Assembly: GCF_002797355.1 (NCBI RefSeq)
Contig: NZ_KZ454940.1
Location: 1-64,000 of the forward strand
Direction: 5' to 3'
Origin: Bacillus xiapuensis
GTDB lineage: Bacteria; Bacillota; Bacilli; Bacillales; Domibacillaceae
Length of the DNA: 64,000 nucleotides
Shown: piece by piece, positions 1-64,000 of the stretch
Layout: every line of letters begins with the position of its first letter
Numbering within the stretch: position 1 is the stretch's first letter
Program-made: the position numbers and the translations under genes
Notes under the pieces: model-generated
What the model saw: the letters and a program-made list of their open reading frames with translations, nothing else
What the model was told of the DNA's origin: nothing
The model's database searches: none

Positions 1-235
1 GTTTTAGGGGCGCGTTTCGATCATTCATCAACCATTCAATAATCAGTGGTTTGACTGGATCAATCACGGGATTAACAACTGGAGCCTTTCGGGTATACTT
101 GGGTTCTTCCGTTAACTTCAGTGCTTTTCTTATGGACTGTCGTGAGCAGCTGAAATCTTTAGCAAGCTGTCGAATCGACCTTCCTTCTTTTACGTGTAAT
201 TTTCTGATAAGCTCAATATTAGCCATCTTTAACAT
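1..235 (-). CDS. istA: IS21-family transposase IstA, N-terminal part (runs off window)
   Basis: The minus strand encodes the first 78 residues of an IstA-like transposase, beginning MLKMANIELIRKLHVKEGRS. The Q-L-A-K-D-F...S-R-Q-S-I-R-K-A-L stretch is the N-terminal helix-turn-helix that binds the element's terminal repeats. GGAGG lies 8 nt before the ATG at 235, which fixes the start. The catalytic DDE core and the partner ATPase IstB would lie left of the window and cannot be checked. Family assignment rests on the N-terminus together with the terminal repeats beside it. Confidence 0.8.
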   Translation of the reverse strand, partial: MLKMANIELIRKLHVKEGRSIRQLAKDFSCSRQSIRKALKLTEEPKYTRKAPVVNPVIDPVKPLIIEWLMNDRNAPLK

Positions 236-360
236 TCCTTTTCCTCCTGCATCATTATGTTCTGGACAAACACAATGATACGGGATTGAGTGTTAAAGGT
301 GGTCAACTTTTGCATTAGCGATGAGCACTGAAGTGGTCAACTTTTAGTTTAGCGTTTACA
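236..360 (-). mobile_element. Terminal region of the IS21-family element with repeated transposase-binding sites
   Basis: Two direct copies of GTGGTCAACTTTT lie at about 299-311 and 333-345, between istA and the presumed element tip TGT...ACA ending at 360 (AGCGTTTACA on the plus strand). IS21-family ends carry such multiple terminal repeats and terminate in TG/CA, so the element edge is placed at 360. The other end and the target duplication are outside the window. Confidence 0.7.
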
Positions 361-448
361 AGGAAGCTTAATTACTATTTTTGTAGTAGTAACCAGATTG
401 AATAATACAGCTAAAGCCTAAATGATAGAAAAAGAAGGAGTGAATAAG

Positions 449-1645
449 ATGGCCAGTATCCAAAAACGTGGAGAAAATTCTTTTTTATTAGTCGTTGAAG
501 CTGGTTATGACGCCAAAGGAAAACGCAAAAAGAAAACAAAAACAATTCGAGTGGATCCCTCTCTTTTGAAAACAAAGAAGAAATTAAATGATTATTTACA
601 AACAGAGCTGTACAAATTCAAAACAGAAGTGGAAGCCGGAGAATACATAGCTCCGGAAAAAATGAATTTTGAAGAATTTGTGAAGGAATGGGAAAAGAAA
701 TACGCAAAAAATGAACTGTCCCCTGGGACTCTTGAAGCTCATAAACAATTTTTAAACAATCATATCACTCCTCAGTTACAGAACAAACGTCTAGATCAGA
801 TTAAACCGATTAATATTGTAAATTTGTTGGATGGATTAACAAGAAAGGATGGAAAGAAACTCCCTTTATCAACAGGCTCCAAGCAATATGTATACCGGGT
901 ACTTCGCAATATCTTTGAACGAGCAGTAGAATGGCAGCTCATTAAAGAAAACCCTGTTGCCTCAGTTAAAAGGCCAAAAAATACTAATCACTTGAAGGAA
1001 ATCAATGTATATAACGAAAAAGAGGTAGAGCAGCTCTTTAAAACTGTACAAGAAAAGCCATTTCACTGGCGAGTGTTTACTGCACTAGCATTAGCAGCCG
1101 GGTTACGTCGTGGTGAATTGCTTGGTCTAGAGTGGAAGCATGTAGACTTTGAAAAAGGGGTATTGTCTATCCGACAAGCACTGGTTCGAGGTGAAAGCGG
1201 GAAACCATTACTCAAACATACTAAAACAAAAAAGTCTATGCGCACGGTTACTCTTCCTCCTTCTGTCATCGAAGAGCTAAGGGCCTATCATCTCCATTGG
1301 AAGAAAGAGCGAATGTAAATGATGGATATGTGGGAAGAAACAGAGCATGAATTTCTTTTTTGCAATGAGAATGGACGCCCTTTCTATCCAACAACCCCCA
1401 CAACCTGGTGGAGAAGACTTTTAGAAACAGCTGGTGTCCGTTATATCCGTTTGCATGATCTGCGGCACACGTCAGCTACTTTGTTGATTAACCAAGGTGT
1501 ACACGCAAAAATTATCTCAGAACGTCTCGGCCATGCTGATATACGAATCACAATGGACACTTATGGACATGCATTAAAAAAAGCAGATCAAGAAGCTGCA
1601 GACAAATTAGATGGATTGTTTTTAGGCCAAAAAAAGCAAGGTTAA
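449..1645 (+). pseudogene. int: Tyrosine recombinase (phage/ICE-type integrase) interrupted by an in-frame TAA
   Basis: Two open stretches in the same frame (449-1318 and 1319-1645) together make one integrase of about 398 codons, the usual length for this family. The N-terminus (MASIQKRGENSFLLVVEAGY) is an arm-type DNA-binding domain, followed by a SAM-like core-binding domain near residues 70-150. The catalytic domain has Arg in AAGLRRGELLGLEW before the stop, and the HDLRH and LGH motifs plus the tyrosine in MDTYGH after it. The stop (TAA at 1316-1318) therefore separates the first catalytic arginine from the remaining catalytic residues and should abolish activity. AAGGAG before the ATG at 449 favours that start over the ATG at 422. 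It sits 97 bp from the 3' end of tRNA-Ala, the usual position of an integrase in a tRNA-targeted element. A single-base change in an original AAA, CAA or GAA codon would explain the stop. Confidence 0.85.
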
Positions 1646-1711
1646 AAAAATCGGTCCCCAATCGGACCCCATTTGCTGACTTTCGTTTGTCTAACTATTT
1701 TCAGACATAAG

Positions 1712-1734
1712 AAAAACCCTTGCTGTGCAAGGGG
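1712..1734 (-). terminator. Rho-independent terminator of the tRNA-Ala gene
   Basis: On the minus strand, CCCTTGC-ACA-GCAAGGG is followed by TTTTT, immediately downstream of the tRNA 3' end. Confidence 0.8.
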
Positions 1735-1742
1735 TTAAGTGA

Positions 1743-1815
1743 TGGAGCATAGCGGGCTCGAACCGCTGACCTCTACACTGCCAGTGTAGCGCTCTCCCAG
1801 CTGAGCTAATGCCCC
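1743..1815 (-). tRNA. tRNA-Ala, anticodon GGC
   Basis: The 73-nt minus-strand sequence folds as a cloverleaf. The acceptor stem GGGGCAT/ATGCTCC has one G-T wobble, the D arm contains AGCTCAGCTGGGAGAGC, and the anticodon stem CTACA/TGTAG encloses the loop CTGGCAG (anticodon GGC). The T arm contains GGTTCGAGCCC and the discriminator base is A. CCA is not encoded. Its 3' end faces the broken integrase, so it is the likely attachment site of the element to the left. Confidence 0.95.
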
Positions 1816-1930
1816 GAAAAACGTCTCAAGAAATATTATATTCATTTTCATACAAAAAGCAAGAGCTTTCGTTTCATATTTTGAAAAAAAGGGGATAATA
1901 AGAAAGCAGAAAAAGAAGGAGGCTTTCTTT

Positions 1931-2923
1931 ATGCTCCAGCAGATTTATTATAAATACGTGGAAGCGCCGCTAGTCGTTAGAATATTGGGAATGGCTGTAT
2001 TTTTCATTACATTATTTGGAGCAGCCGTTCATTTCATTGAACCGCAAACCTTTCCGACCATATTTGAGGGAATATGGTGGGCTGTTGTGACAGCCTCCAC
2101 AGTCGGTTTTGGGGATTATGCGCCGAAGACGGTTGCCGGACGGGTGCTTGGCATTGGATTAATTTTTATTGGAGCCGGTTTTTTATCTGCTTATTTTATT
2201 AATTTAGCGGCGGCGGCTGTGACCTCGCAAAATACGCTGCGAGAGGGGAAAGCTGTCTATGCCCATAAGAATCATTTAGTGATCGTCGGCTGGAATGAGC
2301 GGTCCAAGGAAATTATCGACCGGCTGCAAGAAATGCCTGTGCCGCGTCACATCGTATTGATCGATGATTCTCTGCGGGAAAATCCGTATCCCGAAAAAGT
2401 CGTCCATTTCATTCAAGGGGCTCCCTATAAGGACGAAACATTAAAAAAAGCCAATGTAAAAGACGCAGCCACCGCCTTAATCACATCCGATCAAAACAAA
2501 AATGAAGTCTACGCAGACATGAATGCTATCCTCACATTAGTCGCTATGAAGGGCTGCCAACCGTCCCTCTACTGTGTCGTTGAGATCTTGACTACTGATC
2601 AAGTCATAAACGCTAAGCGGGCCGGAGCAGATGAAGTCATTGAAACCAACAGGCATGCCAGCTCCATCATGCTGAACAGCCTTTACTTTGACGGAATTTC
2701 TCACACGATTACTCATCTGCTTGATCCGTTAAACGGCGGGCATTTAAAAGTGATGTCCGTCAAAGAAGAATGGAAGCAGCTCAGCTTTCGAGAGCTGGCT
2801 TCGCTGCTGCTCCAAGACCGCATTTTATTAATCGGCATTAAACAAGGAGAGAAGGCATCCATCAATCCTCCCCTTGATACTACTTTCAACTCTAATGATG
2901 AGCTTCTTGTCATTAAGCATTAA
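1931..2923 (+). CDS. yugO: YugO-like potassium channel with RCK domain
   Basis: This is a membrane K+ channel of 330 residues. Two transmembrane helices (about 15-36 and 70-97) flank a pore loop carrying the K+ selectivity filter TVGFGD at residues 57-62. From about residue 114 a cytoplasmic TrkA-N/RCK domain begins with a Rossmann motif (HLVIVGWNERSKEII), expected to gate the pore in response to a bound ligand. In B. subtilis YugO is the channel behind K+-based electrical signalling in biofilms and lies beside yugN, as here. AGAAGGAGG lies 9 nt before the ATG. The stop overlaps the end of the convergent yugN by 11 bp. Confidence 0.9.
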   Translation: MLQQIYYKYVEAPLVVRILGMAVFFITLFGAAVHFIEPQTFPTIFEGIWWAVVTASTVGFGDYAPKTVAGRVLGIGLIFIGAGFLSAYFINLAAAAVTSQNTLREGKAVYAHKNHLVIVGWNERSKEIIDRLQEMPVPRHIVLIDDSLRENPYPEKVVHFIQGAPYKDETLKKANVKDAATALITSDQNKNEVYADMNAILTLVAMKGCQPSLYCVVEILTTDQVINAKRAGADEVIETNRHASSIMLNSLYFDGISHTITHLLDPLNGGHLKVMSVKEEWKQLSFRELASLLLQDRILLIGIKQGEKASINPPLDTTFNSNDELLVIKH

Positions 2924-3317
2924 GCATTTTTTCCGCTTCCTCCAGAAGACGCTTAGCAGAGATAATGTACTTTTCTTTCAGACGGCCGTCGGGATCCTCA
3001 GGTTCAGCGAACTGATTAAACGAACCGCTGAAATTGCCGGCGGAGGCTTCCTCATCCAGCCCTTGCTGATACACATGGGATAATACATACGGCTGGCCGA
3101 AGCGGACCGTAACCCCCGGTGAATCCAGCTGGCCGTCTGCAGCCACGAAAGGCAGGCGCAAAAACTGATAGCCGCCCTGATCATCAATTTTATAATCAAA
3201 GGAGCCGTGATCATAATCCCAATTGCCGCCGATTACATACCCCATGGGCTTCAGCTTCTGCTCCAGCTCGTATAATGTATAGCTCTTCCCTGGAAGCGTT
3301 GAAGATAGTTCAATCAT
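2913..3317 (-). CDS. yugN: YugN-family protein
   Basis: A protein of 134 residues of the YugN family, whose function is not known. It is soluble, acidic and lacks a signal peptide or metal motif. The ATG at 3317 is preferred because AAGGAG lies 9 nt upstream; an ATG two codons earlier lies too close to that site. The gene converges on yugO with an 11-bp overlap and is preceded by pgi in the same orientation, exactly as in B. subtilis. The assignment comes from the sequence plus synteny. Confidence 0.85.
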   Translation of the reverse strand: MIELSSTLPGKSYTLYELEQKLKPMGYVIGGNWDYDHGSFDYKIDDQGGYQFLRLPFVAADGQLDSPGVTVRFGQPYVLSHVYQQGLDEEASAGNFSGSFNQFAEPEDPDGRLKEKYIISAKRLLEEAEKMLNA

Positions 3318-3360
3318 TAGCATCTTCTCCTTTCTTCACGCTTAGTATCTCCTAAAATAA

Positions 3361-3392
3361 AAAAATTCCGCGGATTTCTCCGCGGAATTTTT
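3361..3392 (-). terminator. Terminator between pgi and yugN
   Basis: AAATTCCGCGG-ATTTCT-CCGCGGAATTT is a perfect 11-bp stem with A/T runs on both sides. It directly follows the pgi stop codon and could work on both strands. Confidence 0.9.
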
Positions 3393-4748
3393 TTATTTAT
3401 TCATCAGCCGCTGTTCTAAACGTTTGCGGTCGCTTTCGTATCCTGGTTTGCCAAGCAAAGCGAACATGTTCACCTTATAAGCTTCCACTCCCGGCTGGTC
3501 GAATGGATTCACGCCAAGTAAATAACCGCTGATTGCGCAGGCTTTTTCGAAAAAGTAGACGAGATACCCGAATGTATGCGCATCTAATGCAGGGATGCTG
3601 ATGACTAAATTAGGCACGCCGCCATCCGTATGAGCCAGAAGCGTTCCTTCAAATGCTTTATGATTGACTTCATCAATGGTCTTGCCTGCCAAGAAATTCA
3701 AGCGATCCAAGTCGCCCGCTTCCTCCTCAATAGTCCAGTCGCGACGAGGGTTTTCCACTTTAATGACTGTTTCAAACAAATCGCGGCGCCCTTCTTGAAT
3801 GTACTGGCCCAAGGAATGCAAGTCAGTTGAAAAGTTTGCGGAAGCCGGGAAAATTCCTTTTTGGTCCTTCCCTTCACTTTCGCCGAATAATTGCTTCCAC
3901 CACTCCGCAAAGTATTGCAGAGCTGGTTCATAATTCACAAGCATTTCAATCGTTTTTCCTTTATTGTACAGCACTTGACGAACAGCAGCATACTGATAAG
4001 CGATGTTTTGATCGAGCTCCGAATGGCTTAAATCCTCTGCCGCTTGTGCCGCTCCTTTCATCATAGCTGCAATATCTCCGCCGCTGACTGCGATTGGAAG
4101 CAGCCCTACAGCCGTAAGAACCGAATAACGTCCGCCGACATCATCCGGAATAACGAAGGTTTCATATCCCTCTTCTTGGGCAAGACTTCTCAATGCCCCT
4201 TCCTTGCGGTCAGTCGTTGCATAAATGCGCTTTCTCGCTTCCTCCGCCCCGTATTTCTCTTCCAGCAAACGGCGGAACACCCGGAAAGCCAATGCCGGCT
4301 CCGTTGTAGTTCCTGATTTAGAAATCACATTGATGGACCAGTCTTTCCCTTCAAGAACGTCCATTAGTTCTGTTATGTATGTCGAACTCAAGTGGTTGCC
4401 GGCAAACAGCACTAGCGGAGTTTGACGCTTCTCTTTCGGCAATAAATTGGAGAAATGGTGGCCTAGCATGTCAATCGCAGCTTTCGCCCCTAAATAAGAA
4501 CCGCCGATGCCGATTACAAGAAGAACATCGGAATCTTTTTTTATTTTTTCAGCTGCTTTCTCAATCCGCAGAAACTCTTCCCGGTCGTGATTGGCTGGCA
4601 GGTCAAGCCATCCTGTATAGTCTCCTCCCTGTCCAGTCTTTTCATGCAGAGAATGATGGGCTACCTTTACAGCGTCACGCAAATATTCCACTTCATGCTC
4701 CCCAAAAAAGGATAAGGCATTAGAATAGTCAAACTTGATAGATGTCAT
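3393..4748 (-). CDS. pgi: Glucose-6-phosphate isomerase
   Basis: Interconverts glucose-6-phosphate and fructose-6-phosphate in the cytoplasm, the second step of glycolysis. The 451 residues match the short form typical of Firmicutes. Sugar-phosphate-binding motifs include [12 protein letters not shown] (about 79-90) and [12 protein letters not shown] (about 142). The conserved segment around [13 protein letters not shown] and the histidine in DLHSLGQ lie near 290-316. GGAGG precedes the ATG. It has its own terminator and lies between yuzA and yugN as in B. subtilis. Confidence 0.97.
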
Positions 4749-4882
4749 TACAGCGGCCTCCCTATAATTATTTCACCTCTACTTTAACGGTTGATGGGAA
4801 ATGGTGCAAGCGACATGTCCCATTGCATAGAAAAACGGGAAACGCACAAACTAAGCAGGAAATTGAAGAAAGGAGGGATCAT

Positions 4883-5113
4883 GTGAGCGGATTACAACGT
4901 TTCGCCTTAGTGCTGACGATTATCGGTGCGCTGAACTGGGGATTAGTCGGCCTGTTTCGATTCGACTTAGTGGCGGCCATATTCGGAGGCCAGACTTCTG
5001 GACTTTCAAGAATTATCTATACACTCGTCGGACTGGCCGGACTTATCAATATCGGCTTACTATTTAAACCTACTGAAGAAATTGAGCGTCCAAGAGAACT
5101 GGCGAATACTTAA
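4883..5113 (+). CDS. yuzA: DUF378 small membrane protein YuzA
   Basis: A 76-residue membrane protein starting at GTG 4883, chosen because AGGAGGG (4871-4877) lies 5 nt upstream. The longer open frame, which reaches back into the pgi promoter, has no such site. It holds two hydrophobic segments: the first contains the DUF378 signature ALNWGLVGL, and the second runs from about residue 43 to 63. Function is unknown. It is divergent from pgi and followed by its own terminator. Confidence 0.88.
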   Translation: MSGLQRFALVLTIIGALNWGLVGLFRFDLVAAIFGGQTSGLSRIIYTLVGLAGLINIGLLFKPTEEIERPRELANT

Positions 5114-5153
5114 TTCAAAGGTGTAAGCATCTAAAAAGCCTGATCCAATTCAG

Positions 5154-5202
5154 CAGTCAGATCTCGGCAATGGCCTCCAGAAAGAGATCTGACTGTTTTT
5201 TT
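5154..5202 (+). terminator. Terminator after yuzA
   Basis: CAGTCAGATCT pairs with AGATCTGACTG across a 20-nt loop and is followed by a run of eight T. Confidence 0.88.
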
Positions 5203-5249
5203 GAATCAGACTGGCCGTTTCATTAAAGAAAGTACAAATAGGGCACCGC

Positions 5250-6494
5250 TTATACCCATCCTCTGAATTTAGACGCTTCCGCTGTTCGGCGCACGCCAAC
5301 CATATACGCAGCAAGACGCATATTTACCCCGCGCGTTTGAGCTGTTTCATATACATTATTGAATGCTTTTGTCAGCTTATCTTGAAGCTTTTCATGGATC
5401 TCTTCTTCCGTCCAGTAGTAGCCTTGATTGTTTTGCACCCATTCAAAGTAGGAAACGGTCACACCGCCGGCGCTCGCCAGCACGTCCGGCACTAAAAGAA
5501 TGCCGCGTTCTGTCAAAATCTTCGTCGCTTCAAGCGTTGTCGGCCCATTCGCTGCTTCCACCACGATGGACGCTTTAATCTCATGAGCGTTTTCTTCCGT
5601 AATCTGGTTCGAAATAGCCGCCGGCACTAAAATATCACAATCAAGCTCTAACAGCTCTTTATTAGAAATCGTGTTCTCAAATAAAGTCGTAATCGTGCCA
5701 AAACTGTCACGGCGGTCAAGCAAGTAGTCAATATCTAAGCCCTCCGGATCATAAAGCGCTCCGTAAGCATCGGAAACGCCAATCACCTTCGCCCCGGCAT
5801 CGTGCATAAACTTCGCCAGAAAGCTGCCCGCGTTTCCGAAGCCTTGAATGACAACCCGGGCGCCCTTCATATTAAGGCCACGCTTTTTCGCTGCTTCTTT
5901 AATGCAGATCGTCACGCCTTGAGCAGTCGCTTTCTCGCGGCCGTGAGATCCGCCAAGAGCAAGCGGTTTTCCCGTAATAAAGTTAGGAGAATCATACTCG
6001 CGAATATGACTGTACTCATCCATCATCCAAGCCATAATTTGCGAATTTGTGTACACATCCGGAGCTGGGATATCCTTGGCCGGACCAACCATTTGACTGA
6101 TTGCGCGAACATAGCCTCGGCTTAAGCGCTCCAATTCTCCCATGGACATTTGACGAGGATCACATACCACCCCGCCCTTTCCTCCGCCGTATGGCAGGTC
6201 AACGATTCCTGCTTTCAGCGTCATCCAAGCAGCTAACGCTTTCACTTCTTCTTCATTTACATCCGGATGAAAGCGCACGCCGCCTTTCGACGGTCCAGCA
6301 GCATCGCTGTGCTGCGCTCTGTAGCCGGTAAAAACTTTCGTCGATCCATCATCCATGCGAATCGGAATACGGACTGTGATCATGCGTAATGGTTCTTTCA
6401 GCAGTTCATACATTTCTTCAGTATATCCCAGCTTTGTCAGTGCCTCTTTAATGACATTCTGGGTTGATGTAAATAAATTGAGATTTTCCGACAT
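5250..6494 (-). CDS. gudB: NAD-dependent glutamate dehydrogenase (GudB/RocG type)
   Basis: Catalyses oxidative deamination of glutamate to 2-oxoglutarate and ammonium. The 414 residues include the substrate-binding motif GPSKGGVRFHP (about 68-78), the active-site region PYGGGKGGV (about 101-109) and the nucleotide-binding motif GFGNAGSFLAKF (about 217). The short active-site duplication that silences gudB in laboratory B. subtilis is absent, so the enzyme should be active. It lies 45 bp downstream of rocD on the same strand, so glutamate semialdehyde made by RocD can be passed, after oxidation to glutamate, to this enzyme. Sequence alone does not separate GudB from RocG. AGAGGCG precedes the ATG. 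Confidence 0.93.
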   Translation of the reverse strand: MSENLNLFTSTQNVIKEALTKLGYTEEMYELLKEPLRMITVRIPIRMDDGSTKVFTGYRAQHSDAAGPSKGGVRFHPDVNEEEVKALAAWMTLKAGIVDLPYGGGKGGVVCDPRQMSMGELERLSRGYVRAISQMVGPAKDIPAPDVYTNSQIMAWMMDEYSHIREYDSPNFITGKPLALGGSHGREKATAQGVTICIKEAAKKRGLNMKGARVVIQGFGNAGSFLAKFMHDAGAKVIGVSDAYGALYDPEGLDIDYLLDRRDSFGTITTLFENTISNKELLELDCDILVPAAISNQITEENAHEIKASIVVEAANGPTTLEATKILTERGILLVPDVLASAGGVTVSYFEWVQNNQGYYWTEEEIHEKLQDKLTKAFNNVYETAQTRGVNMRLAAYMVGVRRTAEASKFRGWV

Positions 6495-6539
6495 TTACAA
6501 TTCGCCTCTTTTATCATTTAATCATTGAATGGTGCACCG

Positions 6540-7739
6540 TTATCTGAACACTTTGTCAATTCGCTCAAGCGCCCAGTCCAGCTCTTCCTTCGAAATAACT
6601 AAAGGCGGCGCCAAGCGGATGACCGTGTCGTGCGTTTCTTTGCACAGCAATTTTTCTTCTTTTAATGCTTCGCAGTACTTGCGGGCCGGTTCCCGCAGCT
6701 CGATTCCAATAAATAATCCTCTGCCGCGGACTTCCTTTATTGAAGGATGTCTTATTTCTTTTAGTTTACCCATAAAATATTCCCCTAATTCCAAGGAGCG
6801 TTCTGCCAGCTTTTCTTTTTGGAGTACCTCGATCGCTGCGAGCGATACGGCACAAGCCATTGGATTGCCGCCAAAAGTAGAGCCGTGGGAGCCTGGAGTA
6901 AACAATTCAAGAACCTCTTGATCAGCCGCCACGCAGGAAATCGGAAAAACTCCGCCGCCCAATGCCTTTCCAAGAATGTACATATCCGGTTCCACCCGCT
7001 CCCACTCACACGCAAACATTTTGCCGGAGCGGCCAAGGCCCGCCTGAATTTCATCCGCAATAAACAGAACATGTTTCTCTTTACAAAGCTTATAAGCCGC
7101 TTGTAAAAAGCCAGACGGCGGAATGCGGATACCAGCTTCTCCTTGTATTGGCTCGATAATAAAAGCGGCCGTCTCGGAAGTAATCGCTGCGTTCAAGGCC
7201 TCAATCTCCCCGTAAGGAACGAGCCTGATGCCAGGAAGCAACGGCCCGAATCCGCGCTTATATTCAGCATCGGATGACAGCGACACTGCCCCCATTGTAC
7301 GTCCATGAAAGTTCCCTTCGCAAGCGATAATTTCCACTTGCCCTTCAGGAATCCCTTTGACCTGGCAGCCCCAGCGCCGGGCCGCTTTTATAGCTGTTTC
7401 TACTGCTTCAGCCCCCGTATTCATCGCCAGTGCCATTTCTTTGTTTGTTAACTGGCAAATCTTCTCATACCAAGGACCAAGCTGATCATTGTGAAAGGCA
7501 CGCGAGGTTAGCGTGACACGCTCTGCCTGGTCTTTCAAAGCCTGAATAATCTGCGGGTGGCGATGCCCTTGATTGATTGCGGAATAAGCACTGAGCATAT
7601 CCATATATTGATTACCCGCAGGATCCTTCACCCATACCCCTGCTGCTTCAGAAATGACAACCGGCAGCGGGCGGTAATTGGGGGCCCCATACCGTTCTGT
7701 CTGCTTCACGATTTGCGCAGCACGCTCATTTCCTGTCAT
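6540..7739 (-). CDS. rocD: Ornithine aminotransferase
   Basis: A PLP-dependent class III aminotransferase that converts ornithine and 2-oxoglutarate to glutamate-5-semialdehyde and glutamate in arginine breakdown. The ATG at 7739 is preferred because GGAGGGG lies 5 nt upstream, giving 399 residues; an upstream ATG at 7793 has no such site. Visible motifs are [38 protein letters not shown] and [12 protein letters not shown] with the PLP lysine. It is the first gene of a probable rocD-gudB operon. In B. subtilis rocD is controlled by sigma-L and RocR; no convincing sigma-54 promoter was found upstream here. Confidence 0.95.
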
Positions 7740-7943
7740 CCGATCCCCTCCATAAGCATCTATTGAATCGCTGACCGATAATCTTCTCTTCACCCTCAGC
7801 TGATCCTCGTATCCATAAACCTGCCAGCGGCTCCCTTGTAAACCCGGAAGAAGAAAGACAAGCCTTCTTATTCAATTGTCATTAGTGTATTTATTTTAAG
7901 GAAAATGCCAAAAATATTCGCATTAAGAAACCCCTTACATTTA

Positions 7944-7974
7944 CTATAATGCAAAATCCTATCACTTTTTTCAA
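7944..7974 (-). promoter_or_regulatory. Possible sigma-A promoter for rocD
   Basis: On the minus strand TTGAAA is followed after about 18 nt by ATTATAG, about 205 nt before the rocD start. The match is weak and the leader would be long. Confidence 0.3.
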
Positions 7975-8101
7975 GAGTTTTTTCCAAAGGAAGGGAGAGA
8001 ATAGAAGTTTTCTAAAAAGGAGAAGAATGGAGGCGCTTTATTTCCATAGAAAGAGGTTCTCTTTAGAGAGTTGATGGAGAATCCGCTTAAGCGCACCTCA
8101 A

Positions 8102-8134
8102 AGAAACATGGGCGCTAAAGGCGCCCATGTTTCT
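8102..8134 (-). terminator. Terminator of yugI
   Basis: AGAAACATGGGCGC and GCGCCCATGTTTCT form a perfect stem around a short TAAAG loop, 9 bp after the yugI stop. Confidence 0.85.
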
Positions 8135-8143
8135 CCGATCATC

Positions 8144-8506
8144 TTATCTGCTTTCTCCCGATTGTTCAATCCATTCTTGAAGCTTGTCCTTTAGCGTATT
8201 AAACCCTTCCTTGTTTTTATCTAACTGAAGACGGCGAATGGACTGAACGGCAGCCGGTTTTGCCTCTTCTGTAGCCCGGATGGATAAGCTGATCTTTCCT
8301 TCTTCTTCATTAACGGAAATTACTTTCACCTTCACCGTTTCGCCCACCTGAAGATGATCGTGAATATCCCTTACATAGCCGTGAGTGATTTCAGAAATAT
8401 GAACCAATCCCTGCGTTCCATTGTCAAGGGCAATGAACGCTCCATACGGCTGAATTCCTGTTACTTTCCCTGTTACCAATTGGCCTGGTTGATAGTGAGT
8501 TGCCAT
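8144..8506 (-). CDS. yugI: S1-domain RNA-binding protein YugI (general stress protein 13 type)
   Basis: A 120-residue protein with one S1 RNA-binding domain at about residues 6-75; the motifs GKVTGIQPYGAFI, GLVHISEI and KVKVISVNEEEGKISLS are visible. The remaining tail is charged. YugI homologues are ribosome- or RNA-associated stress proteins; the exact role is not settled. Single gene with its own terminator; synteny agrees with B. subtilis, where it precedes alaT. Confidence 0.92.
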   Translation of the reverse strand: MATHYQPGQLVTGKVTGIQPYGAFIALDNGTQGLVHISEITHGYVRDIHDHLQVGETVKVKVISVNEEEGKISLSIRATEEAKPAAVQSIRRLQLDKNKEGFNTLKDKLQEWIEQSGESR

Positions 8507-8731
8507 TCAAACACTCCTAAACATTAATTTCCTTATCTACGCATCAAAAAATTATATCATACTCGTAAATTAATAGCTAAGCATATATCTCATGATTCAG
8601 GCAGCTGTCCCTAAAGCTATGCAAACCCTTACATTTCAATAAAATTCTGTGAATTGCGAAAAAGCCTTGTTTTTTACTTTTAAAACATAGTAAAGTAGTA
8701 CAGTCATTATGATTAGAAAGAGGAGAAGTAC

Positions 8732-10075
8732 ATGAATAAGCAAGAACAATGGTCTTCGAAGATCGGATTTATCCTTGCAGCTGCAGGATCCGCGATTGGA
8801 CTTGGTGCCATTTGGATGTTTCCTTATATGGCAGGCATGAACGGGGGAGGAGTTTTCTTTCTTCTTTTTATTTTATTTACAATTGTTATAGGTGCTCCCA
8901 TTTTATTAGCAGAGTTTTTTATTGGCCGGCGGACACAGCGTGATGCCATCACCGCCTTTCAAAAGCTGGTGCCTCATTCCGCGTGGCCGCTTGTTGGCGT
9001 GCTTGGCGTCGCTTCCGCCTTCATCATTTTATCTTTTTACAGCGTCGTTGGCGGCTGGATCTTATCCTACTTGCTGCGCAACGGCACGGGCCAGCTGTTT
9101 CAAGCAAAGGAAGCAGACTACAATCAATTGTTTGAACAAATTATTAGCAACCCGGCAGAGGTCATTCTTGCACAAGGGGTATTTATGCTGATGACAATTC
9201 TTGTCGTGCGCGGAGGCATCCAGAAAGGAATCGAACGGGCCAGCGTATTCTTAATGCCCGCGCTGTTTTTGCTTTTTATCGCTTTGGTCATTCGCTCGCT
9301 GACACTTGATGGCGCGATGGAAGGCGTAACCTTCCTGCTCAAGCCGGATTGGTCGCTGCTAACCGGCAAAACATCGCTGCTTGCTTTAGGCCAAGCGTTT
9401 TTCGCTTTAAGCATCGGAGTTTCCATTATGATCACTTACGCCTCTTATTTAGGAAAAAATGAGGACATGCCGCGCTCGGCTTTCTCTGTAGCGGGATTAA
9501 ATATTGTGATTTCGTTATTAGCAGGCCTTGTCATTTTCCCTGCCGTATTCGCGCTCGGCTTTGAGCCGGATGCCGGACCTGGTCTGGTGTTTGTCGTTCT
9601 GCCAGCTGTCTTTAATGAAATTGCTTTCGGCTCTGTATTTTTCTTTATCTTCTTGCTGCTATTATTATTTGCGACACTTACTTCCGCGTTTTCAATTCTA
9701 GAGATTGTTGTTGCTGCCTTAACGAAAGGCGACCCGGCCAAGCGGCAAAAGTTCACATGGATTGCCGGTATATCCATCTTTGTCGTCGGCATTCCTAGCG
9801 CTCTATCATTCGGTGTATTCAGCGATGTGGAAATTTTTGGCCGCTCAATCTTCGACTTTGCCAGCTTTATCACTAATAATATCGGCATGCCGCTCGGCGC
9901 ATTATTCATCTCGCTGTTTGTCGGTTATCGCATGAAGCGGAATGAAGTATACGAGGAAATATTGCGGGGATCCTCCATCGGCTCTAAGTTTTTTGCCGTT
10001 TGGTACTTCTGCGTGAAATACGTAGCACCTGTTGCCATCACCCTCGTCTTTTTGCAGTCGTTCGGATTATTTTAA
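8732..10075 (+). CDS. Sodium-dependent symporter of the NSS/SNF family
   Basis: A membrane transporter of 447 residues with about 11 helices, expected to couple Na+ entry to uptake of an amino acid or related solute. Helix 1 carries the family signature as AAAGSAIGLGAIWMFPY (about 16-32). In the LeuT-type signature the asparagine (a sodium ligand) and arginine (outer gate) are usual; here they are alanine and methionine. Alanine is common in the YocR-like subgroup, while methionine is less expected. AGAGGAG precedes the ATG. It is not part of the B. subtilis order at this point and stands alone between yugI and alaT. Substrate unknown. Confidence 0.9.
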   Translation: MNKQEQWSSKIGFILAAAGSAIGLGAIWMFPYMAGMNGGGVFFLLFILFTIVIGAPILLAEFFIGRRTQRDAITAFQKLVPHSAWPLVGVLGVASAFIILSFYSVVGGWILSYLLRNGTGQLFQAKEADYNQLFEQIISNPAEVILAQGVFMLMTILVVRGGIQKGIERASVFLMPALFLLFIALVIRSLTLDGAMEGVTFLLKPDWSLLTGKTSLLALGQAFFALSIGVSIMITYASYLGKNEDMPRSAFSVAGLNIVISLLAGLVIFPAVFALGFEPDAGPGLVFVVLPAVFNEIAFGSVFFFIFLLLLLFATLTSAFSILEIVVAALTKGDPAKRQKFTWIAGISIFVVGIPSALSFGVFSDVEIFGRSIFDFASFITNNIGMPLGALFISLFVGYRMKRNEVYEEILRGSSIGSKFFAVWYFCVKYVAPVAITLVFLQSFGLF

Positions 10076-10265
10076 TATTGATAATGGATAATAAACAAGG
10101 GAAACCCTGTCTTTGAGAGTTGCCCTTACTCCTGTACCACCAGATTTAGTAAATTGTTTTTCATAGAGCCTAAAAAAGAAAGTATATTGTTCGAGAAAAA
10201 GGGCATGCTATAAATAAGCAGATTTCCCTTTCGTCCAAAGATGGCTTCTGCCCCATAACTCCTCG

Positions 10266-10295
10266 GCTGCCGCAAGATTTGCGGCAGCTTTTTTT
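10266..10295 (+). terminator. Terminator downstream of the NSS transporter
   Basis: GCTGCCGCAA-GAT-TTGCGGCAGC followed by seven T, on the plus strand about 190 bp after the transporter stop. The rest of the 10076-10446 gap holds a dispersed repeat but no gene I can support. Confidence 0.85.
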
Positions 10296-10349
10296 GATTC
10301 AGCTGCATGAAAAAAGCTGGCTTGCGAAAACACAGCTTCTAAACTCCGC

Positions 10350-10462
10350 ATGCAAGATGCCCGATTCGTCCAGAAGGCGTTGCGAGGGCAAGCCTTTGTT
10401 CTTCTTTTCAACAGCGGGAGAGGAAAAACTCCTGCGGTTTGAAGATTCACTTTATCTGTTTC
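10350..10462. repeat. Dispersed intergenic repeat, copy A
   Basis: Shares blocks with 30172-30292 in the same order and orientation: CCCGATTCGTCC, then AGCCTTTGTTCTTCTTTTCA followed by N-CAGC, then GTTTGAAG-N-TTCACTTTAT. The right end overlaps the last codons of alaT. No coding function is evident. Confidence 0.65.
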
Positions 10463-11625
10463 TTTTTTTGCAGAAAGCGTTTGATGCGCTTGATCGCTTC
10501 TTGCAGCTGTTCCATGGATGAAGCATAGGAGCAGCGAATATAGCCTTCTCCGCCCGCACCGAAAACCGATCCTGGTACAACGGCTACTTTTTCCTCCCGC
10601 AATAGCTGCTCGGCAAACTGCTCGGAAGTGAGGCCTGTCTGTTCAATCGAAGGAAAGACGTAAAATGCTCCCCCTGGCATATGACAAGTTAAGCCAAGCT
10701 CATTTAAGGACTCGACCATATAATTGCGGCGGCGGCGATAGTCTTTTTTCATTTCGTCGACTTCTTTTCTGCCGGTTTGCAGCGCTTCTAATGCCGCGTA
10801 TTGAGCCGGAGTGGAAGCGCACATCATCGTATACTGATGAATCTTTAGCATCGCGGCAGCCAGCTCTTTCGGCGCGCAGACGAAGCCCAAGCGCCAGCCT
10901 GTCATCGCAAACCCTTTGGAAAACCCGTTAATCATAATGGTACGCTCGCGCATCCCGTCGATACTGGCGATGGATAGATGCGGGCGGTCATAGGAAAGCT
11001 CCGCGTAGATTTCATCAGCCACTACCAATAGATCATGCTGCTGCACTATGCGGGCAATCGCCGCAAGCTCTTCTTTCTCCAGCTGCGTACCAGTCGGATT
11101 ATTAGGAGAGCATAGCAGCAGCGCTTTCGTACGGGGAGTAATCGCTTTCTCCAGCTCTTCTGCTCGGAGCTTAAAACCGTGCGCAGCCTCTGTTTTGACC
11201 GACACTGCTCTTCCGCCCGCCAATTCCACAAGCGGCTTGTAAGAAACAAAACATGGCTCTACTAGGATCACTTCGTCTCCGGGGTCAAGGATGGCCCGCA
11301 TCGCCAAATCGATCGCCTGACTTGCTCCCACGGTCACAATCACTTCTTCTTGAGGAAAGTAAGGAACATAGAAACGCTCGCTTATGTATTGGCTGATCGC
11401 TTCCCGCAGTTCGAGCAAGCCGGCATTGGCCGTGTAGGAGGTCAGCCCTCTCTCCAAGGAAACAATCGCCGCCTCACGCGCCGACCAGGAAGTGACAAAA
11501 TCCGGTTCACCTACACCTAAAGACACTACGCCTTCCATCGTAGCCGCTAAATCGAAAAATTTGCGGATGCCGGAGGGCGCCATTCTTTCGACAGATTGAG
11601 CGACATAGCTTTTCGTGACTGTCAT
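10447..11625 (-). CDS. alaT: Alanine-forming aminotransferase AlaT
   Basis: A PLP-dependent class I aminotransferase of 392 residues, expected to make alanine from pyruvate and glutamate. Motifs are SLGVGEPDF, the tyrosine in TSYTANAGL, SPNNPTGTQ, VVADEIYAELSY, the PLP lysine in NGFSKGFAMTGWRLGF, and the carboxylate-binding arginine in GEGYIRCSYA. Its ATG overlaps the alaR stop by 1 nt (TAATG), so the two are translationally coupled. The basic tail (KRIKRFLQKKKQIK) is encoded partly by a dispersed repeat. Assignment to AlaT rests on similarity and on pairing with alaR. Confidence 0.9.
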   Translation of the reverse strand: MTVTKSYVAQSVERMAPSGIRKFFDLAATMEGVVSLGVGEPDFVTSWSAREAAIVSLERGLTSYTANAGLLELREAISQYISERFYVPYFPQEEVIVTVGASQAIDLAMRAILDPGDEVILVEPCFVSYKPLVELAGGRAVSVKTEAAHGFKLRAEELEKAITPRTKALLLCSPNNPTGTQLEKEELAAIARIVQQHDLLVVADEIYAELSYDRPHLSIASIDGMRERTIMINGFSKGFAMTGWRLGFVCAPKELAAAMLKIHQYTMMCASTPAQYAALEALQTGRKEVDEMKKDYRRRRNYMVESLNELGLTCHMPGGAFYVFPSIEQTGLTSEQFAEQLLREEKVAVVPGSVFGAGGEGYIRCSYASSMEQLQEAIKRIKRFLQKKKQIK

Positions 11626-12125
11626 TACGGAGCCACCACGATTCTCGGATCATCTGGCTTCTGTTCATATACGATGCCATCATGCTTATATTTCTTTAAC
11701 TGAAAGTGGGTCGTCGTCGAGACAACGGATTCCAGCGTCGATAATTTCTCTGACACAAACCGGGCCACCTCATTCATAGAGCGGCCTTCCACCGTGACCG
11801 ACAAATCATAAGCACCCGACATTAAATAGACGGAGCTGACCTCTTTATAACGGTAAATTCTTTCGGCTACTTCTCTAAAGCCAACTCCGCGCTTTGGCGT
11901 TACTTTCACGTCGATCATCGCCGTCACGCCCTGATAACTGTCGATTTTGGCCCAATCTACAAGCGTCGTGTAAGAAACGATGATCCTTTCTTCCTCCAGA
12001 CGCTGGATGATGGATTTGGTCTTTTCCACATCCTCGCCGATCATTTTAGCAAGGTCCTCAGGCAAAAGCCGGGCATTCTGTTCAAGAATATGGAGCGCTT
12101 CCAGCTCCTTGTCAGTCAGTTGCAT
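11625..12125 (-). CDS. alaR: Lrp/AsnC-family regulator AlaR
   Basis: A transcription regulator with an N-terminal winged helix-turn-helix (from MQLTDKELEALHILEQ; recognition region around PEDLAKMIG) and a C-terminal ligand-binding RAM/AsnC domain (from about residue 60, GVTAMIDVKV). GGAGG 7 nt before the ATG at 12125 decides the start, giving 166 residues. Overlaps alaT and most likely controls it, as in B. subtilis. The first gene of the alaR-alaT operon. Confidence 0.92.
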   Translation of the reverse strand: MQLTDKELEALHILEQNARLLPEDLAKMIGEDVEKTKSIIQRLEEERIIVSYTTLVDWAKIDSYQGVTAMIDVKVTPKRGVGFREVAERIYRYKEVSSVYLMSGAYDLSVTVEGRSMNEVARFVSEKLSTLESVVSTTTHFQLKKYKHDGIVYEQKPDDPRIVVAP

Positions 12126-12237
12126 ACGTATTCCTCCAAACATCATAAATGGTATCCTAGTATAAAGGGGAATTGTTTGTGATTTTTCACTAAATTCATA
12201 TTATTCTTTTATATAATTATACAAAAAGGAGCATCAC

Positions 12238-13050
12238 ATGGCTACTACAAAAATTAACGGCATTCAAATTTATTATGAATGGCTGCCGCATTCCACCGCC
12301 GTTCATACGATTGTGCTCTTGCACGGCTTTTTATCTTCTTCATTCAGCTTTCGAAAGCTCGCGCCATTGCTGCGGAAACATTTTTCCGTGCTGACCGTGG
12401 ACTGGCCGCCTTTCGGAGCAAGCGAAAAGCCAAAGAGCTATATCTATTCCTATGAGAATATTGCCGCCACGATCGACGGCTTGATTCAGGAGCTCACGCC
12501 GGGACAAGTGGTTCTCGCCGGCCACTCCATGGGTGGCCAGCTCGCTTTGCAGCTGCTTGCTCGCAGACCCAAGGCGGCGGAAAAAGCCGTTTTGATTTCG
12601 GCCTCCTCCTATTTGCCACGGGCCAAAAAGCGGTTCATCGCTGCCAGTTATTTGCCGTTTGCTGAATTTGCAGTAAAGCGCCGGCTGGAAAAGAGCGGAG
12701 TGGAAGGAAATTTAAAACAAGTAGTCTGGGATCAATCAGTCATTGACGACGAAATGATTGGCGGATATGGGCGGCCTTTTGAAGAAAGAAGCATTTTCCA
12801 AGGGCTGACCCGCTTTTTGCGGCATCGCGAAGCAGATTTAGCGCCGGAGCAGCTGCGGGAACTGTCAACGCCCTGCCTGTTGATCTGGGGGGAGCATGAC
12901 CGCATCGTTCCGCTGCGCATCGGACAGCGGCTGGCTGCCGATTTGCCAAACAGCCGCCTAGACATCATAAAAAAAGCCGGCCATCTCGTACCCGAAGAAA
13001 AACCGGAAGAGACAGCCGCGCTGATTGCAGCTTTTGTATTCAATTCATAG
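12238..13050 (+). CDS. yugF: Alpha/beta hydrolase YugF
   Basis: A hydrolase of 270 residues with the oxyanion motif LLHGFLSSSF, the nucleophile elbow GHSMGG (serine 97), an acid residue in WGEHDRIVPL and the catalytic histidine in AGHLVPEE near the end. All residues of the triad are present, so it should be active, but the substrate is unknown. AAAGGAG precedes the ATG. It converges with yugE and overlaps it by 6 bp. Confidence 0.9.
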   Translation: MATTKINGIQIYYEWLPHSTAVHTIVLLHGFLSSSFSFRKLAPLLRKHFSVLTVDWPPFGASEKPKSYIYSYENIAATIDGLIQELTPGQVVLAGHSMGGQLALQLLARRPKAAEKAVLISASSYLPRAKKRFIAASYLPFAEFAVKRRLEKSGVEGNLKQVVWDQSVIDDEMIGGYGRPFEERSIFQGLTRFLRHREADLAPEQLRELSTPCLLIWGEHDRIVPLRIGQRLAADLPNSRLDIIKKAGHLVPEEKPEETAALIAAFVFNS

Positions 13051-13308
13051 CTCGCAGGATGATTGATTCTTAACTTGCAGCAGCTTCTCCGCCACTTGGC
13101 GGCAACTGGCCAAAGTGAGCTGCTCATCAAAGGAGAATTCATAAATTTCCTTGATCTTTAACGCTAATTTCTCTTGGTCATCCAATTGATGGACAGCTTG
13201 AATCACATCAGCTGCTTCCGTGTCATAAAAGTCTTCTCCCGTCTGGAACGGGTCCCATTGCCGCAGAATGCGGCCAAGCTCAAGATTTATCTTTAGCGTA
13301 TAATCCAT
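13045..13308 (-). CDS. yugE: DUF1871 protein YugE
   Basis: An 87-residue soluble, acidic, helical protein of unknown function (YugE, DUF1871). The ATG at 13308 follows GAGGAG by 4-5 nt; the upstream GTG is too close to any site. Its position between yugF and patB matches B. subtilis. Confidence 0.82.
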   Translation of the reverse strand: MDYTLKINLELGRILRQWDPFQTGEDFYDTEAADVIQAVHQLDDQEKLALKIKEIYEFSFDEQLTLASCRQVAEKLLQVKNQSSCEL

Positions 13309-13417
13309 AGAACTCCTCACCTCTTAAAAAATGAACATGGAAAGTTCAAATGATTGTTCTTTCCGGTAAAAATACTTTACCATGACTATATACTACTTGT
13401 CAGGGATGGTGAAGGTT

Positions 13418-14587
13418 TTGAGTAAATTTGATCAAGTCATGAACCGGGCTGGTTCAGGCGCCGTGAAATGGGACCGTTTGAAAGCGATATTCGGAGTGGA
13501 GGAGGCTCTGCCCATGTGGGTGGCTGATATGGACTTTAAGGCGCCGGAAGCTGTCATTGAAGCGGTGACCAAGCAGGCGGAGCACGGAATATACGGCTAT
13601 ACAGCGATTCCCGATTCAGTAAGATCCGCCATCAAAGGCTGGATGAAAACGCGCCACAGCTGGGAAATCGAGGAGAGCTGGCTCCTGTTTCACCACGGGG
13701 TCGTTCCGTCTATTCAAGCGGCGATTGAAACTTTTACAGATAAGGGGGACGCCGTCGTTGTGCAATCGCCTGTATATACTCCTTTTTTCGATATGATCGA
13801 GCGCAACGAACGCCAAGTCGCCAATAATCAGCTCGTTTTGCGCGCTCATCATTATGAAATCGACTTTGAGGACTTGGAAGCGAAGCTATCTGCCGATGAG
13901 ACCAAGCTGATGCTGCTGTGCAGCCCGCATAATCCCGGTGGCCGCGTTTGGACGAAAGACGAATTAACAAAGGTGGCCAAGCTTTGCCAAAAGCATCAAG
14001 TGGTCATCGTCTCCGATGAAATTCACAGCGATCTAACGGCGGATCCATTTCCCCATACTCCGATTGCCTCCATTCGTGAAGAATTTCAAGAGTTTATCAT
14101 CACGCTCATTGCACCAAGCAAGACATTTAACCTTGCCGGCTTGCAGGCTTCAGCCATCATTGCACCAAATCCGAAGCTTCGCAGAAAATTGAAGCAAACT
14201 CAAGCGAAACACGGATTTTTTGAACTTAACCTAATGGGCACTGTCGCCATGGAAGCCGCCTACCGCCATGGCGGTCCATGGCTTGATGAAGCGATCGCCT
14301 ATATCCGTGAAAACGTCCAGCTCGTACAGTCATTTATCGCGGATAAGCTTCCCCAGTTAGCCGTTATGGAACCGGAAGGCGGCTATTTAGTGTGGATCGA
14401 CTGCCGCAAGCTCGGGCTAAGCGATGAAGAGCTGATGCAGAAAATTCTGCACGAAGGCCAGCTCGCCCTTGGTCAAGGTTCGAAGTATCGCGCCGGCGGA
14501 GAAGGCTTCGTGCGCATGAATGTCGCTTGCCCTCGTTCATTAGTGGAGGAAGGGTTAAAAAGACTGCATAAAGCGCTTAAAAACTGA
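13418..14587 (+). CDS. patB: PatB, cystathionine beta-lyase-type C-S lyase
   Basis: A PLP enzyme that cleaves C-S bonds of cystathionine and related cysteine conjugates, giving homocysteine, pyruvate and ammonia. Motifs are ALPMWVADMDF (near 30-40), CSPHNPGGRVW, VVSDEIHSDL and the PLP lysine in APSKTFNLAGLQAS. The likely start is TTG 13418, which gives the usual MSKFDQV beginning and has GGTGA 5 nt upstream; ATGs at 13382 and 13406 lack a suitable site. Product 389 residues. It is the last gene of the conserved yug block before the accessory island. Confidence 0.9.
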   Translation: MSKFDQVMNRAGSGAVKWDRLKAIFGVEEALPMWVADMDFKAPEAVIEAVTKQAEHGIYGYTAIPDSVRSAIKGWMKTRHSWEIEESWLLFHHGVVPSIQAAIETFTDKGDAVVVQSPVYTPFFDMIERNERQVANNQLVLRAHHYEIDFEDLEAKLSADETKLMLLCSPHNPGGRVWTKDELTKVAKLCQKHQVVIVSDEIHSDLTADPFPHTPIASIREEFQEFIITLIAPSKTFNLAGLQASAIIAPNPKLRRKLKQTQAKHGFFELNLMGTVAMEAAYRHGGPWLDEAIAYIRENVQLVQSFIADKLPQLAVMEPEGGYLVWIDCRKLGLSDEELMQKILHEGQLALGQGSKYRAGGEGFVRMNVACPRSLVEEGLKRLHKALKN

Positions 14588-14675
14588 TTGCCCGGGAGAA
14601 TGTAAACGCCATAATACATTTTACACTTTTAGCTCCGTTTGCCGCCCGCTTTGTCTGGACAAACAGGTATGACAT

Positions 14676-14720
14676 CCTTGAAGCCATGGTTCCTTTAATA
14701 CCATGGCTTCAAGGCTTTTC
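14676..14720 (+). terminator. Terminator of patB
   Basis: CCTTGAAGCCATGG and CCATGGCTTCAAGG form a perfect 14-bp stem, followed by CTTTTC. The rest of 14588-15291 is AT-rich with no gene I can support. Confidence 0.88.
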
Positions 14721-14986
14721 ATTATAACTGCAGAGGCTCCATGTCAAAGGGACTATTCATCAACTAAATTGTGAAATTAGACTGGACGCCAACGCCCCTA
14801 CTTTTCTTGTCTTTTTATCGAGTACAAAGAAAGAAGAGAAATCATATTGATGGGTAGCACTCTTCCTTTGACATTTTCTCTACATACACTAAATATTACG
14901 TATCAAAGATCTCTCTATTAACAATTTCAAATTTTAGGAATTCTTTTAACACGAAAAATATATGAAAACCTCCATATTTTTTTTGC

Positions 14987-15058
14987 AACTAACATTATTG
15001 CCAGGAAGTCTAAAAACCTTTTTTACGTTCAATTACAAAAAGTGGTGATGAATCCAAA
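14987..15058. repeat. Direct repeat copy 1, left side of the accessory island
   Basis: Shares about 75 nt, roughly 80% identical by eye, with 25078-25156 in the same orientation. The common core includes AACTAACATTATTGCCAG and GTGATGAATC. It may be a relic of an insertion sequence or an island boundary. Confidence 0.6.
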
Positions 15059-15291
15059 TAAGTAGAAAAACACATTATGCAAATTAAATGATAAGTAGAA
15101 ATAAACTATGAATACGAATTTTATCAGAAAAATGATATTTATTAATACGGAATTAAGATGGAATTAACGGTTATTACTGTTTCTTGAGCTTTCACGAACA
15201 AAACAAGAAATATTTTACATATCAATATATACTAAACCTGTACTAACACATATGGTACAAAATCAAATACTTTAATGGATGGTGACTCATG

Positions 15292-15675
15292 ATGAAGAAG
15301 AACAAGTTAGCAGTTTTAGGTATGGCTGTAGGTTTGTTAGCTTTTGGTGGGGCAGTACAAGCAGGAACAAGTTATTCTGGTTATAATACTACTGTTGGTA
15401 AATTTAACGGAAGTGGTTACACAGGTTACCAAACAAAAGCTGAATCTGGTAAATACGGTCATTTGAAATCAAAAAGCGTTGGCAGTAGCTATGTTGTAGA
15501 TGCGAGAATGACAGCAAGTAGTGGTACAGGGAGTTGGGTTAGAAATGTTAGTGATAATGACTCTCGTAATTTACCAAACTCTGTTAGTAAAGGAAAAAGC
15601 ACACGGGTTCAGTTCAGCAATGATTTAGATACACCTGTAAATGTTCAAGTAACTGGCTCATGGAAAAGTAATTAA
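15292..15675 (+). CDS. Small secreted protein, unknown function
   Basis: A 127-residue protein with a clear Sec signal peptide: MKKNK, a hydrophobic core and a likely cut after AVQA near residue 23. The mature part of about 104 residues is rich in Gly, Ser, Thr and Tyr, has no cysteine and ends GSWKSN. GGTGA lies 6 nt before the ATG at 15292; a second ATG 3 nt earlier is too close. It is convergent with an ABC transporter operon across a shared terminator. The arrangement resembles secreted-bacteriocin/immunity-transporter loci, but I do not recognise the family, and function is not assigned. Confidence 0.75.
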   Translation: MKKNKLAVLGMAVGLLAFGGAVQAGTSYSGYNTTVGKFNGSGYTGYQTKAESGKYGHLKSKSVGSSYVVDARMTASSGTGSWVRNVSDNDSRNLPNSVSKGKSTRVQFSNDLDTPVNVQVTGSWKSN

Positions 15676-15681
15676 TTAACG

Positions 15682-15729
15682 AAATCAAGAACGCTAATGG
15701 ATACTGAAAACAGCGTTCTTGATTTTTTG
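15682..15729. terminator. Shared terminator between the secreted protein gene and the ABC operon
   Basis: AAATCAAGAACGCT pairs with AGCGTTCTTGATTT, followed by T6 on the plus strand; the A-run on the other side makes it usable for the minus-strand operon too. Confidence 0.88.
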
Positions 15730-15730
15730 T

Positions 15731-16375
15731 TTATTTCAGATAAACGGGTTCCAGTTTATATCTATTGATGCGGAATACATGATCACAAAGGATATTAATA
15801 TCATCCTGATTATGACTCGTCATTAAAATTGTACGCCCTTCATTCTTAAATGATAATAATAGATTTCGAATTCTGTCTACACTTTCTACATCCAAAGCAT
15901 TAAAAGCCTCATCTAATATAAGAACCTGTTGATCTTCCATTATCGCCTGAGCAATAGCTAATTTTTGTTTCATTCCTAAAGAATAATCTTTAACTTTTTG
16001 CTTTGCCTGCGGTTGTAACCCTACCATTTCCATTGTTTCAGCAATCTTTTCATCACTTATTTCTCCTCTGATTAGCGCCAATTCTTTTAGGTTTTGAAAT
16101 CCGGTTTTATTTGCAATATAACCTGGACGATCTATAATAATACCAAAATTATCAGGGAACCTTTTGCTTTTTCCAACTTCTTCTCCTCTAACATAAATCG
16201 TACCGTTATCAGGGAATACGAAGCCACATATCATCTTGAATAATACAGATTTACCAGAACCGTTATGCCCCACAATTCCATATATTTTTCCTTTTTCAAT
16301 ATTTAAATCTACACCATCAAAAAGAGTTAGCCCTTTATATGTTTTACTTACATTTTTTAATGAAATAATAGACAT
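15731..16375 (-). CDS. ABC transporter ATP-binding protein
   Basis: A single ATPase domain of 214 residues. Walker A is GHNGSGKS (36-43), the signature is YSLGMKQK (near 131, the variant common in exporters), Walker B is QVLILDEAF (near 152-160) and the H-loop is TSHNQDD (near 190). It lies 13 bp after the large permease gene and is the last gene of the operon. GGGGTGA precedes the ATG. Probably powers export or self-protection with the neighbouring membrane proteins. Confidence 0.92.
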   Translation of the reverse strand: MSIISLKNVSKTYKGLTLFDGVDLNIEKGKIYGIVGHNGSGKSVLFKMICGFVFPDNGTIYVRGEEVGKSKRFPDNFGIIIDRPGYIANKTGFQNLKELALIRGEISDEKIAETMEMVGLQPQAKQKVKDYSLGMKQKLAIAQAIMEDQQVLILDEAFNALDVESVDRIRNLLLSFKNEGRTILMTSHNQDDINILCDHVFRINRYKLEPVYLK

Positions 16376-16388
16376 ATTTTCACCCCAC

Positions 16389-17915
16389 CTATATTTTTAA
16401 ACTTTGTTTGAATAAATAGTTAATTATAAAAAAAGTTAGAGCATTCATTATAATTAAAATATACGTTAGAGAATATGGCGAAAAATTAGTTAAATAAACA
16501 ATACTATTTAACCCCACTGGAATAATCCCTACTTTATTAATACCTGGTAACATTAATATCATCAGGAAACTAATTAGTAATACACCCTGTATTGATTCCT
16601 TGCTTATCCATGAAACAATAAACACAGCGAATATATATAAAACAATCTGTAAGAAACCATTAATAAAAAAATGGTAAATAATCTCATGCAAAGGGTTAGA
16701 GAGTATCGTCACATCAAAATTAGTATGCATTCCGAAACAACTAGCTATTATAAGAGCCAGTGCTATTAATGTAAAAAGAAATAAAATCACTACTATTAAT
16801 AATTTCCTCATCCAACTCCAAAACCACTTGTTCAAATTCTTATAACGAATAATTTTGTAGTATCCAAGACGATCAATTTCATTGCTTAAAAATAACTGAA
16901 CTAAATAAATAAAACCAAAGAATACAATTAAATAAAAGAAAAAAGGGACATAGGAAAAATTTTCTGCATTAGAGCCTCTAAAAGACATTACCCAAACATC
17001 CCAAATGGTTGATTCAGAAGGATTAAGTGAAGCAGCTGTTGAGATTATACCTGTTAAACACAACAGCAAGTAAATCACTATAGGAATATACGATTTTATG
17101 GATTGAGCATGTATTTTTTTATTAAGGTCTACAACTCTTAAATATAAAACACTAAATAAACCAAGCACTAGTAGAACAATGTAACTTGAAATAGGAGAAT
17201 TAAATGAATTAGCTGCTTTTGCAATTGAAAAATAAGTAGTTGGAGATAAAAAAAACATTTCCTTTGGTAATAATTTAAAACCTATAATACTTCCCAAAAA
17301 AATCATTACACTAATAAAAAGTATAAAATACTTACTTTTGGTCACCACATATACAGTTGCTAAAAATATATGCAGCAATGAAAGCGTTAAAATTAATAAA
17401 ATTAACTGCGCTAATAATACATATATTGGTACAGTAAAGGTTTTCACTAATTCATAAAGGGTATTAGTAATATGCTCAACCTCGCTAAGTGTGCTCCAGT
17501 GCCATGAGTACGGAAATCCAATCATCATAAACAGTGATACGAATACCCATAAAAACAATAAAGGAGTGCACTTCAACCAAAAATGTTTAAGAGAATAGTA
17601 TATCCATTTTTTGAACGAACCTAATCGAATTAAAATCTGGTAATCAAAATCTAACAAAATAAATCTTATTGAAAAAAACATCACGATCGGGATTATAAAA
17701 TAGACAATGAGGTACATATCGTTTAACAAACGTAAAGTAATGTCCCAGCCATTAAAAGACATACCCATTTCATAAGCTGCCTTGACTATCTCCTTTTTCA
17801 GCATAAAGCCATAAAAGTAAAAAACAACACCTATCGCTAACCATTTAATACCTATTAATTCTTCAAGATATTCTTTCATACGAAGTTTTCCCTGCTTCAT
17901 ACTCATATCATCCAT
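16389..17915 (-). CDS. Large multi-spanning membrane protein, ABC-type permease
   Basis: A 508-residue, very hydrophobic protein with about 12 predicted membrane segments, possibly two permease-like halves. It overlaps the broken permease gene by 13 bp and is followed by the ATPase gene, so it is most likely the membrane component of this transporter. No catalytic motif was recognised. The start is uncertain: ATG codons at 17915, 17906 and later are possible. Base composition is AT-rich compared with the yug block. Confidence 0.72.
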   Translation of the reverse strand: MDDMSMKQGKLRMKEYLEELIGIKWLAIGVVFYFYGFMLKKEIVKAAYEMGMSFNGWDITLRLLNDMYLIVYFIIPIVMFFSIRFILLDFDYQILIRLGSFKKWIYYSLKHFWLKCTPLLFLWVFVSLFMMIGFPYSWHWSTLSEVEHITNTLYELVKTFTVPIYVLLAQLILLILTLSLLHIFLATVYVVTKSKYFILFISVMIFLGSIIGFKLLPKEMFFLSPTTYFSIAKAANSFNSPISSYIVLLVLGLFSVLYLRVVDLNKKIHAQSIKSYIPIVIYLLLCLTGIISTAASLNPSESTIWDVWVMSFRGSNAENFSYVPFFFYLIVFFGFIYLVQLFLSNEIDRLGYYKIIRYKNLNKWFWSWMRKLLIVVILFLFTLIALALIIASCFGMHTNFDVTILSNPLHEIIYHFFINGFLQIVLYIFAVFIVSWISKESIQGVLLISFLMILMLPGINKVGIIPVGLNSIVYLTNFSPYSLTYILIIMNALTFFIINYLFKQSLKI

Positions 17916-18685
17916 TCTTTTCTGTTACGGATTATGAATACATAAAGACCTATTATAATAAAGAGCAAAAGTGAAAATGGCACCAGTACAGTCCATAACG
18001 GTTGTTCTATAATATTAAATGGAAAAATAGTACTTAAGGGTGAAAACCATGGTGTTGCAAATACACCTGTTATAAAATTGAAAATATGATAATAAAGAAA
18101 CGGAGCAGATAAAGCTATAAAAGGATTATCTACGACAAGTAGGAGCATAAATGCAATAGTTGAATAAACTAACGCATTTACGGAAACCCACAAGGAATAA
18201 ATAAGCCCATATGTCAGATCTCCATATGCCAAGAATTGTTAAAAAGTAACATTTGGAATAACTATATTCTCATCTATAGAAGAGTAAGAAATTATCCCTA
18301 ATTTCGGCTCAATGTACACCACAAAAACAAATGTAAGAAATATTAACAAAAATGTAACCAGCGCCGTTAAACAAGCATTTATGATACCTTTGCTGAGCAA
18401 ATAAATGTTTAACGGTATTCTAGTGCGAGTGTAAGGAATAAAGTTATTTCTTTGCTCTTGCAAAAAGGTTGGTAAATAAATGGTGATCACAATAGCGGGA
18501 AAGAGTAAAGAAATAATGGTTGACATCATCTCTTGGAATACTTCAATTGGATCAAAGAATTGGTATCCTTCTTTTATAGAATAAAATCTTATTGTTGGTA
18601 TAAGAATAAGAATAGCCAGCCATAATAATAAATTTTTCACTGTATATACTCTTTTTAATTCGACTAATAATTGATTACCTAGCAT
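17903..18685 (-). pseudogene. ABC-2-type permease split by an in-frame TAA
   Basis: Two hydrophobic stretches in the same frame (18685-18239 and 18238-17903) are separated only by TAA at 18239-18241, in the context NVTF-stop-QFLAYGD. Joined, they make one permease of about 260 residues with six membrane segments, a usual size for an ABC-2 subunit. The ATG at 18685 follows AAGGGG by 8 nt. A TTG three codons after the stop could restart translation and give a C-terminal half. The full-length protein is probably lost unless the stop is read through. Confidence 0.7.
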
Positions 18686-18891
18686 ACATTTCACCCCTTA
18701 GGCTTATTTATAGATTGAGAAACAAGTTGTTAATTCACCTGAAGAATGCAGCATTAACGTTGTGGATAAAAATTTATTTTTAGTTGTTTACTCTTCCTAC
18801 CTTTAAAGAGACCGTTGAAAAACTGTAAATATTGATTTCTAAATACAACACACAATAAGCAAAAGAACCATAAACTTTTTCAGCTGATCCT

Positions 18892-19668
18892 TTAATTAGA
18901 TGTTTTTTTAAATTTCCCCTTGTTTTTAATCCGAAATAATAAATAACCAACAATATTCAACAATAAAAGGTTTATTATCCAAATTAATTTTAATCCCTCT
19001 GCATGATATAATTGGATTAACCCCCAGATGGTAAATAAAACATAATAAATTGTAAAACCGATAGCAAATAGAAAGATACCAATTGTTCGAACATCTATAA
19101 CTTCCAGCGAGACAAAAGATTGATCTGTTTCATAGTACAATCCTCTTTTAAATAGCTCAGGTACCCAACGTTTATTGTCTTCATAAATATAATTAGGTTT
19201 CAAAAGACTCTTTTGCCTTGATTCTGTACTGTATAAAGAAGCTCTAAGAATAAATGGTTCATTGACAAACAAAAGATCTGTTGACTTTGAATTTACTGAT
19301 GGTAGTTCTTCTCCAATTTGATATCCTATATCAGCAAAATGAGCATCATGAATGTTTCCTAAATATAAAAGCAAACCAAACATACAACTGACGAATACTA
19401 AAAATGATACCCCTACCGTCAACAACCAATTCGCAAATGTTCTCTGTCGAATTTCCATCAATGAAATTAATTTTTCTGCCTGCTCAAGCCCGCCAAATCG
19501 TTCGACTGCCACTCTGAATGCATCATTTTCCGTATAACCATCGCTCATTAGCTCTTTTACAGATTCATTAAGATGAACACGAGTTTCTTCTTTTAATTCT
19601 TTTGTTTCTGGATGTTTTGAGTTTGCATGTTTATATAAGTTATCAACATATTCATCAACCCTCCTCAT
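18892..19668 (-). CDS. Permease-prefix/DUF1700-like membrane protein linked to PadR
   Basis: About 258 residues. The first 75 form a soluble helical domain (DEYVDNLYKHANSK...; ENDAFRVAVERFGG) of the type found next to PadR regulators. Three membrane segments follow near 83-107, 185-210 and 220-245, with an extracytoplasmic loop between the first two. It overlaps padR by 14 bp, so the two are one transcription unit. The start at 19668 follows GAGGGGG by 6 nt. Likely a partner or sensor for the PadR protein; the role is inferred from context. Confidence 0.7.
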   Translation of the reverse strand: MRRVDEYVDNLYKHANSKHPETKELKEETRVHLNESVKELMSDGYTENDAFRVAVERFGGLEQAEKLISLMEIRQRTFANWLLTVGVSFLVFVSCMFGLLLYLGNIHDAHFADIGYQIGEELPSVNSKSTDLLFVNEPFILRASLYSTESRQKSLLKPNYIYEDNKRWVPELFKRGLYYETDQSFVSLEVIDVRTIGIFLFAIGFTIYYVLFTIWGLIQLYHAEGLKLIWIINLLLLNIVGYLLFRIKNKGKFKKTSN

Positions 19669-20011
19669 TTCCATCCCCCTCACATGTATCCAAAAATGTG
19701 TCTATCAACTTTTTTACAAATTCCCATTCTTTGATTTTCAGCTTGAAGTTGCAACGCCCTTCATCAGTCATTTGATAATATTTTCTACGGGCTCCTGCTC
19801 CTTGTTCATCACTCCAATAGGAAGAAATCCATTCTTTCTTCTCCAACCTTTTTAAAGAAAGATACAGAGTACCTTCCTTCAATTCAAACGCCCCATTGCT
19901 GTTAATACGAACTACTTTTGCAATTTCATATCCATACATATCTTTTTTACTTAGGAGGGATAATATCAGTGTATCAATATGCCCCTTTAGTAATTCCTTA
20001 TCAACTTCCAA
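19655..20011 (-). CDS. PadR-family transcription regulator
   Basis: 118 residues with the PadR winged helix: LILSLLSKKDMYGYEIAKVV (helix-turn-helix region), ELKEGTLYLSLKRLEKKEWI and the wing RRKYYQMTDEG. GGAGGA precedes the ATG. It heads the minus-strand operon with the DUF1700-like gene and probably the ABC genes. PadR proteins usually repress their own operon until an effector is present. Confidence 0.92.
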   Translation of the reverse strand: MEVDKELLKGHIDTLILSLLSKKDMYGYEIAKVVRINSNGAFELKEGTLYLSLKRLEKKEWISSYWSDEQGAGARRKYYQMTDEGRCNFKLKIKEWEFVKKLIDTFLDTCEGDGNEEG

Positions 20012-20284
20012 TCATATTCCTCCAATAATGAATCACTGTGTAATAAATACTTTATATGTACATTTTAAATACAAGTACCTAATAATGCAAGGTTTTTATG
20101 TTGATTAACTATCATGATTTTCCAAAAGCTTTTATTATGCTTGTGTATTCAACGTTTTCTATAGTTTAGCACGCCTATTGATTAACCGAATTTATACAGA
20201 TCTTTCCCATCATGATCAAAATAATAATACAGAAATAAGATCATCTGACCCCACTATGGCAAGGGGAATATGTCTGTTAAAAGC

Positions 20285-20625
20285 ATGCACTAAAAAGACA
20301 CGGACGACAAGTTTGGCTTAGAAGAGGGACTTTAAAATCTCTTGTGACCATTTCTCATGCTTTTTCTGCCTTTCACTTTTTGGTCTCTTTCACCATTTGA
20401 AATAACCGCTTTTGAAAACTCCCAGAACTTTGCACGTCTTCTTCACTTGGTATGGATAGCAATGTTCTTGAATGAACTCATATTTTACCGAGGGCTTTTC
20501 ACAAAGTAGTGCATTGCTTTTTTAGTTTCCATTTTTAATACCTCTTCGAATGGCCTCTTGCCATATAGACACATTCCTTCATAATTGATCTATTTATGAT
20601 AACAATCTGTGTCTACTTATTAATC
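20285..20625 (-). mobile_element. Remnant of an IS3-family element (IS150-like), 5' part
   Basis: The minus strand reads KYEFIQEHCYPYQVKKTCKV and then LGVFKSGYFKW in one frame, the beginning of IS3-type OrfB, preceded by an orfA scrap and interrupted by stops. The outer end, GTAGACACAGATTGTTATC, is shared with the IS3 remnant near 26190. It fills most of the 20012-20747 gap; no intact gene is present there. Confidence 0.75.
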
Positions 20626-20653
20626 TCGGCAACATTAGTTGTCAACACTCAGC

Positions 20654-20683
20654 TACGATTATGACTAATATTTTAACGTTCAT
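20654..20683 (+). promoter_or_regulatory. Tandem LytTR (AgrA-type) binding sites upstream of agrB
   Basis: TACGATTAT (20654-20662) and AACGTTCAT (20675-20683) match the AgrA consensus (A/T)(A/C)(A/C)GTTN(A/G)(G/T) at 8/9 and 9/9 positions. Their starts are 21 bp apart, i.e. a 12-bp spacer, as in staphylococcal agr promoters. A weak -10 (AATAAT) follows at about 20707, consistent with activator dependence. Confidence 0.6.
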
Positions 20684-20747
20684 AATGTGATGCGCTGAAC
20701 TTCAAGAATAATTGTTAAACTACTTCAAAGAGAGGAAGTAGATTTAA

Positions 20748-21311
20748 ATGTCAACAATTGAATCATTTATTGTCAATATACTGATCAAACAAAAGAATTA
20801 CACACAGCTAGATCAAGCAAAAATACGATTCGGCGTTCGATTGATTTTTGCTGACTTATGTAAATTCTTGATTGTATATGGGGCCGCCTTTCTGCTTGAT
20901 TGTGTATTACCAACTTTTGTTACACATATAACCTTCTATACATTAAGGCAAAAATCATTTGGTTACCATTTTTCAAGTTCATTTAGTTGTATAGCTTGGA
21001 GCGTACTAGCGTTTCCTATTATGTCCGCCTGTTTAGCTGCTCTACCTTTACCATTATGGCTTGTTTGGAGTACCGGTATTTTCTCAGCAACCACTGTTTT
21101 TTTATATGCACCTGTTGGAACAGCCAAACAACCGATTATTAATGAAAAACACCGACTCTATTTAAGGAAACAAGCACACACCCGGTTGTTGACTACAGGT
21201 ATTATTACGTGTACTATACCCATATACATCCATAAATTCATAGTATTGGGTGTAGCGATACAAAGTTTAGCCTTACTTATTCAAAAGTTTAAAGGAGAGA
21301 AGTCATTATGA
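20748..21311 (+). CDS. agrB: AgrB-like peptide-processing membrane protease
   Basis: A 187-residue membrane protein that trims the AgrD precursor and forms its thiolactone ring. The family cysteine-protease pair is present as FGYHFSSSFSC, with His74 and Cys81, the same spacing as in staphylococcal AgrB. About five or six membrane segments follow, with the conserved TAKQPIINEKHR loop near 125-136. GAGGAAG lies 9 nt before the ATG. Its TGA overlaps the agrD ATG (ATGA), so the two are coupled. First gene of agrBDCA. Confidence 0.93.
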   Translation: MSTIESFIVNILIKQKNYTQLDQAKIRFGVRLIFADLCKFLIVYGAAFLLDCVLPTFVTHITFYTLRQKSFGYHFSSSFSCIAWSVLAFPIMSACLAALPLPLWLVWSTGIFSATTVFLYAPVGTAKQPIINEKHRLYLRKQAHTRLLTTGIITCTIPIYIHKFIVLGVAIQSLALLIQKFKGEKSL

Positions 21312-21487
21312 ATACCATGAGTAAACTATTACAATCAGCTAAAAGGGTTCTTCTTTTAAAATTATCAAATATTGCTTTGTTAGTAGGAAATTTTGCGGCG
21401 GTGAACTCCTGTACATTTTTCTTTCATGAAGAAGAAATACCTGAAGAACTTAAGAGGAGTCATCTATTTCTTACACATGAAGAGTAA
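21308..21487 (+). CDS. agrD: AgrD-like autoinducing-peptide precursor
   Basis: A 59-residue precursor. Residues 1-25 form an amphipathic leader (MNTMSKLLQSAKRVLLLKLS). The core is GNFAAVNSCTFFF (27-39), followed by the acidic recognition tail HEEEIPEELKR. This lines up with staphylococcal GNIAAYSTCDFIM-DEVEVPKEL. The expected signal is therefore a peptide ending CTFFF with a thiolactone between Cys35 and the Phe39 carboxylate, probably VNSCTFFF or NSCTFFF; the N-terminal cut is inferred. GGAGAG lies 9 nt upstream and the start overlaps the agrB stop. Confidence 0.92.
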   Translation: MNTMSKLLQSAKRVLLLKLSNIALLVGNFAAVNSCTFFFHEEEIPEELKRSHLFLTHEE

Positions 21488-21510
21488 TAAAGAAAGTGGG
21501 AATTAAATCG

Positions 21511-22803
21511 ATGAGTATCTCTATGTATACTGCTTTAATTGAATTTATCTCCATATTTCTTGGCCTAAGCTATACATTAAACATTCAATTCGATCTCCGA
21601 AAGATATTTTTTATGATAGTCGGTATTGTTTTACCAACTATTTTTGTATACATATGGATAGCCCATTGGTTGAGCATTCTTACTTTATTTTCTACAACCG
21701 CCGTATTATTTTATAGATTTTCAAACAATTATCGAGCATTACTAGACTTATGCATTCTCTTTATAGGCGGCATGTTAGCAGATCATCTAACACAACTTGT
21801 AAATAATGATCTATTTCACTTAGAAAACATTATATCTTTTTTCTCACATTCCTTACTTTTCCTTTTAATTTTCGTCATTTTTGTCTATTGTTACAAAAAG
21901 AGTATTGAAAAAATAGTGTCTCACTTAGATATCCCATTATACATGCAAGTACTTCTTTTCATTATCATTAGCACAACCATCTTTGTTCTTTACTTAAATA
22001 TTTTTTTCCAATCAAACCAAGATGAAATGGAGCTAGTGAAAATCAATTTAACGACTCAATTAAGCTATTTTTTATTAATGATTCTCTTGTTTAGTTTACT
22101 GTTATACAGTGTACAAAAAGAAAATCAAATTAAGCAACGTATAATAGAAATAGAACAATTTACGGCATATATGGAGACCCTCGAAAAAGTCAATCGAGAT
22201 ATGCAAAAGTTCCGTCATGATTATCGAAATATTTTATATACAATGAAAGGCTACCTTGATGATAATAATTTAGATGATCTAAAAGAATATTTTCGACAAC
22301 ATATTTTACAAACCGAAGCACATACATTATTTAAAACCAGAGTATTAGGCAACTTAGATCATTTACAATTAGTTAGCTTAAAAGGGTTATTAGCTACAAA
22401 AGCCCTTCAGGCAGATGAACAAGGCATCAAAATCAGTCTTGAAATACCTGAAGTCATTGATAATATTGATATGAACGTTATTGATTTAACAAGAATTATG
22501 GGTATTTTGATCGACAATGCCATTGAAGCAAACGAAACAGCATTCCAAGGAGAAATTAACATTGCCTTCTTTAAAACAAAATTAGATTCAACTATCATTA
22601 TTATTCGAAATACTCTGCAAGATGATTCAATTGATCTAGTGAATATATTCAAAGATTCATTCTCTACAAAGGGTAAATGTCGCGGTACGGGACTAGCCAA
22701 TATTAAAAATATTTTAGGGCGTTATCCACAGGTCCTTATGCATACGCGTATCGAACAGAATTGGTTTATTCAAGAAATAGAAATTCAGAGTAGGGGAAAT
22801 TGA
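21511..22803 (+). CDS. agrC: AgrC-like histidine kinase sensing the autoinducing peptide
   Basis: About 430 residues. An N-terminal sensor with six or seven membrane segments (residues 1-200) is followed by a coiled linker and a GHKL kinase domain. The phosphoacceptor histidine is in FRHDYRNIL (about residue 236), the N-box is GILIDNAIEANE (near 330) and the glycine loop is GTGLANIK. This is the HPK10 arrangement typical of AgrC/ComD. The start may instead be the GTG at 21496. One nucleotide separates it from agrA. Confidence 0.93.
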   Translation: MSISMYTALIEFISIFLGLSYTLNIQFDLRKIFFMIVGIVLPTIFVYIWIAHWLSILTLFSTTAVLFYRFSNNYRALLDLCILFIGGMLADHLTQLVNNDLFHLENIISFFSHSLLFLLIFVIFVYCYKKSIEKIVSHLDIPLYMQVLLFIIISTTIFVLYLNIFFQSNQDEMELVKINLTTQLSYFLLMILLFSLLLYSVQKENQIKQRIIEIEQFTAYMETLEKVNRDMQKFRHDYRNILYTMKGYLDDNNLDDLKEYFRQHILQTEAHTLFKTRVLGNLDHLQLVSLKGLLATKALQADEQGIKISLEIPEVIDNIDMNVIDLTRIMGILIDNAIEANETAFQGEINIAFFKTKLDSTIIIIRNTLQDDSIDLVNIFKDSFSTKGKCRGTGLANIKNILGRYPQVLMHTRIEQNWFIQEIEIQSRGN

Positions 22804-22804
22804 C

Positions 22805-23557
22805 ATGAAAGTGATCATTTGCGAGGACGATGCTACACAACTTGAATATATTTATTCAAAGCTACAAAAATATGCGCTGATACAGTATCCGAGTATAGAG
22901 TTCACCTTAGCAACTTCTAGTCCTGAAGACATACTTACTTATATAGAACACGATCGGGAAGATTGTTATTTTTTGGATATTGAATTAGGAAGCTCTTTAA
23001 CAGGTCTAGAATTAGCTGGTAAAATTAAGGATCGTGATCCTCAAGCAAGTATTATATTTGTAACTACACATGCAGAAATGCTACAATTAACTTTTACGTA
23101 TAAACTGGCCGCACTCGACTTCATAGTAAAAAGAGAGCAAACGCAGCTTACACATCAACTAATCACAGCGTTAGAAGTTGCTTATCAAAAATATAAACAA
23201 TTAGGACATGTAGATGAAGGACACTACTTCCAGTTAAAAATCGGAGAGCTTATTAAGAACATTCCCTATGAAGAAATTTATTTTTTTGCTACCTCCAGCC
23301 AAGTTCACAAGATAGAATTACATACTAAAAACGGACGTTATGAATTTTATGGAAAATTAAAGGCCCTTGAGAGCCTAGACAGCCGATTTTATCGTTGCCA
23401 TAAGAGCTATATTATCAACTTACAGCATATTCGAGAAATTAATAAAAAAGATAGAACACTAACAATGACAAATACAGAAACCTGTTACATTTCTTTTCGA
23501 GCTTTGCGAGGATTACAAATCAAAATGACAGAATGGACATCTTCAAATAGAGTATAG
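22805..23557 (+). CDS. agrA: AgrA-like LytTR response regulator
   Basis: 250 residues. The receiver domain (1-125) has the acidic pair in ICEDD, the phosphoacceptor Asp58 in YFLDIELG and the conserved lysine in DFIVKREQ. A C-terminal LytTR DNA-binding domain begins near 140 (KIGELIKNIPYEEIYFFATS) and includes RFYRCHKSYIINL. AGGGGA precedes the ATG. It should activate the agr promoter through the tandem sites upstream of agrB. No second agr-type promoter transcribing a regulatory RNA was seen nearby. Confidence 0.94.
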   Translation: MKVIICEDDATQLEYIYSKLQKYALIQYPSIEFTLATSSPEDILTYIEHDREDCYFLDIELGSSLTGLELAGKIKDRDPQASIIFVTTHAEMLQLTFTYKLAALDFIVKREQTQLTHQLITALEVAYQKYKQLGHVDEGHYFQLKIGELIKNIPYEEIYFFATSSQVHKIELHTKNGRYEFYGKLKALESLDSRFYRCHKSYIINLQHIREINKKDRTLTMTNTETCYISFRALRGLQIKMTEWTSSNRV

Positions 23558-23652
23558 AATAACGTTGTGACGCTAATGTTTTTGGAATCGCTTTAAGTCT
23601 ATATCACCTATGGACTATGTATATAAAATCTCATCGACAAACCTAAAAGTTT

Positions 23653-24355
23653 AATCGAGCAGGAGGAGGTGATGAACCTCTGACCTCTCACACCACCTTC
23701 CGTACGGTTCTCCATATACGGCAGTTCAGATTCAATTGGACGCAATTGAGTGTAACGGACATATAGACTTATTGGCCCTTGATGATACCAATAGGTGTTA
23801 TCAAGAGTTTTGTGTAGGACTGGTCTGCGCGCGATTCGCCAATACCCTTTTGTGCCTTTATCTGCTCTCCCCCTCTGAAAGTCCCCCATGTATTCACCAC
23901 ATCCTCCATTTCAGTAGGTTCCAATAGGAATTGTATGCTTCATCTTAGATAAAAAACGCCTAGTATCCGTTCTTCTTCATCTGTTCAGTCCTTTCCTGTC
24001 TTCTCGAGTAGACAGATACTATGACCTCGGCTGACTTCTGATGATTCAGCTGTCCATCGCTGAACAGGTTACCAAGTATACTTGACGTGTTCATCAGATC
24101 TCTCTGGGTAAAAATGCACTCTTTCTCTCCATGTCCCCACTGTCACCTTTGACAGTAAGCGCTTTGTTTTACTCGGCAAACTCACTTCATGACAGCCAGC
24201 CTTCTATGTAGTTCGTGTTCCTTGGGGCAGAGATTTGCCACCGATTTCCTTCAGATTCCGGGTCACCACAGACACTCTTGTCATCAGCTAACCCTTACTA
24301 CTGTCTTCGAGGATCAGGACTCTCCCCCTAAAAATTGCACCCACGCAAAGCACAC
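23653..24355 (-). mobile_element. Group II intron remnant with internally deleted intron protein
   Basis: On the minus strand the 5' end reads GTGTGCTTTGCGTGGGTGC, followed by a structured region of about 400 nt resembling group II intron domain I-IV RNA. The 3' end has a domain V-like stretch (GCCGTATATGGAGAACCGTA, then GGTGGTGTGAGAGG) and a domain VI hairpin (GAGGTTCATCACCTCCTCCTGCTCGAT). Between them only the C-terminus of the reverse transcriptase/maturase remains (KGYWRIARRPVLHKTLDN, about 23740-23889). At about 700 nt versus roughly 2 kb for an intact element, it cannot move by itself. It begins 7 nt after a terminator hairpin, the insertion preference of class C introns. Confidence 0.72.
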
Positions 24356-24361
24356 TTAAAT

Positions 24362-24387
24362 AAAAACCAGTCCACAGGCTGGTTTTA
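24362..24387 (-). terminator. Terminator of the helicase remnant
   Basis: On the minus strand AAACCAG and CTGGTTT flank CCTGTGGA and are followed by TTATTT, right after the helicase stop and right before the intron. Confidence 0.75.
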
Positions 24388-24388
24388 C

Positions 24389-24600
24389 TCATCTTCTATG
24401 GTTATTTCTTTTACTAAAAGGACGTTTGGCTCGATGGTCAACGATCGGCCGCTCCGTCTTCCCCTTGCTCGTCCAGTTCACCCGATACGGTGAACGTAGC
24501 TTTCGACATCTTAGGGGATATCGTGGTTAAATACGTGCGTCACTCCTTCCACATCCAATCCACGAGCTGCAACATCTGTCGCTGCCCGCAAATAAAGCTT
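24389..24600 (-). pseudogene. C-terminal scrap of a DEAD-box RNA helicase
   Basis: The minus strand reads [20 protein letters not shown] then DIP-stop-DVESYVHRIG-stop-TGRA, which is helicase motifs V and VI ([19 protein letters not shown]) with two nonsense mutations. After a frame change it ends with a basic tail HRAKRPFSKRNNHRR and a stop at 24389. The N-terminal half is missing and an ISL3 fragment abuts it at about 24600-24640. Confidence 0.8.
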
Positions 24601-24639
24601 GCAATCGCGGATATGCGTTTTATTTGGCACATTATACCA

Positions 24640-24960
24640 AAAGGATTCCGTGGAAGAACGAACCAATCCAAGCCCATAGTCATAAGTAAAAGTAAATCCA
24701 CAACACATGCCACGCTGGTGAGGCACGGCAAGTTCAATCCAAAGCGTACCAAGATGCCAAGCATAACCGTGACGAAAACGGCGAGTTTTCGTGTCATGAC
24801 GATGTGTTTTCCCAAAACAAATCGGACATAAAATACATTGCGCTGGGGCAGAGAAACGAAAAATAGTTGGTTCTTCCTCAGAAGGCAAAGCAATTGTAAA
24901 AAGTTGGTAACCAGAACATCATTTTGATAAACTTAGAGGAAGAAGCGAAAACTCCTATCA
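24640..24960 (-). mobile_element. ISL3-family transposase fragment, copy 1
   Basis: The minus strand encodes a zinc-finger-like N-terminus ([18 protein letters not shown], then [20 protein letters not shown] and [13 protein letters not shown]) typical of ISL3 transposases. It is cut off after about 85 residues by fusion to the helicase scrap. An imperfect hairpin with AAAACTCC/GGGAGTTTT lies near 24950-24996. Confidence 0.7.
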
Positions 24961-25077
24961 TGTTTTAACTAGTCAAAAATTACGATAGGGGAGTTTTTGC
25001 TTTTTTATAGTGATTCAAGTCAAATTATTCAGATTTTTATAGTCAACGCCAAGTTACGGTGATGAGCCTTGTTTCGG

Positions 25078-25156
25078 TAACTAACATTATTGCCAGAAAG
25101 TCTTGAATGTTTTCCTTTTTTGCGTTATTTCACAAAAAGTGATGATGAATCAAATA
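25078..25156. repeat. Direct repeat copy 2, right part of the accessory island
   Basis: Partner of 14987-15058: GTAACTAACATTATTGCCAG, then AAGTCT, a CTTTTTT(A/G)CGTT block, ACAAAAAGT and GATGATGAATC in the same order and orientation. The spacing between copies is about 10.1 kb. Confidence 0.6.
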
Positions 25157-25262
25157 AAAAACCTTGAAAGACATTTAGCAAATCAAGGTAATCGAATTCA
25201 TTCAAACTATTTATATATCTTAACTGCGCTCTTTATGAAAACCTCTATAATAAAAAATCCAA

Positions 25263-25613
25263 TTAGCTGTTACTATCTCTTTCTTCTATGAATTCCAAAA
25301 ACGAATCTTGCAGTTCTCCTTCCGTATCAATAGAATCGAGAAGTAATTTAGGTTCTAATGAACAATCTTTTAAAGTCGAACTTCCATCAATTACTCCTAG
25401 CATGTTTGAAATAGTATCAATCATAGTTTGTTCAATTATCTTCATTAATGTATCTTTATTTTCGTCAGTTAAACTATCGTAAAAATCAATAGCTTTTTTC
25501 CAATAATCATCTGTCTTAGAAGTAACATTCGTTGTTCCATACAAGTCTTTGTATATTTGAAGGTTCTCTTTAATGATAGACTCATAAAGTGATTTAACAA
25601 AAATATCATTCAT
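25263..25613 (-). CDS. Hypothetical acidic protein, possible immunity protein
   Basis: A 116-residue, strongly acidic, helical protein with no signal peptide or metal motif; not recognised. It starts 1 nt after the stop of a truncated upstream gene, so the two once formed one unit. A small acidic protein directly after the C-terminus of a larger gene is the usual layout of polymorphic toxin and immunity pairs; that role is inference only. AATGAGGAAATAAA before the ATG contains a modest ribosome site (GAGGAAA). Confidence 0.55.
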   Translation of the reverse strand: MNDIFVKSLYESIIKENLQIYKDLYGTTNVTSKTDDYWKKAIDFYDSLTDENKDTLMKIIEQTMIDTISNMLGVIDGSSTLKDCSLEPKLLLDSIDTEGELQDSFLEFIEERDSNS

Positions 25614-25614
25614 T

Positions 25615-25747
25615 TTATTTCCTCATTTCTGGATACATTTTTTTGTTTAGTTCAATAAGTTCTTTTAAAGCAGAATTCGGTATGTCATCATAGACTCTTC
25701 TAAGTTCCCTAATATCTCTTACCAATAACCGTCTAGGATTATTGATA
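25615..25747 (-). pseudogene. C-terminal fragment of an unknown gene (possible toxin), cut by IS3
   Basis: The minus strand carries about 43 codons ending RELRRVYDDIPNSALKELIE, then LNKKMYPEMRK and TAA at 25615. The open frame runs straight into the IS3 remnant, so the 5' part has been lost. It looks like the C-terminal domain tail of a larger protein, but the family is not recognised with certainty. Confidence 0.5.
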
Positions 25748-25751
25748 CTAC

Positions 25752-26190
25752 GTCAAGAAAATAGACACAGAATTTTCTACCGCGCATTCGTTTGGAATTG
25801 TAAAAGAACTCAATGTACTCAAACAGCGATTTCTTCACCTCCTCTCTCGTTTTAAACTTCGTTTGATAAACTAGCTCACGCTTAAGAATACCGTGAAAGG
25901 ACTCAATACAAGTAGGATCGTAACCGTTCCCTTTGCGGCTCATGCTGCTTATCATTTTGTACGGTTTTAATAGTTTCCGATACTTCCGCGAGGCGTATTT
26001 AATATCTCGGTTTGAGTGAGGAATAACGCCTTTTTCTGGCTGTTGACCATACTTTTTGCCCCAGCCATGTAAAGGCATTGGCGTTCACGCCAACTTCCCA
26101 AGCTACTTGAGCAATGGACTTTTGGTTTTCACGAATACACTTTATCGTTTCCATTTTAGATAATCTATTTATGATAACAATCTGTGTCTC
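25752..26190 (-). mobile_element. Internally deleted IS3-family element (IS150-like)
   Basis: From the right end the minus strand has the outer sequence GAGACACAGATTGTTATC, an OrfA helix-turn-helix scrap (IRENQKSIAQVAWEVGVNAN), then directly the C-terminal part of the OrfB DDE domain (HSNRDIKYASRKYRKLLKPY, SMSRKGNGYDPTCIESFHGI). The terminal glutamate region (ESFHGILKREL) is still readable. The other end near 25760 carries AATAGACACAGAATT, an imperfect inverted partner of the first end. Most of orfA and half of orfB are missing. Confidence 0.78.
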
Positions 26191-26194
26191 CTTT

Positions 26195-26510
26195 TTAGTC
26201 TTGCACCAGAAATATCGTATTCTCGTGGCAAATCCGACAAAACGCGACCGTGATGCCAACACACAATTTCACGACGAAAACAATCTGTGGTAGAACGTAT
26301 GAATCCAAGATCATAGTCAAAAGTACAAGGTAAAACCGTAACACGTGCAACACTGGCGAAGCACATCAAGTTCAATCAAAGCGTGTCAAGATGCCAAGAC
26401 AGCGTGCTTTCCAAAAATAAGAGACAGAGACGCAATAAACAGCTGACTCTTCCTCAGAAGGTAAAGCAACTGTAAAAAAAGATAGTAATGGCTACATGAT
26501 GTTGATAAGC
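26195..26510 (-). mobile_element. ISL3-family transposase fragment, copy 2
   Basis: Same element as 24640-24960 but more degenerate: the minus strand reads YDLGFIRSTTDCFRREIVCW, HHGRVLSDLPREYDI, with frameshifts. The upstream sequence (AACATGATGTTGATAAGCTTAGAGG-like) is shared with copy 1 near 24920-24945. Confidence 0.6.
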
Positions 26511-26615
26511 TTAGAGGACAAAAAGAAACGCATGTAACTTTAAAAGCTTTTTGCGTTTTCGAACGAAGATCCCGTTCGCATAGAAGTATGAAAGATGGGG
26601 TTCGTCTATTGAATA

Positions 26616-26642
26616 AGAGGGAAGTGATAATCACTCCCCTCT
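26616..26642 (-). terminator. Probable terminator of the que operon
   Basis: AGAGGGGAGTGAT and ATCACTTCCCTCT pair on the minus strand 57 bp after the queE stop; the T-run (TTATTC) is weak. Confidence 0.55.
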
Positions 26643-26698
26643 ACATTTGACACTGAACCGGATTTTTCGTTTTGAATTCAAATATTCAAACGATGCCC

Positions 26699-27424
26699 TT
26701 ACACCCCCTTTTTGTTTCCCCATACAAAGGTATGAAGCTGAGGGAGAATGCGGACATTTCTCCAGTCTTTATCTGGCATGGTTTGTTCAATCAGCCAGTT
26801 GTACTTTTCCACAAGATGGGGCAAAAGCACCGAGCCATCCATTTCCTCAAGACGGTCATTTCCCGTTTGCAAGAAAAAGGCGGCATTCGGATAGAGCTGA
26901 TGCACCTTTTTGGCAAAGATAAGATCCTCCTTATTAAACACAACCACTTTCAAGCTGAACTCCCGGCCGCTCTCTTCCAAGCGCTGCACAATGTCTGTAA
27001 GCTTATTCAGGTCCGTTTCCATACCGGAGCTCGGCGGTTTTGGGGATATCGTCAATTCATCGATGCGATCAAACCAGTCTTGCCAGCGGCTTCCCTGTGT
27101 CTCAAGCGCAATCTTGATTCCTTCTTGCCGCAGCTTGTCAACCAATGCGGCCAACTGCGGAAGCAGCGCCGGATTCCCCCCCGAGATGGTCACATGGTCA
27201 AACGTTTCTCCGCCTATTTTGAACAGTTCTTCCCAAATGTCTTCAGCAGACAGCAGACGAATCTCTTCCTTGGCAGAACCGTCCCAAGTAAAAGCTGAAT
27301 CGCACCACGCACAGCTGTAATCGCAGCCGGCAGTCCGAACAAACATCGTCTTGCGCCCGGCGACCATCCCTTCTCCTTGAATGGTCGGTCCAAATATTTC
27401 GAGTACAGGAATCTTGCGGATCAT
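26699..27424 (-). CDS. queE: 7-carboxy-7-deazaguanine synthase QueE
   Basis: A radical SAM enzyme that rearranges 6-carboxytetrahydropterin to 7-carboxy-7-deazaguanine on the path to preQ0 and queuosine. The 241 residues have the substrate loop GPTIQGEGMVAGRKTMFVR at about 12-30 and the cluster motif CDYSCAWC (CX3CX2C) at about 34-41. SGGNPAL and SPKPPSSG follow. The ATG overlaps the queD stop by 4 bp. Third gene of queC-queD-queE; queF does not follow. Confidence 0.95.
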   Translation of the reverse strand: MIRKIPVLEIFGPTIQGEGMVAGRKTMFVRTAGCDYSCAWCDSAFTWDGSAKEEIRLLSAEDIWEELFKIGGETFDHVTISGGNPALLPQLAALVDKLRQEGIKIALETQGSRWQDWFDRIDELTISPKPPSSGMETDLNKLTDIVQRLEESGREFSLKVVVFNKEDLIFAKKVHQLYPNAAFFLQTGNDRLEEMDGSVLLPHLVEKYNWLIEQTMPDKDWRNVRILPQLHTFVWGNKKGV

Positions 27425-27861
27425 TGAAAATCATCCTCCCGCGGCCGGTACACGACATAGCTTGTTGGCGTCTCCCGCAAAAAGATTTGTATACAGCGCG
27501 GCTTGTTTTCAAGCTGATCTAACTGCTCCTGCATAATTTCCCACATTGTCTTGGCGACAACCTCTGTTGTCGGAAACCGATCAGGATCTTCTTCGTTAAA
27601 TAACGAATCATGATTGAGCACAGTATGATCAAAGCGCTTATGAATCAAATTTTTTATATGCTGAAAGTTCACTAAAAAGCCCAATTCATTCAATTCATTG
27701 CCGACGACCGTTACATTGACATAATACGTATGTCCATGCAAGCGGCGGCAAGCTCCGGCGTCTTCATGGGGCACATAATGAGCCGCCGCAAATTGGAAAT
27801 CCTTGTTCAATTCATAGCGATAAGAATGGGGAGGCGCCGGATATATTTGCTGCATCATCAT
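27421..27861 (-). CDS. queD: 6-carboxytetrahydropterin synthase QueD
   Basis: Converts dihydroneopterin triphosphate to 6-carboxytetrahydropterin. 146 residues. The zinc-binding histidines are in FAAAHYVP and [10 protein letters not shown], with the catalytic cysteine in [19 protein letters not shown] and the glutamate in FLRETPTS near the C-terminus complete the site. Starts within the queC stop (ATGA overlap); any of three successive ATGs could serve. Confidence 0.95.
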
Positions 27862-28517
27862 TTTTGTGCCTCCTTCTTAGCCAAATATTGATCAAGTCCC
27901 CGCTGGCGGAGCTTGCAGGCCGGACATTCGCCGCAGCCGCTTCCTTTAATGCCGTTATAGCAAGTCAATGTGCGCTCACGGACATAATCAAACGCACCAA
28001 GCTGGTCAGACAGCTCCCACGTTTCTGCTTTATCCAGCCACATCAGCGGCGTATGAATCACAAAGGTATAATCCATGGATAAGTTTAATGTCACATTTAA
28101 GGATTTAATAAACACATCGCGGCAGTCCGGATATCCGCTGAAATCTGTTTCACAGACTCCAGTAATCAGGTGCCTTGCCCCGTGCTGCTTAGCAAGCACA
28201 GCCGCAAACGATAAAAACAGCAAGTTGCGCCCTTCTACAAATGTCGATGGCAGCTCTCCGTCTTTCTCGGTAATTTCTATGTCCGTCCGCGTCAGCGCAT
28301 TCGGCGCTAGCTGATTGAGAAGCGACATATCTAACACATGGTGCGCAACACCTAAATCCTTGGCAATCTCAGCCGCGCATTGCAGCTCCAGCTGGTGGCG
28401 CTGACCGTAATCAAACGTCACGGCGATCACTTCGCCGAAGCGCTGTTTCGCCCAAAACAAACAAGTCGTACTGTCCTGCCCTCCGCTAAACACAACCACT
28501 GCTTTTTCTTTTTTCAT
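27858..28517 (-). CDS. queC: 7-cyano-7-deazaguanine (preQ0) synthase QueC
   Basis: ATP-dependent conversion of 7-carboxy-7-deazaguanine to preQ0. The P-loop motif is [12 protein letters not shown] near the N-terminus. The C-terminal zinc site is in [28 protein letters not shown] before the ATG at 28517 decides the start, giving 219 residues; the longer frame would extend into the riboswitch leader. First gene of the operon, transcribed behind the preQ1 riboswitch. Confidence 0.96.
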
Positions 28518-28598
28518 TATTCCTCTTCCTTTCTTCTTGAAAGAAAAAGATTCATGAACTGTAGCTCTAAAGAAATTGTCCGTTTTATTAGACAACAG

Positions 28599-28670
28599 AA
28601 AAAAACCGTCTGATGCTAGACTGGTTTTTCTCTTAGTTTTTTATAGAGGGAGTTCGCGAACCTCTCCTGC
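28599..28670 (-). promoter_or_regulatory. preQ1-I riboswitch with terminator
   Basis: On the minus strand AGAGGTTCGCGAACTCCC is followed by TCTATAAAAAACTAAG, the compact class I preQ1 aptamer whose A-rich tail docks into the loop. A terminator ACCAGTCT-AGC-ATC-AGACGGT plus T7 follows at 28599-28629. It lies about 80 nt before queC, so preQ1 should stop transcription of queCDE. An extended -10 (TGGTATAGT) sits just upstream near 28710. Confidence 0.93.
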
Positions 28671-28771
28671 GTTAACCGCAGATTTTCTTTCTTTAGTTCT
28701 TGTACACTATACCATAATTGCCGAATTGAAAACACTAAAAAAGGTTAGCAGCGAACTGTTAACCTTCCGCA

Positions 28772-28969
28772 TCATTCATCTATCTTATACTTGCCTTCTA
28801 GCTCTTTTGCTTTTTCCGCTTCCTTTTTAGAAATTTTTCTTATAAATAAAAAGAACAGAACAGCCGCTGTCATAAAAATAAACATTGAAATCGCCGCAGG
28901 GATATATTCGGATTTATCTTCTGGAAAATATAAATAGAGCATGTTTAGAACCAGTGCAGGCAGCATCAT
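28772..28969 (-). CDS. Small membrane protein, unknown
   Basis: 65 residues starting MMLPALVLN at 28969, where AAAGGAG lies 6 nt upstream. It holds a first hydrophobic stretch near 3-14, a strong membrane helix at about 27-48 (PAAISMFIFMTAAVLFFLFI) and a charged tail KISKKEAEKAKELEGKYKID. Not recognised. Stands alone between the que operon and ppiB. Confidence 0.6.
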   Translation of the reverse strand: MMLPALVLNMLYLYFPEDKSEYIPAAISMFIFMTAAVLFFLFIRKISKKEAEKAKELEGKYKIDE

Positions 28970-29327
28970 TGAATCTCCTTTCCAAAGCTGATCATCAAAC
29001 AGATTCATCATCCATAGATAGCTAGCAGCCATTCATCCCTCATTCAGCTGTTGGTTTCCGGCACAGCAACAGCTAAAGATGGGGATTACTGGACAAAGAT
29101 ACAATCTCCTGCTGTCATGGACAAAGCCTTTAAGCTGCGAATGAAAGGGGTTTTCTGTCTCTTTTTCTAGTATAACCCGTTTCCAATCTAAAACCAACCA
29201 AATGAAATGAAGGCTGCCCGAAAAGTACAGAAGCTAAAACTCAAGCATGCTGTTCAGTCAACATTCTTAGGTGTTCCATTCGGCTGCTTAATGGCCGGAA
29301 TAAGTCTTTTTTGACAGATCATTAAAA

Positions 29328-29356
29328 TGAAAACAGCCGCCAAGGCGGCTGTTTTG
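29328..29356 (-). terminator. Terminator of ppiB
   Basis: AAAACAGCCGCC-TT-GGCGGCTGTTTT, a perfect stem with flanking A/T, 18 bp after the stop. The rest of 28970-29373 shows no gene. Confidence 0.9.
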
Positions 29357-29373
29357 GCAACAATGCTTCTGCT

Positions 29374-29964
29374 TTATTCCTGTACCGTAATGGTTTCAAT
29401 CTTGATATCTTCCTGCGGCTTATCTTGCGCACCTGTTGGCGCATTAGCGATGGCATCGACAATCTCTAAGCCTTCAATGACGTGGCCAAAGACGGTATGA
29501 CGGAAATCCAGCCACGGTGTGCCGCCATTTTCCATGTAGAAATCAGTTACTTCTTGCGGATAGCCCGCCTGTTCCATCTGCTCTTTAAAGCCTGGGTCCA
29601 TCTGGCTGTTCTGCACAATAAAGAATTGGCTTCCATTTGTGTTCGGCCCGGCGTTCGCCATGGATAACGCCCCGCGGAAGTTAAAAAGCTCGCGGGAGAA
29701 CTCATCTTCAAACGGCTCGCCGTAAATGCTTTCTCCCCCCATGCCTGTTCCTTGAGGATCTCCGCCTTGGATCATAAAGTCTTTAATGACCCGGTGAAAA
29801 ATCAAGCCATCATAATAACCGTTTTTGCTGTGAGTAATGAAGTTTTCTACTGCCTTCGGCGCATGCTCAGGGAAAAGTTTGATCTTGATCTCTCCCATAG
29901 TTGTTTGCATGACAACGACTTTTTCGTTGTTCTTCACTTCTGTGGTCAATTGAGGATAATTCAT
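29374..29964 (-). CDS. ppiB: Cyclophilin-type peptidyl-prolyl isomerase
   Basis: Catalyses cis-trans isomerisation of X-Pro bonds. 196 residues, longer than the roughly 143-residue B. subtilis PpiB, because of an insertion around [20 protein letters not shown]. Family residues are present: [15 protein letters not shown] (active-site arginine), [19 protein letters not shown] and [10 protein letters not shown]. There is no signal peptide, so it is cytoplasmic. AAGGAGAG precedes the ATG. Confidence 0.93.
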
Positions 29965-30171
29965 TTTTCGCTCTCCTTCTTGATTATGATTATGTATGAT
30001 CTTTCCCTTGAAAAGAAAGCTCCGGCAGCGGCGAGCGTCCCTTCTCTTTCCGCTTTTCTTACTTTAACTTATTTCCTTTGAAAAAGCATCTCCCGCTATT
30101 TAAGATGACGTACAATTCCCGCTTTATCCCATAGAGGAACAAAAGTTTACTTGGAATACTTCAGCCCCTAT

Positions 30172-30292
30172 ATCCCCGATTCGTCCGGGCCTGCACGATG
30201 GAGGTAAAGATGATAGCCTTTGTTCTTCTTTTCAGCAGCTTGGAAGGAAGGAGCCCTCGCTGTTTGAAGGTTCACTTTATTTCCTTCTCGCT
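30172..30292. repeat. Dispersed intergenic repeat, copy B
   Basis: Partner of 10350-10462, lying in the 29965-30330 gap just before kapB. Identical blocks are CCCGATTCGTCC, AGCCTTTGTTCTTCTTTTCA and GTTTGAAG-N-TTCACTTTAT. A weaker third match (GATTTGCTCG...CCTGCACGA) is seen near 49439-49470. Confidence 0.65.
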
Positions 30293-30330
30293 TTCTTTTT
30301 GATACAGTTAAGAAAAAAGGAGGCATCATT

Positions 30331-30723
30331 ATGACTACTGGTGATATCGTTACAGCTTTTTATAAATCAGGGAAATATATCGGAGAAATCACCGCGATCC
30401 ATCCTGAGCATTACACTGTCAAAATACTGGCCGTCCTGCGCCATCCGGCTCAAGGGGACCTGCACCATCCCAACGAAGCGAACGTGCCGTTTTTCCACGA
30501 AAGAAAGGCGCTGGCTTTTTGCGAGCAGGCCAATATTCCGGCTAAAACCGTTCAGCCTTTCAGAGGAGAAATCCCCGATTACTTCGAAACGCTGAGAGAT
30601 GCTGCTGACAAACTGAAAAGCAAATTGCAGCAGAAAGACACCCCGTTTGCCCGCAAAAGCATGGCAGCGCTGGAATCCGTGCAAAGAGAATACGAGCTCA
30701 TGTACGGTTCCCGCTGGAAGTAA
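30331..30723 (+). CDS. kapB: KapB, KinB-pathway protein
   Basis: 130 residues resembling B. subtilis KapB, which is needed for expression or activity of the sporulation kinase KinB. The N-terminus forms a small beta-barrel-like domain (GDIVTAFYKSGKYIGEITAI); the rest is helical. No lipoprotein signal is visible, despite the 'lipoprotein' name often given to the family. AAGGAGG precedes the ATG. It converges on kapD with a 14-bp gap. kinB itself, which lies upstream in B. subtilis, is absent here. Confidence 0.87.
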   Translation: MTTGDIVTAFYKSGKYIGEITAIHPEHYTVKILAVLRHPAQGDLHHPNEANVPFFHERKALAFCEQANIPAKTVQPFRGEIPDYFETLRDAADKLKSKLQQKDTPFARKSMAALESVQREYELMYGSRWK

Positions 30724-30737
30724 GCGATGTTCAGCGC

Positions 30738-31352
30738 TTAAGCCATTTGGTCAAAGAGCTTGGAAAAATCCACAAGGTCGCCAATCTTCGGCGGCTCGGA
30801 TTTCTCCATGTATTTCTTGTCCTTTTCAACAAGATTATAAATATGATAGGTCGTCAGCGCATCATCGAGCGCCCGGTGATGCCGGCCTGTCCCTTCTTTT
30901 CCGTATTCTTCAACCGCATCCCACAGCCCCGTTTGATTTCTGTCACCAAAGAATTTTTTATATTCCATCGATAAGTCCACAAACATCCCTTTCAAAGGAA
31001 ACGTCAGCTGGGCTTTCTCGCAATTTCTCCTCAGCACTTTCATATCCATGTTGCCCCATGTAATAATTTGATCTTGCTCTGATTGATTTAATCCTGAGAG
31101 CAGCGTGACCAAGCCCGCTAAAGGCTGCCCATCATCCACTTGCGCTTGCGTGATTTTAAGAAAACGCTTGCAGCGATCGGTGAGCTTTGGAAATGCACGC
31201 GGTGTAATATAGGAAGAATAAGTTTCTACTATGGCTCCTTGCTCTGCTACCACGATGCCCGCTTCAATAATTTCTGGATAAAAACCGGCATAATCCATAT
31301 GAGCATCCGCCATAGAAAACTCAAAATCAATAAATATCAACCTTCGTTTCAC
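30738..31352 (-). CDS. kapD: KapD, DEDD-family 3'-5' exonuclease
   Basis: 204 residues; an exonuclease-type fold described in B. subtilis as an inhibitor of the KinA route to sporulation. Exo motifs are IFIDFEFS (Exo I, D and E), WGNMDMKVL (Exo II) and HHRALDDALTTYHI (Exo III, H and D). The GTG at 31352 is the start: GGAGGGAG lies 5 nt upstream. A possible earlier ATG at 31379 has no site. Confidence 0.9.
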   Translation of the reverse strand: MKRRLIFIDFEFSMADAHMDYAGFYPEIIEAGIVVAEQGAIVETYSSYITPRAFPKLTDRCKRFLKITQAQVDDGQPLAGLVTLLSGLNQSEQDQIITWGNMDMKVLRRNCEKAQLTFPLKGMFVDLSMEYKKFFGDRNQTGLWDAVEEYGKEGTGRHHRALDDALTTYHIYNLVEKDKKYMEKSEPPKIGDLVDFSKLFDQMA

Positions 31353-31649
31353 TATACTCCCTCCCCAATCAAATAACACTTTTTATTATTATAGCATATA
31401 TTTACAAAAAATTTAGACATTTATTCCCTAGTTAAAAAACGGGATTTAGTGAAGCGCTTTCACTGGAAAGCTCATCGTTCAAAGCGACAGCTCATTGATA
31501 AGCCATTTGTGAGTTTCTTAAAATTTCCTTCCTTTATGGGGTTCCCCTCTTTATTAATGTCCCGCTTTCCTTTATGATGAGTGAAGGATTATTTTTACTT
31601 ATCCACTATACAAAAAACACAAATTAGAATGGAGAAGGCGGTTTAGGGA

Positions 31650-33509
31650 ATGAGAACGGTTTTTGGTTATATGTTAGTAGTTTTATTCCTTCCTGTAGCT
31701 GTGCTTTTATTTTACTTCGCTAATGAAGAAGCACATAAAGTTAGGAGCTTTGACGAGGTAGTGGAAGAGAAGATCATTATTCAAGACGTCCAGCTTCCCC
31801 AGGCAAGCAAGATTGTGGATCGCAACGGGCAGCCTTATTTAGAGATTCAAAAGCCCTATCGTATTGTAGTCGATGGCAAGCAGATCCCCCCATTTCTAAA
31901 AGAAGTCTTTCTCCAATCGGAAGATAAGCATTTCTATGAGCATTCTGGCGTGGACGCGGCAGCTGTGATGCGCGCCGTATTGGCTAACGCAAAATCCGAT
32001 AAGATTGAACAGGGAGCGAGCACGATCACACAGCAGCTGGCCCGCAATATTTACTTATCTCACGAGCGCACCCTTGTCCGCAAACTGTCTGAGGTGCTAT
32101 ATGCCTATCAATTGGAAAAAAGGCTGTCTAAGGATGAAATTTTGAATTTGTACTTAAACACCATCTATTTCAATAACAATGTATATGGCGTGGAAGCGGC
32201 AGCCCGGTTTTATTTCCAAAAGCCAGTGAATAAGCTGTCAAAAGCGGAAATGGCTTTCATAGCCACTATTCCGAACAATCCCAATCTCTATGATCCTACC
32301 CGCAATTTTGAAAATGCGAAGAAGCGGCAGGAGCGGCTTATTGATATCATGGCAAGGGAAAAAATAGTCACTGCCCAAGAAGCGGAAGCCATCAAAAAAG
32401 AACCGATTAAGCTAAACGTAAGGGACCGCATAGACAAATTCGAAAACTATTCCACTTATGTGGAAGCGGAATTGAAAGACTTGATCGCTCATTCAGATGG
32501 ATTTGCAGAGCAGATGAGAAAGGCCAGCGGAGAACAGAAAATCCAAATCGATCATAAGCTCAATGCCCGTGTAGAGAAAGTCCTGTCATCTGGCGTAACC
32601 GTCCATACAGCGCTCGACCCGGCGATGCAAAATAAAACAACAAGTGCAGTGAGTTCCGTACTCGGATACAGTTCGGCCGAAGGAGCAGCCGCCGTGGTAA
32701 AAAATAACACGAGGGAAATTGTCGCCTTATCGGGCGGAAAGGACTTCGATAAAACGGAGTTTAACCGCAGTTTCCAAGCCTACCGTCATCCGGGTTCCAC
32801 CATTAAGCCGCTATTGGATTTTGGCCCTTATGTTGAAACAACCGGGGCGGGTCCAAACAGTATGATAAGCGCTGACAAATATTGCTCGCGCCCTGACTAT
32901 TGTCCGCAAAACTACGGCGGCAGGGAATATGGCATGGTCACGCTGCAAAAGGCGCTGGCAAACTCTTATAACACATCAGCGCTGCGAGTATTTATGAAAG
33001 CTGGACCAGAAACAGCCTTTTCATATTTAAAGAAGTTTGATTTTGCTAGACTAACAGCAAATGACGTGCTGCCATCTGAACATTCTCGAGCCCTTGGAAG
33101 CTTTGACGTAGGAGTGTCAACATTGGAAATGACAGGCGCCTACACTTCCTTTATTAACGGCAAATATGTCAAGCCTCGAGCGATTCAAAAAGTCACAGAT
33201 CGCCAAGGCAAAGTGCTCTATGAGTGGAAGGATGAAAGCAAAAGAATTTGGTCGCCATCCACCACCAACACGATGCGCACAATGCTATCTGCCGTCATTC
33301 GCTCCGGAACAGGAAAAAAAGCCAATCCCGGCACCGCTTATGCCGGCGGAAAAACAGGAACAAGCCAGGAAGTGCGCGACCTCTGGTTTGCCGGCTTAAC
33401 TGATCAGTACACAGCGAGCGTCTGGGTTGGAAAAGATCAAAAAGGCAACGTCAGCCACCTGGAAAGATACGGACCGCAGCTGCTCATTTGGCGCCGGATT
33501 ATGCAATAG
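31650..33509 (+). CDS. pbpD: Class A penicillin-binding protein PbpD (PBP4)
   Basis: A bifunctional peptidoglycan synthase of 619 residues. An N-terminal membrane anchor (about 4-24) leads into a GT51 glycosyltransferase domain with EDKHFYEHSGVD (catalytic glutamate) and QGASTITQQLARN. The transpeptidase domain follows with SxxK in HPGSTIKP, SxN in NSYNTSALR and KTGT in GGKTGTSQE. The protein ends soon after the KTG box. Acts outside the membrane. Syntenic with kapD as in B. subtilis. Confidence 0.95.
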   Translation: MRTVFGYMLVVLFLPVAVLLFYFANEEAHKVRSFDEVVEEKIIIQDVQLPQASKIVDRNGQPYLEIQKPYRIVVDGKQIPPFLKEVFLQSEDKHFYEHSGVDAAAVMRAVLANAKSDKIEQGASTITQQLARNIYLSHERTLVRKLSEVLYAYQLEKRLSKDEILNLYLNTIYFNNNVYGVEAAARFYFQKPVNKLSKAEMAFIATIPNNPNLYDPTRNFENAKKRQERLIDIMAREKIVTAQEAEAIKKEPIKLNVRDRIDKFENYSTYVEAELKDLIAHSDGFAEQMRKASGEQKIQIDHKLNARVEKVLSSGVTVHTALDPAMQNKTTSAVSSVLGYSSAEGAAAVVKNNTREIVALSGGKDFDKTEFNRSFQAYRHPGSTIKPLLDFGPYVETTGAGPNSMISADKYCSRPDYCPQNYGGREYGMVTLQKALANSYNTSALRVFMKAGPETAFSYLKKFDFARLTANDVLPSEHSRALGSFDVGVSTLEMTGAYTSFINGKYVKPRAIQKVTDRQGKVLYEWKDESKRIWSPSTTNTMRTMLSAVIRSGTGKKANPGTAYAGGKTGTSQEVRDLWFAGLTDQYTASVWVGKDQKGNVSHLERYGPQLLIWRRIMQ

Positions 33510-33566
33510 ACTTTTCGCTTAGCCTTCAAAAAGCTTGAGGCTTGGATAAAAGGTTTTCAGCTAATA

Positions 33567-33626
33567 CAAAACCGAACTATTATTTAGAACTCTAATTTAG
33601 AGCTTCGTAATAGTTCGGTTTTATTA
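33567..33626 (+). terminator. Terminator of pbpD
   Basis: AAAACCGAACTATTA pairs with TAATAGTTCGGTTTT across a long loop, then TATT. Confidence 0.8.
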
Positions 33627-33714
33627 TGTGTACTATTCTTATTAAAATAGTTAGCAACAAGTTAATCCTGTAATTCCAATGATCACTAATTGCAGTTTTA
33701 CTTTGTGAAACAGC

Positions 33715-33755
33715 AACCATCGCCCGTCACTTCATTTGAAGCTTGAGCGATGGTT
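33715..33755 (-). terminator. Possible terminator of the aco operon
   Basis: AACCATCGC and GCGATGGTT form a stem 13 bp after the acoC stop; the following T-run is poor. Confidence 0.45.
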
Positions 33756-33767
33756 AGCTTTCGTTCC

Positions 33768-35009
33768 TTATAAAATTAGCAAATAGGGAGACTCAATATA
33801 TTTTGCTAATATCCTTAAGAATTGTGCAGCCGCTGCACCATCCAAAATTTGATGATCAAACGTTAAACTTAATGGTATTTTGTTCACTTTTTTCACCGTG
33901 CCGTCTTGAGCTAGTGATAGTTCTTCTTGGAAAGAACCAATTCCTAAAATACCTGTTTCAGGTTTATTTAAAATCGGAGTGAAATATTCAATGTCACTCG
34001 CTCCAAGATTCGAAATCGTAAAAGTAGAGCCGGACAAAATATCGCTGCCGGCTTGTCCGCTGCGCGCTTTATTTGTCACTTCTGCCATCGTTCTTGCTAA
34101 ATCGCCAATTGTCTTTTGATGAGCATTATGAATGACAGGAACGACAAGCCCATCTGGAAGTGCTGTCGCAATTCCTAAATGCACTTCATCATATTCCGTT
34201 AACTGACCATTGACATAATGAGCATTCATCTGCTTCATCTCTCGTAAAGCGAGAACCGCTGCACGTGCAAGTAATACTGTTAATGTCAATTTCACATCTA
34301 CTTCGTTTGTTGCAAGTTCTTGCCGCAATGTCTTTTGAAAGTTGATTAAATCGTCTGCACATACTTTGCGATGAAGGGTCAATTGAGCTGTTTGCGCTAA
34401 ACTTTCACGCATGTTCCGTGCAATGGCTTTGCGCATTGGAGATAATCCCTCTCCAATTTTGTCAGCGGCTGTCACTGGTTGAGCAACTTGCGGCTCTGTC
34501 TGTTGAGCCGCTCCTTCTTCTAGCGCTCTTAGCACATCACGTTTTGTAATCCGGCCATTGCCTCCTGTACCAGTTATTTTGGTTATATCTAACTGTTCTC
34601 GCTGCACCATTTTTCTTGCTAATGGCGTGATAAAGACGCGTTTACTTGTCGGTTTGGGAGAAGCCTTTTCGGAAGCTTGTTCTTCAGACATCTCTTCTTG
34701 GTCTGCTCCCGTATCGTCCTGCTGATCACTTTGATTACTTATTTCACTAATGGAGGCGGGAACGTCTTCTTCTTTTTGTCCAATAACGGCCAAGGGAGCC
34801 CCAATTTCTAATTCTTCCCCTGCCTCCGCGTATTTTTTTAACAAGACACCTGAAATAGGCGCTTCAATATCTTGGTTTAATTTTTCCGAACTAATCGCTA
34901 AAACAGACTCTCCTTTTTCAACTGCTTCCCCCACTTCTTTATACCATTCCGTCACGCTTCCTTCTGTCATCGTCATTCCTAATTTCGGCATGATAATGGT
35001 TTCACTCAT
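33768..35009 (-). CDS. acoC: Acetoin dehydrogenase E2, dihydrolipoamide acetyltransferase
   Basis: Transfers the acetyl group from lipoate to CoA in the acetoin dehydrogenase complex. 413 residues. The lipoyl domain (1-77) has its lysine in SSEKLNQD (Lys43). A charged linker (80-115) and a peripheral-subunit-binding domain (FITPLARKMV...GNGRITKRDVL) follow. The C-terminal catalytic domain contains the DHQILDG active-site motif. Assignment to the acetoin rather than pyruvate complex follows from the neighbouring acoR and the sigma-54 promoter. Starts 29 bp after acoB. Confidence 0.9.
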   Translation of the reverse strand: MSETIIMPKLGMTMTEGSVTEWYKEVGEAVEKGESVLAISSEKLNQDIEAPISGVLLKKYAEAGEELEIGAPLAVIGQKEEDVPASISEISNQSDQQDDTGADQEEMSEEQASEKASPKPTSKRVFITPLARKMVQREQLDITKITGTGGNGRITKRDVLRALEEGAAQQTEPQVAQPVTAADKIGEGLSPMRKAIARNMRESLAQTAQLTLHRKVCADDLINFQKTLRQELATNEVDVKLTLTVLLARAAVLALREMKQMNAHYVNGQLTEYDEVHLGIATALPDGLVVPVIHNAHQKTIGDLARTMAEVTNKARSGQAGSDILSGSTFTISNLGASDIEYFTPILNKPETGILGIGSFQEELSLAQDGTVKKVNKIPLSLTFDHQILDGAAAAQFLRILAKYIESPYLLIL

Positions 35010-35038
35010 TGTTAGTCACCTCCTGCTCAATCGATGAT

Positions 35039-36079
35039 TTATTTTAAATCTGTAATCAATTCTTCAGCGACACGCCATACTTTGTCAGCATCTGGAATAT
35101 ACGCTCTTTCTAAATTTGCTGCAAAAGGAACAGGTGTATTGGGCGCACAAACCGTTTTAATTGGACCGTCTAAATAGTCAAACGCTTGGTCTGCTACGAC
35201 AGAAGCAATGTCGGTCGCCGTATTGTTATGCGGATTTGATTCGTCAATAACGATGAGACGCCCCGTTTTCTTAACAGATGCCAATACGGTTTCTTCATCC
35301 CATGGTGCTACTGTTCTTAAATCAATCACTTCAGCAGAAATATGAATTTTCGCTAAACGCTCTGCAACTTCTTCCGCCACTTGAACCATTTTTCCAATCG
35401 CTACAATCGTTAAATCTGTTCCTTCACGCCGGACATTCGCTTTCCCAATTTCAACTGTATAATAGCCCTCAGGCACTTCCCCTTTCAGGCCATAAAGCAT
35501 TTTGTCTTCTGAAAAGACAACGACGTTATCCTCTTCAATCGCCGCTAGCATCAATCCTTTTGCATCATATGGATTCGACGGCACGACGACTTTCACACCA
35601 GGAATCGAACCGAACATGCCATACAGTGTTTGGGAGTGCTGGGCAGCTGCTCCTGCTCCTGCACCGTGTACTGTCCTTACAGTGAGTGGGATTTTTGCCT
35701 TTCCTCCGAACATATAACGCATTTTCGCTCCTTGGTTTAAGATCGGATCCAGTGCAAAGCCGATAAAATCATTGAACATTAATTCTGCGATCGGACGCAA
35801 TCCTGTCGCAGCAGCACCCACTGCAATGCTAAAGTAACCATGTTCTGCAATCGGTGTATCAATGACGCGTTTTCTTCCAAACTCTGTAACCAATCCTTTA
35901 CTTAAACCAAATACACCGCCAAATGCATCATCATAACGTCCATCATCATGTACTAAATGATCTACTTCTGCACCGCCAGCTACATCTGTTCCGATCAGGA
36001 TGACATTTTCATCCCGGCGCATCGCCTGTGCCATCGCTTCTGTAATAGCCATCATAAAAGTTACTTTTCGTTCTGTCAT
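35039..36079 (-). CDS. acoB: Acetoin dehydrogenase E1 beta subunit
   Basis: 346 residues forming the thiamine-diphosphate-dependent E1 heterotetramer with AcoA. Transketolase-like pyrimidine-binding and C-terminal domains are visible: IGTDVAGGAEV, IDTPIAEHGYFSIAVGAA, GAGAGAAAQHSQTLYGMFG and VVPSNPYDAKGL. Lies 24 bp after acoA. GGAGG precedes the ATG. Confidence 0.92.
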   Translation of the reverse strand: MTERKVTFMMAITEAMAQAMRRDENVILIGTDVAGGAEVDHLVHDDGRYDDAFGGVFGLSKGLVTEFGRKRVIDTPIAEHGYFSIAVGAAATGLRPIAELMFNDFIGFALDPILNQGAKMRYMFGGKAKIPLTVRTVHGAGAGAAAQHSQTLYGMFGSIPGVKVVVPSNPYDAKGLMLAAIEEDNVVVFSEDKMLYGLKGEVPEGYYTVEIGKANVRREGTDLTIVAIGKMVQVAEEVAERLAKIHISAEVIDLRTVAPWDEETVLASVKKTGRLIVIDESNPHNNTATDIASVVADQAFDYLDGPIKTVCAPNTPVPFAANLERAYIPDADKVWRVAEELITDLK

Positions 36080-36103
36080 TGTACGACCTCCTTTTCTCTT
36101 TTC

Positions 36104-37051
36104 TTAAGCAAAAATGTCTTCGTATAATGATGATTCATCCGGTAATGGGCTTGCTTCACCAAAAGCAATTGCTTCTTCAATCGCTTTTTCCGCTTGTTTT
36201 TCAATTTCATTTGCATCTTCTTCCGTCATCCACCCCTTTTCAATTGCTAACTGGCGGAACTCAGGAATTGGATCACGGTCTCGGTTCGGATCGTCGATTG
36301 TTTTATATTTTTGCTCGTCTCCTTCAAAATGGCCGTAGTGACGGTACGTATCACATTCAATTAACGTCGGGCCTTGTCCGGCTTTCGCTCGTTCAATTGC
36401 TTCTTGTGCTGCTTTATAGACCGCTATTAAATCCATCCCGTCAACACGCACTCCCGGCATATTGTAAGCGGCTGCCCGTTCAGCCACCGTTTCGGACGCA
36501 CTAGCATAACGAAACGGCGTCGCTTCACCAAATTGGTTATTTTCACAAACAAAGAGGACAGGCAGGGATAAAATAGACGCCATATTTAACACTTCATGGA
36601 ACAATCCTTCATTGGAAGCACCGTCTCCGAAGAAACAAACAGCCACTTGATCTTTGCCCAGCGTTTGAATCGTTAATGCTGCGCCTGCTGCCAGACCGAA
36701 CCCTCCTGCGACGATGCCATTCGCTCCTAACATCCCTTTATCGATATCTGCAACGTGCATGGAGCCGCCTTTACCGCCGCCAAGTCCATCTTTTTTACCC
36801 ATGATTTCTGCCATCATGCCATTTAAATCGCATCCTTTTGCGATGGCATGGCCGTGTCCGCGATGCGTACTCGTAATATAATCATTATCATCAAGCAGCG
36901 CCATGACTCCTGTCGCTACCGCTTCTTCTCCTGCATATAAATGTACGAAACCCGGGATGAGCCCTTGACTAAAAATTCGATGAACGGCTTCTTCAAAAAA
37001 GCGAATTTCATTCATTGTTTTATAAGCCCATAATGCTGTTTGTTGGTCCAT
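36104..37051 (-). CDS. acoA: Acetoin dehydrogenase E1 alpha subunit
   Basis: 315 residues; cleaves acetoin with thiamine diphosphate and passes the acetyl unit to lipoate. The cofactor motif GDGASNEGLFHEVLNMASI...CENNQFG is present (GDG...N), together with THRGHGHAIAKG and YRHYGHFEGD. AGGAGGAAA precedes the ATG. 28 bp after acoL. Confidence 0.93.
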   Translation of the reverse strand: MDQQTALWAYKTMNEIRFFEEAVHRIFSQGLIPGFVHLYAGEEAVATGVMALLDDNDYITSTHRGHGHAIAKGCDLNGMMAEIMGKKDGLGGGKGGSMHVADIDKGMLGANGIVAGGFGLAAGAALTIQTLGKDQVAVCFFGDGASNEGLFHEVLNMASILSLPVLFVCENNQFGEATPFRYASASETVAERAAAYNMPGVRVDGMDLIAVYKAAQEAIERAKAGQGPTLIECDTYRHYGHFEGDEQKYKTIDDPNRDRDPIPEFRQLAIEKGWMTEEDANEIEKQAEKAIEEAIAFGEASPLPDESSLYEDIFA

Positions 37052-37078
37052 ACTAATTTCCTCCTCATTGATTGCTGG

Positions 37079-38425
37079 TTATAGATGAATCGCTCGCTGA
37101 AAAGTTGCATTCGCACTTTCTCCAATGGCTTCTGAAACGGTTGGATGTGCTTGAATGACTGCAGCAAGTTCTTCCACCGTGCCTTCCGCATGCTTTAATG
37201 CTAGCACTTGACCGATCAGTTCCGTTGCACCAACACCAACAATGACCGCACCAAGAATCTCCCCATATTGCTGATTTGAAATGATTTTGACAAATCCCGC
37301 CGTGTCACCCATTGCAATCGCCTTGCCATTGCCACTAAGAGGAACATTGGAAACGGTTATGTCATATCCCGCTTCCCGTGCTTCTTGTTCGCTGTATCCG
37401 AAGGAAGCGATTTCAGGATGCGTATACACACAGCGAGGAATCGCTGTTTGCTCAAGCGGTTTAACAGCTTCTCCATGCATAGCATGTACGGCGACTAACG
37501 CTTCTGCACTCGCTGCATGGGCTAATTGAAAGCCACCAATTAAGTCTCCTACTGCATATACTTGCGGCTCGCTCGTTTCATAGCGTTCATTCACCGCGAC
37601 ATACTTTCCATCCTTCTGTAGTCGCAGAGCTTCTGCCAGTTCAAGATTCGGTTGCCGGCCAGCTGCGACTAATAATTGATCGAATGGTATCTCGTTGTTT
37701 TCCAACACGACATGTCCTTGTTTCACTTCCACGATTTGTGCCTGCGTGATAATATCTACTTTTCGTTTCTTTAATTCCTTTCTAATGATTTTTCTCGCAT
37801 CAGGGTCTTCTGTTAACAAAAGATCCGATGCCACTTCAATCAATGTTACTTTTGTGCCAAGGGGTGCCATGGCAAACGCCAGTTCAACCGCAATGACACC
37901 GCCCCCAATTATGGCTAAGGATTTCGGCAATTGCGTGAGCTGAAAAAACGTATCTGTCGTTAAATATTGGACTTGCTCCAATCCTTTAATAGGCGGGATG
38001 AATGGACGGCTTCCTGTTGCTAACAGAAGATGCCGTGTTTTAATCTGTTCTTCTCCAATTGTAACGACACGATTTTTTTGGACTCTCGCCGTTCCTCTGT
38101 AAAGCGTAATACCGTTCTTCTTCAATAGATGCTGCACACCGCTTATTAATGTTTGGACGACCGCATCTTTCCGTTTCATCAGTGCAGAAAAATCAATATC
38201 TACTTGGCCTGTTCGAATGCCCCACGCATTGGCCCGTTCAATTTCTTCAACAACTGCACTATGCTTTAATAACGTTTTAGACGGGATACAACCGACATTT
38301 AAACAAGTACCGCCGACTTGATCTTTTTCGATCAAGGCAACTTTTTGACCTAATTGAGCTGCTCGAATGGCGGCTACATAACCGCCGGGACCAGCTCCAA
38401 TAACGATGAGATCATACGTTTTCAT
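37079..38425 (-). CDS. acoL: Dihydrolipoyl dehydrogenase of the acetoin complex
   Basis: Reoxidises dihydrolipoate with FAD and NAD+. 448 residues; FAD motif GAGPGGYVAAIRAAQLG (8-24), redox pair GGTCLNVGCIPSK (CX4C), NAD motif GGGVIAVELAF, ending with AHPTVSE, which contains the catalytic His-Glu. Here it is the first gene of the operon (acoL-acoA-acoB-acoC), whereas B. subtilis has acoA-acoB-acoC-acoL. The sigma-54 promoter lies about 110 nt upstream. Confidence 0.94.
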   Translation of the reverse strand: MKTYDLIVIGAGPGGYVAAIRAAQLGQKVALIEKDQVGGTCLNVGCIPSKTLLKHSAVVEEIERANAWGIRTGQVDIDFSALMKRKDAVVQTLISGVQHLLKKNGITLYRGTARVQKNRVVTIGEEQIKTRHLLLATGSRPFIPPIKGLEQVQYLTTDTFFQLTQLPKSLAIIGGGVIAVELAFAMAPLGTKVTLIEVASDLLLTEDPDARKIIRKELKKRKVDIITQAQIVEVKQGHVVLENNEIPFDQLLVAAGRQPNLELAEALRLQKDGKYVAVNERYETSEPQVYAVGDLIGGFQLAHAASAEALVAVHAMHGEAVKPLEQTAIPRCVYTHPEIASFGYSEQEAREAGYDITVSNVPLSGNGKAIAMGDTAGFVKIISNQQYGEILGAVIVGVGATELIGQVLALKHAEGTVEELAAVIQAHPTVSEAIGESANATFQRAIHL

Positions 38426-38533
38426 ACACCTTCACCACCTTTTTCACTCTGTTCTTTTTTCATTTGCTGATTTTTAGCATAATTTGTTGGAAAAGATGAG
38501 ACGAAAGCGCTTCATCCTTTCACAATCAATTAA

Positions 38534-38549
38534 TGCAAAAACCGTGCCA
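38534..38549 (-). promoter_or_regulatory. Sigma-54 (sigma-L) promoter of the aco operon
   Basis: On the minus strand TGGCAC-GGTTT-TTGCA matches the -24/-12 consensus exactly with the right spacing. It lies about 110 nt before acoL and downstream of the divergently spaced activator region. Confidence 0.9.
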
Positions 38550-38634
38550 TTTTATGCAACTCTTTCCAAAAGGCAACTTTATGCCTTTTTCGACACGATT
38601 CGGAAAATGCTCAACGCAACTTATTCTGTTTCAA

Positions 38635-38653
38635 TGAGACAAAAATCGTCTCA
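38635..38653. promoter_or_regulatory. Palindrome, candidate AcoR upstream activating site
   Basis: TGAGAC-AAAAATC-GTCTCA is a perfect inverted repeat about 86 bp upstream of the -24 element, the usual distance for an enhancer-type activator. Assignment to AcoR is inference. The rest of 38426-38808 shows no gene. Confidence 0.5.
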
Positions 38654-38808
38654 CTTGACTCAACCTCCGAATGTACATTTGAAAGAGCTCACAAAGTAAA
38701 CAAAAAAATCCGAAAATACTGTTTCCCAGCACTTTCAGATTAAGTAAAACTTCTATCAGTGAAACGCTCCTATTGATTGTTAGCACAGTTACACGTACGG
38801 TTTTCTAT

Positions 38809-40773
38809 TTATGGCTGAAGCCAATCTTCTTCTGTTATGGAGAATTTTTTTATTTTCCGATACATCGTGGCACGTGATATTTGTAATAAGTCCGCTGCTT
38901 TAGTAATATTTCCATTGGTGCTTTTTAAAGCTTCAATTAATTGCGCTTCTTCTCTTTCTTGTTCAGGAGATAATGCTTTTTGAACAACTGCAGGCAAATC
39001 AATAAGCGTTAAGTGGTCTCCTTCCATCTGAAAAAGGGTTTGCTGCATCACATTTTTTAGCTCTCGCACATTGCCTGGCCATGAATAAGCAGTCAGCGCT
39101 TGCATGGCTTCCGGTGAGATATGAACTTGTTGTTTTCCAAACGAAGCACTCATGTGTTGCATCCATTTCCGAATGAATATCGGAATGTCAGAAGCCCGCT
39201 CTCTTAAAGGGGGAATGGCCAGTTCAATGACACGCAGCCGGTAATATAAATCGGCCCGAAACATGCCTTCCTGCACCGCTTGATGTAAATTTTTATGCGT
39301 CGCTGCAATAACCCGGATATCTAATGGAATCGGCTGATTACCGCCGATTCTTGTCACAACCCGTTCTTCTAGCACACGCAATAATTGAACTTGAGCGGTC
39401 AATGGCAACTCAGCAATTTCATCTAAAAAAATAGTGCCATTTTGTGCTAATTCAAATTTTCCGGCTTGACCTTTCGACTTAGCCCCTGTAAAGGCTCCTG
39501 CCTCATATCCGAATAGCTCACTTTCAACTAGACTTGGCGGAATGGCTCCACAATTTATCGCCACAAAAGGTCCGCGGCAACGAGTACTTGCCGCATGAAT
39601 GGATTGGGCGAACAATTCCTTCCCTGTGCCCGTTTCACCAGTTAAAAAGAGGGGTACATCTATGCTAGCCGCTTTTTTCGCTAAGCTGATCGTTCTTTTC
39701 ATAGCTTGCGACTCACCAATCATTTGTTGAAATGTATAACGGGTAGAGGAGGCAGGCATTTTTCTCTCTGCTCTTGCTGGTGATGGAAGATGCCCCTGCT
39801 CTTTTAAAAAGAGGACTGCCCCCATGTATCGTCCTTGCACTTCGACTGGATGAATGGAACAAATCAGCTTTTTTCGCTGTTTAATCACCATTACTTCTTC
39901 TTTTAACATACGCCGTTCTTTTTTAACAATTGACAATAAGTGAGCTAGCGGTTCAAGCTCTTCAATTGTCTGTATAGAACTGAAGATTATGTGCTCTTTT
40001 GCCACTCGATTGCGATTGACGATATTATTTGTTCCATCCACGATCCAAACCGCTTCGCCCACTTGTTCCAACGCCATTTGTAAAAATAAATGTTCTTTGA
40101 CAGCCTGATGAAAAAAACTGCGCAACACAGTATTCGCAGTATTGTTTGCTTCGGCAATGATAAGACCGAGCGTGTGGCGATGCATATTCGGGTTGTCGCC
40201 TGAAATATTGACAATGCCTACCAATTCATTCGTAAACGGGGCTAAAATGGGGGCAGCCACGCAATACCACTGATGATTTTTTTCACAAAAATGCTCTGAA
40301 AAAAACACTTGTACAGGACGTTTCGTTTTTAACGTCACCCCAACAGCATTCGTTCCTGCAGATTGTTCACTCCACGTACCGCCATCATATATATTCAGTG
40401 TCTCAGCTCGCTTAATTGTTCCCGGTTCGCCTTTCGTTTGAATGATTGTCCCATACTGATCGGTTAACGAGAGCACCGTTTTTGATTCTTGTAAAAAATT
40501 ATATAAACTTGCTATTTTAGGTGATGCAAGCGTTAACAATTGTTCGTTTTGTTCACGGCGTTTCATCAGTTCGTTTGGATCGATCATTTCGCTAATTTGC
40601 TGCTGATAAGGGTTAACACCGAGTTCTTTGGAATGTGCCCATGAATTGAGGATTTCTGAACGAATCCTATCTTCTGTAAGTTGTCCCCTTTCCAAATAGT
40701 ACATCCAAGCCGATTTTGTAGAAAGGTTAAACTGCTGAGATTCATCGATCACTTTTTTGACAATTAGATTCAC
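38809..40773 (-). CDS. acoR: Sigma-54-dependent activator AcoR
   Basis: A bacterial enhancer-binding protein expected to switch on the aco operon when acetoin is present. About 654 residues from GTG 40773, chosen because GGAGG lies 7 nt upstream; the upstream in-frame codons lie across a likely extended -10 promoter. An N-terminal GAF-type sensor region is followed by the AAA+ domain with GETGTGKELFAQS (Walker A), GAFTGAKSKGQ (sigma-54 contact loop) and GTIFLDEIAELP (Walker B). A C-terminal Fis helix-turn-helix (NITKAADLLQISRATMYRKI) ends the protein. Confidence 0.93.
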   Translation of the reverse strand: MNLIVKKVIDESQQFNLSTKSAWMYYLERGQLTEDRIRSEILNSWAHSKELGVNPYQQQISEMIDPNELMKRREQNEQLLTLASPKIASLYNFLQESKTVLSLTDQYGTIIQTKGEPGTIKRAETLNIYDGGTWSEQSAGTNAVGVTLKTKRPVQVFFSEHFCEKNHQWYCVAAPILAPFTNELVGIVNISGDNPNMHRHTLGLIIAEANNTANTVLRSFFHQAVKEHLFLQMALEQVGEAVWIVDGTNNIVNRNRVAKEHIIFSSIQTIEELEPLAHLLSIVKKERRMLKEEVMVIKQRKKLICSIHPVEVQGRYMGAVLFLKEQGHLPSPARAERKMPASSTRYTFQQMIGESQAMKRTISLAKKAASIDVPLFLTGETGTGKELFAQSIHAASTRCRGPFVAINCGAIPPSLVESELFGYEAGAFTGAKSKGQAGKFELAQNGTIFLDEIAELPLTAQVQLLRVLEERVVTRIGGNQPIPLDIRVIAATHKNLHQAVQEGMFRADLYYRLRVIELAIPPLRERASDIPIFIRKWMQHMSASFGKQQVHISPEAMQALTAYSWPGNVRELKNVMQQTLFQMEGDHLTLIDLPAVVQKALSPEQEREEAQLIEALKSTNGNITKAADLLQISRATMYRKIKKFSITEEDWLQP

Positions 40774-40827
40774 CTTTCTGCCTCCCTCTCCGTTCACATT
40801 TTCGTGTCCAAGATCTAGGTGCGCTAA

Positions 40828-40850
40828 AAATAGTATAGCACACGCCCACT
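40828..40850 (-). promoter_or_regulatory. Possible extended -10 promoter of acoR
   Basis: The minus strand has TGTGCTATACT (TGN-TATACT) about 55 nt before the GTG start. No clear -35 at 17 nt. The rest of 40774-41277 shows no gene. Confidence 0.4.
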
Positions 40851-41277
40851 TTGCAATTCGTTCAGAACAACGTCTATTTGCCCAAAACTTTTGGGTAGAA
40901 GGGATCAAGCTCTTCCATTATAAGATTCATAATAAAATCATCTTACAGGGTACAACTAACACAATAAATTAGATGTATCCGTTCTATCTGCTCTTGATCC
41001 TGAATAAATATGCGCCCAGATCCTGCTTAAATTTTCTTTATTTTATGTGCTATATATTCAATTTTCCCATTGCAGATTTCCTTTTCATTGACAGAAGGGG
41101 TGCATTTGAATTCTTTTATCGTCTATCTTGTTCATTTTTAATATTTTCAACGAATAAGGTTTTTCTCCGTGCCAAAGAATGTGCGGTTACTTATTCCGCA
41201 AAAAAAAGCCCTCTTCCCGCAAATGACTTTACGAAAAAAGAGCTTATCTATTAATCTAGCTGCGGAATAAGCATTTG

Positions 41278-41835
41278 TTATAAAGGCAAGTTTCCAAGCA
41301 GGCTGTTATAAACCTTTAATCCTGCTAGGGCAAACATCGTGGAGAAAAAAGCCCAAACCGCTACTTGAAAAGAGATCATTCCGATTAAATTAGCCGTGGA
41401 TAAATTTGCGGCCATTCTATACACAGAATAAATAAAATAACTAACAGCTGTCACAAGAAATATAAGTAAGATTCCATAAAGGGAAGAGAAGCTAATTAAG
41501 GAAAGCAATCCTCCAATAAAGAAAATAATGGAGCTGCTTCTCGTTTTCAGTAGCAGTTCTCCTGTCGTATCCTTTGAAAAAAATAAAAGGGACAATTGGT
41601 TCACTGTATCAGCGATCACCTTTAAGGTCGATAAAATCATAAAGAATAATAGCATTAATGCTAGAATGATCGTCAATTTCACTTCTGTCTCCGTAAAGAT
41701 TTCCAGCATTCCGTTATATAGGCTCACTTTTTTAAAGAGACTGATCATGATTTTCTGGGTGAACATCGATAAGGATAAGCTGAATAATAGCATCGAGACG
41801 ACAGGCAAATAGCCTGTCAGGTAAGTATTTTTCAT
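41278..41835 (-). CDS. yufK: YufK-like membrane protein (DUF5366)
   Basis: 185 residues with about five membrane helices, beginning MKNTYLTGYLP. Matches YufK in length and position, between pbpD and the mrp operon of B. subtilis. Function unknown. It is divergent from mrpA across a 394-bp gap in which I see no further gene. Confidence 0.78.
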   Translation of the reverse strand: MKNTYLTGYLPVVSMLLFSLSLSMFTQKIMISLFKKVSLYNGMLEIFTETEVKLTIILALMLLFFMILSTLKVIADTVNQLSLLFFSKDTTGELLLKTRSSSIIFFIGGLLSLISFSSLYGILLIFLVTAVSYFIYSVYRMAANLSTANLIGMISFQVAVWAFFSTMFALAGLKVYNSLLGNLPL

Positions 41836-42229
41836 ATAGATTTTCCGCTCCTGTCCATTTCAATCCAATTTTATTATGCAAGACTAAGGAAGCAAAGACA
41901 AGTGCTTTTTTAATATTTACTGGAAGCCGCACACAGTTTTTGGCAGTTTTGACCCACTCCCTCATGTCTGAAAAAAATTTTTTTATTGGTTATTTTACCA
42001 CGTTTCTTCATATTTATTATTATTAATCGACTTTTCAGCCTCTTTCACTCCTCTAGAATGCATGAAGTTATTTTTTACGTTATAATGCTTTTGGAGGTTT
42101 GATTCACGTATGAGGGAACGACCAGGATGAACATTTAAACAGGAATGTATATTCATTGAAGGCGGCCTTCCGTTTATCGGGGGTATTTTAATTTGCAACA
42201 TTTTTATCAAACCATAAGGGGGGATTATT

Positions 42230-44650
42230 TTGTCTTTATTGCATGTAGCCATCATTTCTCCTTTTTTAATGGCTATTCTTGTTCCTTTTCTTTATAAAGG
42301 ACTTCGAAGCATACATACAGGCTGGTTTGTGCTTGCCTTGCCTATCTTGCTATTTACCTACTTTCTGCAATGGCTCCCAGTCACTCGCAAAAACGAAGCC
42401 ATACAGGAATCGATGAACTGGATTCCATCACTCGGCATTAAGTTTACTGCTTATGTGGACGGGCTGGGCATTCTGTTTGCCCTGCTGATTACCGGAATCG
42501 GCGCGCTTGTGGTGCTTTATTCGGTCTTTTATTTGTCGAAAGAAAGGGAAAACCTGCATAATTTCTATGTTTATCTGCTTATGTTCATGGGAGCCATGCT
42601 TGGTGTCGTTTTGTCGGACAATCTGATCACCTTGTACATGTTCTGGGAATTGACATCGATCTCTTCGTTCTTATTGATCGCTTACTGGTATGATCGCGAA
42701 CGTTCCCGTTATGGCGCGCTGAAATCGATGCTCATCACTGTGTTCGGCGGCCTTTCCATGCTGGGCGGATTCTTGCTGCTTTCCATTATGGGGGAGACAT
42801 TCAGCATTCGTGAACTAGTTGCTCAAGCGGGAGAATTAAATGATCATCCGCTGTTCCTGTTCGCCATGGTGCTCGTATTGCTGGGAGCCTTTACGAAATC
42901 GGCGCAGTTTCCTTTTTACATCTGGCTACCCGATGCGATGGAAGCGCCTACTCCTGTCAGCGCTTATTTACACTCGGCCACAATGGTCAAAGCAGGAATT
43001 TATTTAGTCGCTCGCTTAAGCCCGATTTTTGCTTTTTCCGAATACTGGTTCTGGCTTGTAGGCGGAATCGGCATTTTCACGTTGTTCTGGGGATCTTTTA
43101 ACGCCGTCAAGCAAACCGACTTAAAAGGGATTCTTGCCTTCTCAACCGTGAGTCAGCTCGGTTTAATTATGTCGCTTCTTGGAGCGGGAGCTGCGGCTCT
43201 TCATTATGATTCCTTGAAGGATAACATCTACACCGCGGCTACGATTGCTGCCGTTTTTCATTTGATCAACCATGCCACGTTCAAAGGCAGCTTATTTATG
43301 GTCGTCGGGATTGTCGATCATGAAACAGGCACGCGCGATATCCGCAAGCTAGGCGGCTTATTGGGGCTGATGCCTGTGACGTTCACCATCGCCGTTATCG
43401 GAGCGTTCTCGATGGCTGGATTGCCGCCGTTTAATGGCTTTTTAAGTAAAGAGATGTTCTTTACGGGCATGATTCAATTACTGAATGTGGATATTTTCAA
43501 CTTGCAAACATGGGGCATGCTCTTTCCGGTTCTCGCCTGGGTAGGAAGTGTGTTTACGTTCATTTACAGTATGATGATTGTATTCAAGACCTTCACCGGA
43601 AAGCTTCAGCCGGAAAAATTACCGAGAACACCGCATGAAGCGCCCTTCGGCATGCTGGTTTCGCCAATGATTTTAGCGGCGCTCGTTGTATTATTCGGCA
43701 TTTTCCCAAATCTATTGTCCTACAGCCTCATTCAGCCGGCGGTTGCAGCGGTGATCCCTTCTCTGATCGGTCCCGGCGAACAGGTGCCTGTTCACATTTC
43801 GCATTGGCACGGCTTTAAGCCCGAGCTGTTTATGACCATCGGCGTGGTGGCTCTCGGAACGGCTATGTATGTGACGCTGAATAAATGGAGTAAAGTTTAT
43901 CAGCTATTCCCTGGAAAGGTCACATTAAATGCGCTGTATGACACGGGGCTTTATTCGGCCGAGCGGGGTTCCTATACACTGACGAAATCCTATATGACCG
44001 GATTTATCCGCACGTATCTCGTCTATATTTTCGCCTTTTTTATCGGCATCCTCGGCTTTACAATGTGGAACCAACAAGCATTTACCTTTAAAACTGATCA
44101 GCTGGCACCGATCGGCGTGTATGAAGTGGTCCTTGTGCTGGTGATTGCTGCCAGTCTTGTAACGATTCTTTCCGCAAAATCGCGATTGACTTCCATCATC
44201 GCTTTAGGGGCCGTCGGTTCGGCCGTATCTTTATTTTTCGTCATTTTCCGGGCTCCGGACTTGGCGCTGACACAATTAGTGATAGAAACAGTATCTGTGG
44301 CCCTGTTCCTGCTTTGTTTCTATCATTTGCCTCAGCTCAGCCGCCACGAGGAGCGAATGAGCTTCAGATTAGGAAATTTATTGGTGTCTGCCGGCGTTGG
44401 AATCGTCGTCGTTCTTATAGCTATTTCCGCTCACAGCAATAAAATGTTTGAATCAATTTCTAAGTATTACGTGGAAAATACGTATGATAAAGCGGGCGGA
44501 GAAAACATGGTCAATGTCATTCTCGTTGACTTCCGCGGATTTGATACATTATTTGAAGTTTGCGTACTGGGCATTGCCGCTCTCGGCATTTATGGAATGA
44601 TCAAGCTTCGGTTGGAAAAGAAAGGGGGAAAATCGGATGAAAACGAATGA
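42230..44650 (+). CDS. mrpA: Mrp Na+/H+ antiporter subunit A
   Basis: Largest subunit (806 residues, about 20 membrane helices) of the seven-protein Mrp antiporter, related to the NuoL and NuoN proton-pumping subunits of complex I. Motifs include the glutamate in YMFWELTSISSFLLI, a lysine in GAFTKSAQFPFYIWLPDAMEAPTPVSAYLHSATMVKAG and the C-terminal MrpA-specific region FRAPDLALTQLVIETVSV. Start is TTG 42230 with AAGGGGGG 7 nt upstream. Overlaps mrpB by 14 bp. Confidence 0.96.
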   Translation: MSLLHVAIISPFLMAILVPFLYKGLRSIHTGWFVLALPILLFTYFLQWLPVTRKNEAIQESMNWIPSLGIKFTAYVDGLGILFALLITGIGALVVLYSVFYLSKERENLHNFYVYLLMFMGAMLGVVLSDNLITLYMFWELTSISSFLLIAYWYDRERSRYGALKSMLITVFGGLSMLGGFLLLSIMGETFSIRELVAQAGELNDHPLFLFAMVLVLLGAFTKSAQFPFYIWLPDAMEAPTPVSAYLHSATMVKAGIYLVARLSPIFAFSEYWFWLVGGIGIFTLFWGSFNAVKQTDLKGILAFSTVSQLGLIMSLLGAGAAALHYDSLKDNIYTAATIAAVFHLINHATFKGSLFMVVGIVDHETGTRDIRKLGGLLGLMPVTFTIAVIGAFSMAGLPPFNGFLSKEMFFTGMIQLLNVDIFNLQTWGMLFPVLAWVGSVFTFIYSMMIVFKTFTGKLQPEKLPRTPHEAPFGMLVSPMILAALVVLFGIFPNLLSYSLIQPAVAAVIPSLIGPGEQVPVHISHWHGFKPELFMTIGVVALGTAMYVTLNKWSKVYQLFPGKVTLNALYDTGLYSAERGSYTLTKSYMTGFIRTYLVYIFAFFIGILGFTMWNQQAFTFKTDQLAPIGVYEVVLVLVIAASLVTILSAKSRLTSIIALGAVGSAVSLFFVIFRAPDLALTQLVIETVSVALFLLCFYHLPQLSRHEERMSFRLGNLLVSAGVGIVVVLIAISAHSNKMFESISKYYVENTYDKAGGENMVNVILVDFRGFDTLFEVCVLGIAALGIYGMIKLRLEKKGGKSDENE

Positions 44651-45059
44651 TGTGATTTTACAAACCGCCAGTAAAGTAGTGTTCTTTATTATCATCCTCT
44701 TTTCCATCCACTTATTCTTCACCGGGCATTATCATCCCGGCGGAGGCTTCGTAGGCGGGCTGATGACGTCAGGAGCGATTGTTCTCCTGCTTCTCGCCTA
44801 CGACATTGAAACGGTGTCTAAAGGCTTTCCGATCGATTATAAAATATTGATCGCCATCGGCCTGTTCTTTGCAGCCGGTACAGCCGCAGGCGCTCTATTA
44901 TTCAATGTTCCGTTTTTAACGCATGCTTTCGGTTATTTCGACTTGCCGCTGCTTGGAAAGACTTCCCTGCATACAGCGGTCCTGTTCGATACGGGCGTGT
45001 ATTTAACTGTCATCGGTGTGACCATGACCATTATTCAAACGATAGGAGAGAGTGAATAA
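44637..45059 (+). CDS. mrpB: Mrp antiporter subunit B
   Basis: 140 residues, four membrane helices with the subunit B signature [18 protein letters not shown] near residue 30. Overlaps mrpA at the start and mrpC by 1 nt (TAATG) at the end. Part of the integral antiporter complex that exports Na+ in exchange for H+. Confidence 0.95.
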
Positions 45060-45400
45060 TGGAGATATTAATGTCTATTGTAGCTGGATTGCTGCTGGCA
45101 AGCGCCGTGTATTTGATGCTGTCTAAAAGCTTGCTGCGCATCATTATCGGCACGGGGCTTTTAAGCCATGGCGCCCATCTATTGATCCTTACGATGGGCG
45201 GACTGAAAAGCGGGGCAGCGCCGCTTTTGGGGCAGCACGCGAAAGCGTATGTCGATCCGCTGCCGCAGGCGCTGATCTTAACGGCTATCGTCATCAGCTT
45301 CGGCGTCACCGCTTTTTTTCTGGTGCTCGCTTACCGGGCTTATCAGGAGCTGGGCACCGACAATATGGACGAGATGAGAGGTACGAAAGCCAATGACTAA
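45059..45400 (+). CDS. mrpC: Mrp antiporter subunit C
   Basis: 113 residues, related to NuoK, with three membrane helices and [18 protein letters not shown] near residue 35. [20 protein letters not shown] contains the conserved proline-rich segment of the subunit. Overlaps mrpB by 1 nt and mrpD by 8 bp. Confidence 0.95.
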
Positions 45401-46874
45401 TCTTTTAATATTGCCGATTCTGATTCCTCTTTTGACCGCCATTGTATTAATTTTCTTAAGCAAATGGATCACGGCGCAGCGAATCCTCTCTGCCGTATCG
45501 GCAGCGGGCACGTTCGCCGCGTGTATGATCCTATTGCGAACTGTGCAAGAAGACGGCATTCAAACATTAAATCTCAGCAGCTGGCAAGCGCCGTTTGGGA
45601 TTACGCTCGTATCCGATATGCTGTCTGTTCTGCTCGTTTCTACATCCACGCTGATTACGTTCTGTGTGATTCTTTATTCATTCCGCTCCATCGGCAAGCA
45701 GAGGGAACGCTTCTACTATTACCCGGCAATCCAATTTATGCTTGTCGGGGTAAACGGCGCTTTTACGACAGGTGATATTTTTAACTTGTTTGTCTTCTTT
45801 GAAGTAATGCTAATGGCGTCTTATTTATTAATCGTGATTGGCGGAACAAAAATCCAACTGAGCGAATCGATTAAATATATTTTAGTCAATGTCATTTCTT
45901 CCGCCATTTTTGTCATCACGGTTGCCTTCCTGTACTCGGTTGTCGGCACATTGAATATGGCGGATGTCTCAAGAAGAATTGCCGAAATCGGGCAGCCGCC
46001 GATCATCACAGTGATCGCCGTTCTGTTTTTGATTGTATTCGGCATAAAGGGGGCCATTTTTCCGCTTTACTTCTGGATGCCCGGCTCTTACCAGGCGCCT
46101 CCGGTACCGATCCTTGCATTATTCGGCTCCTTGCTGACCAAAGTCGGCGTGTACTCCATTTTGCGGACATACTCGCTGTTCTTTTATCACGATCAGCCCT
46201 TTACCCATGAGCTGCTTAACATGCTGGCGATTCTGACGATCATCGCTGGGGTGATTGGCGCCATCGCTTACTGGGATGTCAAAAAAATTATTATTTATAA
46301 CATTATTATTGCCGTCGGCGTCTTAGCGTTTGGCATTTCTCTAGCCACTGAGGAAGCCTACAAAGGAACGATCTTTTATTTAATTCATGACATGATCATC
46401 AAAGCCGCGCTATTCTTGCTGATTGGTGTTATGATCAAGATTACTGGCACAAGCAATTTACGGAATATGGGCGGATTAATCAAGAAATACCCGCTTCTTG
46501 GCTGGACGTTTCTCGTCGCGGCCTTCGCACTCGCCGGCATCCCGCCGCTCAGCGGATTTGTAGGCAAGTTTCTCATCGTACGAGCCGGCTTTGCCGAAGG
46601 TGCTTACATCGGATCGCTGGTTGTTCTGCTGTCAAGCCTGTTTGTTCTTTACTCAGTGATCAAAATCTTTATGAACGGCTTTTGGAAAGCGCCTGCTGAT
46701 TATCCGGGGGAAGAAAAGCAGCCAGTTCACTATTTATGGATGCCTGCAGCGATTCTCGTCGTCGTTTCCATTCTTTACGGGGTGGGTGCGGAAGGAATGT
46801 TTCCGCTTATTTCTCAAGCCACTGATGCCCTTATAGATCCGGCAATCTATATTGACGCAGTGTTAAAGGAGTAA
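45393..46874 (+). CDS. mrpD: Mrp antiporter subunit D
   Basis: 493 residues, NuoN/NuoL-like, about 14 membrane helices. The conserved glutamate is in [14 protein letters not shown] (about 137), lysines in [23 protein letters not shown] and [14 protein letters not shown]. Together with MrpA it should form the ion-translocating core. Confidence 0.96.
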
Positions 46875-46880
46875 TGTCAT

Positions 46881-47363
46881 ATGGCTTTTCAAATTTTACT
46901 TAATTTCTTTTTAGCGTTTCTCTGGATGTTTCTGAAGGTGTCCTTTACAAGCTCGACTTTCATCATCGGATATCTCCTTGGCTTGATCTTGATCTATGGC
47001 ATGCGGCGATTTTTTTCCACTGAATTTTATATGAAACGGGTGTTAGCGGTCATTTATTTAATTCTTCTGTTTTTCAAAGAATTGCTCATGGCCAATATTG
47101 ATGTATTGAAGGTAATACTAAAGCCAAAGCTGGATATTCAGCCTGGAATCTTTGCTCTTCCTACTGAGCTGGAGTCCGATTGGGAAATCACATTGCTGGC
47201 CAATTTAATTACGCTAACGCCAGGTACGCTCGTGGTGGATATTTCAGATGATCATAAAACATTGTATATCCACGCGATCGACTTGCCGGATGTCCATGAG
47301 GCGATTGACGGCATAAAAAACTCGTTTGAGAAAGCCATTATGGAGGTGAGCCGCAATGCTTGA
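46881..47363 (+). CDS. mrpE: Mrp antiporter subunit E
   Basis: 160 residues; two N-terminal membrane helices and a soluble C-terminal domain with LANLITLTPGTLVVDIS, the subunit E signature. AAAGGAG precedes the ATG. Overlaps mrpF by 8 bp. Confidence 0.95.
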   Translation: MAFQILLNFFLAFLWMFLKVSFTSSTFIIGYLLGLILIYGMRRFFSTEFYMKRVLAVIYLILLFFKELLMANIDVLKVILKPKLDIQPGIFALPTELESDWEITLLANLITLTPGTLVVDISDDHKTLYIHAIDLPDVHEAIDGIKNSFEKAIMEVSRNA

Positions 47364-47640
47364 AGTCGTGATGAAAATATCGCTGGTTTGTTTTTCATTA
47401 GCTATGCTCGGTCTCATCTACCGGCTGATCAAGGGACCCACCACTCCGGATCGCGTGGTAGCGTTAGATGCCATTGGAATCAATCTCGTCGCCATTGTCG
47501 GCATATTATCAATGCTGTTAAAAACCCATGAGTTTTTGGATGTCATTCTATTAATCGGAATTCTAGCGTTCATCGGTACGATCTCTTTCGCTAAATTCCT
47601 TGAGAAAGGAGAGATTATTGAAAATGAACGCCGTCATTGA
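47356..47640 (+). CDS. mrpF: Mrp antiporter subunit F
   Basis: 94 residues, three membrane helices, with GPTTPDRVVALDAIGINLVA near residue 24, the subunit F signature. GGAGGTGA lies 6 nt before the ATG. Overlaps mrpG by 17 bp. Confidence 0.95.
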   Translation: MLEVVMKISLVCFSLAMLGLIYRLIKGPTTPDRVVALDAIGINLVAIVGILSMLLKTHEFLDVILLIGILAFIGTISFAKFLEKGEIIENERRH

Positions 47641-47962
47641 TGCAGCGATCATTCTCTTCTTGATTTTAGGTGCGTTTTTATGCTTAGTAGCGGCTTTTGG
47701 GGTTATTAGGCTGCCAGACATCTATACAAGGAACCATGCGGCCTCCAAAGCGGCCACCCTCGGCGTTATGTTTACGCTGATGGCTGTCTTTCTTTACTTT
47801 TACTTAATTGAAGGGCATTTTAATTCCCGAGTGCTGCTCGGAATTATCTTCGTCTTTATTACGGCGCCGGTATCCGGACATCTAATCAGTCGTGCTGCCT
47901 ATAATTCCGGAGTCAAACTGTCTGAAAACAGCATCCGCGACGATTTAAAAGATAAGAAATAA
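47624..47962 (+). CDS. mrpG: Mrp antiporter subunit G
   Basis: 112 residues, three membrane helices, with FGVIRLPDIYTRNHAASKAATLG near residue 25, diagnostic of subunit G. ATG 47624 is chosen because the homologues begin at this point and GGAGAG lies upstream; a longer frame would start inside mrpF. Last gene of the operon. Confidence 0.95.
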   Translation: MNAVIDAAIILFLILGAFLCLVAAFGVIRLPDIYTRNHAASKAATLGVMFTLMAVFLYFYLIEGHFNSRVLLGIIFVFITAPVSGHLISRAAYNSGVKLSENSIRDDLKDKK

Positions 47963-47972
47963 AAGGTCAAAC

Positions 47973-48010
47973 AAAAACTGCATCTCCAGCCATTGGAGAT
48001 GCAGTTTTTT
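47973..48010 (+). terminator. Terminator of the mrp operon
   Basis: AAAACTGCATCTCCA and TGGAGATGCAGTTTT pair around GCCAT, then TT. The 48011-48267 stretch holds only a GC-rich inverted repeat (AGCGCAGCC/GGCTGCGCT near 48090-48118). Confidence 0.9.
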
Positions 48011-48267
48011 GGATTAACCGGACTGCTGCAGAACATTTAAAAGCTTATGCCCATCACTTGAAGCGCGGGGATCCTTCAAACACCAGCGCAGCCGTCCGTT
48101 ACCTTACCAGGCTGCGCTCTCAGCCCGTGCCGCTGATGTGAGATTCGCATGGAATGGCCGATTGGACGCTTGCTGTTCACACCGCAGATTTTATGGCTTA
48201 TTTTTGATGGCATTCGAAAGAAAACTGGAAAGATAGTTAAATGGACCATGCGAAATAACTGAAAGCC

Positions 48268-48297
48268 AAAAAAAGAACCCGGTACACTACCGGGCTC
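48268..48297 (-). terminator. Terminator downstream of the DUF2188 gene
   Basis: On the minus strand GAGCCCGGTA-GTG-TACCGGGTTC is followed by T7. Confidence 0.85.
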
Positions 48298-48419
48298 CTA
48301 TTAACTAGGCGGCCTAATGAAATCTCTGTGTCCAGCTTTGGTTTGTTTTTTTGAGCTGAGATCATCCTTTCCGGACAAACTGCTTTCGCGTGCCCGAGAA
48401 AAATTCCAGCTGCTGTTCT

Positions 48420-48803
48420 TTAATGATCATAGAGGGTTTCTGCTTCACTGCCATCCGCCCGGTGAATCACAAGAATGCCCTCATGCTTCTTCGCATACTG
48501 TTTGGCAAGAGCTGTCAGCTCTTCCTTCGCATCCGCTTTTGCCAGCGGCTTGTGCCCGTCTTCCTTCATCAGGCGCCAGCCTCTGCCTTCATCGTCAGGC
48601 TGCACATGATACACCGGGCGGCCGCCATCGCTTCCATGCCCTTTTCCGACCGCACTGCGAGCCCGATCAATCGCAATAGCAATCGACCGGCCCTCGTCAT
48701 ATCCTTCATCAAGCAGGGCATTGGCAATTTCAATCGCTTTATTCCTCACCTTTAAAGGCAAATTCTTCATCGAATCAGGATAATCCTTTTGGTTCCAAGG
48801 CAT
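48420..48803 (-). CDS. DUF2188-containing protein
   Basis: 127 residues from ATG 48803, which has AGGAGGAG 6 nt upstream. The first half (MPWNQKDYPDSMKNLPLKVR, NKAIEIANALLDEGYDEGRS) resembles the short helical domain common in small Bacillus proteins and cation-related ChaB-like proteins. The second half, from YHVQPDDEGRGWRLMKEDG to ILVIHRADGS, is a DUF2188 repeat-type fold, found alone in many bacteria. Function unknown; soluble. Confidence 0.8.
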   Translation of the reverse strand: MPWNQKDYPDSMKNLPLKVRNKAIEIANALLDEGYDEGRSIAIAIDRARSAVGKGHGSDGGRPVYHVQPDDEGRGWRLMKEDGHKPLAKADAKEELTALAKQYAKKHEGILVIHRADGSEAETLYDH

Positions 48804-48861
48804 CGGCCTCTCCTCCTGTCGCTGTCTATGCCTTCTTTTCCCCGATTGTTTAGACAACAAA

Positions 48862-49248
48862 CTAGCTTTTCTTCGGAAGGACCGCCATCGTGCAGCGTGA
48901 AAGGCAAATGAGCTGCTCCTGTTCGTCTTGAATACGAATGTCCCATACCATAGTGGAGCGGCCGCGATGAACGACTTTTGCGATCGCTGTCACCGTTCCT
49001 TCCCTTTTGGCTTTCACATGATTCGCATTGATTTCAAGTCCGAAGCATATCTCTTTTTCCTGATCAATCAAATGAGCGGTCCCCACGCTGGCTGCAGTTT
49101 CGGCTAAAGCAACAGAAGCTCCGCCATGGAGAAAACCAAACGGCTGCCGCGTTCGGTCATCAACAGGCATCGTCATCACAACTTGGCCCTCCCCGATTTC
49201 CTTATACTCCATGCCTAGAGCGGATATCAGCGTCTTGTTCTGTTCCAT
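48862..49248 (-). CDS. menI: Hotdog-fold acyl-CoA thioesterase (YuxO/MenI)
   Basis: 128 residues. The catalytic signature of the PaaI/MenI hotdog group is FGFLHGGASVALAETAAS, with the conserved glutamate. The B. subtilis homologue YuxO is assigned as 1,4-dihydroxy-2-naphthoyl-CoA hydrolase of menaquinone synthesis and likewise lies after the mrp genes. AAGGAGC before the ATG at 49248 sets the start. comA, the next gene in B. subtilis, is not found. Confidence 0.85.
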   Translation of the reverse strand: MEQNKTLISALGMEYKEIGEGQVVMTMPVDDRTRQPFGFLHGGASVALAETAASVGTAHLIDQEKEICFGLEINANHVKAKREGTVTAIAKVVHRGRSTMVWDIRIQDEQEQLICLSRCTMAVLPKKS

Positions 49249-49532
49249 CTGTAAGCTCCTTCCTCGCGAGTATACTTCCCTTTCACTCAAGCTTTGTTTC
49301 TATGTATTAAGTTAAACTTAGCAGAACTTCAACATTATATGCAATGATGAATAATGTATGCATCCTTTATTCCTCATATGAAAGATAAAGTGAGGAACAA
49401 AGAATTTTAAGTGGAAGAGGACAGCACCTAAATGCTCGATTTGCTCGTTCCTGCACGAAGCAGGTGAATACAATCCGCGCTGAAAGGACCGATTAAAAAA
49501 AGAAATAAATAGAATTCTGAATTTTTTCAAAA

Positions 49533-49548
49533 TGGAACATTTCTTGCA
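49533..49548 (+). promoter_or_regulatory. Candidate sigma-54 promoter of the nhaC-type gene
   Basis: TGGAAC-ATTTC-TTGCA matches the -24/-12 pattern with exact GG-N10-GC spacing, differing from TGGCAC at one base. It lies 42 nt before the ATG. No other promoter stands out in the 49249-49589 gap, whose left part carries a weak copy of a dispersed repeat. Confidence 0.55.
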
Positions 49549-49589
49549 TATTACTCTTACAACACCCACTAAAGAAAGAAGGCTGACAG

Positions 49590-51062
49590 ATGAAAAAAAA
49601 GAAAACACCCTCTTTAGCCATCGCTTTGATTCCAATCCTGGCGATGATCACATTGTTATTTATCGGTATTTTTGTATTTGAAGCAGATCCTCATATTCCC
49701 CTTCTGTTCAGCGCCATCATTGCTGCCTTTATAGCGATGTATTTGGGGCACACATGGCTGGAAATTGAAAAAGGAATCATCCGCGCCGTGTCGCTATCCT
49801 TGCAGGCGCTGCTGATTTTACTCGTCATTGGAACTATCATGGCCACTTGGCTGGCTGGCGGGATTGTGCCAACGATGATCTATTATGGGCTTGATCTTTT
49901 ATCCGCCGCTTATTTTCTTCCGGCAGCGGCCGTTATTTGCAGCATTGTTGCCATTGCTTCAGGCAATGCCTGGACGGCTGCTGGAACAATCGGCATCGCG
50001 ATCATGGGAATTGGCACGGGTCTCGGCATCGATCCCGCAATGGTGGCGGGAGCTGTCATTTCCGGATGCTATTTCGGTGATAAAATCTCTCCCTTATCCG
50101 AGACTACCAATATGGCTCCTGGCATTACAGGCGTCGATTTGTTCGATCATATTAAACATATGCTTTACACGACGATCCCCGCATTGCTTATTTCCGTGAT
50201 CCTGTATTTCTTTATCGGCCTGTCTTTGAAAGAAAAAGCGGCCGGCCTAGAAGAAATTGCAGCTTTGCAGCGAAATTTAAGCGAAATTTTTATCATTAGC
50301 CCTTGGCTCCTGCTTGTTCCGGCTGTTGTTCTTCTATTGATTATTGCGAAGATTCCGGCACTTCCCGGGCTGGTTATCGGCTCTATTACAGGGGCATTTG
50401 TCGCTGTGCTGATTCAAGGGACGAGCATCGGCGAGGTTCTCGGCGTAATGGTTAACGGGTTTCAGCTGGAAACCGGCCACGAAATGCTGGACAGCTTATT
50501 AAATAACGGCGGTACCGAAGCTATGATGTACACCATTTCATTGGTGATGATTGCGATGAGCTTTGGAGGCATTCTGGAAGTGAGCGGCATACTAGAGACG
50601 CTCGTCCATCACTTATTAAAGCTCGCCAAATCCACGGGCAGCTTAATCGCAACAACAGCGGCCACTTGCATTACAGCAAATATTGTTGCTTGCGATCAAT
50701 ATTTATCCATTCTTCTCCCCGGCCGCATGTATATTAGCGCTTACCGCAAGCGAAAGCTTCATCCGAAAAATTTATCGCGCACACTGGAAGATGCCGGCAC
50801 GATGACCTCTCCCCTCGTTCCTTGGAACACATGCGGAGCCTTCATGACGGCGACACTTGGCGTTTCGACCTTTCAATATGCACCGTATGCGTTTCTATGC
50901 CTGATCAGTCCATTGATCGCTCTCCTTTATGGATTCACCGGCTTTAACATTACTAGACTTTCGGATGAAGAGATGGCAGCAATGGAAGCCGAAGAGCGGA
51001 AAAACGGCACTTCTCAAGTCGCTCATGAAGAAAAGCTGCCGCGTACCTTTGACGCTCTGTAA
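49590..51062 (+). CDS. nhaC: NhaC-family Na+/H+ antiporter
   Basis: 490 residues with about 12 membrane helices. NhaC motifs are ASGNAWTAAGTIGIA, GAVISGCYFGDKISPLSETTN and NIVACDQYLSILLPGRMY. Related MleN-type proteins exchange malate/H+ for Na+/lactate, so the true substrate could be more than Na+. AGAAGG precedes the ATG. Not in this position in B. subtilis. Confidence 0.9.
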   Translation: MKKKKTPSLAIALIPILAMITLLFIGIFVFEADPHIPLLFSAIIAAFIAMYLGHTWLEIEKGIIRAVSLSLQALLILLVIGTIMATWLAGGIVPTMIYYGLDLLSAAYFLPAAAVICSIVAIASGNAWTAAGTIGIAIMGIGTGLGIDPAMVAGAVISGCYFGDKISPLSETTNMAPGITGVDLFDHIKHMLYTTIPALLISVILYFFIGLSLKEKAAGLEEIAALQRNLSEIFIISPWLLLVPAVVLLLIIAKIPALPGLVIGSITGAFVAVLIQGTSIGEVLGVMVNGFQLETGHEMLDSLLNNGGTEAMMYTISLVMIAMSFGGILEVSGILETLVHHLLKLAKSTGSLIATTAATCITANIVACDQYLSILLPGRMYISAYRKRKLHPKNLSRTLEDAGTMTSPLVPWNTCGAFMTATLGVSTFQYAPYAFLCLISPLIALLYGFTGFNITRLSDEEMAAMEAEERKNGTSQVAHEEKLPRTFDAL

Positions 51063-51113
51063 AGCCCAATGCGCATGCATCTCATTTTTCCTAAAAAAAG
51101 AAAACAAAGCGAA

Positions 51114-51155
51114 GCCCCCAATTCGTTCATCGACTATTGGGGGCCGTTTGCTTTC
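51114..51155. terminator. Terminator between nhaC and the small Tyr/Pro protein
   Basis: GCCCCCAAT and ATTGGGGGC pair around a 13-nt loop; on the plus strand CGTTTGCTTTCT follows. Confidence 0.65.
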
Positions 51156-51317
51156 TCAAAAATAGCCAAATGGCGGGCGGAACGGCGGATAATACGGATA
51201 TGGCGGGTATGGCGGATACGGCGGACGAAGAAGAGCTCCTCCGAGAAAACCGCCTAACAGCCCTCCTACAAAAGGAGCGCCAAAAAAAGGGAGAAATCGA
51301 CTGTCGCGATAATACAT
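51156..51317 (-). CDS. Small Gly/Pro/Tyr-rich protein
   Basis: A 53-residue protein with an excellent ribosome site (AAGGAGGT, 8 nt before the ATG at 51317). The first half, MYYRDSRFLPFFGAPFVGGL then LGGFLGGALL, is a hydrophobic glycine-zipper-like segment. The second half is built of PPYPPYPPYPYYPP and ends PPFGYF. Such short proteins occur in spore-forming Bacillaceae, some of them spore- or envelope-associated; this role is inference. Confidence 0.75.
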   Translation of the reverse strand: MYYRDSRFLPFFGAPFVGGLLGGFLGGALLRPPYPPYPPYPYYPPFRPPFGYF

Positions 51318-51400
51318 GTGTACTGACCTCCTTCTTTTCTTGCTTACTATGTTGTATGCAGCAAACGGGCTTTTGGCATGGGCGCCAAGTTTTCAGCAAT

Positions 51401-51442
51401 AAAAAAACCTTTAAAGCTTTCGTCCAAAGCTTTAAAGGTTTT
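51401..51442 (-). terminator. Terminator of yuiF
   Basis: On the minus strand AACCTTTAAAGCTTT-GGACG-AAAGCTTTAAAGGTT is followed by T5, within 12 bp of the yuiF stop. Confidence 0.88.
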
Positions 51443-51453
51443 CCTTCTTTTCC

Positions 51454-52773
51454 TTACAGCATAATTGCTGCCAGCCAGCCAATGAGAATGACCGGGATGT
51501 TGAAATGCAAGAAAGTCGGCACACATGAGTCCCAAATATGATTATGCTGTCCGTCAACATTTAAACCGGATGTCGGTCCAAGCGTGCTGTCGGAAGCCGG
51601 CGATCCCGCATCTCCAAGCGCTCCGGCCGTTCCAACAAGAACGATCGTTGCCATTGGGCTAAAGCCGAGCTCTAATGCAAGCGGAACATAGATCGTTGCG
51701 ATAATTGGAATGGTTGAAAAGGAAGAACCGATGCCCAATGTAACGAGCAATCCAACAATCAGCATCAGCAAAGCACCCAGCACTTGGTTGCCGCCGATTG
51801 CGCTGGCCGCCTGCTTCACCAGCTGTTCAACGTCCCCTGTTTCGCTCATCACTTTGGCAAAACCGGACGCGGCAATCATCACAAAGCCGATAAAGGCCAT
51901 CATCCGCATGCCATCTGTAAGCAGCCGATCCGCCTCATTCCAGCTGATCGACTTGGACGCATAGAGAACGACGATACCGGCCAGTGCGCCAAACACCATC
52001 GATTCAGTCCATATTTGTGCAGCAAGCGCCGCGATAATTGCCACGACCGACCAAATAATTCCTTTCACAGAGTACCCTTTATTTCCTTCTAAAGTAACCG
52101 GCACGATCGGTTTATTGTAAGTTCGCGGTTTTCGGTAAGAAAAGAACACGGCGATGAGCAATCCGACAACCATGCCGCTCGCTGGAAACAGCATGGCTGT
52201 CGGAATTTGGTGCATTTCCACTTTCAAGCCGCTCGCCGTAATATTCGAGGCGATAATTTCATGAAAAATTTGCCCGAAACCCACTGGAAGCAGCATATAC
52301 GGCGTGACTAATCCAAAGGTAAGAACCGTTGCCACCAAACGCCGATCCACCTGCAGTTCATTTAGAATTTTTAGCAGCGGCGGAATCAAAAGCGGAATGA
52401 AAGCAATGTGAATCGGAATCAAGTTTTGCGAGAAACAAGCCATAAGTAAAATAAAAAAGATAATCAGTGCCCGTGACAGCTTTTTAGCCCGCGTATCCCC
52501 TTGTTTACCGACATACTTCAACACAAATTCCACTAGCGCATTCGGAAGCCCTGTGCTGGAAATGGCGACCGCAAAGCCGCCAAGCATGGCATAGCTTAAC
52601 GCCACATTAGCACCGCCGCCCACTCCTTCCGTAAACGCTTCAATCGTTCCATCTATTCCTAAACCGCCAATGGCTCCCCCGATCAGTGCACCCGTAATTA
52701 ATGAAAAAACAACATTGACACGTAATAAACTGAGGAGAAGCATGACGATGACAGCTACTACAACAGCATTCAT
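51454..52773 (-). CDS. yuiF: YuiF-like Na+/H+ antiporter family protein
   Basis: 439 residues with about 12 membrane helices, ion-transporter superfamily. Conserved regions are ALSYAMLGGFAVAISSTGLP, FSQNLIPIHIAFIPLLIPPL and GTAGALGDAGSPASDSTLGPTSG. Possibly a Na+/H+ antiporter or an organic-anion carrier; transport substrate not shown by sequence. Lies beside pepA (yuiE) in the B. subtilis order. Confidence 0.87.
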   Translation of the reverse strand: MNAVVVAVIVMLLLSLLRVNVVFSLITGALIGGAIGGLGIDGTIEAFTEGVGGGANVALSYAMLGGFAVAISSTGLPNALVEFVLKYVGKQGDTRAKKLSRALIIFFILLMACFSQNLIPIHIAFIPLLIPPLLKILNELQVDRRLVATVLTFGLVTPYMLLPVGFGQIFHEIIASNITASGLKVEMHQIPTAMLFPASGMVVGLLIAVFFSYRKPRTYNKPIVPVTLEGNKGYSVKGIIWSVVAIIAALAAQIWTESMVFGALAGIVVLYASKSISWNEADRLLTDGMRMMAFIGFVMIAASGFAKVMSETGDVEQLVKQAASAIGGNQVLGALLMLIVGLLVTLGIGSSFSTIPIIATIYVPLALELGFSPMATIVLVGTAGALGDAGSPASDSTLGPTSGLNVDGQHNHIWDSCVPTFLHFNIPVILIGWLAAIML

Positions 52774-52951
52774 CTGAAATGCCCCTTTCGCTTTAGTTTG
52801 CTAAATTGGTAGAGAACTAAAATAAAAATAGCAAACCTTTGCCGTCCTTGTCAATGGTTTTTTTATCCATGTATTTTGGATGCTTATTCGTCGAAATTGG
52901 ACTCTTTCATGGCTACCGCCCGTATTTCGTGCTGCTCCGCCCGAAAACTGA

Positions 52952-52981
52952 CAAAGTCCGTCCGAAAACGAACGAACTTTG
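52952..52981. repeat. Inverted repeat between yuiF and pepA
   Basis: CAAAGTCCGTCCG-AAAA-CGAACGAACTTTG is an imperfect stem. No T-run follows, so a terminator role for pepA is uncertain. The 52774-53077 gap shows nothing else. Confidence 0.4.
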
Positions 52982-53077
52982 CCCATATTCATTGAATTTC
53001 CGACAGTAAATTATTGTAAATCTCTTTTTTCTTCTGCGGTCATTTTGAACGGCAGCTTCTGCTTTCTTAAGAGTTTA

Positions 53078-54571
53078 TTATTCATTTCTGCTGAGTACAA
53101 ATGTGGCCAGTGTGCGCACCATCGCACCTGTCGCTCCGGCAGGACCAAGCGCGCCAGCTTGATTTGTATCAGCCGTTCCGGCAATGTCAAGATGAACCCA
53201 AGGCGTTCCTTCAGCAAATTCGCCAATGAACCCTCCGCCCATAATGGCATGGCCCTCGCGTCCGGGTGAATTATTCAAATCCGCAATCGCACTGCTGCGG
53301 ATTCGCTGTTTATCTTTTTCGGTTAACGGCAAACGCCAAATAAATTCTCCTGCTTCAAACGACGCTTCCAATACTTCTTCAAACAGCTCTTCATTATTAG
53401 TAAGCGCGCCTGTTTTATCCGTGCCAAGCGCCACGATCACACCGCCTGTCAATGTGGCTACATCAATCAAACAGCTGGCGCCGTGATGCTTGGCATATGT
53501 GACTGCATCTGCCAGCACGAGCCGCCCTTCGGCATCCGTATTGAGCACCTCAATCGTTTTTCCGCTCATAGACGTGATGACATCATCCGGCTTAAAGGCG
53601 TGACCGCTTATCATGTTGTCAGTCGCTGGAATTACAGCGACAACATTCTGATCCGGCTTTAATTCGCCGATGATTTCCATGGCGCCCAAAACCGCTGCTG
53701 CTCCGCCCATATCCGTCTTCATGCCGACAATCCCGCTTTTCGTCTTAAGCGAATATCCGCCGGTATCAAAAGTGATGCCCTTACCGACCAGCCCGATAAC
53801 ATTCGTCCATTCCTCTTTTGGCTGATATTTCAGCGTGATCATTTTCGGCGGCTGAGCCGAGCCTTGATTCACGGCTAACAGCGCCCCCATGCCGAGCTTT
53901 TCCATCTCTTCTTTCTCAAGAATTTCCACTTCAAACCCATACTTCTCGGCCAGCAGCTCCGCATAAGCCGCAAGGTCTGCAGCGGTCAGCATATTCCCTG
54001 GCGTATTGACAAGCGTGCGGGCGGAATTAGTTCCTTGTCCCATCACATAGCCTACTTGCAAAGCAGCCGCCGTTTCCTTTGCATCCGCCTCCGTATATAC
54101 CGTTATCTGTTCTATCTGCTTTTCCGGCTCATTGGATGCTTGCTTGTACCCTTTAAATTCATACGTAGCAAGTGCAAAGGCCTCACTGAAGGCATGAGCG
54201 GCAGTCTCTGCCGGCAGCTGTTCGCAGACAAAGCTGTCAAGCGCCACCGCGAGAGAAGTAAGCCCCAGCTTCCGGCTGCGCTTAAACGCATACCCCAGAG
54301 CTTCCTTCAATTCATGAACATCAGCCTGCTTCTCCTTTCCGAGTCCGACAAACAGCAGCCGTTTTGCCGGGACGTTCCCGAAGGAAGGAACTAGAGCTAC
54401 GTCATTTCTTTTAGCGGAAAGATCGCCTTCTTTCACCAGCTCCGTTAACTGGCCGTCAAATGCCTGATCCAGCTCTTCCAGTCTTTCAAATTTAAGCGGG
54501 CGGTCATACAGACCAATGATCAGACAGGATTCCTCTTGCTGGATAAATGATTGATTACTCACCTTGAACAT
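53078..54571 (-). CDS. pepA: Leucyl aminopeptidase (M17 family)
   Basis: A cytoplasmic two-metal exopeptidase of 497 residues that removes N-terminal residues from peptides. The family hallmark [13 protein letters not shown] is present, as are [21 protein letters not shown] (metal and lysine) and [15 protein letters not shown]. The ATG at 54571 is chosen because GGAGGAGGTGG lies just upstream; a longer frame starts 51 nt earlier without a site. Equivalent to yuiE of B. subtilis. Confidence 0.95.
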
Positions 54572-54669
54572 ATTTCCACCTCCTCCCTCATTATACAAAA
54601 AGGAATTTCGCCTTTCGAACAAAATCCATGCTACAATGAAGAAAATCTGCAGGAAAGAGGAGAAGCTGT

Positions 54670-55476
54670 ATGCGTTTGATTTCTATCTGTCCAAGTAATA
54701 CGGAGATACTGGCTTATCTTGGTCTCACGGACCAACTTGTCGGAGTGGATAATTATTCGGATTGGCCGCAAAAAGTAAAGACCTTGCCGCAATTGGGGCC
54801 GGATCTGAAAATTGACATGGATCAAGTCGAGAAGCTTCAGCCCGACCTTGTTATTGCTTCCTTAAGCGTGCCCGGAATGGAAAGAAATATTGAGGAATTA
54901 AAAAAGCGGCGTATCCCCTTCATTGTCACCAATCCCCAATCATTAACAGACATCGGCCACTCGCTGCTGGAAGTTGGCAAACAATGCGGGGCTTCCGCTC
55001 AGGCAGAAAAGATGGCCAGCCGCTACTTTGCCCAGCTAAAGCTTCTCCAGCAGGCCACAAGCAAGCTAACTTCGCGTCCCTCCCTATATTGGGAATGGTG
55101 GCCTAAGCCGGTCTTCACCCCTGGCAAAGTCAATTGGCTGACAGAGATCAGTGAAATAGCCGGGGCGCGGAATGTATTTTCCGATCAGGAGACGGCCAGC
55201 TATCAGACGAATTGGGAAGAAATTCGAATAAGAAAGCCCGACTATATCTTTCTCGCCTGGGTAGGCGTCCAAACGGAAAAGATTCAGCCGGCGGTTGTAA
55301 ACAAGCGGCCCGGCTGGGCTGAACTGCCAGCGATTCAAAACGGAAGAGTGGCTGTTATGGAAGAATATTTATACTGCCGGCCTTCCCCGCGCGTGTTAGC
55401 GGGTCTTGATAAGCTGGTGAAAATGATCCATCCCGCTGTCGGAAAATCGATCGAGCTGGACCCGGTCTTTGCCTAA
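54670..55476 (+). CDS. Cobalamin-binding-type periplasmic-fold protein without signal peptide
   Basis: 268 residues of the helical-backbone metal/cofactor-binding superfamily (BtuF/FepB type). [20 protein letters not shown] starts the first lobe, and [20 protein letters not shown] and [11 protein letters not shown] mark both lobes. Unlike ABC-transporter receptors it has no signal peptide or lipobox, so it is predicted cytoplasmic, as in a group of proteins annotated as cobalamin-binding. Ligand unproven. AGGAAAGAGGAG precedes the ATG. Divergent from pepA. Confidence 0.8.
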
Positions 55477-55479
55477 AAA

Positions 55480-55513
55480 AAAGCGAGTGCCGCCTTGGTG
55501 ACACTCGCTTTTT
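55480..55513 (+). terminator. Terminator of the cobalamin-binding-type gene
   Basis: AAAAAGCGAGTG and CACTCGCTTTTT pair around a 10-nt loop. Confidence 0.88.
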
Positions 55514-55523
55514 AAGCACGAAA

Positions 55524-55552
55524 AAACGGCTCCTTATCCCAAAGCCGTTAAA
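55524..55552 (-). terminator. Terminator of yuiB
   Basis: On the minus strand AACGGCT-N13-AGCCGTT then T5; the stem overlaps the yuiB stop codon. Confidence 0.7.
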
Positions 55553-55865
55553 ACATTTGATAGCCCTTTTGACGAAGAATTCGCATCGTCATTCCTGAAG
55601 CAATAGCCCCGAGAAACCCGCATGATAAAATGACAACATCAGCAGGCTGCAGGGAGGCAATCCTTGTTCCCAAAGCCGAAAACGTTTCTCCTGCTTTGAA
55701 AACATAATCAAAGGTGCTTACTTTATCCACCATAACAATCGTAACAATCGGATAAAGAACAGCCATAATCCACGTCATTCGAAGCAGCATATTTAGCAGG
55801 AAGCCGATTCCGAAAAACAGTACGAAAAAGAGAAGCATTGAAACAAGTACAATAGCAATATGCAT
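55548..55865 (-). CDS. yuiB: YuiB-like membrane protein
   Basis: 105 residues with two strong N-terminal membrane helices and a third hydrophobic segment near 75-95. Matches YuiB of B. subtilis in length and neighbourhood. Function unknown. GGGGAG precedes the ATG. Confidence 0.8.
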   Translation of the reverse strand: MHIAIVLVSMLLFFVLFFGIGFLLNMLLRMTWIMAVLYPIVTIVMVDKVSTFDYVFKAGETFSALGTRIASLQPADVVILSCGFLGAIASGMTMRILRQKGYQMF

Positions 55866-55945
55866 TTCGTCTCCCCCTTAATTACTAAATATTAGTGTAC
55901 TTAATAAGGAGAGAAACGTCAAGAAAGCGGGGAATGCCCGCTTTC

Positions 55946-56065
55946 CTAATCTGTTCTTCCTTTCCCCTCACAGTTTCGGCATGTTTCAGACCCGCCGAGC
56001 AGCAGTTGAAAATAACCCTTGCCGCTGCAATAGCTGCAGGTCGTTTTTGTCCCTTTTTCTTTCAT
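55946..56065 (-). CDS. yuiA: Small zinc-finger-like protein YuiA
   Basis: 39 residues beginning MKEKGTKTTCSYCSGKGYFQ, with the two knuckles CSYCSGKG and CRNCEGKG (CXXCXGXG, as in DnaJ zinc repeats). AAGGAGAAG precedes the ATG. Matches the position of yuiA in B. subtilis (between yuiB and yumB). Function unknown. Confidence 0.85.
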   Translation of the reverse strand: MKEKGTKTTCSYCSGKGYFQLLLGGSETCRNCEGKGRTD

Positions 56066-56282
56066 ATCAACTTCTCCTTTCTGAATTTTCTGATAATATA
56101 TCAAAAAATTCAGAAGCTTTCAATCTCCTTTTTCGCTTATTTTCATTTATTTTCGAGAAGAATCGCTGCCCTTTTTTAGGGATATTTGTCTTCTTTCCCT
56201 ACCAGTCTGAAAAAAAAAGCTAAGACGGACTACGCCACATTCTGTTGCAGCAACGGCTACGTCTGCGCTCCGTTCATGTAAA

Positions 56283-56318
56283 AAGCCGAAAGAGGCCGCC
56301 CAAAAAGGGCGGCCTCCT
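56283..56318 (-). terminator. Terminator of yumB
   Basis: On the minus strand GAGGCCGCCC-TTTTT-GGGCGGCCTC, then TTTCGGCTTTTT. Confidence 0.9.
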
Positions 56319-56330
56319 GCTACTTCTTAT

Positions 56331-57551
56331 TTAAAAAATATTGAATTTGCCTTTTTTCAGCACAAGCGCTGGACCGCCGATCATAAATAGGGCGCGGTTA
56401 TCGATCATTTTTTTCATGAAGGAAGCTTTTGTTCCAGTCATCTTTTTGCCGAACGCCACACCGATCGCGTCATCGTCTCCTAAAGAGCAAACCGTACCTT
56501 TAATATCCGGTTTGAAGGATTCGAGCTCTTCTGCACTGCCTTTGACTAGCTTGACTACGTTGCGGGCGCATACTTCCCCTTGCTGCATCGCAATTTGAGC
56601 AGTTGGCGGATAAGGGCGATTAATTTCTTCGTTAATGATTAATGAAGAATCACCAATCACAAAAATGTCATCATGGCCAGGCGCACGCAAATCAGGATTT
56701 ACTTTCACACGGGCGCGCATATTTTCAATTTCCGCTTTCTCAATAATAGAGCTTCCGCGGACACCGGCTGCCCAGATGACGGTACCGGCTTTAATTTCTT
56801 CCAGCTCTTCCTCGCCCTTCGCTGCTTTAATGCCCTCTGGCGTTACCTCTTTAATCGCTGTGCCAATTTTAAATTCGACGCCTTTCTTCTCTAATTGCGC
56901 AACGGCGTATTTCACTAGTTCAGGATCAAAGCCCGGAAGTACAGTAGGTGCTGCTTCCACGCAGTAAATGCGAACTTTAGAGTAGTCGATATCATACTCG
57001 CGGCAAAGCTCAGGGACGCGGTTAGTAAGCTCGCCAAGAAACTCGATGCCGGTGAAACCTGCTCCGCCGACTACAATTGCCAAACGCTCTTCTTTCTTGT
57101 CCGTTTCTGTTGCATATGTAGCAAATTGATAATCAATATGCTCGCGAATTTGCCGAGCTGTGTTTACGTTGGAGATTGTAAACGCATACTCTTTCAGTCC
57201 TTGAATTCCGAAAGTTTCTGGTTCTCCGCCTAAGGCAAATACAAGATAATCGTAGTCGATTTCCCCTGTATTTAAAATAACTTTCTTATCCGCTGTTTTC
57301 ACATCTTGGACTTCTGCACAAATAAATTCGACCTTGCTGCGGTTGATCACGCTGTCAATATCATAACGAACTCGGTCATGATGCATCGTACCCGCTGATG
57401 CTTCATGCAGCCAAGTTGTTTCATAATGATAGTCATTTTTGTTGACCAATACAATATCCGCTTCGTCTTGACCCAGCATTTTTTGAAGACGTGTGACCGT
57501 CATCAAACCACCATAGCCTGCACCCAACACTACAATCTTTGGCTTTCTCAC
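56331..57551 (-). CDS. yumB: Type II NADH dehydrogenase-like flavoprotein YumB
   Basis: 406 residues. FAD motif [16 protein letters not shown] near the start, second dinucleotide motif [16 protein letters not shown] (about 165-180) and the C-terminal FAD contact [20 protein letters not shown]. Expected to pass electrons from NADH to menaquinone at the membrane, or to act on a related acceptor. Start is GTG 57551, giving [12 protein letters not shown] as in homologues; the ribosome site AAGGTGG is 11 nt away, so it is not certain. Confidence 0.9.
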
Positions 57552-57884
57552 AATAATCACTTCCACCTTTTGTCCATATTTTCGCGAGCAAATCACATGA
57601 ATGTATAAACGGCTTTGCAGTTACGAATTAAGAATGTGATGTTCTTCACGAATAAGTATAAAAAAATACTCTAAAAAATATAAGACCTTAACATATGCAT
57701 ATCTAACACAATGATATGTCTTTTCACCTCCTTTTTCAAGACATTTGACTAAAATATTTCGCCTGCCAAACCTCTTTCACCATTACAATGATAACCCTTT
57801 CAAAAAGCCTCTCACGTGTTTAAGAATAAGAAATCCGGTATGATAATAGAAGAGAGAGGAATTTCAATTAAAAGGAGGGGTTGG

Positions 57885-58883
57885 ATGCAAGTAAATGAGC
57901 AAATATACGACATAACGGTCATCGGCGGTGGGCCTGTTGGGTTATTTACCGCTTTCTACGGCGGTATGCGCCAAGCTTCCGTCAAGATCATCGAAAGCCT
58001 GCCGCAGCTTGGCGGCCAATTATCCACCTTGTACCCTGAGAAATATATTTACGATGTAGCTGGGTTTCCAAAAGTAAAGGCGCAGGAGCTGGTGGACCGC
58101 TTAACCGAGCAAATGAAGCCTTTTTCTCCTGCCATCTGTCTTGAGCAATCGGCGCAAAGCCTTGAAAAGCTGGCAGATGGAACGTTAAAGCTCACGACTG
58201 ATCGAGAGGTTCATTTCTCCAAAACGCTGATTATCACGGCCGGAAACGGGGCTTTCCAGCCGCGCAAGCTTCAGCTTCCGAATGCAGAGGCCTACGAGCA
58301 AACAAATTTGCACTATTTTGTCACGGAGCTTGAGCCGTTCAGAAATAAAAGAGTGGCCATTTGCGGCGGCGGTGATTCAGCTGTTGACTGGGCTCTGATG
58401 CTTGAGCCGATCGCGAAGGAAGTGACACTCATCCATCGCCGGGATCAGTTTCGCGCCCATGAGCATGGCGTCGAAAAGCTCCGTACTTCCCGCGTCAATA
58501 TCCTGACTCCTTTCATGCCGAACGGATTGATCGATCAAAACGGGAGAATCAGTGCCATTCAATTATCAGAAGTGAAGGGGGACAAACAACTCACCTTACC
58601 CGTTGATGATTTAATCGTCAACTTTGGATTTGTTTCATCACTTGGTCCGCTTAAGGACTGGGGACTGACCATCGAAAAAAACAGCATCATCGTCAACTCT
58701 AAAATGGAGACGAACATCGAAGCAGTATATGCAGCAGGAGATGTTTGCACGTATGAGGGCAAGGTGAAACTGATCGCTTCAGGCTTTGGAGAAGCGCCGA
58801 CAGCTGTCAATAATGCCAAAGCGTATCTCGATCCGAAGGCCCGCGTTCAGCCCATGCACAGTACATCATTATTTAATCAATAG
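57885..58883 (+). CDS. yumC: Ferredoxin/flavodoxin-NADP+ reductase YumC
   Basis: 332 residues of the thioredoxin-reductase-like FNR group. FAD motif [24 protein letters not shown] motif [17 protein letters not shown], and [10 protein letters not shown] near the end; the redox CXXC of thioredoxin reductase is absent, as in YumC. ATG 57885 has AAAAGGAGGGG upstream. Supplies electrons for flavodoxin- or ferredoxin-dependent reactions. Divergent from yumB. Confidence 0.95.
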
Positions 58884-58951
58884 CCAATTGCCGTTATTCA
58901 GCCGCCAGACAGGGTAAATGATCTATAATTTCTTTTTAAAGGGTGATTCGT

Positions 58952-59602
58952 GTGAATGTATTAGTGATAGGAGCTGCCGGACTGACCGGCAAGCGCGTCG
59001 TCAAGCATCTAGCAGACAGCAGCCAGCACTTGGTCCGTGCAATGGTAAGAAAAGCCGAACAAACCGACGAGATGGAGACGCTGGGAGCCAAAGCTATTTT
59101 GGCTAATCTTGAACAGGACTTCAGCTTCGCCATGAATGATGTCAATGCTGTAATATTTGCTGCCGGCTCCGGGTCGGCTACCGGCCATGATAAAACGATC
59201 GCCGTTGACCAAGAAGGAGCCAAGAAAGCGGCGGACTTCGCTAAGAAAAAAGGAATTGAGCGTTTCATTATGCTCAGCTCAATCGGCACGGAAAATCCAG
59301 CGGCCGGTCCTGCCGAACTGCGTCCTTACTTAGAAGCCAAAAAAGCAGCGGATCTCCATTTACAAAACAGCGGATTGAATTACACCATCGTCCGCCCCGG
59401 CACTCTAACCAATGAACCGGGCACAGGAAAAATCGCGCTTTCCCGCCACTTTACCGCCTTGGACAGCCGTACCATCTCCCGGGATGACGTTGCGAGGGTA
59501 CTCGTTGATTCTTTATTGTTGAAAGAGACAGAACATCAAGTCTTTGAAATCGTCAGCGGCGACACTCCAATAGAGAAAGCATTGAAAAATGTCACCCGCT
59601 AA
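58952..59602 (+). CDS. NAD(P)-binding epimerase-like protein (YhfK/YwnB type)
   Basis: 216 residues of the atypical short-chain dehydrogenase group. The Rossmann motif is VLVIGAAGLTGKRVVKHL near residue 2, followed by ARPGT-like VRPGTLTNEPG. The YXXXK catalytic pair is represented by RPYLEAKKAAD. GTG 58952 is preferred because GGTGA lies 4-5 nt upstream; the first GTG at 58943 is part of that site. Substrate unknown. Confidence 0.82.
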   Translation: MNVLVIGAAGLTGKRVVKHLADSSQHLVRAMVRKAEQTDEMETLGAKAILANLEQDFSFAMNDVNAVIFAAGSGSATGHDKTIAVDQEGAKKAADFAKKKGIERFIMLSSIGTENPAAGPAELRPYLEAKKAADLHLQNSGLNYTIVRPGTLTNEPGTGKIALSRHFTALDSRTISRDDVARVLVDSLLLKETEHQVFEIVSGDTPIEKALKNVTR

Positions 59603-59614
59603 AAAAGCTTAATA

Positions 59615-59664
59615 AACAGCTCTTAAGGCTTGTATGATAACAGTCTTGAGGAGCTGTTTTTTTG
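59615..59664 (+). terminator. Terminator after the epimerase-like gene
   Basis: AACAGCTCTTAAGGCT pairs with AGTCTTGAGGAGCTGTT, then T6. Confidence 0.82.
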
Positions 59665-59743
59665 ATCAGTCCATAAAATATTATTTCAGCTTATTGATTG
59701 CATCGCTTCCTTAACCGGAATTACCTTCAATTAAAAAACATCC

Positions 59744-59848
59744 GCAATAAATCATTCAATTACTATAATACTAAACGCATCAAGCAAAAACTGGCTGACA
59801 TGAGTCCGCTTCAATACCGTCTTTACACCAGCCAATTGACTGCTTGAT
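59744..59848 (+). mobile_element. IS3-family OrfB tail, relic
   Basis: The plus strand reads NYYNTKRIKQKLADMSPLQY then RLYTSQLTA and a stop, the usual C-terminus of IS150-like transposases. The upstream part has been lost. It occupies the middle of the 59603-60050 gap, where no intact gene is seen. Confidence 0.75.
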
Positions 59849-60050
59849 ATAAATTAGGGGTCACCACATTCTCGCAACATGTTTGTGCTTTTTCTTAACG
59901 CCCAAAAAAAAGCGCCACTTAACGGTATCATTCAATACGCTAAGAGACGCTATATACAAATTTATTACACTAAAGTGTGCGGTGAAATAGGTGATCCACC
60001 GTGAAGTGAATACACCATCCCCGCCGCCTAACTTGCCGGACATTCAATTA

Positions 60051-60419
60051 TCAGCAATTCTCTGGCTTGCCGGCATTGGTTGCTGTGCGGAAAGAGGAGC
60101 CGCAGCCGCAGGAAGCGATGGCATTCGGATTATCAATCGTGAATCCGCCGCCCATCAGCGATTCTTTATAATCCACCACTGTACCTTTTAATACCGGAGC
60201 GCTTTCTTGATCGACTACGATATGAATGCCGTGCTGATGGAGCTCGATATCATCTTCTTTCACTTCATGGTCAAACCCCATGCCGTAGGATAATCCGCTG
60301 CAGCCGCCGCCGTGCACTGTGACGCGCAGGCTAGCTCCTTCTTCCTCGTTTTGCTTCATCATTTCCTTTATTTGAAAAGCAGCTGCTTCAGTAATAGTGA
60401 CTACTTCTTTTTCTTGCAA
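60051..60419 (-). CDS. yutM: Iron-sulfur cluster carrier YutM (A-type, HesB/IscA)
   Basis: 122 residues with the three A-type cysteines in GGGCSGLSYGMGF and the C-terminal SCGCGSSF. Accepts or delivers Fe-S clusters in the cytoplasm. The start is TTG 60419, since GGAGGGG lies 5 nt upstream and gives MQEKEVVTITEAA as in homologues. Unusual start codon but good ribosome site. Confidence 0.92.
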   Translation of the reverse strand: MQEKEVVTITEAAAFQIKEMMKQNEEEGASLRVTVHGGGCSGLSYGMGFDHEVKEDDIELHQHGIHIVVDQESAPVLKGTVVDYKESLMGGGFTIDNPNAIASCGCGSSFRTATNAGKPENC

Positions 60420-60622
60420 TGGAACCCCTCCATTCAATATGTCTTCTTATTAGTATATACACCAATTGTCTTCTTCTCAACCAAACTGCTTTTTCCTCTT
60501 CAATAAACCGCCATAAAAAAGTTCTTAATTCCTGATTATTTTCTCACACAAAAAGAGTATAATCAGATTAAGAATTAAGAATATATACCTAATTCCCGAA
60601 TGGACTATAGGAGGTAAAGCCG

Positions 60623-61324
60623 ATGGAAACAATCTCTCCATTTTACCAAAAACAAGAAAATTGCCCTTTATGCGGGCAAGTGTTTCATTCCACGAAAATG
60701 AGAACCCGCTTTGTAAAAGTGGCAGATCATGAATCAGACTTAAAGCCTATATATAAACAATCCGGCTTGAATCCTCTATTCTATAACGTCAAAGTATGCT
60801 GCCACTGCGGCTATTCATTCACAGATGATTTTTCCCCCTATTTCGCTCCCGGCGTCAGAGAGGAGCTAAAACAAAAAATCAGCGCCAATTGGACACCTCA
60901 GGATTATGGAAAAGAAAGAGACGCTCAAATGGCCATCAACAGTTACAAGCTTGCTCTATACAGCGGAGTAATCAAAAGAGAAAAGCATTTAACTTTAGCC
61001 GGCCTTGCTTTGCGTATCGCCTGGATTTATCGCGATCTTCAAAACAGCGGGCAGGAGCAGCGCTTTCTCCGGCTCGCCGCTAAGCAATATGAAGAGGCCT
61101 ACTCCAAGGAGGACTTGACCGCCACAGCAATGTCCGATGTAAAGGTTTTGTATTTAATCGCCGAATTAAACCGCCGCACCCATCATATCGAGACTGCGGT
61201 ATTCTACTTCTCTAAAGTCATTGAAAAACAGCGAATGGCCAATGACAAGAAAATCATTGAAATGGCCAAGGATCGCTGGTATGAATTGCGGGAAGAAAAC
61301 AAGCATAGTGAAGTGAGCGCTTGA
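60623..61324 (+). CDS. DUF2225 zinc-ribbon protein
   Basis: 233 residues. Two CXXC pairs, CPLCGQVFHSTKM near 14 and VCCHCGYSFTDD near 60, should form a zinc ribbon; a helical TPR-like region follows (AMINSYKLALYSGVIKREKH). Common in Firmicutes and without assigned function. AGGAGGTAAA precedes the ATG. Confidence 0.88.
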   Translation: METISPFYQKQENCPLCGQVFHSTKMRTRFVKVADHESDLKPIYKQSGLNPLFYNVKVCCHCGYSFTDDFSPYFAPGVREELKQKISANWTPQDYGKERDAQMAINSYKLALYSGVIKREKHLTLAGLALRIAWIYRDLQNSGQEQRFLRLAAKQYEEAYSKEDLTATAMSDVKVLYLIAELNRRTHHIETAVFYFSKVIEKQRMANDKKIIEMAKDRWYELREENKHSEVSA

Positions 61325-61330
61325 GCGGCT

Positions 61331-61378
61331 AGAAAGCGGTCAGATTTGACCATCCAGCAAATCTGGCCGCTTTCTTGC
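61331..61378. terminator. Terminator between the DUF2225 gene and yuzB
   Basis: AGAAAGCGG-T-CAGATTTG and CAAATCTGGCCGCTTTCT form a long stem; likely ends the plus-strand gene. Confidence 0.82.
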
Positions 61379-61416
61379 TCTCCGCAAAAAAGACGGTCAG
61401 GCTTCCGGCCTCACTG

Positions 61417-61653
61417 TTAAAACATTGGATTTTCTTCTAAGTACTGATAAATGTTATCCACCAGCTCTTCAGGCGTATCTCCGCCAACGGGCTCGCCGTT
61501 CACAAGCGCAAATAGCCCTTCTGCACATCTTGTGCAGTGGCTGAGACAGCCGTATTCTATCACATCCAGATTAGGATCACGTTCTAATATTTCAAGCGCT
61601 TTTTGCGCACCGCTTGCTAAATTGCTGATACAAAACTCAATAATTGGGTTCAT
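61417..61653 (-). CDS. yuzB: YuzB-family protein (DUF1450)
   Basis: 78 residues with cysteines in FCISNLA and [18 protein letters not shown], a thioredoxin-like ferredoxin fold of unknown role. AGGTGAGAG precedes the ATG. Divergent from yutJ, as in B. subtilis. Confidence 0.9.
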
Positions 61654-61921
61654 TTAAGCTCTCACCTCTCTTTCTATTCTACTATCCCTTCCACTTAGAA
61701 GAAAGCGGAATTCTAGATCCTGCAGGCACAAGGCAGGCTGTAAGGGGTGAAAAACCCCGGTTAATGGGCGCTTCATCTCATTGGCAAATTCCTGCTTGCC
61801 AGTTGTGAAAACAGCCATATTTCGATATACTCGTAGTGTCTGAACAAAAATGAACTTTTTTTGACAAAATCCTGGGGGATGTCAAAGCGAAATTACATAA
61901 AGCACAAAAGGGGATATTTAT

Positions 61922-62989
61922 ATGAAACATTTAGTATTGCTTGGCGGCGGCTACGGGAATATGCGCATATTGCTGAGATTGCTGCCCAATCAGCTGCCGG
62001 ATGATGTCACGATTACCTTAGTCGATAAGGTTCCTTATCATTGCTTGAAAACGGAATATTATGCCTTAGCGGCCGGCACAATATCCGATCATGAGGTTCG
62101 GGTTGCGTTTCCTGAGCATTCTCGTTTAAATCTTGTGTTTGGAGAAGTCACAGGCATTGATTTACAGAATAAGCAGGTACACCTGGAAAATCAAGAATCG
62201 ATCTCTTATGATGATCTGGTCATCGGACTCGGATGTGAAGATAAATACCATAGCGTCCCCGGGGCCGATCAATATACGCACAGCATTCAGTCCATTGAGA
62301 AAGCTCGTCATACGTATCAGACGCTTTCCAATCTGCCCGCTCATTCAAAAATTGGAATTGTCGGGGCAGGGCTGAGCGGCATTGAACTGGCAAGCGAATT
62401 GCGGGAGAGCCGGCCGGATCTTGACATAAAGTTGTTTGACCGCGGACCGCGGATTTTAAAAGATTTCCCTGAACGGCTGAGTCAATATATACATAAATGG
62501 TTTGTCGAACATGGCGTGGAGGTCATTAATAACGCCAATGTGACGAAAGTGGAGCCGCAAACGATTTATAACCATGAGGATGCCTTCCCGATGGATGCTG
62601 TCGTCTGGACGGCAGGCATTCAGCCAAACCGGATTGTGCGGGAATTGGACGTCGAGAAGGACCGCTCCGGACGCGTCAAGCTGACTCCGTATCATAACCT
62701 GCCAAACAACGAACATGTATATGTGGTCGGCGATTGCGCTAGCCTGCCTCACGCACCGAGCGCCCAACTAGCGGAAGAACAAGCGGAACAGATTGTCCAA
62801 GTTTTAGCCAAACGCTGGAATCACGAACCGCTTCCTGCTGAAATGCCAGAGATGAAGTTAAAAGGGATACTGGGATCCCTTGGAAAAAAACAAGGCTTCG
62901 GATTCGTGGCCGACCGCGCCATTACCGGACGCGTAGCCCGCTTTTTGAAGTCGGGCGTTCTCTGGCTATATAAATATCATAACGGATAA
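61922..62989 (+). CDS. yutJ: NADH dehydrogenase-like flavoprotein YutJ
   Basis: 355 residues of the NDH-2-like family. FAD motif LVLLGGGYGNMRILLRLL, NAD motif IGIVGAGLSGIELASEL (about 140-156) and VYVVGDCASLPHAPSAQLAEEQ. Likely an NAD(P)H oxidoreductase of unknown acceptor. AAAGGGG precedes the ATG. Terminated by the hairpin at 63000-63033. Confidence 0.92.
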   Translation: MKHLVLLGGGYGNMRILLRLLPNQLPDDVTITLVDKVPYHCLKTEYYALAAGTISDHEVRVAFPEHSRLNLVFGEVTGIDLQNKQVHLENQESISYDDLVIGLGCEDKYHSVPGADQYTHSIQSIEKARHTYQTLSNLPAHSKIGIVGAGLSGIELASELRESRPDLDIKLFDRGPRILKDFPERLSQYIHKWFVEHGVEVINNANVTKVEPQTIYNHEDAFPMDAVVWTAGIQPNRIVRELDVEKDRSGRVKLTPYHNLPNNEHVYVVGDCASLPHAPSAQLAEEQAEQIVQVLAKRWNHEPLPAEMPEMKLKGILGSLGKKQGFGFVADRAITGRVARFLKSGVLWLYKYHNG

Positions 62990-62999
62990 TCTTGAATGA

Positions 63000-63033
63000 A
63001 ACGGCTGACTCTAGCGGAGTTGGTCGTTTTTTT
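63000..63033 (+). terminator. Terminator of yutJ
   Basis: AACGGCTGACTC-TAGCG-GAGTTGGTCGTT forms a 12-bp stem with wobble pairs, followed by T5. Confidence 0.8.
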
Positions 63034-63105
63034 GTTATATCGTTTCCTCTCTTGGGCCATACTAAAAGCTGACTATGATGATATAAGCAAAGGGAGGGAT
63101 ATGAC

Positions 63106-64000
63106 CTGCGAAATTTTTTTAAAGGGAAGCAGCCAGCAGCCAATAAGGATCAGCTGGATCAATTATTGGCTGCTTGCCGTGAATCTAGTGACTTTCTTAC
63201 ATTCCAGCTCCGCGATAACCCAGCCTTTGTCATATCCTATTATAAGAGTTTAGTGAATCCGGATACTGTAAATCAAGAAATCTTATCCGCTCTTTCTGAT
63301 AAAAAACTGCCGGATTTGCCAACAATAAAGGAACAGCTGCCAATTGAGGATTTATCCATTTTAGATAATGTTTCAGAAATTCAAGATAAATTGATGACTG
63401 GCTGTGCGATGATTCATCAAAAAAAAGCCCCGAAAGACGGCTTGCTGATTCCTGCCCCGGCTCTGGAGAAGCGGCAAGTGAATGTGCCTGAAACCGAATA
63501 CTCGGTTCTCGGTCCGAAAGAAGCTTTCGTCGAATCACTGGATACGAACATCAATCTCGTCCGCAAACGCTTGCCCATCCCAGAACTGCACATGAAAGAA
63601 ATAAAAGCTGGAAGACTTTCAAAAACACGCGTCAAGGTCGCTTATATTGCGGGGATTGCCAGTCAAGAAAATGTCAATACGATCATCCAAAGAATTCAGT
63701 CTATCGAATATGATCACATTCCTGACAGCTCGTTTATTTCGCAAATGATTGTGGATAATAGAAACTCTCCATTCCCGCAAATTATAGATACTGAACGCCC
63801 AGACCGCGTAGCCAGCTCTCTGGCGGAAGGAAAGATCGCTGTTTTTGTAGACGGATCGCCGCATGTATTGACAGCCCCAACGACACTGACTGAATTTTTT
63901 TCCGCTTATGATGACTACTTTTACACTTGGAATATCGCTTCAGTGTTCAGGTTAATTCGATTATTTGCCGTCACGTTCTCTGTTATTTCCACTCCTGCCT
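63106..64000 (+). CDS. GerA-family spore germination protein, N-terminal part (runs off window)
   Basis: About 298 codons of a germinant-receptor A subunit. Characteristic parts are VAYIAGIASQENVNTIIQRI, GKIAVFVDGSPHVLTAPTT and DDYFYTWNIASVFRLIRLFA, where the membrane region begins. The reading frame opens at 63082, and no ATG, GTG or TTG fits: the only one with a ribosome site (ATG 63101) is in another frame. CTG 63106 has AGGGAGGG 7 nt upstream and would give MRNFFKGKQPAANKDQ. A one-base frameshift near the start is the alternative. Confidence 0.85.
   Translation, partial: MRNFFKGKQPAANKDQLDQLLAACRESSDFLTFQLRDNPAFVISYYKSLVNPDTVNQEILSALSDKKLPDLPTIKEQLPIEDLSILDNVSEIQDKLMTGCAMIHQKKAPKDGLLIPAPALEKRQVNVPETEYSVLGPKEAFVESLDTNINLVRKRLPIPELHMKEIKAGRLSKTRVKVAYIAGIASQENVNTIIQRIQSIEYDHIPDSSFISQMIVDNRNSPFPQIIDTERPDRVASSLAEGKIAVFVDGSPHVLTAPTTLTEFFSAYDDYFYTWNIASVFRLIRLFAVTFSVISTPA

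Follow-up and report, generated by a model that had tools for sequence, protein, structure and literature searches.

In Staphylococcus aureus, the response regulator AgrA binds two direct repeats, and the center of the promoter-proximal one lies near position −60, as described in PMC4227749. In Listeria, the signal ring has the sequence CFMFV, which contains two phenylalanines (PMC4916163), and both the active form of the signal and its tail are presented as debated in PMC11297923. Transmission of agr is generally vertical, and a case in Clostridium acetobutylicum was proposed as the only known transfer (Wuster and Babu, as cited in PMC4916163). Here, we describe an agr locus found in 64,000 nt of Bacillus xiapuensis DNA (the whole stretch that was analyzed, referred to as the window). 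From its sequence and those of its relatives, we conclude that the locus is very probably a functional agr-type peptide quorum-sensing operon with a CTFFF ring, which would be autoregulated by AgrA through positions 20655-20685 and which seems to have been acquired from the lineage of a sister species. The features of the locus are as follows.

20748..21311, + strand: agrB, 187 amino acids, ATG at 20748; Pfam AgrB, 99 bits (cut-off, 23), E = 2.4e-28
21308..21487, + strand: agrD, precursor of the signal, 59 amino acids, with residues 35-39 as the CTFFF core; TIGR04223, E = 1.9e-10
21496..22803, + strand: agrC, sensor histidine kinase; likely ATG start at 21511, giving 430 amino acids
22805..23557, + strand: agrA, LytTR response regulator, 250 amino acids; the stop codon ends at 23557
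20655..20685, + strand: site predicted for AgrA (LytTR), a pair of direct repeats of 10 bp with a spacing of 21 bp, from comparison with Rummeliibacillus suwonensis
20716..20721, + strand: TAAACT, the predicted −10 hexamer of the agr promoter; distance from the preceding AgrA box, 30 nt
23988..24272, − strand: group II intron domain matches, RF01998 at 70.4 bits and RF02001 at 83.4 bits, each exceeding its gathering score
24347..24611, − strand: DEAD-box helicase gene fragment in two pieces just past agrA, from nucleotide identity to the helicase gene of genomes G004 and G002

The initial annotation had placed all four agr genes at 20748 to 23557, and the family matches bear this out exactly: agrB, agrD, agrC, and agrA follow each other in this order, adjacent and on one strand, and all four frames are open. 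The agrD product scores 40.6 bits with TIGR04223 (cut-off, 19) and 25 bits with the Pfam AgrD model (cut-off, 22.7; E = 2e-5). The agrC product contains a GHKL domain (Pfam, 61 bits, E = 8.6e-17) and matches the NCBIfam model of staphylococcal AgrC (242 bits, E = 1.2e-71; equivalog cut-off, 500), while the agrA product contains LytTR (Pfam, 82 bits, E = 4.9e-23) and receiver (52 bits, E = 7.8e-14) domains and matches the NCBIfam AgrA model (208 bits, E = 1.6e-61; equivalog cut-off, 400). As both of these scores fall short of their cut-offs, we refer to AgrC and AgrA as agr-type and not as staphylococcal equivalogs. Chance does not account for matches to four families that follow the canonical gene order. 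The genes had also been described as tightly packed and overlapping, but the overlap is confined to agrB and agrD (4 nt), as agrD and agrC are separated by 8 nt (from the listed GTG start) and agrC and agrA by 1 nt. For agrC, an ATG start at 21511 is more probable than the listed GTG, judging by the start of the homologous gene in G002, a genome of the same genus. The Pfam AgrB model has a single match in the whole genome (3.26 Mb, three contigs), and the window is carried by contig C2 (921 kb). On another contig, C3, a search with 20,000 of its 28,779 bases gave one plasmid match, to Priestia filamentosa (72% identity over 14% of the query). The best reading of the locus is a complete agrBDCA-type system with a predicted CTFFF ring, and comparison with relatives strengthens it; the operon is probably an ordinary, working agr system that belongs to a known type.

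The predicted proteins carry the residues expected of such a system. We aligned the window AgrB with 13 others (R. suwonensis included), which were those of 20 fetched loci with an AgrB frame, and found H60, R67, G72, H74, C81, F89, and P122 to be invariant in all 14 sequences. His74 and Cys81 lie seven positions apart (His-x6-Cys), a spacing equal to that of His77/Cys84, which we take to be the catalytic pair of S. aureus AgrB. A structure search returned no solved relative of AgrB, its one match being an esterase (E = 0.018). The kinase part of AgrC aligns to the S. aureus AgrC structure 6e52 (E = 9.9e-44), and the FRHDY motif is found in both; its membrane part was judged solely from the NCBIfam AgrC match, which begins at residue 15. 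AgrA aligns to the LytTR domain of S. aureus AgrA (3bs1, E = 1e-19) and to ComE (4cbv, E = 7.8e-25).

Around the signal, the window AgrD reads ...GNFAAVNSCTFFFHEEEIPEEL..., and by counting its cysteine is residue 35, as the initial annotation had numbered it. The precursor shows the pattern of a leader, a cysteine plus four residues, and an acidic tail with proline (TIGR04223 above cut-off; alignment). The predicted CTFFF ring withstood comparison with R. suwonensis AgrD (...GGLAVVNICTFFFHEEEIPKEL...), in which the core and the following HEEEIP are retained even though only 33 of 56 residues are identical to those of the window AgrD. The AgrD of G002 (...SSINACSFFFHEEEIPEEL...) has a CSFFF ring, and in an alignment of 16 AgrDs the acidic, proline-containing tail is conserved in both R. 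suwonensis and G002. The lengths in this alignment range from 39 to 73 amino acids; thus, the precursor, which had been called short and easily missed, does have 59 amino acids but is not short for an AgrD, and, as standard models detect it, the label "easily missed" applies only in part. A member of the same order (L034) has the ring CTFFL, other relatives have CTSLF, CTTIF, CTTLF, CTALF, and CTLFM, and one (L098) reads GRTFFFHEEEI, with an arginine at the expected cysteine position. An order-wide search detected TIGR04223 in 24 of 397 genomes. Three consecutive aromatic ring residues occur in six of these 24 AgrDs, among them those of the window and G002, and the remaining four have CFWFL or CFWFA rings. 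The window ring is, therefore, aromatic but no outlier, and its earlier description as unusually aromatic finds little support; the Listeria ring with its two phenylalanines is a further comparison.

The distribution of agr is common but patchy. Within the family, TIGR04223 was detected in four of 24 genomes, two of which have Ser-type precursors of another kind, and a protein search with AgrB, with an E threshold of 0.001, matched four genomes out of 61 (the window genome included; two of the four matches are weak). Of 121 genomes, comprising R. suwonensis and relatives, 23 have AgrC-like frames at E up to 1e-30, and a scan of GTDB contigs for exact short peptides of the window AgrB found R. 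suwonensis only. The R. suwonensis proteins are 54% (AgrB), 58% (AgrC), and 66% (AgrA) identical to those of the window, and the 16S genes of the two organisms are 92% identical over 1273 nt. Within the genus, this type of agr is present in two of five genomes and intact in one; AgrC-like frames in G003 and G004, as well as a second such frame in G002, are 27-28% identical and were not counted.

The second genome of the genus with this agr type, G002 (locus L011), appears to be mute. The frame before its agrD encodes no more than roughly the C-terminal 62 residues of AgrB (79% identity), and, because some 125 codons are absent from its start, it is without His74 and Cys81. With the window AgrB as a query, no other AgrB match was found in this genome, which is a draft assembly of about 120 contigs. 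The G002 frames for AgrC (428 amino acids) and AgrA (250 amino acids) are open and 86% and 89% identical to those of the window, respectively; the AgrA box is kept, and the AgrD leader has a seven-residue in-frame gap. Since G002 is without the catalytic part of AgrB but has AgrC, AgrA, and the box, it should not be able to produce a signal of its own and could listen to one.

The putative AgrA box was recognized when upstream regions were compared by eye. In the window it reads ACGATTATGA-N11-ACGTTCATAA, with the starts of the half-sites 21 bp apart, and in R. suwonensis ACGATTATGA-N11-ACGTTTATGA precedes agrB. A copy with one mismatch to the relaxed pattern lies just before the truncated agrB of G002, where a −10-like hexamer, TACACT, is found at 30 nt from the box, the same distance as in the window. 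The predicted box thus precedes agr in each of the three genomes with this type of agr for which we inspected the upstream region. The center of the window box (20670) is located ~58 nt before a start assumed to be 7 nt past the −10 hexamer, close to the −60 given for AgrA promoters of S. aureus (PMC4227749). A pair of the form ACAGTT-N12-14-ACAGTT was also considered as the window box, and the window has 0 matches to it.

Several searches bear on the specificity of this box. We scanned 15 upstream regions by self-identity for repeats with a spacing of 20-22 bp, which identified ACAGTTA pairs with 21-bp spacing in loci L105, L106, and L107 (9-10 of 11 positions identical between halves); we take ACAGTTA to be the staphylococcal AgrA repeat, and these pairs hence served as a positive control. 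The same scan gave 10/11 (R. suwonensis, L088) and 9/11 (G002) for the AgrA-box pair and 8/11 for a related pair in L090, with no trusted pair in the rest of the 15 regions; the window's own pair does not rank among the top four, since its two halves are not the same. With up to three mismatches allowed, the exact pattern matched the window genome once, and so did a control pattern; the agr box is the sole match below three mismatches, without a second target at that level. A relaxed search covered six genomes, and the match counts that it gave with three mismatches allowed are no higher than chance (18 versus 21 for the control in the window genome, G000, and 45 versus 70 in the R. suwonensis genome, G405), and only copies with no mismatch and the one-mismatch agr copy of G002 were used. 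Single one-mismatch matches also occur in G004 (C1:903053) and G001 (C43:192034), genomes where no agr was found, so one mismatch alone is no proof of a box. Across 41 genomes (R. suwonensis and 40 relatives), matches below two mismatches are found solely in R. suwonensis, and five others have one two-mismatch match each (control, 15 matches). Scored with a half-site matrix, the window box reaches 27.2 bits, partly by construction because the training sites included that box; the next window pair reaches 12.2 bits, and the maxima of five shuffles range from 12.9 to 19.7. Upstream of the window agr, the best minus-strand half-sites match 9 and 7 of 10 positions, and such weak minus-strand pairs are not among the top window pairs listed for the matrix. 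With no convincing divergent second pair, there is no sign of a P3-type promoter in the window, and RNAIII is absent from the four Rfam matches at E up to 1 between positions 15000 and 30000.

R. suwonensis has three perfect boxes by the relaxed pattern, among the matches listed. Each is accompanied, 21 nt leftward, by another pair that is less perfect and oppositely oriented (a pattern chosen after the sequences were seen), and, at exactly 30 nt from these leftward pairs, by TACAAT (L058), TAGAAT (L064, beside agr), or TACAAT (L070). Because the three box regions are related in sequence (75-84% identical over 91-159 nt), their equal spacing is partly due to descent. Rightward of the three boxes, that of agr included, there is no obvious good −10 hexamer at 30 nt, which counts against a uniform promoter model. 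Leftward of agr lies a stretch of ~0.6 kb whose longest listed frame has 50 amino acids. An Rfam search of the R. suwonensis loci L002, L058, and L070 found no fitting family; its lone match, StyR-143, is far below the gathering score.

Divergence between the window genome and G002 is much lower in agr than in the other genes compared. Synonymous divergence is 0.33 for agrC (dN/dS = 0.22), 0.32 for agrA (dN/dS = 0.19), 0.36 for agrD (dN/dS = 0.45), and 0.41 for the remaining piece of agrB (dN/dS = 0.31), versus a dS of 2.08 for a coat-like gene and saturation in queE (pS = 0.79), a contrast that is drawn from two other genes only and formally leaves room for a slow-evolving agr block. DNA identity to G002 is likewise 88% for agr, 75% for the queE region, and 72% for an MMPL transporter gene (BLAST). 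The MMPL genes of G002 and G004 differ by a dS of 0.31, which is similar to the agr value between the window and G002.

The surroundings of agr point in the same direction. In G002, agr and two ABC-transporter frames are located between a DEAD-box helicase gene, which is the direct neighbor of agrA, and the MMPL gene; at that site, G004, G003, and G001 have other frames and no agr. In the window genome, the coat and MMPL genes are side by side at C2:171-174 kb, without helicase or agr. The helicase fragment past the window agrA, from which it is separated by the group II intron matches, shares 88.5-88.7% nucleotide identity with the helicase gene of G004, 84% with the G002 gene, and about 79-82% with those of G001 and G003, and it probably arrived together with the agr operon. 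Given the low agr dS to G002 and the helicase fragment beside agrA, the operon looks horizontally acquired, and the simplest reading is that a segment with agr and the helicase end entered the window genome from the G002/G004 lineage. A plasmid-borne agr was considered as well, and the plasmid collection holds no match to the operon (distant mode). Among the literature matches listed, no title deals with the agr of Rummeliibacillus or Kurthia, nor with its transfer between species, and a search for agrBDCA with Kurthia gave no match. The locus would be a well-marked case of agr operon transfer with a traceable flank.

From these observations (genes, conserved residues, conserved box, and divergence contrast), we infer how processing, tail length, signaling, and autoregulation would proceed. 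AgrB would cut AgrD after Phe39, join the new C terminus to the side chain of Cys35, and help to export the resulting cyclic peptide, a CTFFF ring with a short N-terminal tail that probably comprises 0-4 residues of ...AVNS. The calculated [M+H]+ values are m/z 646.269 for CTFFF, 733.301 for SCTFFF, 847.344 for NSCTFFF, and 946.413 for VNSCTFFF. AgrC would bind this peptide outside the cell and then phosphorylate AgrA, which, by binding the tandem repeats at 20655-20685, would increase transcription of the operon. The operon itself would have entered by horizontal transfer from the sister-species lineage.

Because agr is patchy in the genus and, in the window, set among gene remnants, the operon may instead have an intact sequence and yet be silent or in decay, following its transfer into a remnant-rich site of a host that has no regulon for it. 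Such a state would agree with the single box in the genome, with the group II intron and helicase fragments that adjoin the operon, with the loss of most of agrB in G002, and with the absence of agr from three of the five genus members. We nevertheless regard it as quite unlikely, given that all four frames are open, that the box and the −10 spacing are kept, and that dN/dS is low, even though the latter is for the most part a product of the period preceding and surrounding the transfer.

The identity of the active signal allows for further alternatives. A tail-less CTFFF thiolactone could rearrange to a homodetic cyclopeptide, as reported for Listeria and a Ruminiclostridium; at pH 7 and 37°C, the tail-less Listeria thiolactone rearranges with a half-life of only 1.3 min (PMC11297923), and the residues just before the cysteine vary among relatives (NS, NI, or NA), so that a fixed tail is under no obvious constraint. 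We consider this rearrangement unlikely, because most of the known signals whose structure is solved combine a ring of five residues with a tail that is 0 to 7 residues long (PMC4916163), which makes a tail common. The peptide could also mainly interfere with neighbors, or be overheard by them, rather than gauge the density of its producer. While the ring is identical or nearly so in relatives and G002 has AgrC and AgrA without a complete agrB, the AgrC and AgrA of the producer are encoded in the same operon, and we judge such a role very unlikely.

Beyond this locus, we offer a doubtful conjecture: that agr operons with CTFF(F/L) rings form a cassette that moves among Bacillales with its own box and leaves listeners such as G002 behind, and that an RNAIII-like RNA is possible in Rummeliibacillus. 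G002 may respond to a peptide from species such as that of the window, and, if it does hear this signal, the two organisms would provide a natural test of producers versus listeners. In R. suwonensis, the box may mark three divergent promoter regions, of which the one beside agr may read into the stretch free of long genes. The window operon itself is ordinary and offers a concrete predicted peptide and a predicted AgrA site outside the well-studied genera; its interest lies in three computed results, namely, the inferred transfer, the mute relative, and the prediction of an AgrA site.

In comparison with known systems, the window operon shares with S. aureus agrBDCA the gene order, the five-residue cysteine ring, the domains of AgrC and AgrA, the AgrA direct repeats upstream of agrB (predicted in the window), and, presumably, the His/Cys pair of AgrB. 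It differs from that system in its CTFFF ring, in its repeat (ACGWTYATRA versus what we take to be ACAGTTA in S. aureus), in the lack of a detected divergent P3/RNAIII unit in the window, and in AgrC and AgrA scores below the equivalog cut-offs. The R. suwonensis agr (L002) is alike in gene order, CTFFF core, and kind of box, but its genome has three boxes, each with a predicted divergent pair, whereas the window genome has one box, for which no such pair was found. The agr of G002 is alike in AgrC, AgrA, box, and −10 hexamer and differs in its truncated agrB, AgrD gap, CSFFF ring, and chromosomal site. Finally, the Listeria agr signal described in PMC4916163 differs in sequence (CFMFV) but, like the predicted signal of the window, has a five-residue ring that contains aromatic residues.

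The interval between the DEAD-box helicase and MMPL transporter genes is a variable site in the four same-genus genomes compared, as the frames within it differ in each of them (loci L138, L139, L140 and L011). The last of these loci, in genome G002, carries an agr system with a shortened gene:

L011 8734-9018, minus strand, truncated agrB

Approximately the first 125 codons of this agrB are gone, including those for both conserved catalytic residues; the predicted AgrA box, agrD, agrC, and agrA are all still present. It is possible that the G002 locus is a receiver-only agr. At another locus (L098, genome G490), the ring cysteine of an AgrD-like precursor is replaced by arginine (GRTFFFHEEEI). 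This precursor is adjoined by agrC and agrA, and no agrB frame was found within the stretch examined.

In Rummeliibacillus suwonensis, each of three predicted AgrA-box regions (L058, L064, and L070) has a second, divergent repeat pair, with a −10-like hexamer 30 nt past it. One region adjoins agr, one has secDF ~0.5 kb downstream, and leftward reading from one reaches a 199-aa frame.

Three further features were located in the window:

23988-24272, minus strand, matches to domains of a group II intron (RF01998 and RF02001), in the stretch separating agrA from the helicase fragment
26699-27424, minus strand, queE-like gene
28627-28670, minus strand, PreQ1 riboswitch (RF00522, 53.8 bits), ~1.2 kb upstream of that gene

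Elsewhere in the genome, with 23 of 50 candidates scored, there are two partial 16S rRNA matches (C2:813044-814221 and C2:818830-820006, on the window's contig) and at least nine full-length ones. Another contig (C3, 28.8 kb) holds the following stretch:

L053 7117-9859, ThiF-family adenylyltransferase and nucleotidyltransferase pair-like stretch

It shares 72% identity with such a pair on a Priestia filamentosa plasmid, and may be a CBASS-like defence locus.
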